From: Dysidea avara
Taxonomy: Eukaryota > Porifera > Demospongiae > Dictyoceratida > Dysideidae
Assembly: GCF_963678975.1 (NCBI RefSeq)
Contig: NC_089274.1
Location: 16,943,633 to 17,007,632, forward strand
Reading direction: 5' to 3'
Length of the DNA: 64,000 bases
Shown: positions 1 to 64,000 of the stretch, piece after piece
Numbering within the stretch: position 1 is the stretch's first letter
Layout: every line of letters begins with the position of its first letter
The notes under the pieces: model-generated
What the model saw: only the letters and a program-made list of their open reading frames with translations
Databases searched by the model: none
What the model was told of the DNA's origin: nothing
Program-made: the position numbers and the translations under genes

Positions 1-76
1 TTTTAGTATAGTTACTGTACAAATCGATTTCCTTGTTCTTCCTACTGTCTAGCCCTGTAATTCCAAAACTACTCAC

Positions 77-841
77 CATAATTGACTGAAACTTTGGTAA
101 CTATTCCTTGGACAATGCAGATAATGCTGAGAAAATAAAAATCAGAGGTTGTGCGAACTAGACGGGTTTTCGCTGAGATGGTCACATATAGCAACCACTG
201 AAAGTACAAGTCAGGTTGAAAAAATCCAGGACAACTCAAAGTGTTAAAACTGTTGACCATAGCCCTCACATTGTTTTGGTCCATGCACTGCAAAGCAGCT
301 TTCCTAGCTAAGAAGCCCTACGTTATCCATACTTCTGAATGGTCATCAACACTGCGGCACCATATTTGGCTGTGCACTTGCAGACTTACCAATTAGGGGT
401 ATAATACCTGCCAACCTATGTGTGTGCTAATTCTAATGTGATATTGTACTACTGTGAATACATCCATCCCAATGTATGTATTGTGTAACCTCATGCCTTT
501 ATTGTTACTGATGTAAACAATCTAATGTGGCCACATTCCACGATTAGTGGACTGAACAGATAGCTGTGAGGTGTACATCGTTACTGATGTTTGAGGGGAC
601 TGGTGTAAAGTGTTTGTATATGGTGACTTTCCTACCTGTAGTAGTTGTCAAGTTTTTTAAATGTGCCACCTTCAATACTGACTTTAATATTCTCAGACAG
701 ACACAGAATTCCCAGACATTCCAACAGGAACCCATTAACTTTACAAGTCCACTGTACTCGTGGCACTTGATACAGATGATCTTCACTGCCATATACAAGC
801 ATAGGTGTTTGTTTCCTTAAATAGTCTTCTGGCATGTAAAG
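77..841 (-). CDS. Unrecognised spliced gene, two internal exons (partial)
   Basis: Two leftward exons can be supported: 841..636 and 303..77. The first follows an acceptor (CATACAG) and ends at a strong donor (TACAG/GTAGG). The second starts after CTAG at 304 and ends at ATG/GTGAGT. The exon phases agree: an AG at the end of the first plus G at the start of the second completes an Arg codon. Together they give about 144 residues with no stop, mostly hydrophobic and beta-rich in appearance, with pieces such as QTPMLVYGSEDHLYQV and CPGFFQPDLYFQWLLYV. I do not recognise the family. The reading frame runs off the left window edge through the 77 donor. The 5' side is unclear because the next gene rightward (Kelch, opposite strand) starts at 911, so either the start is near 835-856 or earlier exons interleave with that gene. 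Confidence 0.42.
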
Positions 842-910
842 CTGTATGTATATCAAGCCCCATAAGGCTTTTAAGTTAAATAACTGATCTTTCCACTTCT
901 ATCCCTATAG

Positions 911-1738
911 ACATGGAGCAAGTCAGGACGGCTGTGGGACTAGGGTCACTAGATGGCAAGTTGTATGCAGTTGGTGGCGAGTGTGAAGCAACTGGTCATG
1001 AGGGAACACTTTATTTAAAGAGTGTTGAATGTTTTGATCCAAGGGTGAACAGCTGGTGTAGAATACCGGACATGCAGTACGCCCGCTCCTTTGCAGCTAT
1101 AGCAAGTTTCAATGGTGAGTGTTGTAAGAATTAGGTGTGTGTACTGTAAAATAAAACATTTTCCAGGTTGTCTTTATGTCATTGGTGGAGAGACTACTAA
1201 CCACTGCTATAGTACAGTAGAGTGCTATAATCCCAAGAACAATGAATGGAGTGCACTCCCTGATATGCACTTTGCTCGATCTGGTGCTGGGGCTGGTGTA
1301 ATGGACGGAAAGTTGTACGTCGTGGGTGGACAGGATCGGTTTACAGCTCACTATGCCAGTGTGGAGTGTTACAACCCTGTGGATGACACGTGGCTACCTT
1401 GTGCTGAAATGAACTTTGCCCGATCTGGTGTAGCTGTTGCTGTTCTAGGTAAATACCTGTATGCCATCGGAGGAAGGAACCGTGGAGAACAAACATACTA
1501 CAACAAAGTTGAGCGTTATTCTCCAACTGAAGATAAATGGGAGGTCATATCTCCACTGCTTCACTCACGGGCGTGGCCTGCAGCTGCTGCCTTCTGCCAT
1601 TGTATTTATGTTGCCGGTGGTTATGATGGACAAAATCGTCTCAACACTGTGGAACAGTATAACCCTGAAACAGACAAGTGGACGAACATGGCAGAAATGA
1701 AAGAGAATCGTGCTGGATGTGGCTTATCAGTAGCGTAA
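911..1738 (+). CDS. Kelch-repeat protein, 3' part (KLHL-type substrate adaptor)
   Basis: Exons 911..1114 and 1167..1738 are joined by a 52-nt GT-AG intron (AATG/GTGAGT ... TTCCAG/GT), and the phase restores a Gly codon. The protein has about five Kelch blades, each with a YxxGG-type core (KLYAVGG, CLYVIGG, KLYVVGG, YLYAIGG, CIYVAGG) followed by VExYxP and a W. It ends at TAA 1736-1738. The exon at 911 follows a pyrimidine-rich acceptor and begins with the last two bases of a split codon, so the Met at 913 is probably internal. BTB, BACK and the first blade would lie upstream; I see none between 1 and 910. KLHL proteins are Cullin-3 E3 substrate adaptors in which a six-blade Kelch propeller binds substrate. 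A 5'-truncated copy cannot be excluded. Confidence 0.85.
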
Positions 1739-2074
1739 TGCTGTCAACCCACAACTTGCTTCTGTACCTTTTACAACCATTCGATGATTTTTAAATTTGT
1801 TCTTGCTTAGACTTATTAATGAACAGACAATTTTATTTATTGTTTACAACCCATTGCCGTGCAAAAAAATATTATAAGACAGTTTTTTTTGTTTGCTTTT
1901 ATGTTGTAACTGGTGACTATTTGCATCACAAATCACTTGAGGTCACTAATAAACTTTTATAGCACATCTGTAAGTACTGCTAAACCTTTCCTAGTTACTA
2001 TTGTATTGCATTCACATTAATTTTGCTAAATTATAAATAGTGAAATTTAATTTGTACTAGAACAAAATAAAGTA
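1739..2074. other. Convergent 3' region between Kelch gene and ASPH
   Basis: AT-rich, with no coding signal on either strand. AATAAA at 1948-1953 (plus) fits a poly(A) signal for the Kelch gene, and TTTATT near 1832-1837 could serve ASPH on the minus strand, so the two transcripts may overlap at their 3' ends. Confidence 0.4.
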
Positions 2075-4515
2075 TTAAATGGGAGTTAATGATTTACGTT
2101 TCTCTGAAGAAAGATCCGGATGCCAAACATCCACTGATAGAAGTACTAGTAAACTATCTTCACCTTTATGCCACATGGAGTATTCAAAGGAATCATCGAA
2201 TATCAAAACCTTCCCTTCTTGCCAATTCCTACAAATTTAAGAATTTAAATAGCACAAATTTTCAGCAATGAGAGAAAAACACTTATTTCAATAAATTGTG
2301 AGGATAAAATTTTTTGCAGACATATATATACCTCAAAAAATTTGTATGGAAACAATATCACGTCACTTAATTAATAATTACACTCAATCTAGTTGTAATA
2401 AGACAATTTTAGGAAATGGGTCATACTCTGGGTAAATGAAGTTGGTTCTATGGGGCTGTAGTACTAATTTACATGGGCCCCCAAAGGTGGTCCTATTAAT
2501 TTTCAACATGTACACTCACCTTGTTTCATCAGCCACTCTTATCCTGCTGTTACTAGGGACCACCAGACCAAGATGGAGTCGTAGATGTGTGTTGCTAGGT
2601 GCTACAGCTGGCCATGTCACTGTGCCAGGAACCATAGCTACCAACTCAGCCTATATTACATAACAATGATATAAGACGGATCACATGCAATTGTATACCT
2701 GGCATCTCCTGCATGTAGCTGATGCAGAAATTGACTTAATCAGACCACAAGTTTCGGGTAACATGCTACATCCACTGTTATCGGGTTTGCCATTTGAATA
2801 GAGTAGTAGTCTGCGTAGTTCCCCTGTCTCACATAATCCCTTAACAACATGTTGTAGCTGATTGATAACTCCTAATGCCTCACTGTAAAATGAATTCCTA
2901 AATAACTGAAACACCAAGGTATTACTTACAGTTTAATAGTCTCCCAGCGTCCCTCCAGCAACTTGATGGTGTTCTGGTAACTGGTATCCCCTGGCAACCA
3001 CCATGGCTGACCGTGTAGGCCTGGTTCATTATTTATTGACCGTTGCCATGGTGACAAGAAATGTCCCAGTGACACACCCTCAGCATAAAGCACACGTGCC
3101 TGAAAGAATAAGAGCCCACAATTAACACAGAACTTTGTATGGCAGATATGATTATGTTAATTCTATTCACAAATAGAAGCCATGAAGGATGAATCATGAA
3201 GTTCACACAATTTTGGACTGGTCAGAGGAAGTGGTAGTTCCAATACATTACAAGGATTGTATAAGTGTTCACTTACCTCTTCACTTCTGCCAAGCCTGGT
3301 CAAACACTCTCCACCATGATGGAAAAACTGTGCCAACTTGCGGATCTCTTCATCTTTCTTTAACCCATCCAATAGCAGTGGTAAAGCTTCTTCAAATTTT
3401 CCCTCCAATTTTAACAACAACCCTATATGTGCTTTTGAAAATAAATCATCTGGCCACTTGGTGACAGCAACTTTGAAATACTCCAATGCCTTTGTGTTCT
3501 TTCCAGCTGCAATATAAGTCAAGGCAACTTTTCTAGTGTACAACTGATTATCAGGAAAGTGATGAGCCAACTCAGCCCATGCCTTTACACTAGTTTGGAG
3601 TTTGCCACGGAATGATGCTCGGTCAGCAAGCCTCAGTAGTGCTTCACGCCGGACATCCTTAGGAGTTATAACATTATCAATACCAACACTATAATAGGCA
3701 TCGATACATAAATCCAGATACTTATTGCTATGTTTCAGCTCAGCATATTTGCACAAAGTCTGTGCCTTGCCGTACATACCACGTGGACTTTGTGGAAACC
3801 TGGTTAAGATTTCTTCGAAAGCCTCCAGTGCCTGTTTAAATTTCTTCCGACGAATAGCTTTCTCACCAGTCAATATTTCAATGATGAATGGCCGGTCTGG
3901 GTCAGCTGGTTCAATTGGCCACTGTAGTACAGGTATATTAGTAAGGTCAACAGTGGTCTTGTTAATGTACTTGTCCTTCCTACGTGGTACAATACGCTCA
4001 CCCTCTGCTTGTGACTTTTTCGAGGGTTCCTTTTTACTGGAATTTTCACTAGACTTTTTATTGCTTTTCTTCTTGTCTTCTTTCGCAGGCTTCTTACCAC
4101 TTGACTTTACTTCTTTACTAGCAGGTGGCTTGGTGGTTTTCTTAATATTAACTTTGTCAGTTTCCTTGAGTTTGTTATTAGCTTTCTTGGCCACGCTATC
4201 AGTCACATTGCTATTAGCGGCCCTTGATTCATGCTGCTCTCTCGTAGCCACACGACCATTGTATACCACGTAACAGGCGAGGACAACCATCGCAATAGAT
4301 AGTATTAAAAATGTTAACAGCCATCTGACTGTGCTTGGTCCTTCACTAGGTACACCTGGTCTCAGTTTCCTCTTTTTACCTACACACACGATGGGAAGGA
4401 GTAAAATATTAGACAACTTACATGCACTACCTGTGTGAACTACGCCATTTGCAGCAGCAGGTTTTACTTCTTCTGCTTTACTATCAGCTTTTCTCTTAGA
4501 TGGACGACTAGCCAT
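2075..4515 (-). CDS. ASPH: Aspartyl/asparaginyl beta-hydroxylase-like protein, probable pseudoenzyme
   Basis: Exons 4515..4431, 4379..3277, 3099..2930, 2897..2699, 2650..2520 and 2228..2075 are in phase and give 613 aa. The first intron is only 51 nt and is open in frame, so retention would add 17 aa. Order: short cytosolic tail, one transmembrane helix (WLLTFLILSIAMVVLACYVV), a Lys/Glu/Ser-rich luminal linker, TPR-like helices, then the 2-oxoglutarate oxygenase domain (CRRCQ, PGTVTWPAVAPSN, LRLHLGLVVP, GKVLIFDDSFEYSMWH, VDVWHPDLS). ASPH hydroxylates Asp/Asn in EGF-like domains in the ER lumen using Fe(II) bound by two His. The first His (LRLHLGL) is kept at 2573-2575. The second, FEHEVW in vertebrates, is Tyr (FEYSMW, codon 2180-2182), and the Arg that binds 2-oxoglutarate before VDVWHP is Leu (2147-2149). 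The fold is intact but activity is doubtful. Confidence 0.88.
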
Positions 4516-4593
4516 TCCAACTCCGGAAGTAGACTATTTAGGAACGTGTTGTTTTTAAATTTACACGATAGTCGGTAAATTTTTTTCCTGTCG
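4516..4593. promoter_or_regulatory. Shared head-to-head promoter of ASPH and CRBN
   Basis: Only 78 bp separate the ASPH start (4515, minus) from the CRBN start (4594, plus), and both reading frames begin at once with family-appropriate N-termini. Both 5' UTRs and the core promoter must fit here or overlap the opposing first exon. I see no clear TATA box. A bidirectional promoter is inferred from spacing alone. Confidence 0.6.
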
Positions 4594-7500
4594 ATGGCGT
4601 TCTTTTTCCGTAGATTTCGCGCAAATGATGACGCTAACGAGGACGAAGGCGATGAAGATGAAGACGAGGCGTTGCTAGCAGATACTAGCGATTCATCAGG
4701 TAATCTTGAACCATCTATTTGCAAGTTTTTAAGTAGGTCACGTGATGCAGGTTCAGATCAAGAAGAGCAACAAGCAGACACTCAAAATAGTACACCCAAC
4801 AATCACGTGACAGAAACACACCCACAGGGCATATATGATGTTACGCTTCCTGCTCGTCATCTGGTAAGCTCAGTAATTCTCTGGGTGTGGAGAATATACA
4901 CATACTTGTTTCTATGGTTACAGTATCTAGGAGAACTTGATGAAGATAACAGCAGTCAGAGGACGGTTCACCACGACAATGACACTCCATGCCTACCCCT
5001 CCTTTACCTCCGAGATACTATTGTATTCCCAGGAGAAACCTTACCAATGCATGTCTTCAATTTACATGTGAGTGTATTACTTGAATCATGTTCTGAACCA
5101 AGTGATTTTAGTTGATCTCTCTGCTGCGTAATGCATTAACCAGCAACCAGCCTGTTGCTATATGCTCAGACCTTAGGTGAGTGATAGCCAAAAGTATGTG
5201 GCGATCTTGCCAGTCAGGCTAAAATTTTCTTTTCCATTTGGTTGGTTAGGAAAGACACTTGAATTATTAACAATAGCAATGTAGGCAGACACGTTCTTTT
5301 ATTGAGTAGATAGACATGGTTGCTCGCATGACTTGGTAATTAGCCAGCAAAATCCTATATAACTGCACCAATGGGTAGTGGCATATCATAGTAGGGCTTT
5401 GGCCCACCAGAGGTGTTTGTATGTAAGGTTGAGATACTCTATCAAATAATCTAATAAAACAATCACAGTATTGAGCAGACTTGATGCATTGTGGCACTCT
5501 ACGTAGTTAGAATATATAGGTGGGTTTTTGATTTGCCTTCTTATAATCGTAAAATTACCATCACTGCTGATGAGTAAATTGTTGATGCAGTCAAAAAAGT
5601 TGTGTGGACAGGAAAAAAAGCTGGCTAACCTCAAGTTTTCCACCTAATCAAATAGAAAATTAGTCTGGCTGGCCAACCAAACTGTATTGTATATAACATA
5701 AAAATTTTGTAAGGACAATTTTAGCTGATTAGGCTGTCATCTCTTGAATGGAGTCCTATGGTTTATGCCTTTATGGTTATTAGAGCTAAAATTGTCTTCA
5801 TTATTGTGCAACATGTATGATATAAGTAAATTTCCTTAGGAATTTTGATGAAGATCCTGAACAGGCTCTCCGGCGGCCGAACCAAGAAGAACTGACAGTG
5901 CTGGGCACCACGGTGGATATCATGGGGTTCAGAGAACAGGAGCAGTCTGAAGGCTATCATCATGGGCCAGTGTTTATTGTGAGGTTTCTTGGTAGACAAC
6001 GATTTAAACTGCTTGAGTGTTACAGGAAATTAAATGGGTAAATGTGTGTGTAGTATGCGTCTATCTGTTTGTGTGTGCGTGCGTGCGTGCATATTTGTAT
6101 GTGTAATGCAGTGGCGGATCCAAGGGGGAGGCACAGGGGGCATGTCCCTCCCTCCCCTCCCAAACAATACATACCCTTAATAGAACAGTTAGTTAAATAC
6201 TCTAATAGAACAGTCAGCACATATAACACTATTGAGAATCCTCCATAGCTACTGAGTATGAAAAACTAACATCTGCAGCACTATCCCATACATGGACATA
6301 CCTAGCCTACTAAGGATATTTTGCAATTGAAGGTCTTGTGTATGCCATTCTTTAGGTCCACAATAACTACTATAGCTATAGCTAGCTGAGTTACTTATGA
6401 CTGTCACTCATCCCTACACAACTCTTGATCAATGTAGTCCACTTAGAAAGCAGATATTTGTGCGTAAAACCACGCTACATCACATCAAAAATTTCAGCCC
6501 TGAAACATGAAATAGCTTTAACTTCTGGGGGGCTGTCCCCCCAGACCCCCTGCTCCGTATACCTATACCCTGGTGCATCCCCCATTATCAAACTGCCCCT
6601 GTAATGGGTAAGTTCCAATCAGGATGTTGGGTGCTTACACCTTCACCTGTGAGACATGTCCTCAGGGGTGCTGGTCCTGCCCCCCAGGAAGATTTGCCAT
6701 CACTGACTGTTACACCCCTGTTCACGCTACTCACCTAACCCTGGGGACAGTGTGGCATGGCTTAGAACAATAAACTGCAGTGTGAAAATAGAGCAATGTT
6801 GAGTGAGGCCCCACCCGGTATGGTAGGCTGGTATATATGGGCTAGGATACAATTAATGTGAACACATTCCAGGACATGCATTTGCGCCACTTTAATTACA
6901 TAATTATTATTGGAATTTCACGTGATTCTCAATATTTGTAATGCAAAACCAGCAAATGTTGAAGTTCACTGGGATATTTAGATTAGTGCTTCACATAAGC
7001 TTCCAGAAAATGCACTTTGTTTTGTTAGGCATGCAAAACTGATTTTTCTCCATTCACCAAGAAATCCGGAGGCTCCTACGAAACAAAGTATATAGCCTCA
7101 AAGTTTAGGCAAAATGCAATGTAAATATCTACTGAGCTCTATGTGAACCTCATTGTTGGCTGGTTTTGTACTATTGAGACTCATGTGATGGTAATATGCA
7201 ATTAACCTGCTTACTCTTTGTACAATTTTAGTAGTTCATTATTGTACATTGTGTGTTTGATCTAGCTCATGATTAGGCCATCATTATTATATTGCTTGTT
7301 TCCCGTCAACCATTAGAACAAAAACTGATGCGGGCGGGAGGTGATTATTAATTATACACTTGACTTTTGTTATTTCAGTCTCTGACTGCTCTGTTAGAGT
7401 ATCTTGATTTTGAAGGCTGCCAGGATGCACCCTGTTGACCAAGAGTGGAGGGACTTCCACCCTTCTGCTATGTTAATATGCACAGCTAATTCATTTACCT

Positions 7501-9383
7501 TAAAATTTGGCAACTCTGTGCCTCCTTCTAGCATGAAATAGAGCGTTCATGTGATCTATAATCAAAAATTTGGTGCGGGTACCTAAAATTTGATGCAGGC
7601 GGAGATGGGAAACAAGGAATTTAATAATGATGGCCTTATTTGGAGCACACAATATCCAGTCACATGTTGAGCAATAGTGTGAAAAAGAGCACTGACTTGA
7701 GTTCAATAACCCAGATTGACCTGTGTTAAAGTAATAGGGTGTACATGGTAGGCTCCTGGGTAGTGTACAGGTTTCTCATTCAACTGCGTAGGTGTGACTG
7801 TTTATATGGCAGCCAAAGGCTTTACTTTTGTGTTTGTATGTACAATCTGTATGCATGTGTTATGTACAGAAGATTACAATTTCCTCTTGTTCCACACAGC
7901 ATGATGGAGGCCAAGGTAAAAATCCTCCCAGAACAGTTGCTACCTCCAAAGCCCCTTCACTTATTCACTTGTCCAGCACATTTAATGTCATCGGCCAATC
8001 AATCGCTAGCATTGCTACGCTCATGTGAGAATGAACTACAAACACTACCAGCTGAGAGATTAAAACATCTACAGAGAAATCTTAGTGTAAGGGAATAACT
8101 GCATGCAAATATCATGTCAAATATCATGCACACATTGCAAAGGAAATACCAGATTCACATATGCTGGTTTGTGTTTACAGCTGGTCAATGCCACTATGCC
8201 AGTTTGCCAGGCATCACTATGGAGTTTTAATCAAATTGATTTTGTGAGTAGAGGTGGTTGCCAGGTGGGGATTAATTGGAGTGTTTGTTAACAGCATAGA
8301 CTAAGAGAACAAGTCAAGAAAGAACAACAGTTTAAAACATTTGCAGGAAAAGAGAACTCTGCAAAACTGCCAGAGGATGTAGTAAGTACGTGTCTTAATT
8401 TCCTCACTCGGTCTTATTTTGAAGGAAAAGTTATTTTTAAAATGAACTGTCTCAAAGAGCCATTCTGCTTTTGTTAATTAGGTCTGTCCTACTGGTTGTC
8501 ACGACAACTACCAGCAGAGACCAGTTGCAAGTTGGAGTTGTTATCAATCAATTGTCCTACAAGGAGGATATTACGAGCATTACAAATATTACAGGTGGTG
8601 TCTCCTGTAGATTAATTTAAGTTTCATTTCAACTTATTTCTCATCACATGTAGTCCTATACTGATTTGTGTTGTCAAGTGTGTGGCAGAACTATTGCCAA
8701 GAAGGATGCTATTTTCAGGTGTGTAGTATCAAGAGTATGTTTTATATGGTGTGGAACCTATTGACAGTTTAAATGAAGGACACCATAGATTTTGGTGCAA
8801 AAGTTTTTACATCTGATAGAACAAATGCTTATTAAAAATGTGGGCTTAAAATCCTGTGTATGCCTTGTCCATTGTAGTGAGGTTACACTGTGTATGTGCT
8901 TTTGGCAACACCCCTTGTGTTGAGATCATGTCATGTGTTATGTAGCATGTCTGTGGAGGGACCACTGGCATTGTATGTCAACCCTGGGGGGTATGTGCAC
9001 GACACACTCACTGTAATGGATGCATCACACTTGCGGACCATGGGAAGGTCATCCACAGAACATTCATGGTTTCCAGGGTGAGCAGATATTATGAATGTAT
9101 GTATGTTATTCTTAATGTATAAGTTTTCAATAAATGGTAAATACTTCTTTTAAAATCATCTAGTCAATTATCTAGTTGTTGTATAATGACTGCAATTGCA
9201 TTGAGATTTTTTTTTTGTGTGTGTGTGTGTGTGTGAATCTATAGGTATGCTTGGACTATAGTCAACTGCAGAAGATGTGGGGATCACAAAGGATGGTTGT
9301 TCGAAGCAACAAAGAGAGGACTAAAGCCACACAAATTTTATGGCCTGCGGAGACCATCTCTCCACTTTACACAGGGCACCTAA
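4594..9383 (+). CDS. CRBN: Cereblon, CRL4 substrate receptor
   Basis: Eleven exons: 4594..4863, 4924..5067, 5112..5176, 5840..6037, 7900..8086, 8181..8243, 8295..8385, 8482..8594, 8654..8718, 8946..9077 and 9245..9383. All are in phase and give 488 aa (human 442). The order is an acidic N-terminus, a Lon-like domain ([41 protein letters not shown]), a helical DDB1-binding region ([10 protein letters not shown]), and a C-terminal CULT domain. Zinc Cys pairs are CCQVC and CRRC. The three Trp that form the imide pocket are present (EHSWFPG, YAWT, KGWLF), as is the NP..Y(V)H motif. CRBN recruits substrates, including C-terminal cyclic imides, to DDB1-CUL4. The residue matching human Val388 is Ile, as in mouse. 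The donor of the 8295 exon is non-canonical in context (TAA/GTACGT) but is fixed by phase. Intron 4 (1.86 kb) is full of repeats. Confidence 0.95.
6046..6100. repeat. TG/CG simple repeat in CRBN intron 4
   Basis: Alternating TGTG and CGTG runs. No coding role. Confidence 0.8.
6110..6222. mobile_element. hAT-like repeat fragment with CTCTAATAGA motif
   Basis: Begins CAGTGGCGGATCCA, the terminus seen on other copies at 21798 and 63683, has a C-rich run, and carries the recurring ACTCTAATAGAACAGTCA motif near 6197. It lies in CRBN intron 4 and is truncated. Confidence 0.55.
7274..7637. mobile_element. MITE with GGCCATCATTATTA terminal inverted repeats
   Basis: The left end (TAGGCCATCATTATTA, then TTGTTTCCCGTC) and right end (GGGAAACAAGG, then TAATAATGATGGCCT) are inverted copies. 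The interior contains GACTGCTCTGTTAGAGTA and a segment that recurs reverse-complemented near 60950-61010. Related termini are found near 59650 and at 62846-62880. Confidence 0.55.
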
Positions 9384-9499
9384 CATGCTTAAAATTTAAA
9401 AGATTTCTTTAAAAAATTTTTATAACACCTAATTCAAAATTTTTTATCCACCTCAAATCATATTGTATTTGTTTGTAAGTGTCATAAATCAACAACAAA

Positions 9500-9505
9500 A
9501 ATAAA
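9500..9505 (+). terminator. Probable CRBN poly(A) signal
   Basis: AATAAA about 117 bp after the CRBN stop and before the convergent hnRNP M-like stop at 9564. Confidence 0.5.
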
Positions 9506-9563
9506 GTGTTGTATAAGTGTGTGTACTATTGTCATGTAAGCTAACATAAGTGTACTGTTGTTG

Positions 9564-12500
9564 CTACTCGTATTTGTCCTCACTGATTTCAACTTCTCGA
9601 CCTCCAAGATTCTTCCCATTATATTCACCTGTAAGAAACAAGATTCTCTAAGACCAGGAACACACAGAGAGAAAAAACAGTTTACCAAGACAGCAAAATT
9701 TTAAATAGCAAAACAGCAAATTATATCTTGTGATGGCAGTGAGGAGCCTGCATAATATGGATACATAGAGAGTTTCAACTTAGCTGAGGATATTTTCCTG
9801 GATCCTCAGCTAAGTGCATGGATTCTAATAGTGTTCATATTTTCAACACATTAACAGGTCTATCGGTTGTCTGACTTTTTAGTTTGTTTTGCAATCTACA
9901 GCTCTCTGATTCTTACTTATTGCCTGCTTGGCGAGGCTTCTGGAGGCAAACTCTACCACTCCAACTCCCTTTGATCGGCCATCAGTGTGCATCATTACTT
10001 CAGCAAAAGTGACTGGCCCAACTATATGGGTGGAAAATGTAATGATGGCAGAATAGTGTACTATACAGTAAGGTTTGGTGAAAGAACAGCAATAAAACTA
10101 ATTTGCCATCTTCACCAAACGTTACAGTGTGTACCATAATTCATTTTAATTCCATGTACATTTCTGGGAAAAATTTAAATTTATTTTGCACTTTGGAATG
10201 CTTGGTGAAATTGGTCACTAATTGCCACAAATCTATGAAAAAACAAGGGATTGATTGTTAGTGAGAATGACATACAAGTATGAGATTTTCTTGATTTTAC
10301 ACTAAATAAAAATGTGAATTGTGTGTGTGACAGTTGCTTACTTGCTCGGTAGAAGAAGTTCTTCAGATGACGGGAAGTTGTAGACCATGGTAGCTATAGT
10401 ACACCAATACAACACAACACACATCTAGTATGGCAACAGCCAAGCCACTACTGTTCAACTATTCTACTACACCATACAAATCCACACTTCAACATTCAAG
10501 AACACACAATAACGTTGTAAACAAAATGTTTCCAAGCCATCCTGGCCATAACAACTACTATTGTTTACACATCACTCTGCATCTTAAATAGCTTCAACAA
10601 ACACTTCAATAATGTCAAACTCACAAGATGGTCAGCCATGGTACAATTATACAGTATATACATCAACCAAATTCTCTGATAAGTGTTTAACTCAAAAGTT
10701 TAGCAAGCTAGACAACTAAATCTCCACTGGTACTATCCATACCTTAAAAACACTGTTCAATAGATAGCAACTACACTAAGCACTGTTGGTTGTGAAGCTG
10801 AGAATACATTGAGATGAATACTAGTGTTTCTATTGAATGAAACTTGCTCTCTATCAGGTTACGGTGTAATACCGTTTAGTAGGGTTTATTTTGTGGGGGA
10901 AACAAATTTCACCATCCAAATTTTTGAGGGGTGGGGGATTTTTGGCTTTTCCATGATATTTTATGCTTGATTGAGCTATAAATTTTGAGGGGTAAAAGTT
11001 TAGTGGGTTGGAGCCAATCAATGAAAAACGTAAAAACATTTCCCCTTAGAAAAAACCCGCTATACAGTAGACACTTGTTTGAACCAATCAACTAAAAACA
11101 TTGTGGAACAAAGGGTCATATTTTTGTACACCTGACACTGAGCTTACATTTCTAATGAACACCCTTCTACCACCACCACTTTCAGCAGGTTCTTCAAATC
11201 TCGGTGGAATTGGCTCTTCTATTCTCCACCCTCCCCTCTGTCTTTCGGACATCACCTGATCCAGCAGAGATGGCTCCCTGTCAAAGTCACCACCACCCAT
11301 CATCCTTGATGGTGGCATATCATAATGCCTTGACAACAGCTCCTCCCTAGCAACAGGGGGAGGCAATGAAGAATGGTGGGCACCCATCGTCAAGGGATCA
11401 GGTGACAGCCTCCCCCTCTCAAATCTCTGACTGCCACTTCCACCCAACATGTCTGCAACAAATCCCCCCACCATTAGATAATCATGTACCAACAAATGCA
11501 CTACACAGAGGTACACACAACACAAACATTGACTGCTAGTTTCGCATGCATAAATTAGCTCTGACAGGTACAGGATCAACTTGAACACAACATACAGTTC
11601 TCATAGAAGGTCGCTACCATAAATCTTATGATCTCAAAGAATCTAGTGAGCAAATTGCATACCATCCCAGAAGCTTCTGTCAGCTACCTAACACAACACA
11701 TTGCTTTCATCTACAGTACAACACTGGCCACTATGCTTTCTTGCACAATCATACAATACAATGATCACAACAGGTGACTAATTACAGTTATCTGTATGTG
11801 AGCTCTGTCTCATGTTCTTCACCCATCATGATACTACCACATACACCACACTTTTACTCCTTCCAACAGCCTGCCCACCCTTATAGAAGCTATCTACTTA
11901 ACCAGGGAACTTGCTTTTAGTGCAACACCTAAGACCCTCTAACGAAGATAATTTGATAAAACACCAAATTTCTTATGGGGATTGTAGCATGTGTACTTAG
12001 AAGCAGAGGCATGTAAAGTGTCTTTTGGAACCTTATTTTTGCTATTTGAAAACAATCAATACGAGTACAAAGCCTGCAGCTGCAACATGACAGCTTATTA
12101 AAAAGTTATATAAAACAAATTGTTTTAGTAAACAAGAAAATGCTATTCAAGAAAGTTTATGTACACTAGTATCGTGTACAAGATCATCCTGATGTGTATC
12201 ACTTCTTTATCGAAGGCATCGTTTACCTATTGTCAAAGGTGTATAACAAAAGTTACTGAATAATGTTTTAATTGGTTACAGGTGGATACAAAATCACTGG
12301 AATATCTTCTAAAAACACTTAGTACATGTGCTACAAACCCCATAAGAAATTTGGTGCCTTTACCAGTTTCGTGGATAGGCGCTGGACTATTTAGGCCATG
12401 TGAGCAACTCCAACAAACTCACAAACCTATAATAGGAAATAACAGAGCCTGGGTCATCAACCTGGTCCAAATCCTCCTCCAGAGTGAACACATGATAGGT

Positions 12501-15500
12501 ATCCTGCACCACAACATGGTGAGGGACAACACACAGACAGACAAACAGAACTCCAGTTACATGCTCAGGTTTAACCCTTTAACAGCCCAAGTCCAATATA
12601 TTGCATGGGCTTGTATAAACCTTTATAACTCCGTATCCGAACACACTAGAAAGAATTCACTAACCCCATGATACTTGCTATGAAATTTCTGACAAAGTCA
12701 TACCAAGCATTTTTTTTTTGTTCAAAGATTATCTCCATGGCTAGGCCACCAAAAGAAAGTAACTCTTCCAGTATCATCCGCCATTACCCACCACTTTGAT
12801 TGGCCATATCTTGACAGTGCTTTGTCCCAACGCACTAAACTAAACGCCATTAGACTCTGCATATGGTGGCGATTCAATTGGTATACAAAAGATCATGCTA
12901 CTATCTGATAAAGAAGAAATGAAGGACGCTTAGTGTAAACAATATTGTCCGTTCGTTGCTTCATTTATGCCAAACATTAATCCATCTTCATCTTACAGAA
13001 GACCATTGCTTTCCTCTTAACACAAAGTTACACATTTTGCCATACTTGAAAATTAATTTGATCCTAGAAGGGTTAATACAGATAATCACTACTGGATACA
13101 CATATCTTGTGGAAACTACAATGTATCACCAATCGCAGTGACTATGGCATCGTGCACTACACCATCCATGACATTAGCATACTACTCACCAAAACCCAAG
13201 TGGCAAAAATCAATAGTAGACTCTCCAGAGGATGCTCACACATTTGTGTGTGGAAAGAACCTAACCTTCAGTGGAGTTTTAAAAAGTAGATCTGAAAGTG
13301 CGTTTGGAATTTCAGTCTACACTACTATATGAAGTGTGTAAATCACACATGAAGCTGAAAGTGACATAACTGGCATGTGCTAACAGTCTACTCTTACAGG
13401 GAACCTGGAACTACTTGCATACATGCCTTCAAATAAGATCGTTCTATCGACTGCATAAAAGCTTCTTAATACACGTGAAATGTTGCATAAAATATTCTGT
13501 GGTGTTGGTATTCCAACTTACAACACATCAAACCTCTTCCAGTAAACTTGGCTGAATTCTTCCACCATCACTTTCACATACCACAAAGTAACAAGTATTG
13601 TGACCTAAACCACTATTTGGCTGGATGACCAGGGGAAAAGGACAAGCCCATGTCAACTGGTAATGGAATTAAGCAAGGTCCTTAGTGCTACTAAAATAGT
13701 CTAAAGAAACAGATTATTCTACTGCTCTATAGGAATACATCCAGCACAGATGATTGCTTGATAAATGTGGAGACTGCTAGTGGCGAATTGGTGACTGCCA
13801 CTTGTCATTCAGAATGCTGATTTCTTCAGGACGACTTTGTTTATGAAATTCACACTATTGAAAGTACTAACACAATAAGTCAAATGAACCTCGTTGCTGA
13901 TACATTGGCTCATGTACATTGCATAATTAATATCAGCTCACATGGGCTTGTCCTACCCCCTGCTGGATAGTCATTTACTGTCAAAAATTCTACAGATACG
14001 TAACTTTCTTAATTCCAATACAGTGCACTTCCAGTAGATACTTTATGCCAATAACCCATCAACACAGACAACACTATGCAAGAGTTTAATGACATTCCAC
14101 TCCACATGCTGTTCAAACATGTGCCGTATTCATACTATTTCATTCCAATACCACTGCACATACTGTTTTAACACCACCTCACAGAACTTACACTACCACT
14201 TGAATACAAGATTCCACTCCATTGCAACATTTCAATACAACACACACTTTAGACAACCTGGCCTAACCACTCATGCACACTATCTTAACACTGACAAAAG
14301 AACACCTGACATATTATTATTCTACCTAAAGAACTCCTCCCCATTTCCAACGAGTTATCAAACCGGTACAATTCAGCTCTCAACTCTCCTATACGTCTCT
14401 CCTTCTCAAGCAAGTCACGACTTTGAGTATCTGGTCCACCAAGACTATCACCACCACCACCACCATCACCAAAATAATGCCTCTTCAACATCTCAATTTC
14501 CATCTCATTCCTCTCTCGCTGGCGTCGCTGTAAATCAGCAAGCTCTTCTTGGAATTGCTTCTCTCGCATAATGGCACTGCTGCTACTGGGTGGAGGAGGT
14601 AGGCTGTGGGAAGGGAAGCCTCTGTCATAATGAGCTATGGGGATGGGTTCCTCCCGTCGAGGCAATGCTCCAGGATCAAAGTGCACAGCCCCTGACTTTA
14701 CAAGACTATTAAGTCGCATGCTCAGCTTTAGCAAGGAGGGATCCACTTGTGTTGGAGCATCCTTGTCCTGAAAGAAACAGTACATAAACACTAATAAACA
14801 CACTAAGCTTACCATCCGCACAACCATCGGTCGATTAAATAACATCTGTCCATGGAACAAAGCTGAATAAGTTAAAAATTCTAACAAAGAAAGGTGCAAG
14901 CCCGGCACGAAAACCAATCACAACAATTTCACAGCACAAATATTAAAACTTTATAACAATCAATGAAGCTTCATGCCATATCGCAATCTTCAAGGATACA
15001 GACAGCGTTGATAGCTTCAAGTGGAGTCTTGAACTGACATGTCCCATTTCCTTTTGACTTGCCATCTCTGTTCGTGTTGATCTCAACATGCACCACTTGA
15101 CCTAGCCTCACATATACACTACACATAAAGGTTGAAGCTTGACATACCAGCTACTTTAAACGTGTCCTTCAGCTTCATCCAGTCAACTGAAAAGTCAAGC
15201 TGTAATAGGAATAACAACAGTAAATCAAACCAAAAAGGTTGGAACTAGTACACATTTTAGCCCATGTAGAAGGACCTATGTTTCACACACAACTTACATT
15301 ATCTACAAATACAGTGCAAGAGGGAACCACAGAAACATTGAAAGGAATTTTCTTTGAGTCAATGGGCTTGTACGAAGTACCTTTGGGACCACGATCTCCT
15401 GGTTCTAGATCCTATATCAAATATTAATACACTGCACAACAGATGCATCACAATTATACCTCTCTGACTATTATCTTCCTTCCAGCTAACTCTGAACCAT

Positions 15501-16033
15501 TCAGGGCTTCAATGGCAGCTTTCACTGACACCTCATCGTCGTAAAAAACAACTCTTAATTCACAAATAAACATCAATACTGTACCTAAAAAATTCTCCCT
15601 ACTTACCCGCATCCCTACATAAAAAACAACAACATGTCACTGTTAGCTGCAAATATTATACTGGTTTACCGTTTACCTTAGAAACACCACCTGGTTTCTC
15701 AAATAGAGAAATTTTTGTCACCCTCCCAGCTGCGAAAGTACAACACACATACATTCGCTACTATCAAAGGACATATTATATCCTCGCACCTTTACTCATG
15801 TGGTGGCGTAGTTCATCTTCAGTCAAATTGTAGGGCAAGTTTCCCACGTACACAGAGTCTGATTCTCGTCTCGCTTGTCTAGAACTACGAGAACTTTTCT
15901 GTGGATCAGGGTAAGGGGAATATCTTGAAGATTTTCGCTTTTCTTCTCTTTCTCTCTCTATTTCGGATAACTCATCTTGCTTTACCAGTTCGTCTAAGCT
16001 CTGGTCTAACTTGGACCGGTACCCGCCCGCCAT
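9564..16033 (-). CDS. Three-RRM RNA-binding protein, hnRNP M/MYEF2-like
   Basis: Thirteen exons: 16033..15790, 15729..15677, 15614..15607, 15553..15460, 15411..15298, 15199..15148, 15101..15000, 14862..14813, 14767..14326, 11452..11148, 10393..10342, 10021..9917 and 9628..9564. All are in phase, 561 aa. RRM1 (SVYVGNLPYNLTEDEL, KGCGVVFY) and RRM2 (CTVFVDNLDFSVDW, SKGNGTCQF, LFHGQMLFNRPM) are near the N-terminus. A long proline-, glycine- and charge-rich linker follows, and RRM3 (RRVFIRNLPWSTTS, SKGVGVVEF) is C-terminal. This is the hnRNP M/MYEF2 layout; that family acts in splicing and transcriptional repression in the nucleus. The extreme N-terminus KLDQSLDELVK resembles the UAP56-binding motif of ALYREF-type export adaptors. 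Exon 3 is 8 nt and encodes the heart of RNP1. The gene starts 29 bp from LACTB2, head-to-head. Confidence 0.9.
10866..11068. mobile_element. Possible MITE in intron 10 of the hnRNP M-like gene
   Basis: The left end (TACCGTTTAGTAGGGTTT) and right end (AAAAAACCCGCTATACAGTA) are imperfect inverted copies. The interior has two GAGGGGT-type repeats. No target duplication is clear. Confidence 0.35.
11453..14325. other. 2.9-kb intron of the hnRNP M-like gene
   Basis: Lies between exons 9 and 10 (minus strand). Open frames here (for example 12282-12671 plus, 14089-14571 plus) show no recognisable domain or conserved splice structure. The latter is the antisense of the coding linker exon. I see no repeat family recurring elsewhere in the window. 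Confidence 0.6.
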
Positions 16034-16062
16034 TTTAATTCTTGCGCACCACACCTAAAAAA
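16034..16062. promoter_or_regulatory. 29-bp head-to-head interval, shared promoter
   Basis: The start codons of the hnRNP M-like gene (16031-16033, minus) and LACTB2 (16063-16065, plus) are 29 bp apart. Transcription starts must overlap or lie inside the opposing first exon unless other ATGs are used. This is inferred to be a bidirectional core promoter. Confidence 0.6.
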
Positions 16063-19000
16063 ATGATGTCGTTAACGTTGGAAGCTCTACCAAAAGTAGA
16101 GCAGTTATCCGCTAGAGTAATACGAATACTCGGCCTTAATCCTGGAAATATGACTTTACAGGGAACCAACACGTATTTGATAGGCACTGGACAAAGGTTA
16201 GTTTTTGCTGAATATCCGGAGCTAGATTGCTTGCTTGAGAGCTCGTATGTGTTTAAAAAATTCTCCTGGACTGCTTGAATGGTTTATCAAGCCTGTCTTC
16301 CTTAGTTAACACATTGGGAAGGCTTAGTTTAAAGCAAACTTACACCGATTGACACGTACACTGCAAAGTTGACCTATTCAGAGCTCCGGATACTTGATTC
16401 TTAGAGGGATACCGTAATATCCGGGACAACAGTAAATTTTCTGTGAGACTGAAATAAGGCTAGGTGATTAATATATTTCTAAGGATAAAATCTACCATTG
16501 TGCCAAATTTTATGCTTTTATGCTGTACTAATAATTGTGACCCCTTAATTAATTAACATGGATCTTGATACTTGAGTATTTATGGTATACGTAGCCATTA
16601 ATGTGACATGTTGCTGGTATGTACACGTTGAGCTGGATCCTCGAAAACATTTAATAACTCAAGAATGCGCACGATCTTGAAATTTGGCTCATTTGTAGCA
16701 CTGCTTGACCCGCTAAAAATATTTCTAATCTTTTTGTTCAAATGACTGACACAATATTTACGATGAATCTAAATTTTCGCCATGCATTTCCTATGGGAAA
16801 CCATAAAAGTGCAATATCCATTAAGACCCTTTCAATGGAGCCAAACCACACACGTCTGTTTTTGACACTTACTGTCACCACTAATCATCTGGTTGGCTGA
16901 AATGTTAATTCTCTTGAGAAAAAAAAAATCCAATTTTCATTTTTAGCTGTTTTTCAAGATCCAGTTAACTTGTACAATCTACTTGGCCAGGCGAAGTAGA
17001 TTGCTAGTTTCTCATCAGCCAATTCCTCTTTTGATGCGGGCAGGCAGTCATTTTTTGGTAATTATTTAATGAAGTACCCAAAATCACAGCAACAGCAGGC
17101 TGTCACTATAAGGATTATCAAATGCTTCTTAAAGCTTATCCTTACACTTCTGAGAAACATTTTCATTAGCTGAAAATGATGTGTAGGTTGTCTAAACGTT
17201 GAAATGCTAGTGCACGTGACGTGACCAAGTATAACAGTAATGAATTTAGAAGTGGCAGGGTGGAAGGTGATGTGGGTGGGTGATGGGAAACTATATTTTC
17301 CTGACCTTAGGACACTTCACGGGCAAAATTCTCAAGAATATAGGGTCAATAGGTTGGCATATAAATAAAAATGTATACGGAAATTAGTACAAAAGGAGTA
17401 TAGGAAAACAAAACAGGTAGGGGCATTGTGATGACAGTAGCTTGTTTGCAGTATCTGAGAGAAGATATTTGTAAGTTACATGCATTGGCTTGTGCTAAGA
17501 GTTTATGTTTTAGCTAGATTTTTTTGCTTTATATTTTTTTCAGTCTATGGGTTGGCATTTTTTATTAAGGCTTTACAGTACAAGTGCTGACGGTTTACAG
17601 GACATCTGGTCCTATAGCCTGTTTAGTGTATACTATAGTGATGGTTGGTTACATGAACTGCTACTAGTTAAACATAAACCTGGGAGGTCAAAGAGTGGAA
17701 GAGGGAGGGGGCAACTTTGGTGGCAATGCCTATTAAATGGGAAGTTATAAAAAGTGCCTAGGCAAAAGATTAAGTAACCTAGCAGATTTTCTGACGTTGC
17801 ATCATATGATATTCTCCCATGATATACCATGATGCTAAATTTTCAATACCTACTTATTGCCCTGCCCTATTACCTACTTCAAAGCATTTGTCATAATGCA
17901 GTGGAACTTGTTAATGTGGACACTTGAGGACACTTGCATAGTCCATACTACTTAGTTAGGTACATCCTAAGTTCAGTACACACGTAATTTGAGTGCTAAT
18001 CTGTAATCCCATCATTCAATGGGATCACTTGATGTGGCCAGTAATAGTATTCTTGGGAAAGATAAATAGCCATTGTGTGTTAACCATTATTGCTAAATCC
18101 TGTGGTAATATCAATATTGCGATAACATTGTTTCACCACAATTTAAGTAATACAATTGTCACTTTATTGAGGTTTTATGATATTGCTGAATTACTTGCCC
18201 AGCCCTACTTGAGTAAATTAAGAACAACAGATAATGTACAGTGAATAATAGAGACAGTCATGTATGCCTTTAGTCCTGAAAGTTGGCAGACTTGGCTGAC
18301 TATCAGTGTTGTTTCTTATAGTCGGATTCTGGTAGACACTGGAGAAACTAACAAACCAGAGTATGTCAGTTTGTTGAGGGAGACACTACAACAGCACAAG
18401 ACTGGCATTCATCATGTGCTAATAACACACAGACACCATGACCATATTGGAGGATTGGAAGGGATTTTCCCTCTTCTTGATCAACCGCCAAAGGTGTCTA
18501 AAGTGAAGGCAGATAAACAAGAGAAGATACCAGACTCTTTACAATCCATCTTGACATATCTTAGTGATGGTGACAAGATTTCTACAGAAGGTATGTGCAT
18601 GTAAATAAAGAGAAATCTTATTAGATTAGCTATTTCTGTAGGTGCCACACTCAAGGTAGTTACTACACCAGGTCACACAGAGGACCATTTCTCCTTACTA
18701 CTGGAAGAAGAGAACTCCATCTTCACTGGAGACTGCATACTAGGCCAGGGGTCCACGGTATATAGTAGTAATAAGAAGTTGTCAAATGTTCTAAGATACT
18801 GTTATCACTCTTTTGTGGGGGCTGATATGTGAGCAAAAGTCAGCTACTTGGTAACTATAAGAAAGCAATTATTATTATTGGGGTTTAGCTTATCGGAACA
18901 ATTTTGTGATTTTCTTGACTGTTTTGCAAAGACTAGGAACTACTCTAATGTAATACATGGGTCACTCAAAATACTCTAATAGAACATTCATTGTGCATTC

Positions 19001-20032
19001 TGCTGAGAGTTACGTTATTATTCCTTCATAATTGTAGTGTGACCTTATAGCTGCATTATGACCAATCCTAATGCCATCCAGTGCATATTGATACCCCATG
19101 TGTTGTCTGACAGGTGTTTGAAGACTTGTTCTTGTACATGAAGTCACTTGAGAAACTGCTGCTCCTATCACCAACTGTGTTGTATCCTGGTCATGGACCA
19201 GTTGTGGCCAATGGTAGGGAGATGATAGAACAGTATATTAAACATCGCAATGAAAGAGAACAGCAGGCAAGTAGAAACAATACATTGCACTTCTATAATA
19301 AAGTGCAGGGATTTTTCTAGGGGGGGGCAAAGGGGGCATCTTGCCCCCCCTGAACTCTGCCTCAATAAACAGGTGATTTAGCCTAATTTAAGTTCTGCCC
19401 CCCTCAATTTCTGAAAAACTCGGATTGCCCACCCTGAATTTATTTTCTAGAAAAATCCCTGAAAGTGTAAAATTTGGTTGTAAAGAGGCACATGCAAATA
19501 CATAAGTGGACTTTAAAAATAGTAAAATACTCTAATAGAGCAGTCATGTTTATGTTTGGAGCAGTACAGTTGGAGTGACTTGATTCAACTGTAGTTTTGT
19601 TTGTCAACCTTTACTCTGAGTGGGACTTTATACAATTTTCTGTTTAAAAGAATAAGACTCATGCCTGACTTTATGATGGTAACATTGTTATATTTTTATT
19701 TCTGGTGCTACATAGATTGTTAATGTATTGGAAAAATGTACTAATCCAGTAACCCCTGAAGAAATTGTACAAATTGTATACAAGGTTAGCTACTTCATCC
19801 CTATCTTAGTTGACGGCTATGATTTCTACTGCAGGAGGTAACTGAACCAATGTTGTTGAAAGCAGCTGAGAACAGTGTCACCTTACATCTTGACAAGTTG
19901 AGAAAAGATGGCAAAGCAAAGTGCATTACAGGTGAACAGAGGGAATATAGTTGAACTGATTAATATGTTTCATTGTGTGTAGGTGATTCGTCTGAAAGTA
20001 AATGGTGTCTCATACCAAACTCCAATATTTAA
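16063..20032 (+). CDS. LACTB2: Metallo-beta-lactamase-fold endoribonuclease LACTB2
   Basis: Exons 16063..16196, 18322..18590, 18642..18757, 19114..19266, 19716..19784, 19835..19931 and 19983..20032 give 295 aa (human 288). All are in phase. The N-terminus has [18 protein letters not shown]. The metal-binding HxHxDH motif is HRHHDH in [10 protein letters not shown], followed by [15 protein letters not shown] and YPGHGPVV, so both zinc sites look complete. The C-terminal winged-helix-like region ([12 protein letters not shown]) matches the family. LACTB2 is a single-strand-specific endoribonuclease reported in the mitochondrial matrix; I see no strong presequence. A second in-frame Met follows the first directly. 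The donor after 19266 is GC (CAG/GCAAGT), a GC-AG intron fixed by phase. Intron 1 is about 2.1 kb and the others are shorter. Confidence 0.95.
16197..18321. other. LACTB2 intron 1
   Basis: 2.1 kb, AT-rich, with no coding signal I can support. A short A-run (16918-16928) and no inverted repeat matching the families elsewhere in the window. Confidence 0.6.
19306..19461. mobile_element. Short MITE with CAGGGATTTTTCTAG termini
   Basis: The 15-bp terminal inverted repeats are perfect (CAGGGATTTTTCTAG and its complement at 19447-19461). AAAGTG flanks both sides (19300-19305, 19462-19467). It sits in the LACTB2 GC-AG intron. Confidence 0.75.
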
Positions 20033-20754
20033 AGTACTCCTCTTTGTAATGTGATAGTGTACAGCTAAATACCAGAAATGTTTATATTAAGAGTCGAATT
20101 CTCTATACTAATAGTGTCATCGTGAAAAACCCAATTCTTACAGCTTAGTAGACCCTTATTCTTCTTCAACATGGCACTTATCAAAAATTTCAGTGTTAAA
20201 ATTTATAGAATGTTCATAGCTTCTTACTACCCTCTCATCTCCTAACCTTGTCCGTGACACTGGATCTGTCCCTGACACTGGCATTCTAGTTACTATATCC
20301 AGGGTGGTAAGGAAAACAGTGCCCCCCTTCCTATCTCGCTCCAGAATTTTTTATAGTGTTTCTCATTGTACATATAACTATAGGCACTAACCTATAGACA
20401 TACGATTTTGGTGCAGTCTGTGTTGTACATCCAGATTTGTTAAACTAACCAATACATGTAACATATGCATGGAAACATAGAAAACTATATGAGTGCTATT
20501 ACTCCCCTACTTTTAGAGATTGGAGTAAATTAATAGAGTGGTCATGTGCTCTATTAAAACAGTATCATTATAAAACTATTACCATTCAACTGTTTATCAG
20601 TTTGGAATGGTGCAGTTTCCACTGAGCTGCATGGTTGTGGAGTGTAAAGCCATCAATACGTGGATTAACAATTCTTACAAGAAATCATACAACCAATTTA
20701 ATTCACCTTATAAACATAAGCTATAATAGAGATTTAAGTCCTAAAGTTAAAGTC
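20033..20754. other. Convergent 3' region between LACTB2 and the GIY-YIG-like gene
   Basis: No coding signal. AT-rich, with two loose copies of the CTCTATTA repeat motif near 20530-20565. Confidence 0.5.
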
Positions 20755-21671
20755 TTAGTTGAACCTTGGTTGCTGAACATTCAGAGTTGGTTGTTGTTTA
20801 GCAATGTTGAATGCTTCAGCAGCAGAAATGTTGCCTTGTATAGGAAGTATCACCAGCTTCCAATTATCTGCATCAGGATCAGCCCTTAGCTCTTCATCGA
20901 CATTCCCAGTTAACTTCCTATCACTCATTGCTTTATTTAAATGCTGCATCAGTCGTTTTCCAATAGACTGCTCTTCCGCCTTGCCAATATAAAAATCATT
21001 TCCATGTATTAACTTGTACAGCCCATTCCTTTTCAAATCTTCAGGTGAACAATCTGCTTTCTTTGCTAGGGCGTCAAAAGCTTTACTGGTGTCCATCCTC
21101 AGCCTTCCTTCTTCTTGTGGTCCATACCATTCACTATCAACTCTTTCTTGGGCAAATTTTTCATCCACCTTACCATCTACTTCATCATAGCTGTCTTCTT
21201 CATCAATTATCTGCATGTGCAAAGTCATAAATAGATACAAAAATTAAATTCCATAAGCAGCCATGTATGCACGCAGACATGACTGCATTTATATACTGGG
21301 CGTAGGTGCAATTAATTAAATCTTTTATGTATATGTTAAAGCATAGCCGCGAGTGCTATATGAAAAATAAAGTACGCGGCGCACGGCCGAGATGCTAATA
21401 AAGCACGAGGCGAAGCCTTGTGCTTTATTAGCATCTCGGCCGCGCGAAGCCTCGTGCTTTATTAGCATCTCGGCCGCGCGCCTAGTACTTTATTTTTCAT
21501 ATAGCACGAGTAAGGCTATACTTTAAATGATTTATGGAACTTTCTAGCTGTGTAGCTTCACCATACACTAGGACTCGTAATTAACACGCGTTGCACGAAC
21601 TTTTAGCAGCCTGAACGCACACGAACTAGTTTAACAAAGTAACTCACACGTATTTCACCATAGTTTGGCAT
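20755..21671 (-). CDS. Small GIY-YIG-like domain protein
   Basis: The main exon 21210..20755 follows the acceptor ACATGCAG. A likely first exon, 21671..21648 (MPNYGEIR, donor CGT/GTGAGT), joins in phase to give 159 aa. An alternative start is the ATG at 21228. After an acidic N-terminus the protein contains GLYKLIHGNDFYIGKAEEQS followed by IGKRLMQHLNKA, which matches the GLY...YIG core, the downstream Arg and the His of GIY-YIG nuclease folds. A Glu in AAEAF could be the metal ligand. The spacing between GLY and YIG is 8 residues, slightly shorter than the usual 10-11, so catalysis is uncertain. It is not part of an obvious transposon and I cannot name the family. The intron holds a GC-rich palindrome, and a retroelement has inserted 52 bp upstream of the start. 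Confidence 0.6.
21338..21530. repeat. GC-rich foldback element in the GIY-YIG-like gene intron
   Basis: The arms, about 21338-21410 and 21455-21530, are inverted copies (AGTGCTATATGAAAAATAAAG with its complement on the right). The sequence GCTTTATTAGCATCTCGG occurs twice in the centre. Its GC content is well above the surroundings. The size and symmetry suggest a MITE. Confidence 0.65.
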
Positions 21672-21797
21672 GGTAGACGTTCATCGCGTATTTTGGCAGG
21701 TTTTGCTTGCAACCCACAATCGATTCTATTGTGACCCTTTTGCTTAATTCTCTTACCATTCGGGACCAAGCCAGAATTCATTCAATTTCTGCTGACC

Positions 21798-22049
21798 CAG
21801 GGGCGGATCCAGAGTCTGGAAAGAGGGGGGGCACCTTGCTAAAAAAAAGTTGAAGAGCAAAAAAAAAAGGTCTTATATCACGTATGTTATGTAAAATAAA
21901 ATCCTATTTATAGCTTCATAAGTAAGCTGCACTGCCTCATGAACATTGTGACTGCTTTATTAGAGTAATTGACTGCTCTATCAATCTTGTATGCAATTTC
22001 TTGAAGGGGGGGCATTTGCTCCAAATGCCCTATCCTGGATCCGCCATTG
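21798..22049. mobile_element. hAT-like MITE nested in the retroelement
   Basis: Terminal inverted repeats CAGGGGCGGATCCAG and CTGGATCCGCCATTG. TGACCC lies on both sides (a diverged target duplication). The interior has A-runs near 21840-21870 and the paired GACTGCTTTATTAGAGTA-type motif at 21950-21985. Confidence 0.65.
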
Positions 22050-22806
22050 TGACCCCTGTACCAGTTCATGGCTTCGGGCCATTCCTTGTGATTCTTTAGT
22101 CCTATCCATGTCCTCACAGGAGTTTGTATGTTCTCTTCGATACTGGCTTGGTGTCCCTCTCTTTTCTGCCACTTCTCCAGTTTGCTGCCCATGTGGTAGT
22201 GTTGTTGATCAATTTGGTGATCATCTGCTGGGCTGTGGACATGGACCCATGCGTATACGTAGGCACGATGCTTTATGTGATGTGATATATCATGCTTTAC
22301 TTCAGAACAACACTGGTTGCCGTAAAGAGCAACGGTGTGCTGGTTCCCGATTGGATCGCCCGGGTGATGTTTTTCACCCTGACTTTGTGCATGGGAAGCC
22401 TGCGTACTTCGATGTTACTGTGCGTTGTCCATTACAAGAATCTCTGTTGGGTCGGTCTGCAGTTTCAGCAGGTGTGGCTGCTGCTAAGGGAGAAGAAGAC
22501 AAGGATGCTCACCATGATGAGCTTGTACAGGCTGCTGGAGGTGTCTTTGTCCCCCTGTTGGTTGAGTCCTTGGGTTTGTGGTCTGCTGCTAGTCGTCCTG
22601 TCTTGCAGGATATTGCTTTGAGGACAACCACCAGGAGTGGCATTTCTCGTGGCCTAGCATACCGCCATCTGCTAGAGCAACTCTCTGTTTGTCTGTGGTG
22701 CCACAATGCCCGGACATTTTTACATCTATTTAGCCTGTTGCCTGGCAGTCCTTTGTGGGAGTTGAACTCTGTTTCATGCTCCCACTCCCTGCAGTTTGGT
22801 CAGTAG
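22050..22806 (+). pseudogene. C-terminal zinc-finger and nuclease-like domain of a retrotransposon polyprotein
   Basis: About 250 open codons to the TAG at 22804-22806. A Cys/His cluster (CCPCGS..DQFGDHLLGCGHG..RIRRHDALCD) is followed by RPGDVFHP and FDVTVRCPLQ, which resembles the restriction-endonuclease-like region found after reverse transcriptase in some invertebrate non-LTR elements, and then by VFVPLLVESLGLW. The reverse transcriptase itself is missing because of 5' truncation, so this copy cannot be autonomous. The family assignment is from remembered sequence patterns. Confidence 0.65.
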
Positions 22807-23053
22807 TCTGCAGGGCTTTCTTTTTAAGGTCCCTGTCCGGGGGTTTTGCTGTGTGTATGCTGGCGGTCCATGCGGTGCTTTTGTAGGTCTGTGTAGGCTC
22901 TGTAGGTTTAGCTGCTTTTTCTTTTTTCTGCTTTTTGTCATTTATAAATTAAAGTAGGTTTAACTTCTAGCTAGAGATTGGGGAGGATGGGAGTGCCATT
23001 AGGGCCGGAATAAAATTTAAAATATACAACAAAAAAAAAAAATTCTATTGTGA

Positions 23054-23577
23054 GTCACAGCGAAATAATTCCATGATATCTCTGGGACTTGTCCGTTTAC
23101 ATTAACAAACGTAACAGCAACGTTACCTTCTCCCACCCATCATCGAAGCATTTAGGTAAGTCTATAAAAGTAATCCAGTGGTAAACTCGTATTGGCTGGG
23201 GTGATTGATCACTCAGCGCGGCGAGGCTATCAGCCTTCACCGGCGTGGGTGATTAGTCATACTGGCGCGAGCCCCCGCAGGCTATTAGCCTGCACTAAGG
23301 CACGTGGGCAACTGTGCTTTATTGCCCACAAAGAGTGCTTTATTCGTTCAATAAAGCACTCTTTGTGGTCATGAAGCACTGTTGGCCGGCTGAGAGTGTA
23401 CTTTATGAAATTTAAAGTACACTTTTTCCTTTGATCTCGTCCACGCAAAGTTCTGTAACAGAAATTAGTACATACTTAGTTAGAAAGATTAATATAATGA
23501 GCAGTATACAGGTCTATAGGCTACACATCTGAAACCATATCAGATCTTCACAAGTATTATAGCATAAGTAGCATGTA
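23054..23577. other. Non-coding stretch with small palindromes
   Basis: AGGCTATCAGCCT and AGGCTATTAGCCT (23225-23295) and a longer hairpin of AAAGAGTGCTTTATT with its complement (23330-23365). A similar AGGCTATCAGCCT lies at 30367-30380. No coding signal. Confidence 0.5.
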
Positions 23578-24850
23578 ATTAGGGATTTCCAATCAAATTA
23601 GAATATATGCATTCCTTAAATTCTTTGATATGGCAAATATTGTGCTATCTTTGTAGAATAATTTTAGTGCAAACCCAACCTCAATTGATGGTCCTAAAAG
23701 AAGTTGATAGATCAATGATGTTTGAATACGGCATTTTCAGGAATTTCCTGTACATTATATGGCACCAAGCACAATATCATAAGTGTCATAAAGTTGAATA
23801 TGAACCTCCTAATGACATGAAATTTTCACCACAGAACCACTTATATAATTAGTGTAGTAAAATGTATGAGCTAGGTAAAACCTCAGAATGAGTAGAATGA
23901 CCAAACGTATTATGTGCGATTTCACTAAGAATACTGCATGTTCTGTGCAGAATTAATAATACACACTTATGCCACATGTATTCAGAGATAATTAACAAGT
24001 GATATTGCATAACAAAGTGAACTGTGGCATCACAGGTCACAGCTAACAACTACTTGATGATCATATTGCAACATATATAATCAGTAATGTTGTAAGACTG
24101 CATTTTTTGGATATCACTTTCCTTTATTTGCCACATAAAAGTATGGAGGATGGTAATTATTATATAATTATAATGAGATCACTACGTAATCAAGAGCAAT
24201 AATAAACTGTCTCTAACCAAAAATGCAGTCATTGCAACCACAATAAATAGACAATAACAGGAGTAGGTACATCAGTATATCTCAACAGGTGGTTGTAAAG
24301 CCTTACAAGGTTTGTATACATGCCAAACAGTGTTTTCTCAGAAGTTATCCATGACTTTGCACGCTATAAAGCAATTCCGCACAACACAACACACTGCTCA
24401 CTTTTGAACTACAATTGGATGGATGCCTTGAATTCCAGGGTGGTTGTTACACAGGATTCTGAACAGCCCTAGATGGTGGTGGTATACTTTTTTACAAACA
24501 AGTATTTTCATCGTGAACCACCAGAAAACGTCTTTTCACCAAAAAACAGATGGTAAATTTGAAATCAGCGTATCTACTTTGCCCAGGGTCACTTCTTTCA
24601 GCTTCACCGGCCACAGAAACTCTCGGAAAACTCGACAACTTTTGACTATAAGTGGTGCTGTAAACTCTCGTAGAATTCTGCATATGATTATTTTTGTATG
24701 AGCTTCCAATGGGGAATTTTGTTTCTCCAACTTTGATTTTGCGTATTTAATTAAATACTGCATGAAATTTAATTCGGTAAAGTGCATTACGAAGTACGAA
24801 GCTTTGGCTATGACATACCATAATGGTAACTCTTTCCTTTTCTTTACTGC
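23578..24850. repeat. Diverged 1.3-kb segment paralogous to 61223-62530 (copy 1)
   Basis: Long collinear similarity to 61223-62530, starting at AGGGATTTCCAATCAAATTA and continuing through TGAAATTTTCACCACA, TAATTATTATATAA and AAGTACGAAGC. On the minus strand both copies contain a YADF(K/D)F..CFL segment followed, past a conserved GTGAGCAG donor-like site, by a hydrophobic segment. In this copy the hydrophobic segment is interrupted by a stop. It looks like a decayed gene or element of unknown function. Confidence 0.6.
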
Positions 24851-25353
24851 ACTCTGCTATTGCCTGCATCCGTGGTGCCCGGTCATCATCTGGTAACTTT
24901 GACAGAACTCCACCTCCAATGGATCTGGTTAGGGTGGAGTCACGTTTAATGTACTGATTTACTGTTTGAACTTTAAGTTTTGTTTACTGTATTTGTGTGT
25001 TGTATATACAATTTTATACTTTGTATCATTCAAAAAAAAAAAACAGTAACTCGTCAAACGTTTGTTATTTAGCAAAATTATATGTCAATAGGTCTACATA
25101 GCAATGATATTTACATATAATTATATGTATCACTTTCACACCTCAGATCAAAGGAACTGCCTGGGCTACATTTCGTACGTAGCCCGGAATGTAGCCCAGG
25201 CTACAACTGGGCAGTGATTATAATAGAAATCAATTGTGGGATCGATTAATTTTTATTTTTTTACTTTATTGGATCACATCAGACCATTACAATCATTAAT
25301 AACCAGGTGGTTAAACACTAAATTGGTAGGTCATCATTTGCAATCCATGCCAT
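24851..25353. other. Non-coding spacer with a palindrome at 25158-25199
   Basis: GCCTGGGCTACATTTCG is followed by its inverted copy CGGAATGTAGCCCAGGC, with a central CGTACG. An A-run lies at 25032-25043. Nothing coding is seen. Confidence 0.55.
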
Positions 25354-25795
25354 CTACCAATTTGTGGGCAGAGAAGCAAACTCTGCCCAATCCTGCAATG
25401 ATGGAATGGTCGCTGTCACTGAAGCAGCATTACTGCGTTGTACATCAATGGAAATCTTCTGGATTAAAAGTTGTCTAGCTCTATTGTCTCCAGTCTGCTC
25501 CATGACCCGGGAACCTATCTGCCGCACCAACAAATGTGCACAAGAATCCCAAGCTCCCAGGGTCTCGACACAAAGGGGAGAGAAGTTAAAGGAAGAAATC
25601 AGGGTGGAATATTCCCTCAGCTTTGCAATTTCAGCAGAGTTTGCCAGCCAACTGACACCACCAGAAGAGGTAGATACATTCAAAGGAGCAAGGGTATCAG
25701 AGCAAGTAAAGTCCCAAAGGAGAGGTAAACCCCTCCACCAAGGATTCAGTAATATATTGAAGGGCTAGTTGATTCAAATGGTTCTGTGTCAAAAA
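25354..25795 (-). pseudogene. Retrotransposon C-terminal fragment, antisense copy
   Basis: The minus strand reads PWWRGLPLLWDFTCSDTLAP, then a KLREYSTL segment, then FSPLCVETLGAWD and a C-terminal IQRSNA-like tail. The WDFTCxDT and PLxVETLGxW motifs belong to the same nuclease-like polyprotein end as 22050-22806. There is no start, reverse transcriptase or poly(A). Confidence 0.6.
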
Positions 25796-26907
25796 AGCTT
25801 TGAACTTACACCAAGAGTCAAAAGAAAGACCACTGTGCATTAAAGGTTAATGATGTTGTAATTAATGATAGCTTAGTTAAAGCACAAACACTCAATGAGT
25901 ACTTTACATCAGTATTTACTCCAGTTACAACAGAGACTCCTCCAGAGTAACATATACGATCTGCACTGGACATCAACCCTATCATAGTTGACACTAATGG
26001 CATTTCTGAGCTGCTGCAATCTTTGAATATCCATAAAGCTTGTGGACTTGATGGAATACCAGCCTGTCTACTGAAAGAAACTAGAGAAATTATTTCTCCC
26101 TCCTTAGCCTTCATTTTCTACAACAATTTTCGCTACCTTTAGATTGGAAAAGGGAAAATATAGTACCACTCTTTAAAAAGGGTGATCGTTCTCTTCCTAG
26201 CAATTATAGACCTGTTTCATTAACATGTACCTGTTCAAAACTGTTAGAACACATTGTGTATTCACATATTTACTCCCATTTTGCTAAATATAACCTTCTG
26301 TGTGATCAACAACATGGATTTAGATAAGGTTGCTCATATGAAACTCAGCTACTATTGACAATCACTGACTTTGCCAAAAGCTTCAATAATAATGATCAAA
26401 CTGATGTCATACTACTAGATTTTTCAAAAGCATTCAACAAAGTGTCCCATCAACACCTGTTCCATAAACTCCACCATTACTGTATCCGAGGTAATTTACT
26501 TGACTGGATTAAAGACTTTGTACTGCAGAGATCTCAGTGTGTGGTGGTTGAAGGCCAACAGAGCCACTTAACAGCAGTTACCTCTGGTGTACCTCAAGGT
26601 ACTGTCCTTGCTCCACTTTTGTTTCTCTGTTTTATAAATGATTTACCAAATAACATATCATCCAAAATCAAGTTATACGTTGACAATGTGTTACTTTATG
26701 CCACCATTTGCACAGAACAGGACTGCAGTCAGTTGCAGAAGGATTTAGACCCACTGGGAAAATGGGAAGATGAATGGAAAATGGTGTTTAACTCACAAAA
26801 ATGCAATTTCTTAGGATAACTAACAAGAAACACACAATACTAGCTCAGTATAATATTCAAAATAAACCAATCAAGGAAGTCAACCATGCCAAATACTTGG
26901 GTGTAAC

Positions 26908-27857
26908 CAGTGGCAGAGGAAGTAGTTATTATTATTATTATTATCAATTTACCAAAAAGGAAGGCATACACAAAAGGCAAAGCCTGTACAAGGTGTCCGC
27001 CTACAAAAAACAAACATACATATACATATACCTACAGTACACTACAAACTAAACAGTACACAACAAAACACAAAACAGTGATTAAGAAGTTACTTGACAC
27101 ATAAGTAATTATAAAGGTGATGCCGGAAAGACTTTTGATTACTGTCTTCAAGGATATGTAATGGCACAGTGTTCCAGAAGAAAGTTGTGTTGACAAAAAA
27201 AGAATATCTCCTAGAATTAATGGTGGACTGTGGAGGGACTAGTGAAAGATGGTGACTTCTGGTAGATGCTATGGAATTAAATGAACAGTGACTATTAAAT
27301 GTAATAGATGTTTGCTGGTGATATATGTCATTGAGGAAACTGACCGAAAGGAAACTTCGTCTTGACTGGAGAGAAGGAAGGTGAAGTTGGGAGCAACAAT
27401 CACTCGAAGAAATGGTCCAAGAGCTGGTAGATGGACTCCAGCGACTCCCACAGATCCATCGAGCTGCCCGCTTTTGTAGGGACTCTAGTAGATATGAGGG
27501 ACTCTAGTTGATATGAGGGGGGGGCTGACCAGGAGCGGAATGAACTGAGGCACTACATTGTCTCTGGTTTGGTAAGGTGAGGCCAAAAAAAAAGGGGGGG
27601 GGGGGGGGGGGGGGTCACAGTCAGCTGACAATAGCTGCCCACCTCACCAGCTACGCATTTATAGCTGATAAGCTATATAAAATCTTTACATAGCTCCCTA
27701 CACACTGCTCTAATATTGTGACTGCTTTTATTAGAGTGACTGCTCTATTAGAGTATCTCGATCTTTATCTCCGTTTTCAGCCCCACTCCAAGAAGGATAA
27801 TTTCGGCTAGATATCATTCTGAGGGGGGCTAAGCCCCCCCTTTCCGCCGCCAATGGC
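26908..27857. mobile_element. hAT-like non-autonomous element inserted in the LINE
   Basis: Left end CAGTGGCAGAGGAAG, right end CTTTCCGCCGCCAATGG. The 8-bp target duplication is GGTGTAAC (26900-26907) and TGTGTAAC (27858-27865, one change). It splits the LINE frame exactly between YLGVT and ISQNLSW. Inside are a TTA microsatellite (26926-26944), a G-run (27593-27614) and GACTGCTCTATTAGAGTA near 27740. No transposase frame is seen. Confidence 0.75.
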
Positions 27858-28550
27858 TGTGTAACAATAAGCCAAAATCTATCCTGGTCAGGACACATAA
27901 AACAAATAACTTTCAAGGCTAACAGAACTAAAAGTTTTCCGCCGCTTCAGCGTAACCTCCTCCACAATTGTACACCAACAATTAAAGACAGGTTGTACAA
28001 AGCAATGGTTAAGCCATAGATTATGTGTCTATAATCTATGGTTTAGCCAATCATAGAGTGTGCAGCCGTTGTCTGGTCACCCCATACTAAGAGGGATATT
28101 GATATATGATTGAGAGAACACATACAACGACAATTAGCAGCTAGATTTGTGACGAGCAACTACTCCCATTATGCTAGTGTCACACAAATGCTTACAGACC
28201 TTAATTGGCCTACATTTAAACAATGCAGAGATGAACTGAAAGCCATAATGATGTTTAAAATAATTAACCACCTTGTTGATATCCTGGTAAATCCATTTCT
28301 GACACCCATATCCACTCTACATAGTACCAGAGGTCATAATATGAGATTTATGCAACCAATGACACAGATTGATTCTTTTATATGTACTCCTTTTCCCTTC
28401 GGCAATCAAAATCTGGAATGATCTACCCCAAAATGTGATTGACTCTGATGATACTGATCAGCTCAAACAAAAACTAGCAACTATTTAATTTGTATGTTGT
28501 GACCTGTGCACTATAGCTACTCTATTAGAGGTCTGAACAGTAATACCAAT

Positions 28551-29299
28551 AAAGGCGTTGTTAAATTTACCACCAGTTTGTGATGGTTGTGGCTCTCTTT
28601 TTAGTGTGGAACATGCCTTAGATTGTCGTGTAGGTGGCTTGGTTTGTCAGAGACATAATGAGGTGCGTGATGCAATTTGTGATCTAGCTTCATTGGCTTG
28701 GGGACAGGTTCAGAAGGAGCCTGTGGTTTGTGAAGAAAAGATGGATGATCCATCTTCTGAGACCCTGATTGCTGATGTAAGAATTCGTGGTGTTTGGCAG
28801 TCTCAAGTTGATGCTTTGTTTGATGTTCGGGTTGTTGACACAGATGCTCCTTCATATCAATCTCGTTCACCTCAGGCTGTCCTTCGTACTACTGAAGTTG
28901 AGAAAAGGAGGAAGTATGGTGCTGCTTGTCTGGCGCGTCGTGCCAGTTTCACGCCTCTGTGCTTTTCTGTAGATGGTTTATTTGGCTCAGAGGCTGATTA
29001 TTTTTTGCGCAGGCTTGTAGACTCTCTATCAATTAAATGGGAAAAGAATTATAGTGTTGTGATGGGATATGTGAGGGAACGATTATCATTTGCAATTATT
29101 CGAGCAGCCTTATTATGTGTGCGTGGATCACGAACAAAATGGAGATCACTAAGTTTAGCAGATGGAGCGGCTATTGATGAGACATCTTATTGACAGTTGT
29201 GACAGATATATTCCTTTTTGCTTAATTGTCATATTTACTGTTGTTTCATTGTGTGTATGCTTTAATGTGTTTTATTTAATTTGTCATAATATGAATAAT
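28551..29299 (+). pseudogene. Retrotransposon C-terminal fragment with 12-bp direct-repeat flanks
   Basis: AGTAATACCAAT flanks the segment at 28539-28550 and 29300-29311. The open frame to the stop at 29191-29193 encodes CDGCGSLFSVEHALDCRVGG, RHNEVRDAI, ADVRIRG and ALFDVRVVDTDA, then FTPLCFSVDGLFG. This is the same zinc-finger plus nuclease-like order as 22050-22806 but a different subfamily. The frame is intact from the truncated 5' end, suggesting a fairly recent insertion into the LINE 3' UTR. Confidence 0.65.
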
Positions 29300-29340
29300 A
29301 GTAATACCAATGATAATAACAAGAGTTAATAATAATAATA

Positions 29341-31866
29341 AACTCGCGTAACCAAAATTCTCTGCTTCTGGTGGCTCAGTGTTTATTTTAGGATTTCTCC
29401 TTTGGGAGTGAACCAAGAATTTGGGAGGTGACCAGGTGAACATCTATGGTTGATAACTGGCTTACAACCTCACAACTATGTAAAACAGTTGAATATTTCC
29501 AAACTGGTGACTGGTTTCTGATGAAGAGCATAACTAGATTTTTGGTGAAGACAAAAAAAAAGGTCGCTGCCTGCTGAGAATAACTTCCCTCCACTAACTA
29601 TATATTAATATCACTGATAAAGTACATATAAATCCTTATTTATAGCTACATAGCTTGCAACACTGCTGTTCTGAATACTGTGACTGCTTCAGTACTTCTC
29701 GATCTGAACATGACCGGTTTCCAAAAACCCCCCTGGAGCTGTCCCCGGTAATGGTGCAATATCTAGGACAACCATGTGCACCTCATGTGAATTGTTAATG
29801 TTAGTAATGTACTGTGTATGTTGAATCACAATTTGTATGAGACATTGTATTGGCCATAATTGTATGATATCATGATTCTGTAGTAAAACAAGGAATTTTT
29901 AAAAATCAGGTCTGAAATTAAATCTGGGGGTATTTTGCTGGCTGTAAACATGCCATTTTAAAGTAAACTGACTTAGAAATTTTTTTAAATTTAAGGACAA
30001 TTTTGAGAGCTAAACATGCTATTTATAGAAAACAACTATGAAACTGAGTAAACTAGGTTCTCAGATATGGAATAGCCATCACTTTATGTAGGAATTTTTT
30101 GATAGTTGTATATGTTCCTTTGGAGATTTAAACCTGGGAGCATGCATTGTAAGGAATTTCTAACCTGGGAAAATTTTACATATTAAACACTCTGAGATTG
30201 AAATCTGAAGGCACTTTTGATAGTTTTGTGTGCTATTTTAAAAACAAGTCACTTACAAGTTTTAGGGGATGAGTCTTAGATTTAAGGGGGGAAGTTCCCC
30301 CCAAAAGCCCTATAGAATAAACACTGCATGGTGGCTATTGCCATGCAGTCGATTGATCGCCCTGCACAGGCTATCAGCCTGATAAGAGTTATTAGCTGTA
30401 ACACAGGGCATTCAGGCTTTGACTGATATGTGTGCCCGATATGTATTCCTGAGGGCCGCATACATATCAGGCAAAGCCCTCATGCCTGCGTTACTGACAA
30501 CTATAATATAACTTTAACATACATGATGTAGCTAACTGAAACCATATAGTATAAAAGTACTGACTTTATGCTTTGTATTTGCTGATGCTGCATTATTTTT
30601 GTGCTGACTCTATTGTTGGTTTTGTGCTGGGAAAAGAGTGCATGACTTTAGCCTTAATTTGAGCATTGTGCTGGGAGCCAATTTTACATAGACCTCCCTG
30701 GCATGTATATAGGAGATGCAAATTAATGCTTTTCACATTTGTGAATTAAGTCTTCCATGATGACACAATTGGCTATAGCTACCTTGCATGTAAAGAAAAA
30801 ATTAATGTTAATTGTGTATATACCTAACTGCAACCTTGATTGTGGCATGCAGCAAAATGTACTATATATTTGTGAGGACTGAGGTTATTGCCATTCAGCA
30901 TTCAGATTAATCATAACTCTTCTTTATGTTATAGCTACCCACTGGTATAGCATGAACCATGTGTGATCTCTGATGATATAGGAATTGTAATGTTGAGTTG
31001 GTATGTTGTTAGTTTGCATGCCTTGATCATTATGACCATGTATGCATACTGAACAAACTTTGATATTATCATACAGTAAGGTGTACGCTCTCCAGTGCCT
31101 AACTGGTAAAGAGGATAAGAATAAGAATAAGAATAGAATAAGGTAGTACTGTATATTAGGGATCATGCAGTTTGGGCTTTCTTGCCCAAAAATATCACCC
31201 TAAAACCAGCCTCTAATTTCCTTCATAACAGCTTGGCAGTATTGGTTAGGCATATCCAAACCCAAAAATGCCTTCAGAGTGACCCCAAACCCTTCCAACA
31301 AGTTTCTATGGAATTTTAAAAATATCCTATTTAACTGAATTTTCTACTGACTAACTAACTGATGCCTTCAGCCAAGCATAACATGACAATGGATAGGGCT
31401 ACGGGCTTGATTCTTTTCACTGTTTGAGGTTGCTTCATTCTGAAACGTGTCTTTTCACCAACTACAGTGTGTACATACAACGCACGTATCATGGACTTAC
31501 TTTTATCCTCCTTTGTGTTCCAGTTCTTTTCGCTGACAACGCAGGGTGTCGATTTGCGATAGCATGATATGGCTTCCCTCTGACTGTGTCACACTTTTCA
31601 CCTGCATTTTCCGTAGTGACTGGATTCATTGCAGAGAAGTTTCTTGTACTGTTTTTTGTTTGTAACGTGTAACAAGCAGAGCATAGCTACAAACGAAGTG
31701 TAATGGCCACCTTACTTTTCAGTGTGTAATTGATTATTGGGGTGCACGTTCAGGCGCAAAATCATTTATGGAATGCCTGGTGCCATTCTTTTAATGTGGT
31801 ACATGTGGATTCAGTAGTCATAATTGTGTTGTAAAAAAAAGTAAACAGACAAGCAGAAGGAAAAAT
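29341..31866. other. Repeat-rich non-coding stretch
   Basis: Contains a hAT-like family fragment (29550-29720: an A-run then GGTC, ending near GTGACTGCTTCAGTACTTCTCG), palindromes at 30365-30480 and an AAGAAT simple repeat (31115-31140). No gene could be supported. Confidence 0.5.
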
Positions 31867-32149
31867 TAGGAATTTTAAGCTGGATTAGGGATCAAAGAAC
31901 AAAAAAGCAGGGAAACAAGGGCACAGCTAAAAAGTTGTGAAACAAGGGAGGTTGCCTATACCTGCAGATATATCAGTGGACATGTAATCCCTAATTAAGT
32001 CATGGTTATATATAGGCTCAAGAGTAGGGATTAGACGTCCACTGATATATCTGCAGGTATAGGCAACCTCCCTTGTTTCTACTTTTTAGCTGTGCCCTTG
32101 TTTCCCTGCTTTTTTGTTCTTTGATCCTTAATCCAGCTTAAAATTCCTA
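31867..32149. mobile_element. Foldback MITE
   Basis: Arms 31867-31984 and 32038-32149 are nearly perfect inverted copies (TAGGAATTTTAAGCTGGATT at the left end, its complement at the right) around a 53-bp loop. No target duplication is clear. Confidence 0.8.
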
Positions 32150-32889
32150 CTATACTTGTCTTCATATGAATCGTGATGCAATTATAGGGGAATTACCATG
32201 GACTATACTCCTGAATACATAAAAATCCACAATGCAATGAATATATAATTCCCATCATGAGATTCCCATATAAGTATATAGAGATGCTGCGGTATTATAT
32301 CACATGCACATATATCCTAACATCTGCATGTGGTATATACCCAATAATCATTCAGTATAGAGCATTTCATGGTCAATATCCCAGTTATGCCATGCATGCA
32401 TGGGAATGGGTTATGAAACAAACAGTATTTAATTCACAATAGGAACTGAATCACTCAAAACATCGAAACTTGAGATGTACTACTGCTCTATTGATTGGTA
32501 TAGTAGTACACATGATAAAATCATTTTATTGTGACAAGTAATGCAGAATATAATTTATGATAAAATGTGCCAGCATATGCTCACTCACTGACAGGTATAT
32601 GGGACAGTTCAGTGTATATATGACTGACACCTGCCACTAAAATAGGTCACTACATCAAATATTTCTTATACAATAGTTTCAGCTAGCTCACTACATGATG
32701 ATGTTAAAATTGCAAAATGCTTAGTAATTGGAATCATGTGTGCCCTTTTCATTGCCCGGCATGCATGACATAGCTAACTGAGCGGCCGGACGTTGTTGAA
32801 ATGATAGTTGAAATTTAATAAACTTATAGTTGTATAGATATATAGTATAGCTAAGACTGAAGTACTTTATTATAGTATAGCCTAAGTAC

Positions 32890-32958
32890 CTTAAAATTGC
32901 CACTCGCGAACTTGACGATTTGCTCCTTAAAAGACATCGACGTCTCTGAAGAAGCCAT
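32890..32958 (-). CDS. Possible first coding exon of an unrecognised gene
   Basis: ATG at 32956-32958 in a locally GC-richer stretch, 23 codons (MASSETSMSFKEQIVKFASG and three more), then a donor AAG/GTACTT. This composition is unlike the AT-rich surroundings. I could not find the next exon to the left, so this may be a real 5' exon of a long gene or a chance frame. Confidence 0.3.
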
Positions 32959-33298
32959 GTCGACGATGCCCTCGGCCTTTAAAAAAGAGCTAGTTTTCAC
33001 GAGTTGCCCAATGCCTAGCTCCGCTAGCTGGAATAACTAGATATAGGATTGCGCAGCATAATTATATACGGCTGCATGGCTGTTTACGAGCACTGAGCCG
33101 TCAGACATGCGATGTAATGTCTAATGACGTGACGCATTTATTAGTTCGTGGGGTTTCTGCGTAAACCATCCCAGTTGGGGAATTTTTCAACTTTGATCAT
33201 AGATTGTATACTGATTGTATATTCCATATGCTTTAATCCCGGGCTGAGTTTAATCCAGGGGGTGTCACTCCAATTTTTCCAGAGTATTGCATTTACAT

Positions 33299-33360
33299 AG
33301 TCTCGCGTAGCCAGACCCTTTTCTTTCTTTTGTGTGGGGGCGGGAAAGAAAAGGGTCTGG
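33299..33360. mobile_element. Small foldback copy of the AGTCTCGC family
   Basis: AGTCTCGCGTAGCCAGACCC followed by an inverted GGGTCTGG end, with CTTTTCTTTC and GAAAGAAAAG as arms. Confidence 0.55.
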
Positions 33361-33493
33361 TGAACATAGTATAGCATCGTCGTTGGGCTATCCCGAGGTT
33401 GTGTGGATTCTACTGCGCAGCTTCCGGATTGTCGATTGGCACGAATGACGTGATTTGCTAATATATGCGTCATTTGCATCCTATACCATAGCT

Positions 33494-33928
33494 AGTCTCG
33501 CATGGCCAGACCGCTTTTTTCTCTTTGTCATTGGGTAGGGAGAAAAAAGGGTCTGGAACAGTTCACACTCGTCTTGGCACTCCCCGGTTAATTCGGGGGT
33601 GTTAACCAAAGAAACGTGATGCGTTTTCAAATAGTAGCCGCTTGCGTCAATCAATTACAAGCGCGTATTTATAAACCTATCAGCATCTAAAGCTACCTTT
33701 GAGACGATAATAGATTGAATCGGTTGTTAGTTGTTTAGGTAAGCTAAGTCTTTGTTTATTGTTGTGCTGTGGCATTCTTGTTACAATGGAGTTTAAGCGC
33801 ATGGGTTGCATACTTATGACGTAGCCTCGTGACGTGTCAAGGCGACTGTGGGATTCGAACTGCTCCAGACCCTTTTTTCTCCCTACCCAATGACAAAGAG
33901 AAAAAAAGCGGTCTGGCCACGCGAGACT
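33494..33928. mobile_element. AGTCTCGC-family element, 435 bp, with 11-bp target duplication
   Basis: Termini AGTCTCGCATGGCCAGACC and its complement, continuing for about 60 bp. ATACCATAGCT lies directly outside both ends (33483-33493 and 33929-33939). The long duplication and long inverted repeats are what Mutator-like elements leave, but no transposase is present to confirm the superfamily. Confidence 0.8.
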
Positions 33929-34401
33929 ATACCATAGCTACTACTGAAATATCTATGGTAACAGGACGCAAATGCAGCAGACCACGTCATTTGCACTAAA
34001 CTGCGCAGTGTAATTAGAATAGCTATGTGCATAATAATTATTAATTGTGTTTATGGATGTACAGGCATAAGCGCTTTATCCTTAAAATACAAATACAAAT
34101 ACACAATCTCGAGATAGCCCAACGACACCGGATGGCCTAGGGTCCACAACGTGAAAAATGAAGCTGCAAGAAACAAATCTCCAACTATCGTAGTATGTTA
34201 CCCTTAGTGTCCCATCACTAATACCACTTGGAACTGAGTTCCCTTGTTGGAGAGATACGCGGATTTTAATATCTCACGTGATTGATCTTTATTTCGTGCG
34301 CTCCAAAGAAGACGTCCAGAGCTCCCAGATTCTGAGTGTGATATCAAGTGTTGTTGGCCTACCAAACCATGCATAGAAGTGAGTAAAACTTTGCCTGTGT
34401 T

Positions 34402-34767
34402 CAGGGCCACCCAGAGAAATTAAGGGGCCCAGGGCAAAGAGTTAAAGTGGGGCCCTTGACCCAAGTTGTAAGGTGAAGACCAAAAAAAAAAAAGAAAAAA
34501 AAAAGGTCACAACCTGCTGGCAATGACAATAACTACCCATCACCAACCATATCTCCTTATCTATAAGCTTGCTACACTGCTCCTCTGAAGAATACTGTGA
34601 CTGCTCTATTAGAGTATTTAGATCTGACTGCTCTATTAGAGTATATCGATCTTTTAAACAGGTATTCAGGGGGCCCTTCGTGGGCCCTCCTGGGGCCCCT
34701 TTCAGGCTGGGGCCCGGGGCAAAATGCCCCAGTTGCCCCCCCCCCCCCCCCCCTGTGGGCGGCCCTG
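34402..34767. mobile_element. hAT-like MITE with exact 8-bp target duplication
   Basis: Termini CAGGGCCACCC and GGGCGGCCCTG. CCTGTGTT is at 34394-34401 and 34768-34775. The interior has an A-run (34480-34504), two copies of TGACTGCTCTATTAGAGTAT (34600-34655) and a C-run (34737-34753). Confidence 0.85.
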
Positions 34768-34929
34768 CCTGTGTTTTCCACAGAGGCTGACTTTCTGCGG
34801 ATGGGTCGAGAAAATTTTTCGTTCGAGGTACATGCAAGTGCAGCAAGGGCACTACTAAGAGGTTTATAGATTCCATAGAGGGAAATCTCATTCGTAAACC
34901 TTCAATCAGAAAAATCTGTAATCTTCCAT

Positions 34930-35733
34930 TAGCACATATTTATCGAATCACGTATTGTGGTTGTTGGTGGTATTAAGTATTCATCGAATTACATTTAGTA
35001 GATGCTGGTAGTATCACTATTAACTATATTTTTTTGGCAGGTGGTCAGGTTGTTTAATCACGTGATCAGGTGCACGTGATCCCCTCAACGCAGGTAGGTG
35101 ACAAGCACGTAGCTGCTATTGCGTTTTCGAGCCTTTGTTGTAGCTCGATGCAGGATTTTTGGCCCCTGCAGCTAACTCGAGCCTATCTGGACGAGAGTTC
35201 CATAGCCCGTGCTGTGGAGAAGGATCTGACCTTTCACCTTATTCCTTGTTTATTAGGAGTAAGGGAGTATGTGGTGGAATTCGTAGAACGGGGGTTGGGA
35301 GTGGTGGGGCACTTTTACGCACGACGAGTTGAAGTTCGATCACACGAGCCAGCAAATGGCACCTTCTGCATCACGTGCGTAACTGGCTGGAGGCGTGCGT
35401 AATTCTTTTTGTGCTAACCACAGTTAAGCTATTAACCTCCATTTAGCACATATTTATCGAATCACGTATTGTGGTTGTTGGTGGTATTAAGTATTCATTG
35501 AATTACATTTAGTAGATGCTGGTAGTATCACTATTAACTATATTTTTTTGGCAGGTGGTCAGGTTGTTTAATCACGTGATCAGGTGCACGTGATCCCCTC
35601 TCAACGCAGGTAGGTGACAAACACGTAGCTGCTATTGCGTTTTCGAGCCTTTGTTGTAATCTGTATGGCTCGATGTAGGATTTTTGGCCCCTGCAGCTAA
35701 CTCGAGCCTATCTGGACGAGAGTTCCATAGCCC
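34930..35733. repeat. Direct duplication of about 280 bp
   Basis: 34930-35208 and 35444-35733 are near-identical direct copies (TAGCACATATTTATCG to AGAGTTCCATAGCCC). The intervening 35309-35440 recurs at 43187-43318 on the far side of the satellite. An open frame across 35070-35402 has no recognisable domain. Confidence 0.8.
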
Positions 35734-38399
35734 AAAGAAAGCCCATAATGGGGTAGCAGGGGGTTCTAAGTGGCTAGTTTAAACCTTGTCAAAAATGATC
35801 ATCTTGTTTGAGCTTGGTTTTCCTATCGCCCAGATGAGGTCTTGTCGCCTTTGATAGGCACTGTTAAGCGTTAGCGCCATAGGGTTAGCACGTGTGTCTG
35901 CCTATTCATGGCTACCTGGCCACCTCTATGTAAACCGTGCCAGCAGCGCAGTTTAGGAGCTGCAAATTGCTATTGGTTGTTGATACTGGCCGGTATAGAA
36001 AGGAATATATTTCAAAACGTTAAGTGAGTGATGTTGTATCAGTGCCATGCCCTGGTCTGGCGAGCAATCCACTGTCAGCGGACTACCTCAGCTTCATCGA
36101 TACTTAGCTGCGTGACACTACAGCCTTTGTTTGATTGAAGTTTTATGGTCATAGTTATGACTTATGCTAAGACTGCTTGCTATAGGTGTGTCACCAGCGT
36201 GGTGCAAAGTTGGCAGTATCAGTAGCCGTAGCTATAGCTTGTTATTAATCTATAATGTACGTGTGTATGCAAGTACGTTTTAGTGGCTGCATGGCCTGTT
36301 GGATTTTTGCACTGTAGTCATGTGATGACCTAGCTGATGTGCAGTTGCGCTCTGTCCCCAGCTCGCAGTGCAGTCATAGTGAGTAATATTGGCTCACCTA
36401 TTTGTGCACTCTTGACACAATCATAATTGACGTGTTCCCCGTATCCGGAGAATTGAGGCACAGCCCAGTCTGATGTGTCTATGTGTCACTAATCTGATAC
36501 TGCTTATGGCAATCTCACATTATATCTCTATTTATAGAGTAGGTATGTGTATTAACCATGCCTGGTGTGATTTCAATAAACTAGTGCATGATACCGCTGG
36601 CATGTGGTAATGATCAACTACCTTAGTACAACTTTGTCTTGTTACCTGAAGTAGTGCTACTAGATCTAGACTCACTCGGTTGCTTTGTTCGGTGGTCACC
36701 ATAGCTGTTATAGTGTGCTGCTTATCTGTCACATCCTGACTAGCTGGATATAGAATATTCTAGTCTGTTTTCTTTTTTTTTTTTTTTTTTTGTTTGTTTT
36801 GTTTTTCTTTTTTGATTGCTAGGAGTTCTAGTCAAGGTGTTCCCAGCAAGTGAGCTGTACTAGTTGCAGCTGGTCATCTTGATTATTGGTTATTGATTTA
36901 GCTGATATGTGTGTACTGTACATGTGCTACTGAACATCGCTGCCACATCTAGCTACAGCAAATAAATATAGTCTGGTGCTAACGCTCAAGTTGATGACTG
37001 ACTACACTGTGCTGGTCACTTAGCAGGTATAGTCATATGCTCTCGGTGTAGCTGAAGTGTGCTTAAACTGTGGCCACAGCTGCTGCAAGTCCTGCCATTT
37101 AGTGGTAGTGATCAGCTGATGTTGTCACTGTACCATGCTACAAATGTAGCTGTCCTGTCATTCAGTTAAGTGCAGTAACTGATATGCTACTGTATAGGCA
37201 ACTGAGTAGCCATTTTGCTTACTGCCATCGATGTTGTCATGTATAGCTGATACATATCTGTAGTGAACTGTGCTATACCACTGTATAACTGTCAAATATA
37301 CTGCAAATGACACTGTCAGGTGCTATCGTTATAGCTGAAGCAGGAACTAGACCTTTATGATCAGTGTGGGTGAAGAGGAGTCTTTAGAGCACATGGTTGG
37401 ACATGCTAAGTATGTAAGATTTTGCAGAGACCAAAGCCCAACCTCATGTGATTGCTATGGCCACTGTACTGCATTACTGACATAGTTGTCTCACCCACTG
37501 TGACTGATGCTAAGTGATAGTGATGCAGTCAGGTGAGAAAGCTCATAGCTGCCCTGTGCTGTTACTATCTGTAAGATCTGTCAATGGTGCAGGTACAAAT
37601 AACGCAACTAATGTGTAGCCGCAATCGTGATGTGGTCAGGATTATCTATCCTGGCATGGCTGTTACGTCTGCAACTAATGCGTCAGGTGTTTTCAGTATG
37701 CAGTTGAAATTCCTGACACTTCTGCTGTACATTATTCATAGCAATCTATCTGATGTGTGGATGTAGGATCATGACAAAGTCAGATGTCACATCTACTACA
37801 ATTGATGCAGTCAGATGTAACAATATACCTGATTTATGTGACTGCACAGTGCTACTGATGTAGCTGTCATGTCCACTGAAGCTGCAATTGATGTAGTGAG
37901 GGTGTGTGGCTACGCTGGTGATGTTTCTGCTACCTCCATTGCAATTAATATAGTCTGATGCTAACAGTATAGACTGTACAGTGCTACTGGTGTAGCTGTC
38001 CTGATCATGAAGCTGATATGTAGCTGCCCTGCTGAAGTTTCTACCACCTCTGCTGTGACATGTTCCTATGTAACAATATAGCTGATGTGTGGCTGTTGCT
38101 ATAGTGCATGGTAATAATGTATAGCAGTACTATGGCTGTCCCATTTTTCATTTCATTTATATTTTTTTACCACTGATGTAGTCAGAAGCTAGCAATATAA
38201 TGACTGTACAGTGTTGTTGACGTAGCAACTACAGCTGATGCATGCAGTATAGCTGTCATGTAAATGTGTGATGACAAGAGGTCACGTTCACTGTGATTGA
38301 TAATCAGGTAGCTGATGTATGCATGATTGTACTGTGATACCAACATAGTTATCACATTAATTTTACTAGAATTGATGTTGCATCATTCATGTTTGAGAG
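35734..38399. other. Non-coding region leading into the satellite
   Basis: A T-run (36772-36792) and, from about 36900, loose repeats of GTAGCTG, TGATGTAG and GTGCTACTG that look like degenerate ancestors of the satellite to the right. No gene is seen. Confidence 0.5.
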
Positions 38400-41300
38400 C
38401 TACCAATGTAGCCCATATTTGAGTACTATGGATGCAGCCCACGTTTACTGATGTAGCTCATGGTTGAGTGCTATCGACATAGCTCATGTTTGAGTGTTAC
38501 TGGCGTAGCTCATGTGTGATTGCTACTGACATCACTCATGTTTGAGAGCTGCCAACTTACCTCATCTGAGTGCTACTGACATAGCTCATGTATGGCTGCA
38601 ACTAATGTAGTTCATGTCTGGTGCAGCTCGTGTTTGAGTGCTACCAGCTTACCTCATTTGAGTGCTACAAACTTACATAGCTCATGTCTGGGAGCTCCTG
38701 TCTGGGTACTGTCAATATAGCTCATGTCTGAGTGTTACCAATGTAGTTTATGTTTGAGCATCAGCGATGTAGCTCATGTAAGCATGTTTGAGTACTACCA
38801 ACATGGCTCATGATCATGTCCACATAATGCTAATGATATAGCTCATGTTTGAGTGTTACTGACATAGCCCATGTTTGAGTGTTACATGGACGTAGATCAT
38901 GTTTGATTGCTACCAACACAGCTCATGTCTGAGTGCTACTGATGTAGCTCGTGTTACCAGCTTACCTCTTTGAGTGCTACGTACCAAGTAGCTCATGTAT
39001 GAGTGCTACTAATATAGCTCATGTTTGAGTGCTACCAAACATAGCTCATGTCTGAAATTGAGTGCTACTGATGTTCGTAGCTCATGTTTGCATGCTACTG
39101 ATGTAGCTCATGTTTGAGTACTGCTGATGTAGCTCATGTTTGAGTTTGAGTGCTACTGACATAGCTCCTGTCTGAGTGCTATTGATATAGCTAATGTTTG
39201 AGTGCTACTGACTGCTCATGTTTATGTGCTACTGAGATAGCTCATGTCTGATACTGAGTGCTACTGATGTTTGTAGCTCATGTTTGCTTGCTACTGACAT
39301 AGCTCGTGTTTGAATGCTACCAGCGTACCTCTTTTGAGTGCTACTGATGTAGCTCATGTTTGAGTGCTACTCACTCTTGAGTGTTTGCAATGTAGCTCAT
39401 GTTTTGAGTGCTACTGCTGTAGTTCATGCTTGAGTGCTACCAATATGTTTATGGTGGAATTCTACTGTTGTAACTCATGTTTGAGTGCTACCGACATAGC
39501 TCATGTGTGAAAGCTCTTAACTTACCACATTAATTATGGGTGCTACCGATGTAGCTCGTGTATGGGTGCTACCGATGTAGCTCATGTCTGGGCACTACCA
39601 ATGTAGCTCATGCCTGAGTGCTACCGACGTATAGTAGTTCATGTTTATGTGCTACCAACATAGCTCGTATTGTGAGATGTAGACTCATGTTTGAGTACCA
39701 ACTTACCTCATTTGGGTGCTAGCAACATAGCTCATTTCTGGGTGCTATAGCCGCTCATGTCTGGCTACTGGTGATGTAGCTCATGTCTGAGTGCAACTGA
39801 CAGCTTATTTTAGGTGTTACCAACATATTGAGTGCTACCGATGTAACTCAGATTTGGGTACTACCAATGTAGCTCATGATCATGTTTGAGAACTGCTGAC
39901 ATAGCTCGTTTGAGTGCTATACCGTCTTAACTCATGTTTCAGTGCTGCAGACATAGCTTATGTGTGAGTGCTACCAATGTAGCTCATGTTTGAGTGCTAC
40001 CGGCGTACCTTATGCTGTGTGAGTGCTACCGACATGGCTTATGTTGTGAGATGTAGCTCATGTTTGAGTACCAACTTGAGTGTTACCAACATAGCTCATG
40101 TCTGGCTACAGCTACTGATGTAGCTCATGTCTGGGTGCTACTGACAGCTCATGTCTGGGTGTTGCTGACATATTGAGTGCTACCGATGTCACTCAGGTTA
40201 CTACCGACGTACCTCTTGTTTGAGTGCTACCGATGTAGTTCATATGTGACTGCTACCAATGCATTTTTCTACAGTTGTGACTCATGTTTGAGTGCTACCG
40301 ACATAGATCATGTGTAAGTGCTTTTAACTTACCACATTTGAGTGCTACCGATGTAGCTCATGTATGGGTGCTACTGACGTAGCTTATGTCTGGGTATTAC
40401 CAATGATGTAGCTTATGTCTGAGTGCTACTGATGTATAGTAGTTCAGTTTAAGTGCTACTGACATAGCACATGTTTAAGTGCTACTGACATAGCTCATAC
40501 TGTGAGATGTAGCTCATGTTTCAGTACCAACTTACCTCATTAGAGTGCTACCAACATAGCTCATCTCTGGGTGTTATACGTGTCTGGCTACTAATGATGT
40601 AGTTCATGTCTGGGTGTTACTGACATATTGAGTGCTGCTGATGTAACTCAGGTTTGGGTACTACCGACGTAGCTCATGTTTGACTGCTACTGACATAGCT
40701 CATGTTTGCAACATAGCTAGTGTTTGACTGAGTGCTACCAATGTAGCTCATGTTTGAGTGCTACCGTTGTAGCTCATGTGTGAGTGCTACCAACATGGCT
40801 CACATTGTGAGATGTAGCTGATGTTTGAGTACCAACTTGCCTCATTTGAGCGCTACCAAGTCTGAGTGCTACTGACAGATCGTGTCTGGGTGTTAATAAC
40901 AAATTGAATGCTACTGACAGCTCAAGTCTAGGTGTTAATGACATATTGAGTACTACTGATGTAGCTCAGGTTTGAGTACTACTGATGTAGCTCATGTTCG
41001 AGTCCTATTGACATAGCTCATGCGTGAGTCCTACTGATGTAGCTCATGTGTGAGTACTGCCAACGTAGCTGATGTTTGAGTGCTACTACTGATGTAGCTG
41101 ATGTTTGAGTGCTACTACCAATTACTGTAGCTGATGTTTGAGTGTTACTACCAGTTTGAGTGCTACTACCAATTAATGTAGCTGATGTTTGAGTGCTACT
41201 ACCAATTAATGTAGCTGATGTTTGAGTGCTACCAACGTAGCTGATGTGAGTGCTACCGACGTAGCTGATGTTTGAGTGCTACTGATGTAGCTGATGTGAG

Positions 41301-42665
41301 TGCTACTGAAGTAGCTGATGTTTGTGTGCTACCGACGTAGCTGATGTGAGTGCTACTGACGTAGCTGATGTTTGTGTGCCACCAACGTAGCTGGTGTTTG
41401 AGTGCAACCGACGTAGCTGATGTTTGAGTGCTACCGACATAGCTGATGTGAGTGCTACTGACGTAGCTGATGTTTGAGTGCCACCGACGTAGCTGGTGTT
41501 TGAGTGCTACCAACGTAGCTGATGTTTGAGTGCTACCAACGCAGCTGATGTGAGTGCTACTGACGTAGCTGATGTTTGAGTGCTACCGATGTAGCTGATG
41601 TTTGAGTGCTACTGATGTAGCTGGTGTTTGAGTGCTACCGACGTAGCTGATGTGAGTGCTACTGAAGTAGCTGATGTTTGTGTGCTACCGACGTAGCTGA
41701 TGTGAGTGCTACTGACGTAGCTGATGTTTGAGTGCCACCGATGTAGCTGGTGTTTGAGTGCTACCGACGTAGTTGATGTTTGAGTGCTACTGACGTAGCT
41801 GGTGTTTGAGTGCTACCGATGTAGCTGATGTTTGAGTGCTACTGATGTAGCTGGTGTTTGAGTGCTACCGACGTAGCTGATGTGAGTGCTACTGAAGTAG
41901 CTGATGTTTGTGTGCTACCGACGTAGCTGATGTGAGTGCTACTGACGTAGCTGATGTTTGAGTGCCACCGATGTAGCTGGTGTTTGAGTGCTACCGACGT
42001 AGTTGATGTTTGAGTGCTACCGACGTAGCTGGTGTTTGAGTGCTACCGACGTAGCTGATGTTTGAGTGCTACCAACGTAGCTGATGTGAGTGCTACTGAC
42101 GTAGCTGGTGTTTGAGTGCTACTGATGTAGTTGGTGTTTGAGTGCTACTGACGTAGCTGATGTGAGTGCTACTGAAGTAGCTGATGTTTGTGTGCTACCG
42201 ACGTAGCTGATGTGAGTGCTACTGACGTAGCTGATGTTTGAGTGCCACCGACGTAGCTGGTGTTTGAGTGCTACCGACGTAGTTGATGTTTGAGTGCTAC
42301 CGACGTAGCTGGTGTTTGAGTGCTACCGACGTAGCTGATGTTTGAGTGCTATATACCAACGTAGCTGATGTGAGTGCTACTGACGTAGCTGATGTTTGAG
42401 TGCTACTGATGTAGCTGGTGTTTGAGTGCTACCGATGTAGCTGATGTTTGAGTGCTACTGATGTAGCTGATGTGAGTGCTACTGAAGTAGCTGATGTTTG
42501 AGTGCTACCGACGTAGCTGATGTGAGTGCTACCAACGTAGCTGATGTGAGTGCTACCGACGTAGCTGATGTGGGTGTTACCGACGTAGCTGATGTGAGTG
42601 CTACCGACGTAGCTGATGTGAGTGCTACCGACGTAGCTGATGTTTGAGTGCTACTGATGTAGCTG
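38400..42665. repeat. Minisatellite array of more than 4 kb, 24-28-bp units
   Basis: Hundreds of bases of tandem units. To about 41050 the core is TAGCTCATGTTTGAGTGCTA with irregular spacing. From about 41050 it changes to GTAGCTGATGTTTGAG followed by TGCTACCGAC (26 bp), interleaved with a 24-bp version lacking TT. The right part shows higher-order blocks marked by GCTACTGAAGTAGCTG near 41300, 41660, 41890, 42170 and 42480. Frames open through it are by-products of the period. Confidence 0.95.
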
Positions 42666-43379
42666 CCAATCCACCTGTCCCCAACTGAACCAGGCCTAGC
42701 TATCATTCCCCTTTTCCCTCCCTCCTAGGGGCTATACTTTAAAATGTGGAATCCAGCCAGCTTAATTTGCGGTCAACCAATCCACAAATTCCTTTCAAAA
42801 GAAAATTCCAGCAACCTTACCCTAAAAGGCCAGGTACCCTCTACGCCTACCTCCAGGATGTACTATATTTCACTCCCTTCCTGTGTGAAGGGAGGAGAAT
42901 GATCGATGACTGGTTAGTGGGGACTTCCGGTGGTAGGTGATAACTCACTTGGCGAGACGATACTGGAGCATCTACTGATAGAATCAGTTGTGATCTGTGT
43001 GTGCCACCGCGGCTAGAGCACTATTGATCAAACTAGTGCCGGAAACTTTCTTGAGAATCTTCCTGGTCACATTCTGACGGTTATCAATGTGGTTCGCGGG
43101 GTAAAAGTAGAAGTTGATACCCTATTCATCACGATATCATTCCATTTGAGGTAGAGATGAAATATCATTGCTCTCCGTCTCGCACTTTTACGCATGACGA
43201 GTTGAAGTTCGATCACACGAGCCAGCAAATGGTGCCTTCTGCATCACGTGCGTAACTGGCTGGAGGCGTGTGTGATTCTTTTTGTGCTAACCACAGTTAA
43301 GCTATTAACCTCCATTTACATTTTGATAAACTTTCACCTTATTCAAAGTTTACAGACCCTCGGTTTCAGAAGTAGCTAA
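42666..43379. other. Non-coding sequence right of the satellite
   Basis: Includes the 43187-43318 copy of the 35309-35440 repeat. No gene is supported. Confidence 0.5.
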
Positions 43380-44090
43380 TGCACTTGTCAATTTCATGCC
43401 CCACCCCCCACCCCCGGGCGTCCCCACACCCCAGGTGGGGATTTGACATTGCTTCTTGTCCCCACCACTGGGGCAATTGACAGTTGTCCAATTCACTGAC
43501 CGCTTTTCGGTAGTTGCATTTCTAAACAATAAAATCGCACTTGCTATAATTTTACTAGCTACAGGGCAGATTTATTACTAGTCGCATGCGTGAAATATGC
43601 ACTTGAGGTGTTGTCAAATCCCCTACTATGGGGGTGGGGACATAGTGGGGATTTCACTGTGAAAAAGGTGGGATATAAGATGGTATTTCCAGTGGCTTAT
43701 TGAATACAAATAAGCCTTAATATAAATCCTGTATTATACTCATGTTATACTTTAGTATAATCCATACTATGCTATTACATATATGGTTTCAGTTTATTTA
43801 CCACATTACCTGAAATAGCTTATATCTAGTATAATGTCCACGCTATACCATCACATATATGGTTTCAGTATGTTTAACACAGTAACTAAAGCCTTACATG
43901 TGATTGTTAGTATAATACAGATTATATCAAGCTTTTTTTGTATTCAATAAGCCACTGGAAATACCATCTTATATCCCTCATTTTTCACAGTGTTTGACAG
44001 CCGATTTTGCCTCAGTAGTGGGGAATTTGACACCATGATTTGTCAAATCCCCTGTACCCCCGGTGGTGGGGCATGAAATTGACAAGTGCA
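43380..44090. mobile_element. Harbinger-like MITE with TAA target duplication
   Basis: Termini TGCACTTGTCAATTTCATGC and its complement, with TAA on both outer sides. G/C-rich CCCCACC-type repeats lie inside both ends. Another foldback element (43655-43992) is nested in it. Confidence 0.75.
43655..43992. mobile_element. Nested foldback MITE
   Basis: CACTGTGAAAAA and GATATAAGATGGTATTTCC at the left have inverted copies at the right, ending TTTTTCACAGTG. The arms are about 55-60 bp. Confidence 0.8.
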
Positions 44091-44282
44091 TAATTTCAGA
44101 GCTGATTTCAGGTCGATAGCTACCTCGTTGAAAAGCGACCTGAAACAGCTTCGTTCTTGTTATTACATAGCGCCTCTAAAATATTAGCTATCTTACGGTG
44201 CTCACTTTAAGACGAAAAATCCTTCTGCTAATGGCCTAATAAAGTCATCGATCACACTATGATACAGTACTACCACCAGGTT

Positions 44283-44888
44283 AGTCTCGCGTGGCCAGAC
44301 CGCTTTTTCTTCGTCACGGCGCTTATCGATTAGAGATTATAAGCGCCTACTCCGAAATAGGGTCTGGTCCAGAATCAATACGTAAACTCGTTTTCACACC
44401 CCAAGCAAGGGCTCGGGGTGTTTAATCAACTTTCGTCATAAAACGTATACTCCCTTTTAAATTTCAAGCCACGCACGCACTGGAAATGCCATGAACGATA
44501 GCCGGTGGAGTTGATGAGAGACACTGAGGCTGGTTTTCTACGGTTAAAAAGGTCACGGATCGATTCCTTGTGAAAACGAAAAGACTGAAGGCGAACTGAG
44601 CAAGGAATCAACCCGTGTTCTTTGTAACCTTAGAAAACCACCCTCAGTGTTTCTCATCGACTCTACCGACTATCGTTCATGGCATTTCCAGTGCGTACGT
44701 GGCTTGAAAATTAAAAGGAAGTATACGTTTTATGACGAAAGTTGATTAAACACCCCGAGCTCTTGCTTGGGGTGTGAAAACGAGTTTACGTATTGATTCT
44801 GGACCAGACCCTATTTCGGAGTAGGCGCTTATAATCTCTAATCGATAGGCGCCGTGACGAAGAAAAAGCGGTCTGGCCACGCGAGACT
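44283..44888. mobile_element. Near-perfect 606-bp palindromic element, AGTCTCGC family
   Basis: Almost the whole element folds on itself: AGTCTCGCGTGGCCAGACC, CTTTTTCTTCGTCACGG, ACGTAAACTCGTTTTCACA and GTTTAATCAACTTTCGTC all recur inverted on the right. Arms are about 270 bp. ACCACCAGGT lies outside both ends. The termini match the 33494-33928 element. Confidence 0.85.
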
Positions 44889-45039
44889 ACCACCAGGTAG
44901 CTAGCTAAATGCCTTAATTCTCCGCGCTAGTTATAATTCAATTTCATTTTCTCTATGATGTATCCTCACCTTCCACTCCGCCGTCTGTTGACTATTTCAC
45001 ATCGCCTAGTTCTGCCCAAGGTTCTGCCAGGGTGGTACA

Positions 45040-45140
45040 TTTCCGTTTCTATTCCATCTAGCGCACACCATTCTGTGCAAAGATCGCTAATACTCTAATA
45101 GGGCAGTCAGCTACTCTAACAGAACAGACTGGCATTATAT
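45040..45140. repeat. Repeat inverted relative to 47225-47380
   Basis: GAACAGACTGGCATTATATG and CATCTAGCGCACACCATTCTG recur reverse-complemented at 47230-47345. The copies are about 2 kb apart and could be termini of one larger element. Includes ACTCTAATAGGGCAGTCA. Confidence 0.5.
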
Positions 45141-45469
45141 GTGTTCTCAAATGGAGCTGGCAGTCATGCAGATCATGATTAACTAATTTCAGTCATTCAG
45201 CTAACGTATATAGATAATGGTAAGGTATATATTATCTATGGCTAAAGCTGTATAGCTACCAAACTTTATTTCCAGGCCGGACTACAATTTGGTAGATTAT
45301 ATGGTCCTTAATTTTTTCAGTATGATATTTTTCAAAGCTTCTGACAGCCTCACAGTTTCTTGAATTGAGAAAGCTAAACTTGAACACATTGTTTAGCTAC
45401 CAATTGTCACAAGCAGGGAGAAAAACTGCATGTTAATAGGATGGTAACATCAAGACTGAATAGCTGCGA

Positions 45470-45790
45470 ATGTAGTCCATACTACCTACCAACATCACGA
45501 TCCACGAGACAGTATACCATCCACTGCACTACATCTTACCACATGTATCTACCACAGCACACCAAAATAGTTATTTTTCAAAAACAATTAATGATTGGAA
45601 CTCTTTACCAGTAGATCTTATTGAAGTTGCAGATGCTGACATTTTTAGAACCGGACTACAATCATTATTGTAATTGTGTTGCATGTATTTGGGCAAATCT
45701 GAGCACACCAGCAGGGCTGTAATTATATAACCAAGTACTAAGAATAATACGAAACGCGGTTAAAATTACGTAATAAATAAATAAATAATT
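45470..45790 (+). pseudogene. LINE 3' remnant
   Basis: Reads a C-terminal LINE tail (FSKTINDWNSLPVDLIEV, then FRTGLQSLL) and ends in an AAAT/AATA microsatellite (45770-45795), as CR1/L2-type elements do. No reverse-transcriptase domain remains. Confidence 0.55.
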
Positions 45791-45799
45791 AATAATTAA

Positions 45800-47884
45800 T
45801 GTTTGAGAAAACTACGAGGCCTAGAGACATGAACTAACCGGGGATAGATTCGCCTATGAATGAAGGCACAAACGTATAATCGTCGCTCCTGTTTGTGCTG
45901 ATGACTTGACCATACGTGTAATTCTGTATAACGCCCAGCACCACACCCTTGCTTAATTTTTACTTACATATTGCGCGAAGAAGATTAGCGAAGAAAATTA
46001 GTGATGCCCGTGCAGGAGAGCCAGAAGCCACTTGTGTAAACAAGAAGATTGCAAGTAAGTTTTTATGTTTGTAACATCTCAAGTCTCCATGCCAGCTGCC
46101 AGTGGATTCATTCACGTAAATAAACAATACTAGAAAACATTAAACTGACATATGCCACGCTCTTTACAATAAGCTTACAGTTACATATAAAATACAAGTA
46201 AACAATTTTGTCTTGTGCAGCTGGCATGGCGAACTTTCTTTGTGTTGGTGTCAGGCAATTCAATACGTGCTTAATCTTTTTTGCCTTCACCTGGCGTAGC
46301 TACTGCAAACCAACCAAATCATCTACTACAGGCCAAGGCATAATACATGTTCATGCCAAGCGGATCCCTACGAGTATCCCCTCAGAGGATGACACTACCT
46401 TCCCTCCTGTAGAAACAATTAATCATACACATGTTAGTATGTGCTTTTTGATATGATATGATTACAGGGAAAAAAGGCATAAGCTTGTGAGTCCTGCTCA
46501 TGTACAGAAAGAAAATAATCTTTAGATATAATAATTATCAAATAAAATCTTAAAGCTATTTACAGAGTTAGTTGACACTACTTCGTTATAAGTAAGAGGA
46601 CTGAGTAAGTGCCAGGTAGCTGGCCTGGTTTATACATTTTGCACACGATATGCTCTATCTGTGACTGTGGTGTGTGTGTGTGTGTGGTGCTTGGTGGGGT
46701 GGCATACCTGGGCACTACTATGGGAGTTAGCCAAGATTGAAAAGTGAGAGAGGTTGAGAGGCTAAGATTGAGACGGTGAGAGAGGTTGAGAGGGCTTGCT
46801 TTTCTCGATCCTCTGGTTTTTTCTGCTTGTGGAGGTATGGGACCGACTGCAACCACTGTGTATAAGAAACTTGCTTCCATGTTGGCTGACAAGCGGGAAA
46901 TGAATTATAGTCGGTGTTTGTACTGGATGAGATGCAGGCTTTGCTTCTCTTTACTTTATTAAGATCAGCCACTATGTGTTTGAGGGGTCATCGTTCTACT
47001 GTACGTTGTCCAACATCTGCCAGTATCAATCTGGCCTATTCTGAGGGCAGGCTTAATGCCGATGCCCTCAAATAGCTTTGTTCTTAATAGTCGCTGGTAT
47101 TATCCAGCTGTCCAGTACTTGACAGCCAGTGCTGGGGGTGGTGGTAAGGGCATTCCATCTAGCCCAGGAAAAAAAAGTTGAGTTTGGTAATTAACTAGCT
47201 ATAACAATCATAACTGAAATTATCTGACTGTTAGAACATGCCAGTCTGTTCTGTTAGAAGAGCTGACTGCTTTATTAGATTATTGAAAAGTTTGTGGCTA
47301 CCACGTGATCTTTCACAGAATGGTGTCCGCTAGATGGAATAAAATGGAAATGTACAGCTCCAACCAATTTGTTGATTCTCAACTATCTACTTGTGATTGT
47401 TGACACTGGTTAACAGTCAGTGAGTGTGAAATAGTCAGCTGCCTGGTGAGAGTCGGAGAACATGACTTGAAAATTATACTGACTGAGGTGAGTGCCGGAG
47501 TCAGAGGAAGGCTTTAAGGCCACTCCAAATATTGATTCGGCTGTTTCCCGTCCTGGACCCAGGAATATTTGCACGCGGGCGGACAGGCGGTCCATATCCA
47601 TTGCAGCCTTTCAAGCCGGCACAACCATCATAAAAGCATAACTTACTGACTTAAACTTGTACTGTTTTCAGTGAGTTGGAAAAAGCACAAACGTGAATTT
47701 GTGCTGACATGACAGCACCGTCGATTATAGGTAGGGAAGATACTCTGCTGCCGTTTTTTAAGATAGTTCTATACAGTATGGAAGCCGGAATACTAGCTAA
47801 TGGAATATTTAGAGCTGATATTATAACCAGATGCGGGTGGTGGATGAAAAACAGAGAATTTATTTGGAATGGCTTTAGCCTCAT
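45800..47884. other. Non-coding stretch
   Basis: A GTGTGTGT run at 46671-46685, a short GAGAGAGGTTGAGAGG repeat (46745-46795) and repeat-like sequence at 47420-47600. An open frame at 47709-47894 is not recognisable and runs into the inverted repeat of the next element. Confidence 0.45.
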
Positions 47885-48657
47885 TATAAGGTAAGTGCGC
47901 CTAACTCCGGACAGTTTTTACTTTCGATGCTCTATCTCCGCCATACAAGTGAATTACTTAATCCTTAAAATATGGTCATAAAGCCTATCCTATGGTGCAT
48001 CAGTCCTGCGAGTTTCATCAAAATATCTCAATCCGTCGAGGAGCTGTGCTTCAAAATTCAACTATGTGTAAATTTCGCGCATGCTCCTAACTCCGGACAC
48101 TTTTTATCACGCCTGATACAGCACTTCCGAGGTTGATTTAGAATTTTAAACACCACCACGTTAAAATTGCATCTATTGCCTACCTCATACTCGATTTTGA
48201 GAGTAATAGTACCTTTTGTTGCCGAGTTATGGGTATTTCAAATCTAGGTGTATTTACACAAATATTTATGCAGCTTCAATGAGACTGGCTCTTACAAAAT
48301 CGTCCATAGCAAGTGTTTGGCTGATTGTTTACAAACGAAACTTGGTACAGTAGTAAGTCATAGTTGTCCCTCTGCACTGTATTAAAATCAGCCAGATAGC
48401 TCTTTGAGTTTGGGAATAAGCAGCGATTATCGAAGAATTTTTGATAATTTCGTCACACACGGCAATAAATAATCACCTCGTTTAGAAAAACTAGCAGAAC
48501 GTTTAAGCTGATTTTAGGATCACAGCATCATTGTATATGAAGCATCAATCACCTAAAAATTCAAGTAAATGCTGTAGATAATTTTGGAGATATGACGCCA
48601 AACATTGGCAGTGTCCGGAGTTAGGAACTGTCCGGAATTAGGCGCACTTACCTTATA
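47885..48657. mobile_element. MITE with TATAAGGTAAGTGCGCC termini
   Basis: Inverted ends of about 30 bp (TATAAGGTAAGTGCGCCTAA and its complement). CTAACTCCGGACA is repeated inside both ends in both orientations. No coding frame. Confidence 0.75.
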
Positions 48658-50249
48658 GTCTAGCATGGCACAGCACTCATCAATTGCATCATTATAAGCG
48701 CCTGCTCAAAATCGATAAGTGCCATGCCGAGAAAAAGTGGCCTGGCCATGCGAGACTAGCAAGACTAGTAGTACTGGTAGTACCACTATGGTTGATGAGC
48801 AGTTAAATCTTACCACTATAGGCTTTTCAGTAAAGGGGTTTAAGACATGCAATTGCATGTGACTATGTACAGAATGCGTAGTACAGGCATAGTAGTTGAA
48901 GCCACTGCATTTAAATGAGTGAACTCACCATGTTATGTGTCGCATGCAGTGAATAGGGCACTGAATGATGATACTGGCTACTGCACATTCTTTACTAAAA
49001 TTGCTATAATACTGCATGCACTTACAATGAGTTAACAAATTCTGGAATTTTAACATTACTGAGAATGAATTAAGTGTCCAGAACTTATGCAATTTCTTTT
49101 AAGTGTTAATAACCGACTACAAAGTTGCATGCCTGTGGCTAAAGTGCTGATCACAGCCATGCATGAATATAGTTGCTTTGATATATAGTTTCTCCTTTTC
49201 CCAATAATTTGGGTAGCACTAGCAAACATATGCATGGATGTTTATAATGCATTGACCTAAGTCCAATCTGTATAGTATCATTCTGTAGAGAAGTATCACT
49301 ACACTATAGCTGTATATAACGGTATAGCCTTGTGATACATGTACTCCTTTATATGTTTGATGATCATGGTGAATGTATATGGACACACCATAGTGTGTTG
49401 TGCAGCCACGGGAGGCTGGTGATACTGATACACACCAGACAAGCTAGTGTGTCTTATTGGTGCCAGAAAAAGCATGATTTTCATGCGCTGCAACTTGGTT
49501 GTGTGGTTTGTGCCTCACAGCTGGTGTAATTTCATTGTGGTAATTTCCTCAAGTTTAAAACACACCTTCAAAATTCATCTTATTTTCTTCGCTTACAGTT
49601 TTCTGCTCTCTTAGACAGTATTGTGTATATTCTATACAAGTTATGATACTGGTTATGAGTTAAATTTGTGCTGGTGCTAAAGATTAAGCAACTTCTGAAT
49701 TTCATAATCTGGTGCTAATGGGTAATACTGAACTTGCACATGCGCATGCTTTATGCAGTTTACTTCTATACATGTTTAATCCTCCAATTTTGTATGAGTT
49801 GGTTAAAGCACTGACAACTTATATACGTACTATTTTCTTATGTGCCTACCTGACTAGCGACTTAGCTGAATTTCTTTAAACTAATTATGCAAATGGCCAT
49901 GGGATACTCCAATAGAACAGCTAATACGTAATTCATTCAAAATGAGAAAAAAACAAAATGTGGGAGAAAGTTAAAAATAGATATGAACCAGAGACTTCCA
50001 CACCCATTGCAACCACATGGCAATTGAGCCATTACAGTCAGCATTCACTTCATAAATGAAAGTTCTGTATAATACTCTCTGCATTATAAGGTGCGAATTG
50101 TTAACTTTTAAAAGAGCAATTACTTTGTTACATGTTGCTATTATAACATGTTATTATGGTATACCTGCAATCTGTTGTGCTTCTATATATTGTAGGGAAC
50201 TGCTGCAAATTACAGGAGGTATATATATATAATACTGCACAGTGTTACA
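48658..50249. other. Non-coding region upstream of TRIM-NHL gene
   Basis: Starts with an AGTCTAGC/GCGAGACT fragment of the palindromic family (48657-48759). An acceptor-like TATATTGTAG at 50186-50195 could end a 5' UTR intron of the TRIM gene. Nothing else is seen. Confidence 0.45.
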
Positions 50250-51824
50250 ATGGCTGCTAAACAAATGAAAAAGATCTTCAGTAGTCTCAGTTGTCCAATA
50301 TGCCACCAATTATTCAAGAAGCCTAAGTGCCTACCTTGTCACCATTCCTTCTGTGAACAGTGTCTAGAGTCAATCAAAGAAGAGTCCAGTATTGTATGTC
50401 CTCAGTGTAGAAAAGAAGTGATGGTTTCTGCAGGAGGAGCAAAGGAGTTTGATAACGCTTTTATCATTAACCAAATGGTGGATCATTTGATCCAAAAGTC
50501 TACACATGAAGAAGAGGCAGAAGTTGAATGTGACGAATGTTTCAGGCGTAAATCAATAGAACTTTTCTGTCCTGACTGTACCTCGTTCCTTTGTCTTAGC
50601 TGTAGTGACTATCACAAATATAGTAAAAGGTTTCAGAATCACCATGTGGTAACCTTGATGGAATCTCAGTCCAACAAGCCATTAGTAATATCATACTCAA
50701 CTGCAGCACCAGATCCTCAACAGTGTCAAGCCATAGATGTTCCCAAGAACACAATTGTTGGTAAGAAAGTGGAGTTCACTGTCATTACAAGGGACAATAA
50801 TGGTGATCGTTGTTTCAGGGAAGACGATGAAGTTGGCATTCGGTTAGAAGGACTCAATAATATGGGACTAGTGTCTAATAATAATAATAACGATGGTGTT
50901 TACATGGCTTCTTTTGTGCCACCTAAAGTTGGAGAAGTGAAGATTTTAGTGTGTGTCAATGGAGAGCTTATTCAAGGAGGTCCTTATAGTATTGTGGCTA
51001 GTCGTGATTACACCTCACTAAGCAAACCCAGTAAAATATTGAACAAGGATGGTAGTATGGGTAAACCCTGGGGTATTGGATTTAATAGTAAGAGTGGTAG
51101 ATGGGCAGTAGCTGATGCAACCAATAACTGTGTATACCTTTATGATAGCGAGGATCAATTTGTCAGGAAGATTGGTAGTAATGGACACAATAGTGGTCAG
51201 TTTGATGGTCCTAGAGGAGTAGCATTTGATGAAGATCACCTGTATGTTACTGACCATCACAGGGTACAGAAGTTTTCTGCTGATGGTGAATACTTGCTGC
51301 AGTTTGGCAGGTATGGATCTGATGATGGTGACGTCAAGTATCCTTATAGCCTCACAGTACACAATGGTAAAGTGTATGTTGCTGACACTGATAACAGTCG
51401 AATCTCAGTATTCCTTACTGATGGTACATTTCACCAGACCATTGGGAGAGGACAATTGGGTGATCCTTGTGATGTAGCAGTTACTAGTAACGATGAGCTA
51501 CTTGTGGTTGACAGTAGACATAACTGCTTATTCAGGCTTACACTAGATGGTGATTACATTGACAAGTTCAGTAACCATGGGGATGAAATGTGTGATTCAT
51601 CTAGTATCATTATTGACCCAAATGACTTTATTTTAGTGGCTGATAGTGGTAAGGATCGAGTTGTAATATTTGACAAACGTGGGAACTACTTACACAGGTT
51701 TGGATGTGGTGGATCTGGTGATGGTGAATTTTTATATCCATGTGCAATAACTGTCAACAAGAATGGTGACATTTATGTTAGTGATCACTACAATGAAAGG
51801 ATTCAAGTCTTTTCTAACTACTAA
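50250..51824 (+). CDS. TRIM-NHL protein: RING, B-box, filamin, NHL
   Basis: A single uninterrupted frame, 524 aa. RING C3HC4 at about residues 15-53 (CPICHQLF, CHHSFCEQC, CPQC). A B-box at about 92-135 (CDECFRRKS, FCPDC, CLSCSDYH). A filamin/Ig-like repeat at about 160-250, and then five to six NHL repeats to the end (for example GKPWGIGFN, GQFDGPRGVAFDE, VYVADTDNSRISVF, DIYVSDHYNERIQVF). This is the TRIM2/TRIM3/TRIM71 architecture; such proteins are RING ubiquitin ligases, and the NHL propeller binds RNA or protein. The coiled coil normally between B-box and filamin appears absent, with only about 20 residues there. It is intronless, unlike the neighbouring genes, so a retrocopy origin or lineage expansion is possible. 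The frame is intact and starts with a clean ATG. Confidence 0.93.
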   Translation: MAAKQMKKIFSSLSCPICHQLFKKPKCLPCHHSFCEQCLESIKEESSIVCPQCRKEVMVSAGGAKEFDNAFIINQMVDHLIQKSTHEEEAEVECDECFRRKSIELFCPDCTSFLCLSCSDYHKYSKRFQNHHVVTLMESQSNKPLVISYSTAAPDPQQCQAIDVPKNTIVGKKVEFTVITRDNNGDRCFREDDEVGIRLEGLNNMGLVSNNNNNDGVYMASFVPPKVGEVKILVCVNGELIQGGPYSIVASRDYTSLSKPSKILNKDGSMGKPWGIGFNSKSGRWAVADATNNCVYLYDSEDQFVRKIGSNGHNSGQFDGPRGVAFDEDHLYVTDHHRVQKFSADGEYLLQFGRYGSDDGDVKYPYSLTVHNGKVYVADTDNSRISVFLTDGTFHQTIGRGQLGDPCDVAVTSNDELLVVDSRHNCLFRLTLDGDYIDKFSNHGDEMCDSSSIIIDPNDFILVADSGKDRVVIFDKRGNYLHRFGCGGSGDGEFLYPCAITVNKNGDIYVSDHYNERIQVFSNY

Positions 51825-52055
51825 ACATCATAATGGCTATATATACATAGAATTTTGAATTAGGTTTGGAATGTTTATACTTATAGTTGTATTGATCGAT
51901 GCTTTTTATGGAATCTTCCAATACCTAATCTTTCAATGCTAATTTACAAGACAAACAAGGCATGTATATACACAAATAGATTAATGATCATGATCGATAT
52001 GTTTATAAGTGTGAAAGTCCCTTGCAAACATTCTACTATTTGTATGGAGACACAC

Positions 52056-52413
52056 TAGGGCTGCAACAAATGCCAAATTTAGTATCCAGATATTTGGATG
52101 TCTTAACAAACAAATACCAAACTATTTGGTGACATTTTGATTAATGCAAAAGTGCTAGAATTCAGCTATGTATTGCCACAGACATGGCCACTTTCTCATG
52201 CAAAATTAATGGTGGTTGTCTGTATAATCAATTTTACATGGCAGAACAGTCCATCTTGTAGAAATATAGCTGGTAACCAACACCATTTTGACTGTAAATA
52301 CTTGTAATTTATTGGTAAATGATTATCCAAAGAGTAAATTTAGTACAGTATACGGATAAAATCCTAGCGAACAAATATCTGAATGAATTGAATATTATTT
52401 TGTTGCAGCCCTA
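52056..52413. mobile_element. hAT-like MITE with TAGGGCTGCAACAAA termini
   Basis: TAGGGCTGCAACAAATGCC at the left and TTTGTTGCAGCCCTA at the right, with further inverted matches (CAGATATTTG / CAAATATCTG). No exact 8-bp duplication. Confidence 0.65.
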
Positions 52414-54022
52414 ACATACAATAAAATGGTGATAAATGTCATAAAGAAGCATGACCATGGTATAGCAGCTAGTACACTTCTTGTTTCTAGGACTTTATTG
52501 TATTGCAGTACCTTACCAACACACAATTCTGAACTTTTAACATTAAAACTCTGTATTGAACCATTTCTGTAATTCATGCTTAATGAGTAAAGAATTTTTT
52601 TCTGATTAAAAAGTTATGTAACACTGCATGCACTGTCATGCTAACCTAGAGTACACTTCTATCTCTTAGGTGAATAGCCAGCCAGGCTGGCATGGAGAGA
52701 CTGTTATTACTATTAGTCTACCCTATAACTTTACACACCAGTATAGTAGTAATATATATAACTTATAAGCTTCTTTTACTTTGGGTTAAGAGGCCAGAAA
52801 GTGGTGTTAAGTTGTCATGGGTTTAAAGCTTCCCATAAGATGTAAACAAATCTTGAAACATTATATACATTACAAAATATGCATTGTTGTTGTTATTGAG
52901 CTTTACAGTGACCAGCACTGAAGGTCTGACATGTGCTGGAGCCTTTGGATTACCTAACCTAGCATTGTTATAGTGTGCTTATATATGTACATACATGACT
53001 GATATTCTACTTACAAACTCTTAAGCACATGCACGTGTGACTAATAGCGCTAGGTGTGTCCTAACAATTAATAGCATGTTATTTCAATTAGAAATACATA
53101 TGTACTTGTGCACATATTACCTCTAATATATATATATATATTAGATATTATATCACACACATATTCCTATGCAGATGACAAACAGCACTTTGATTTCTCA
53201 TTGCTTGTTTTGTCACAAGAGAAATCTTCAATACGGTGAAGCATTATATTCGTGCGATTCCTGTTCAGTGTTTTTACCACAAGTTCTTGATGGGCACAGG
53301 ATAGCTGGTGAACCTGATTAAAAAAAAACATGTTATAACAAAACGCAAGGTACATCTACATAGAAATTTGATGATAGAGAATATTTTGTACCACAGGATT
53401 ATTATAGTGATACATACACCAAAAGCCCAAGGGCTGTGGGTGCATGTATGTATCAGCAAAATCCTAAGCAGCCATGGTATAAGTGATACATATCACTCAG
53501 GGCATACTCACCGATAGGTGAAAGAACTACAGATCACTCACCCCATTTGTTTATACACTAGCATCTGATGATTGATTGTGGTTTCAAATGCATGGGTAAA
53601 TAGCTCTCAGAACATTATTCCTACGTCGTTATGTTTCAACACACCAGAAACTATTGATCGTGGGATTGATTTTTGGGATGCAAAGTTATTAAACCTTCAC
53701 TATTGTTGCAGTAATTAGTACTTAGGACTATAAGCTACTCACCCAGTTGTCATATTATTCTTGTTTCGTGGTCTACTCAATGGCTGACACGAGGGCTGAC
53801 ATGCCCACCATGCAGTGGGTAAAAATACACATCCACGCATCGCCCAAGTGCTCATTTCACAGATCATTTGTTTTAGAATATAGTATAGTTACAGTCAAAT
53901 AATCTAAACTTAGTAACTACACTGAGCCTAGCCTAACTTGTAAACCCAAACCCATAATTAAATGCTCCATGTCACTCAATAACGAGTCAAAGTGTATTGT
54001 ATCTTTGAACTGGTTGGGCTAA

Positions 54023-54415
54023 ATTCCATAGCAACTTGTTGAAAGCATTTCAGGTCAATATCAAGGCTTGCAATTGTTTGGGGTTAGTTTTTCCTAACCA
54101 ATACTGCCTCATCATTGCCTGGGCTGGATTTTGGGTAATAATTTTTCATGGGCCACGCCTACACTTTTGTGGTCCCTACTATACAGTACTATCGAATTGT
54201 ATGATTCCGTTAAACACTGTTTTCTAAAATTCCGTAGCAACTTGTTGAAAGCATTTCGGATCGATCTCAAGATTTGTTTGGGCTTAGTTTTGCCAAACCA
54301 ATAATGCCTCATCGTCATCTGGGAAAAGTAAGGCTGATCTTTGGGTAATGTTTTTTAATGGGCTACGCCTACTCCTTTGTGGTCCCTACTATACAGTACT
54401 ATTGTACCGTATGAT
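54023..54415. repeat. Tandem duplication, about 205-bp period
   Basis: 54023-54210 and 54229-54415 are diverged direct copies (GCAACTTGTTGAAAGCATTT, TGTGGTCCCTACTATACAGT). Confidence 0.8.
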
Positions 54416-55514
54416 ATGTGTAAACCATGACTATAATGAAAGTAGTTCATGCAAGGGTGAAATTTGGCTGCACAAGCAACAGATGAAGACCAGCACTATC
54501 TAGCTGTACTAATTCTTCAGAAAAACTGCTTTTGTTAGCAAGATGTAATATGGAGCAATGAACTATTCTGTGGAGGTTTAAGTACATGGCTACAAGGACA
54601 TAATAGCATGCATGCGTGATATCTTGGGAACACTAAACATTTATACAGGATGTAGAACCAATTTACCAAGTACCAGGAAAAGGTTAAAATAACAACTTAA
54701 CACAAATGCACCATGCGGTGTAATTCCAGAGAAGCTATAGGCTAAAGCAGTCAATTAGACCTGTAAAGAAGAGCATTAAGGCTTGCCTTTATGTGCATAA
54801 TATATTCTTTAACAGTACTCGTGCACTTAATTCCTGGACTAAGAAGTTTAACTAGCTAATGTTACCAGATAATCTTCAAGTGATGGATTGCAACTAATTA
54901 CTACATATGAATATAGTACAGAGTGAGATAGAGTGTGTGAATTCCATTGTTATTGTGTAACCTAAGGATTTTTTTAGTTTTGATAGTTAAAAGTACTTTA
55001 TTATTTAGTATATAAAATTATATTTACATTCACTACCTGCCTAGTGTTAATAAAAATATCATTTGCGAAACATTACATCAAAGGAAAGAATGATGTCAGA
55101 CATTTGGGACTGACAAAATGTGTGCTAATAACTAATAACAAGCAATTGTGCATAATTTTCATCAATGTTCTGTGTACATGTGGAGATTGATACATGATGC
55201 TATTCTACAACTATTTTAGTTCAACTGTTAGTGCAAATATTATGGACAATTTCCATTTTATTGTTACATGATAGGACACACAAAGCCATGCATGATCAAT
55301 GCGTTAATGTGAATTGATACTAGCAGACTAAGAGGAAGAAAAGAGGAGGAAAAACAGAAGGAAAAATAAGCAACAAAAAGAGGACAAAAAAGCAGCAGAA
55401 GCAGTAGTAAAAAAAAAGTAGCAAAAAAAAATAAAAAATAAAAACCGAGGACAAAGGTAAGTCCATGATGCATGCACAGTTTACTTACCAACACAAGTGT
55501 AGTTATTACTATAG

Positions 55515-57718
55515 TCAACTCATATCCATCCCAACAAGAACACTAATAAGATGAGATGCCTGTCGGGATAAAGCAATATCTATATCAAAGCCCATGCATA
55601 GCCTGAGGGTTTTTTTTGGGTTGCACTTTTGAGCTTGATTATATAAAATTAACCAGTTATGCCTAGGAACCACGAAAATAGTACTACCATATTACATAAT
55701 AGATATACCTTTTTCACTATAAAATGTATGGCCTCTCGGATTCCTTGTCCTGTCTTGGCAGAAGTCTCAAAGTATCCTATAAATCCATGGTCCTTGCTGA
55801 ACTGTTCTCCATCAAGTTGTCCACAGTCCACCTATCATACCGGCAGAAGATCAAAAATTACATCATGATTCACTAAAGCCATTAATTTCAGCTGTATTAG
55901 TTGTTCCATGGGTGAGAATCTCAAGAGTATAGAGTTAGTATTACTGTATGTTAGAGCATAAATATATAGCTATACATCAACAAGAAATTAACAGAAATCA
56001 ATCAGCACAAAGAAAGTTCTAAAAATTTAAGTAAGGGATTGTGGTCTCAGTGAAACCGCACTAATTTGTTAGCAGCCACATCGTGTTTTGATAAAATATT
56101 TGTAGGTGAACAGTAATTAAGTGTACTGAAAGAATATAAGGTTAGTGCAGATATTTTACTTAGATAGACATGTTTAAATATTTCAGTCTATGAAAATAAT
56201 TGATCCTTCGGCTTGTGAAACAACTAATTAAGTTTACGTGACCTAAACATACTTTGTTGGCTATTAACACAACAGGAATGGGGTCACCATTTGTAAGGTA
56301 AACAGTACTATTGATTTCTTCCTTCCATTGTAGGCTGTGTTCCAGTGAATTCTTATTTGTAACATCATAGACCACAAATGCTGCTACAGCATCTCTGTAA
56401 TAAGCCTTAAAGGGTAAAAACACCATATATGAAAATGCAAGCTGACAAAGGTTCCTGTTTTTGCATACCTGGGTTACTGCCTTAAACCTTTCTTGACCTA
56501 TTATAGTGCATATATAATATTCATATTACCATATGACTATTAACCTCTACCTGCAGTGTCCCATAAGTGTAACTTGTAATTTGTGTTGTTACATGCCAAT
56601 TCTTTATAGTGAAAATCAAGAGGAATCTGTTTGCAGTGTTAAAATACACTCTACATATATACACGTACTAGCTCACTGTTGGTTCATATAAAACAGAAAA
56701 TTTATTGTAGACATATTGGTGAAGTAGTGACGTCTTTCCAGTACCGGTATCTCCCACAATTATAATTTTTAGTACTGGAGTATTGCACCTTAGTTGGTCC
56801 ACACTGTGAACTGATCCCATTGTGTCGTGCTGGTGTTTTATGCGCTAATGGTTAAATACATACATTAGCTATACAAGAACTCACTTTATCCAATGCATCT
56901 TGACATTCCTCTTTGCTACTTGATTGCAATGTTAGCGGATCTGCTTGAAATCGTTCTTCCGTTGCAATTGTAGAAGCAATTAGCTCAGTTTGGTAAGACA
57001 CTTTTTTCCTAGGATTTGATCTTTCAGAAATGTGACCAGATCTTTCACGAAATGGTGTTACTAAGGCAGAAGTACGAAAGTCCTGAGGATACTGAAAAGT
57101 AGACTCTTGTATGCATTGCTCCCCAGCACTATTAACATTGTGCTTATCATTGTCATTATCTGACTCATTGTCATCGTTGTCAGAACTGCTATCATCAAAA
57201 ACATGTTTCTGGTGACTTCCACTGCCCCCGTCGGTGCATGCTTCATCTTTACAGAGTGCATCTGCATTCAATTCTTGTGAAGTAATGCTAGCACAGCCAA
57301 CACTGCTACAGCTAGCAGTCATCACAGAATCAGTAATGGATGCCTCTACTGACCATCTTGTCGGCCCAGTCCTAGTTTTTAACGTATCTACTGCTTTTTC
57401 ATATGCCTTATCAAGTTTGCTTAAGATTGCACGCTGCCCAGTCTTCTTTAAAGATCGTCTTAACATTTGCATTCCTTTGTAATGACCCTTGCCAGGGATG
57501 ATGCTGGTCAATAATAAACTCTTTCGATGAAGTTCAGGAACATAATTATTCTGAAGTTCTTCGTTCTCCAGTGGGGTTAGTCCATCGATAGAATACAACT
57601 GAACAATAGTTTCAAACAAGTTCAGCTGTTCTAACATATCCATGGGAGATATCTGTTTAAGTGCTTTATCAGCAGCTACATCAGATATGAACTTCTGTTT
57701 TGCTACCTTCCTCGACAT
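55515..57718 (-). CDS. CARD-Rab32-like GTPase fusion protein
   Basis: Exons 57718..56885, 56844..56677, 56626..56551, 56497..56469, 56405..56253, 55831..55709 and probably 55559..55515 are in phase, 475 aa. Residues about 25-110 fit a CARD (MDMLEQLNLFETIVQLYSID, LTPLENEELQ, LLLTSIIPGKG, LRRSLKKTGQ). An acidic Ser/Asp/Asn-rich linker follows to residue 278, then a Rab domain: P-loop GDTGTGKTS, switch I YEPTIPLDF, WDTAGQER, NKVD, ETSAK. AAFVVYDVT, PIPVVLIANK and DHGFIGYFETSAK point to Rab32/38/29. Those GTPases act on lysosome-related and mitochondrial membranes; CARDs join innate-immune and death complexes. CARD and Rab are joined by a 40-nt intron. The visible C-terminus has no prenylation cysteines. 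Alternatives are a bicistronic transcript, with a Rab ATG at 56818-56820, or an unseen final exon. Confidence 0.82.
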
Positions 57719-57880
57719 TTCCCACCTCGTTTCCCTAGTAAATAACTACCTTTTTGTACCTGTCCTAGCTACCTCGGTACCTCAAAAAACCAGAAAACGA
57801 ACGCTAGGGGGTGAAATCGCACGTGACGTATGTACACGTACTAATGATGAGAAATGTCGTGGTCTCAGATATTTGTAGGT

Positions 57881-57934
57881 AGTCTCGTGCCCAGCCGGGC
57901 TTGCATTAGCGCGGGTCCGACTGGACACGAGACT
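57881..57934. mobile_element. Tiny foldback, AGTCTCGTG termini
   Basis: AGTCTCGTGCCCAG and CTGGACACGAGACT, 54 bp in all; a minimal relative of the AGTCTCGC family. Confidence 0.5.
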
Positions 57935-57938
57935 AATG

Positions 57939-58516
57939 GATGAATTTCATAATAGCAAAAGTTGTCCCTAGCAACCTGAATTTTACAACATTTGTAGGGG
58001 TAAATGTCTATAGTAACATCTCCAAGTTTTAAAAGGATAGCATATATAGGTCATGAGATATAACATTTTAAAGTTTGTCATTTTCCCATACATTGTCTAT
58101 GAGAGGGGGCAACAGTTGCCCCTTCTGGGCAGTCACATGGATAATGTATGGGAAAACAACAAATTCAATTAATGTCATTTCTCAATTTAACATTAGCTAT
58201 TTGTAGGTATGAATCTCACAATTAACCTCTCCAAGTTTTAAAATGATAGAGTATATAGATCATGAGATATGACATTTTGAAATTTGTGATTTTCCCATAC
58301 ATTATCTATGTGATTGCCCAGAAGGGGCAACTGTTACCCCCTCCCATAGATAATGTATGGGAAAACTGTTAATTTTAAAATGTCATATATCATGACCTAT
58401 ATATGCTATGCTTTTAAAAATTGGAGATGTTACTTTTGACATTCACACCTATAAAATAATGTAAAATTCATGTTGCTAAGGGCAACAGTTTAAAATTCCT
58501 TATTATGAAATTCATC
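57939..58516. mobile_element. Foldback element, about 200-bp arms
   Basis: GATGAATTTCATAATAG at the left and its complement at the right. Within the arms, CCCATACATT..CTATG and GGGCAACAGTTGCCCC-type blocks recur in both orientations. No frame. Confidence 0.75.
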
Positions 58517-59279
58517 TATTTGTAGGGGGCACTTGTAATCTCTAATCGATTTTTTCTAATCGATAAGCGCCACTCCAAGGAAGTTTTAGTGTTTATTTCT
58601 GTGAATGCTATCCCACCACTATAGATAATCTCACTGGGAACCTGTGAGAAGGCCGGGGATTCCACTAGAATGGAACTCTGGTACACAAGCCATATTCTTT
58701 TGCATAATTTTAGTTGTAAATACAATTACTACAGAGAAAATTAGACCTCTTATGTTATTTAGGCTTTGAAAAGCCTAAGTATGTGTCAACATAGAAAATT
58801 AAACCTCTTTGATGGTAAAGTGTACTAAAAACAAAATAGGCATAATTCATTCACAAAAATTATCAACTTTCTTGCTAGCAAGATACAATTTCTTTTTGGA
58901 AGGGATGGCAATTTACTGCTTCCTGGCATAGACATGATGATTATCATTAATCTGAAGGAATAATCAGTCAACTGGCCTGGTAAAGCCAACTCTTGAAGCA
59001 TTGGATCATTTTATGCAACCACCGTTGTGATTTTAACTGAGATTGTTTTTATGGAACTTCGCCTTTCCTACCACAATCAGTTAAATATATGCACTTTAGC
59101 TACATGTATAAACTGTACACTGTGAAAATTTTTTTTGTGTGAAGAATCGGGATACTCTAATAGAGCAGTCACTACTCTAATAGAACAGTCACAAGAAATC
59201 TAATACAACATGCATTGATAAGGAAATAGCTCAATGTACTCATAAGCTGCAATCCCTAAGTGTACAGTGTAATTGTAAA
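58517..59279. other. Non-coding, repeat remnants
   Basis: TCTAATCGAT repeats (58540-58565) and two ACTCTAATAGAGCAGTCA-type motifs (59153-59190). No gene. Confidence 0.5.
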
Positions 59280-59650
59280 GATGCTGCTTAAATCTCTTGA
59301 AGCATCAAGTCATTTGAGGAACTGACTTCTGCTTGGTTTTCATCCTGGCCAACTATCAATCATATTGCGTGCCTCCTCTGATACTCTTCTGACTCCTATA
59401 AATTTACATTATTAGCAAATTCAAGCTAGCTCTGTTTGTCACCTTTGTAAATCCTCCAACCTACTACTGCACATGCTTTTAATTGACTGTCCTGTTCAAC
59501 AAGGCAGATACACTTACCGGCATGATGAGATTCTGTGTTCATTGTCAGATATTCAGTTACACTGTGGAGATGCTGTATAGTTTATGCTGATATTGATGGC
59601 TACAGAGCTAGTGATACCCCTTTAGCTACTATCTCACCATCTAGAGTAAG
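59280..59650 (+). pseudogene. Decayed retrotransposon zinc-finger tail
   Basis: Reads CHLCKSSNLLLHMLLIDCPV, GRYTYRHDEIL, then YADIDGYRAS. The C-x2-C...H..C plus RYxxRHD pattern and ADxDGYRA are the usual continuation after reverse transcriptase in several invertebrate LINEs. Stops and a missing 5' end mark it as a remnant. Confidence 0.55.
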
Positions 59651-59787
59651 GTCATATCCTTTCCTTGTTTCCCGTCACCACCTGCATCAATTTTTAGTAA
59701 TTATTTGATTATAGATCATGTGAATGTACTATTACATTTCACGATAGAAGGAGATACAGAGTGACCAAGTTTTATAGTAAATGCATT

Positions 59788-60902
59788 ATTTGAATCAGTA
59801 ATATGGTTCAGCGGCATCGACTCTACCTGATTAAATGGTTACAGACCCAAGGTATATTCAGTATCCTTGGCGAATGACTGTCAAGATTTCAGTTTAGATG
59901 GTGTCTTTGTGATCACATGGGTGAACTCATCCAGGAGACTGGAGGCATACAAGTCCTCGTAGTTTCTACTTATGGTCAAAAGTTAGTTTATATGCAAATA
60001 AATTTGTTTATATTAAATTGGTACAGAGAGTAAATTGAAGACAAAAGAGGAACTCTAGATCTGTAAAGACAGTTAGAATTCCGGTAGACTCTGACAATGG
60101 TATTGTCAATAGTCAGGTAACTAAGAATTTCCTCCTTCGCTGCGACCACACAGGACCGACTAACTGTGGTAGTGACTTCCGTATTCTCCGTAAAAGGTAC
60201 AGTAGACAGTAGTTCTTCATTTATTTAATACAAAGCTTTCCTCCTCTTTAGCACCACCAAATGTTCTTTTGAGACTAATTAAACTTTTGGAAAACCCCTT
60301 GGCTAGTCCCACGAAGTACTACTGAATAATGTACGCACGGCGCCATTTAAGTGCTACGTATTAAAGGTAAAAAAAATGTTAATGAATAAAATTAAATGAA
60401 CAAAACACTTTTTTTCTGATAATACACAGTATGTCACCAGTTAAGACAAAACAAAGTCAGTACAGCAGTTATATTACTAAAGGAAAAGTATAACATGCCA
60501 TGAGGTAAGAAAAACTTCACTCCAACAAGAAGCAGAAATGCATTGTGACTGCTATAAAGTTCTTAGTTACCTGACTATTGACAATACCATTGTCAGAGTC
60601 TACCAGAATTCTAACTGTCTTTACAGATCCAGAGTTCCTCTTTTGTCTTCAATTTACTCTCTGTACCAATATAAACAAATTTATTTGCATATAAACTAAC
60701 TTTTGATATTTTATTTCCATAAGTAGAAACTACGAGGACTTGTATGCCTCCAGTCTCCTGGACGAGTTCACCGATGTGATCACAAAGTCATCATCTAAAC
60801 TGAAATCTCGACAGTCATTCCCCATGCAAGGATACTGAATATACCTTGGGTCTGTAACCATTTAATCAGGTAGAGTAGATGCCGCTGAACCATATTATTC
60901 AA
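59788..60902. repeat. Long inverted repeat, about 340-bp arms
   Basis: 59788-60129 (starting TTTGAATCAGTAATATGGTT) and 60563-60902 are inverted copies with few differences, around a 433-bp unique centre. It lies inside a larger segment whose ends resemble the 7274-7637 MITE. Confidence 0.85.
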
Positions 60903-61080
60903 ATATGTAGAAGGTTGGAAGTTCTCTTGTTCAACAGGGTGCATGGGTGTACATTCCTGGCAGCCTTCAAGATCGAGATACTCTATAGAGCAGTCAGAGA
61001 CTGAAATAACAATAGTCAAAGTGTATAATTAATGATCAATAATCACCTGCCTCCATCACTTTTTGTTCCATTGGTTGACG

Positions 61081-62838
61081 GCATAGGCGGCGGAAAGGGG
61101 GGGGGGGGGGGGCTAGGGGGCTAAAGCCCCCCTCGGTCTGCTGTAAGCCCCCCTCAGAATGATATCACATCGAAATTATCTTTCTTGGAGTGGGGCTGAA
61201 AACCGTGATAAAGATCGAGATACTCTAATTAGAGATTTCCAACTAAATTAAATAATTAACATTCCATACATTCATTGGTATGACAAATATTGTGCATTTT
61301 GTCAGGGTCATTTTAGTACAAACCTCACCTCAATCAGTGGTTCCTATCAAAAGATATAAGGAAAAGAAGTTGAAAGTGTGATGATTTTTGTGTACAGCAT
61401 TTCAATGCTTTTTATGTATATTGCATGGCACCAAACACAATACACAAAGTGTCATAAATCTAGATAGGAAACTAATAACAACATGAAATTTTCACCACAT
61501 ATCTATTTTATGAAGAACAGCATATGAACTAAGTAAAACCTCTCAAAAGTGACCACTTCTTTGTAGACTGACCACTCAGAATATTACAAGTGATTCACAA
61601 ATAAAACTGTGTGTATTGTGTAATACTAAGTATACACAGGTACTTAATGCAATTTCAAGGATAACTAACTAGACAAATCAGTAATATTTTATAAATGGCA
61701 AGTACTGGCATCACAAGTCACAATTAACACGTACTTCGGAAACATAACAATCAGATAACACACTGTAAGAGCAACATTATTTTTAAAATAGATTTGTTTG
61801 GACACTGCTCAGCTTTATTTGTCACATTGTAAGCACTAAGGATGATAATTATTATATAACACAATGACATCACTATACTACAAAGAGAAATTAAAAATAG
61901 TTTCTGATCAAAATTACAATCACTGAAGCTGCTATAAAATGTATCAAAACAGCAGTAAATACACCAGAATATAACAACAGGTACGTGTGAAGCCATGTAA
62001 GGTTGGTATCACATGCCAGTCTCCACTTTTGAAAAGATTATGCTCAACCTTGAACCTTATATTGCAATTCCGCGCAAGACAACAAACTGCTCACCTTCAA
62101 ACTATACTTGCATCGATGCAGGGGGATGCCTTGAAGTCCAGGGTGATTGTAATGCTGAATTCTGAGCAGTGTTAGATGGCGATTTACCTTTAAAAGGGCC
62201 ATATTTCCATCGTAATCCAACATCAATCGTCCTCCAATCAAAAAACACATGGCAAAATCGAAATCAGCATATACGGTTTGCCCAGAACCACTTTCTTCGT
62301 CCTCATCAGCAGCAGATTCACGCGGAAACACTCAGAAACTTCGGCTATCACAGGTGCCACATTCTTCCAATTAGAATTACGTACGCAATTATTTGTATGG
62401 GCTCCCTATGGGGATTTTTTTTTTCTCAAACTTTGATTTGCTGTATTTCAATAAATACCGCATGGATTTTAATCCAGTAAAGTGCAATACAAAGTACGAA
62501 GCATTGGCTACTATTTAATGGAACGGCAACTTGTGAAACGTTTATTGAAGGTGTATAATTTAAGTAGCAAAAATATGTGTGAAAAATTGGTAGGTTGGAA
62601 ATCGCTACTCTAATAGAGCAGTCACTCTAATAAAGTGGTCAGTGTGTAGCGAGCTATGTAAGGATTTTTATGTAGTTTATCAGCTAGAAATGGTAGCTGG
62701 TGAGGTGGAAAGCTCTTGTCAGTTGGTTGTGACCTTTTTTTTTTGTTTTTTTTTTGGTCTCACCTTACCAAACTATAGAAATAAGTCTGGGTCAGCTCAG
62801 CGGAGCCCCCCCTCATATCAACTACTTCCTCCGCCGCT
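61081..62838. mobile_element. 1.76-kb hAT-like element carrying a captured segment
   Basis: Ends GGCGGCGGAAAGG (left) and CTTCCTCCGCCGCT (right) match the right and left ends of the 26908-27857 element in inverse orientation. GGTTGACG is found at 61073-61080 and 62839-62846. Inside are a G-run (61100-61112), the GATCGAGATACTCTAAT motif at 61211-61227, the paralogous segment 61223-62530 and CTCTAATAGAGCAGTCA at 62611. No transposase. Confidence 0.75.
61223..62530 (-). repeat. Captured segment, paralogue of 23578-24850 (copy 2)
   Basis: Collinear with copy 1 along its length. On the minus strand a frame reads QTVYADFDFAMCFLIGG and RLMLDYDGNMALLK before a GTAAAT donor, then HLTLLRIQHYNHPGLQGI before GTGAGCAG, then a hydrophobic helix (LLLYSGVFTAVLIHFIAA, VIVILI) ending at a stop. 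This suggests a spliced membrane-protein gene fragment. I do not recognise it. Confidence 0.55.
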
Positions 62839-63059
62839 GGTTGACGAGAAACAAGCAATATAATAATGATGGCCTAACCATCTTGATATTGCTATGGAAC
62901 ACTAGATTGTAATTTAGTTATGTCCTTGTTTCATTTATTAATTTTTGTAATTCTCTTGCCATATGTTTGTACTGTGCATTTTGCATGTATAGTCACATTT
63001 GTCCGAGATGATGGTTTTTTTTTCTAGCTAATTTAGTTTAAAAATAAGTATATTAGGGG

Positions 63060-63672
63060 CAATACAACATCATGGGTAACTTTTCCAATCATTTATCATT
63101 CTTTGAATTTCCTTGTATTGGTACTAAATTCATTATTGTGAAGTTTAACCCATTTGACCTTGTGTGATAATAACTCTTGTCCATAGCTACAAGTCCATTC
63201 AGATTTTTATAAGTCATAACTAGATCCATTCTTATTATATAGTGAACTTGGCAAATTGAGTCTCTGAAGTCTTTCAGTATATTGCAGATCACACAGGGAG
63301 AGTATACCTTTGGTATACAGCTCTGCTCTTACTTAACTGATTCTAGCTTGCAAATATCCAAATGGTAGAACAGTATAGTTATCATCATCATCACTATGTA
63401 GGTAATACTGCCTATTGGAAAATTGATGACAGTTTGAGGAGTTTAAGAATGACAGCCATATATCACACCACTGCAGGGACTGAATTTATATCGCTCTGGA
63501 GGATGTTGTAGGATGTTGTAGGATGTAATGGGATGATAGATCTTTGTATCATCAGCAAAGATGCCAGTGTAATTTTGGACACAGCATTAACATAGATAAT
63601 GAATAAAGTGGGACCATACAAGGACACTACCCTGGGGAACCCTACTGGTAACTGGTGACCATTCAGAAGAGG
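63060..63672 (-). pseudogene. LINE reverse-transcriptase and 3' remnant
   Basis: The minus strand reads GPTLFIIYVNAVSKIT and TTSYNILQSDINSV, the region around the reverse-transcriptase catalytic box, then with frame breaks a LINE tail (LCDLQYTERLQRLNLPSSLY). The preceding SGVPQGS box is degraded. GGATGTTGTA repeats at 63499-63527. Confidence 0.6.
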
Positions 63673-63682
63673 TTCCACTAGC

Positions 63683-64000
63683 CAGGGGCGGATCCAGAGT
63701 TTGGAAAGGGAGGGGGTGCACTTTGCTGAATAGTTAAAGACCAAAAAAAATAAATAAATAAAATTGACAAAAATAATGGCTGTCCTTTACCAAGTGTATA
63801 TACTATAAAGTATATAAAGATCCTTATTAAGATCCTCATCATAGCTTCATAGTTAAGCTACACTTCCTCATGAACACTCTGACTGCTTTATTAGAGTGAT
63901 TGGTGATTGACTGCTCTATTAGAGTATCTCGATCTTATATACATTTTTAAAAGGGAGGTGGGAGCACGTGCCTTCTGTGCCCTCCCCCACCTGAATCCGC
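63683..64000. mobile_element. hAT-like MITE running to the window edge
   Basis: Begins CAGGGGCGGATCCAG, has an A-rich tract (63741-63762), then GACTGCTTTATTAGAGTGAT and TGACTGCTCTATTAGAGTAT (63881-63930). It ends at GAATCCGC, the expected inverted terminus cut by the window. Confidence 0.7.

What the first reader, a model, noticed from the sequence alone, without database searches (positions are those of the whole stretch)
55515..57718. Apparent fusion of a CARD to a Rab32/38/29-type GTPase
Seen: one leftward gene whose first exon encodes a CARD-like helical domain and an acidic linker and whose next exons encode a complete Rab G domain (GDTGTGKTS, WDTAGQER, NKVD, ETSAK), all in phase. Known: CARDs assemble innate-immune and death complexes, and Rab32-group proteins act at lysosome-related organelles and in defence against intracellular bacteria. 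I know of no described CARD-Rab protein. Inference: a GTPase-controlled immune adaptor that ties CARD signalling to vesicle identity.
Basis: partly seen in the sequence, partly recalled or inferred. Interest (0 to 1): 0.88.

Follow-up and report, generated by a model that had tools for sequence, protein, structure and literature searches.

The report
CARD-Rab fusion gene family
This animal gene joins a CARD, a module that normally builds immune and cell-death complexes, to a Rab GTPase switch with a likely membrane anchor, and the same genome carries several sister genes built the same way, so it looks like a real gene family of a kind we could not find described.

Summary
Exon 1 (57718-56885, minus strand) encodes a CARD and an acidic linker. 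It splices over a 55-nt phase-0 intron (acceptor 56829, not 56844) to a complete Rab32/38/29-related G domain. The last exon is at 53313-53167, not 55515, and carries a di-cysteine; the model protein is 504 aa.

Three tandem paralogues 24-69 kb away keep the order CARD, linker, 49-66-nt intron, Rab. Their Rab frames have no ATG before the P-loop, so fusion is the simple reading. CARD and Rab evolve under purifying selection (dN/dS 0.07-0.19).

Pfam does not recognise the window's own CARD. A nine-member family profile finds mostly CARDs in the PDB (20 of 24 hits). AlphaFold gives a confident fold (pLDDT 91.8) whose best Foldseek matches are CARDs, at weak E-values.

Ten such CARD exons were found; nine have Rab exons downstream in the DNA held. 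The architecture is solid short of a transcript. The mechanism, a prenylated GTP-switched CARD adaptor at a Rab32-type compartment, is inferred. My searches found no CARD-Rab protein in print.

The parts
56885..57718 (-). exon 1: CARD plus acidic, fast-evolving linker (278 aa)
   Evidence: open frame from ATG 57718; donor at the same place in 3 paralogues
57374..57718 (-). CARD (residues 1-115)
   Evidence: family profile vs PDB, AlphaFold pLDDT 91.8, Foldseek best matches CARDs; dN/dS 0.07-0.19 over 105 codons
56885..57373 (-). linker part encoded by exon 1; the whole linker up to the G domain is 181 residues, net -15, pI 4.6; holds a conserved motif like FRxRSxHISxxxNP
56830..56884 (-). intron 1 (55 nt, phase 0); contains the CARD-frame stop
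   Evidence: GT..AG; 49, 54 and 66 nt at the same place in B, C, D
56677..56829 (-). exon 2: beta-1 and P-loop GDTGTGKT (codons 56754-56731)
   Evidence: 153 nt in A, B, C; 144 nt in D
56551..56626 (-). exon 3: switch I to WDTAG
   Evidence: 76 nt in all four tandem copies
56469..56497 (-). exon 4: GQERFKAVTQ
   Evidence: 29 nt in all four tandem copies
56253..56405 (-). exon 5: AYYRDAV to NK of NKVD
   Evidence: 153 nt in all four tandem copies
55709..55831 (-). exon 6: VD, ETSAK motif, to VKK
   Evidence: 123 nt in all four tandem copies
53167..53313 (-). exon 7: tail ending KSKCCLSSA*, candidate prenylation site
   Evidence: phase-0 acceptor; homologous last exons for C (KKCCKN*), D (TKCCLTT*) and, by homology only, about 12.7 kb downstream of B exon 6 (SSKCC*)

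Best explanation
The locus encodes one 504-residue protein: an N-terminal CARD, a long acidic linker, a Rab32/38/29-related G domain with all nucleotide-binding motifs intact, and a di-cysteine tail. Shown by sequence: domain order, shared splice structure, paralogues, purifying selection on both domains. Inferred mechanism: the tail is geranylgeranylated and the Rab part cycles between a GDP (cytosolic) and a GTP (membrane) state. In the GTP state copies concentrate on a phagosomal or lysosome-related membrane. That density lets their CARDs nucleate CARD assembly and recruit CARD partners (caspases, NLRs, adaptors), so CARD signalling is switched on by organelle identity. The acidic linker may shield the basic CARD of this copy until then (speculative: the CARD of paralogue D is acidic).
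For: Fusion: phase-0 donor and acceptor 49-66 nt apart in four tandem copies and 44 nt apart in a distant copy at C3:20622 kb; no in-frame ATG before the P-loop in B, C, D, C3:20622 and C14:12231, 5 of the 9 copies with a Rab in hand. CARD. Rab; motifs GDTGTGKT, WDTAGQE, NKVD, ETSAK. Anchor: CC tails for 4 of 4 tandem copies. Selection: dN/dS 0.07-0.19 (CARD) and 0.07-0.18 (Rab exons 2-6) over 6 pairs each. The genome has at least 149 Pfam CARD matches over the cut-off, so possible partners exist. Rab32 helps deliver itaconate to the Salmonella vacuole (PMC8759771, passages). Zebrafish Gbp4, a GTPase with a C-terminal CARD, is needed for an inflammasome response (PMC4932187, abstract start).
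Against: No RNA or protein evidence. The window domain alone has no CARD hit in Pfam; no Foldseek match reaches E 0.001, best 0.18. The strong profile result leans on distant members; the profile of A-D alone gives only RAIDD, E 0.093. Copy A has an in-frame ATG (56820, MGSVHS...) from which a Rab alone could be made. In copy A the CC starts six residues from the end, outside the canonical CC/CCX/CCXX/CCXXX patterns (recalled). Switch I reads IPLDFHYK, not IGVDFALK, so Rab32 regulators may not bind. Some distant copies seem to have altered switch II motifs (HDTPGEE, WDPAGK, exon ends not modelled), so not every member need be a working switch. No direct link to immunity was found.
Confidence: 0.6

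Rival explanations
1. Guard or decoy: the Rab32-like domain is bait for bacterial effectors that attack Rab32-group GTPases; loss or change of the Rab part releases the CARD and triggers alarm.
For: Salmonella SopD2 and GtgE are linked to evasion of the Rab32 pathway (PMC8759771 passages; that they act on Rab32 itself is recalled); the family is tandemly expanded.
Against: The G domain of A-D keeps its motifs and is under strong purifying selection, more like a working switch; no effector data from this host.
Confidence: 0.15
2. CARD inhibitor on a membrane: the fused CARD titrates CARD partners away, like CARD-only dominant-negative proteins (recalled), and the Rab part sets where.
For: No catalytic or NACHT domain was recognised in the same protein; the CARD is divergent.
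Against: No test of binding; divergence alone does not separate inhibitor from activator.
Confidence: 0.12
3. Trafficking protein without immune role: the CARD only oligomerises a large Rab at a lysosome-related organelle.
For: [quoted passage not shown] G domain intact.
Against: CARDs are known chiefly from immune and death complexes (recalled); the genome is CARD-rich.
Confidence: 0.15
4. Two separate genes (or a dicistronic mRNA): CARD protein ending near 56852 and Rab starting at ATG 56820.
For: Copy A has a stop in the CARD frame and an ATG before the Rab; intron retention could give a CARD-only form.
Against: B, C, D, C3:20622 and C14:12231 have no in-frame ATG before the P-loop; donor and phase-0 acceptor are kept in all four tandem copies; exon 2 lengths match in three of four. 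Another, unseen upstream exon cannot be formally excluded.
Confidence: 0.04

Closest known systems
Rab32/Rab38/Rab29 (Rab-7L1) small GTPases
   Same: whole-domain similarity (PDB E 7e-44, 1e-40, 2e-38), P-loop, NKxD and ETSAK motifs, C-terminal cysteines
   Different: CARD and long linker at the N-terminus; switch I IPLDFHYK instead of IGVDFALK and WDTAG instead of WDIAG, the forms in the canonical-looking Rab32 copy of this genome
Large Rab GTPases Rab44, Rab45/RASEF, Rab46/CRACR2A
   Same: extra N-terminal domains before a C-terminal Rab domain (PMC8303950 passages)
   Different: theirs are EF-hand and coiled-coil; the terms CARD and death domain occur 0 times in the main text of that review
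Zebrafish Gbp4, a guanylate-binding protein with a C-terminal CARD
   Same: one protein joins a CARD to a GTPase and acts in an inflammasome (PMC4932187, abstract start)
   Different: GBPs belong to the dynamin superfamily (PMC9005921, abstract start); CARD at the other end; not a Rab
CARD proteins such as ASC, CARD8, CARD9, RAIDD, Apaf-1, caspase-1 and -9
   Same: CARD by profile and fold
   Different: no Rab domain or prenyl tail (recalled)

Membership tests
CARD (PF00619) | score over Pfam's curated cut-off | tested here: not met
   none of the 4 tandem copies hits PF00619; of 5 distant members given, 3 hit it below the cut-off, best 23.8 bits against 23.9, and 2 do not
CARD (PF00619) | family profile finds CARDs above other folds | tested here: met
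   9-member profile: the 8 best PDB sequences are ASC, CARD8 and CARD9 entries; 20 of 24 hits at E<=10 are CARD entries, the other 4 a designed protein, two thrombospondin-related rows and a ribosomal protein
CARD (PF00619) | CARD fold (helical bundle, first helix split) | tested here: met
   pLDDT 91.8, pTM 0.83, seven helical segments; the 5 best rows are caspase-1, Apaf-1, BinCARD, CARD8 and caspase-9 CARDs, TM to target up to 0.83 at 1.9 A; best E only 0.18; death and pyrin domains rank lower in the 50 rows shown of 125
CARD (PF00619) | homotypic CARD-CARD binding | not testable with these tools
   needs protein
Rab GTPase | G-domain motifs GxxxxGKT, WDTAGQE, NKxD, SAK | tested here: met
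   all present in phase in A-D; Pfam Ras 9e-45 for A
Rab GTPase | C-terminal prenylation cysteines | tested here: inconclusive
   CC in the tail assigned to each of 4 tandem copies; canonical spacing in B, C, D but not A. Canonical patterns recalled; B's tail assigned by homology only
Rab32/38/29 subfamily | closest whole-domain similarity | tested here: met
   the 9 best PDB sequences are Rab32, Rab38 and Rab-7L1, next Rab7 at 4e-31 (60 shown of 585)
Rab32/38/29 subfamily | switch I IGVDFALK and WDIAG (as in this genome's canonical-looking Rab32) | tested here: not met
   IPLDFHYK and WDTAG in A; IGVDFALK and WDIAG in the L030 copy
Rab32/38/29 subfamily | tree placement | tested here: inconclusive
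   tree of partial exons puts A-D beside that Rab32 with support 0.15

The most novel reading that the evidence does not exclude
A family of at least nine CARD-Rab GTPases in one animal genome, with CARDs diverged to 19-25% identity from the window copy, is a separate class of innate immune switch: membrane-anchored, GTP-gated CARD nucleators that turn organelle identity, such as a phagosome holding bacteria or symbionts, directly into CARD signalling without an NLR.
Probability: 0.35. Interest if true: 0.9.

Novelty: new variant of a known kind. Interest (0 to 1): 0.78.

Why it matters
CARD assembly and Rab-defined organelle identity are two central but separate systems of animal cells. A protein that joins them gives a testable way by which a cell could read where a microbe is, rather than what it is, and start signalling. 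If related animals share the family, it would show an early solution to vacuole surveillance. It also warns that Pfam-based CARD counts can miss families: the window's CARD is invisible to PF00619.

Tried and rejected
Pfam on the window domain and the other tandem copies gave no CARD; single-sequence phmmer against the PDB gave no CARD; only profiles did. The acceptor at 56844 was dropped in favour of 56829. The separate-gene reading was rejected. A tree of Rab exon pieces was too poorly supported to say whether the fusion arose once or several times; several of its rows, A and D among them, carry read-through residues from tblastn, and only rows with 70 or more letters were used. Host identification by Argonaute exons failed. 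Scans of prokaryote genome contigs and viral contigs with the four-copy profile found no relative. Paper searches: no CARD-Rab protein was seen among the listed titles and abstract starts (15 of 187 listed; 15 of 25; 7 of 7; 3 of 3; 12 of 42; 3 of 3); one search found 0 papers, and one search found 0 papers holding both 'CARD domain' and 'Rab domain'. Passages were read in three papers only.

Full report
What is there. The window is C3:16943633-17007632 of an unnamed 550.8 Mb, 108-contig assembly. On the minus strand, ATG 57718 opens a 278-codon exon that ends GATAAA|GTGAGT at 56885. Five Rab exons follow at 56829-56677, 56626-56551, 56497-56469, 56405-56253 and 55831-55709, and a last exon at 53313-53167. 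The model protein has 504 residues: CARD 1-115 (net +6, pI 9.6), a 181-residue linker (net -15, pI 4.6), a 160-residue G domain and a 48-residue tail.

Is it one gene? tblastn of the CARD against the whole host genome gives 6 places at E<=1: the window copy A, three tandem copies on the same strand (B C3:17024788, C C3:17034374, D C3:17070263; 73, 70 and 67% identity) and two weak ones on C14, E 0.025 and 0.053. A-D all have a Rab exon directly downstream. Intron 1 is 55, 49, 54 and 66 nt, always phase 0. Exons 2-6 measure 153 (144 in D), 76, 29, 153 and 123 nt. Of the 20 introns between exons 1 and 6 of these models, 17 are 44-66 nt, so a 55-nt intron is ordinary here. The open Rab frame upstream of the P-loop contains no ATG in B, C and D, nor in the copies at C3:20622 kb and C14:12231 kb; A has one 22 codons upstream, C3:19412 one (30), C3:19414 two (22, 36), and C3:19420 one in the codon just before the P-loop. 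The CARD-to-Rab splice was modelled for A-D and for C3:20622 (44 nt); for C14 and the C3:19.41 Mb copies it was not.

How many? Ten CARD exons of this kind were found: A-D, two on C14, C3:19410189(+), C3:19415896(-), C3:19415969(+), found by the local profile at E 1.4e-10 and not used to build it, and C3:20623323(-). Nine have Rab exons downstream on the same strand in the DNA held. For C14:12203897 no credible one was found in the 7 kb locus, where transposon-like open frames lie, and more DNA could not be fetched. The Rab of C14:12231 is incomplete in the DNA held (P-loop, WDTMGQER and one weak further exon, E 0.002). The count is a lower bound: regions were chosen from CARD and Rab hits, and other Rab-like copies in them showed no CARD by the profile.

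Is it a CARD? Against: no Pfam CARD hit for A-D, and single-sequence phmmer fails. For: the profile of A-D has one PDB hit at E<=10, the RAIDD CARD, E 0.093. The nine-member profile has 24 hits, led by ASC (0.0021), CARD8 and CARD9; 20 of 24 are CARD entries. That result leans on the distant members; they are tied to A-D by tblastn in the fetched regions (C14, best E 6e-9) and by the shared Rab partner. C14 members reach 4.5e-5 and 1.2e-4 against PF00619, just below its cut-off; C3:19415896 reaches 0.035; C3:19410189 and C3:20623323 get no CARD hit, the former a sub-threshold SpoIVA_C hit of 8.8e-4. A host-genome search with the C3:19410189 CARD returns three other family members and then four weak places (E 0.08-0.39), three of which overlap Pfam CARD hits. 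AlphaFold gives pLDDT 91.8; Foldseek has no match at E<=0.001, but its five best rows are CARDs with probability 1.00, and TM to target reaches 0.83. I take CARD as established for the family.

Is it a Rab? Pfam Ras 9e-45; PDB Rab32 7e-44, Rab38 1e-40, Rab-7L1 2e-38, then Rab7 4e-31. Motifs are intact in A-D. The Rab32 forms of switch I and WDIAG are not kept, while a canonical-looking Rab32 copy of this genome keeps both. So it is Rab32-related, not a proven Rab32 orthologue; the tree did not resolve this.

Selection. Over the six pairs of A-D, dN/dS is 0.07-0.19 for the CARD and 0.07-0.18 for Rab exons 2-6. dS is 0.9-2.8, near saturation, so the ratios are rough. The linker is much freer (pN 0.39-0.54; dN/dS 0.28-0.45 in the 3 of 6 pairs where it could be computed) except a motif like FRxRSxHISxxxNP near its end.

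How it may work. A prenylated Rab switch places a CARD on a chosen membrane and crowds it there; crowding nucleates CARD assembly. This is inference from anatomy. Rab32 is reported to act in delivery of itaconate to Salmonella vacuoles (PMC8759771 passages), a paper title links Rab32 to pyroptosis in rat Schwann cells (PMC10885539, listing), and a CARD-bearing GTPase, Gbp4, works in a fish inflammasome (PMC4932187 abstract start). None shows what this protein does.

Novelty. I found no CARD-Rab protein in print with the searches listed under Tried and rejected; long listings were seen only in part, and subscription journals and preprints are mostly not covered. Multi-domain Rabs and CARD-GTPases are known kinds, so I class this as a new variant, with an architecture that appears new.

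Noticed in passing
C3:17100001-17150000 (L021-L025): At least five more Rab32-like copies (exon hits); two have a non-CARD N-terminal extension with a motif Y-x-x-GRS-x-FFVP (the output was cut).
   Followed up: partly
L030, C3:20606346-20610513 (+): A canonical-looking Rab32 with IGVDFALK and WDIAG, about 13 kb from the C3:20623323 CARD-Rab copy; its first exon was not in the DNA held.
   Followed up: partly
window 56820: In copy A, an in-frame ATG before the Rab would give MGSVHS..., reminiscent of an N-myristoylation start (recalled); B, C and D lack it.
   Followed up: partly
window 57373-56885: A linker motif like FRxRSxHISxxxNP is kept in all four tandem copies inside a fast-evolving linker; possible phosphorylation or docking site.
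   Followed up: partly
window 58080-58370: Repeated stretches in both orientations (CCCATACATTATCTATG and its complement) upstream of exon 1, seen by eye; probably a mobile element.
   Followed up: no
window 59988-60224 and 60481-60699: Two open frames on opposite strands share most of a peptide (LSYLTIDNTIVRVY...), so an inverted repeat, probably a mobile element.
   Followed up: no
host genome: 149 Pfam CARD matches over the cut-off (150 scored of 331 candidates, so a lower bound); none lies at the window gene.
   Followed up: no
C3:19429069-19430547 (+), L028: A 493-residue open frame that looks like a Chk1-type kinase (recalled resemblance) inside the Rab-like cluster.
   Followed up: no
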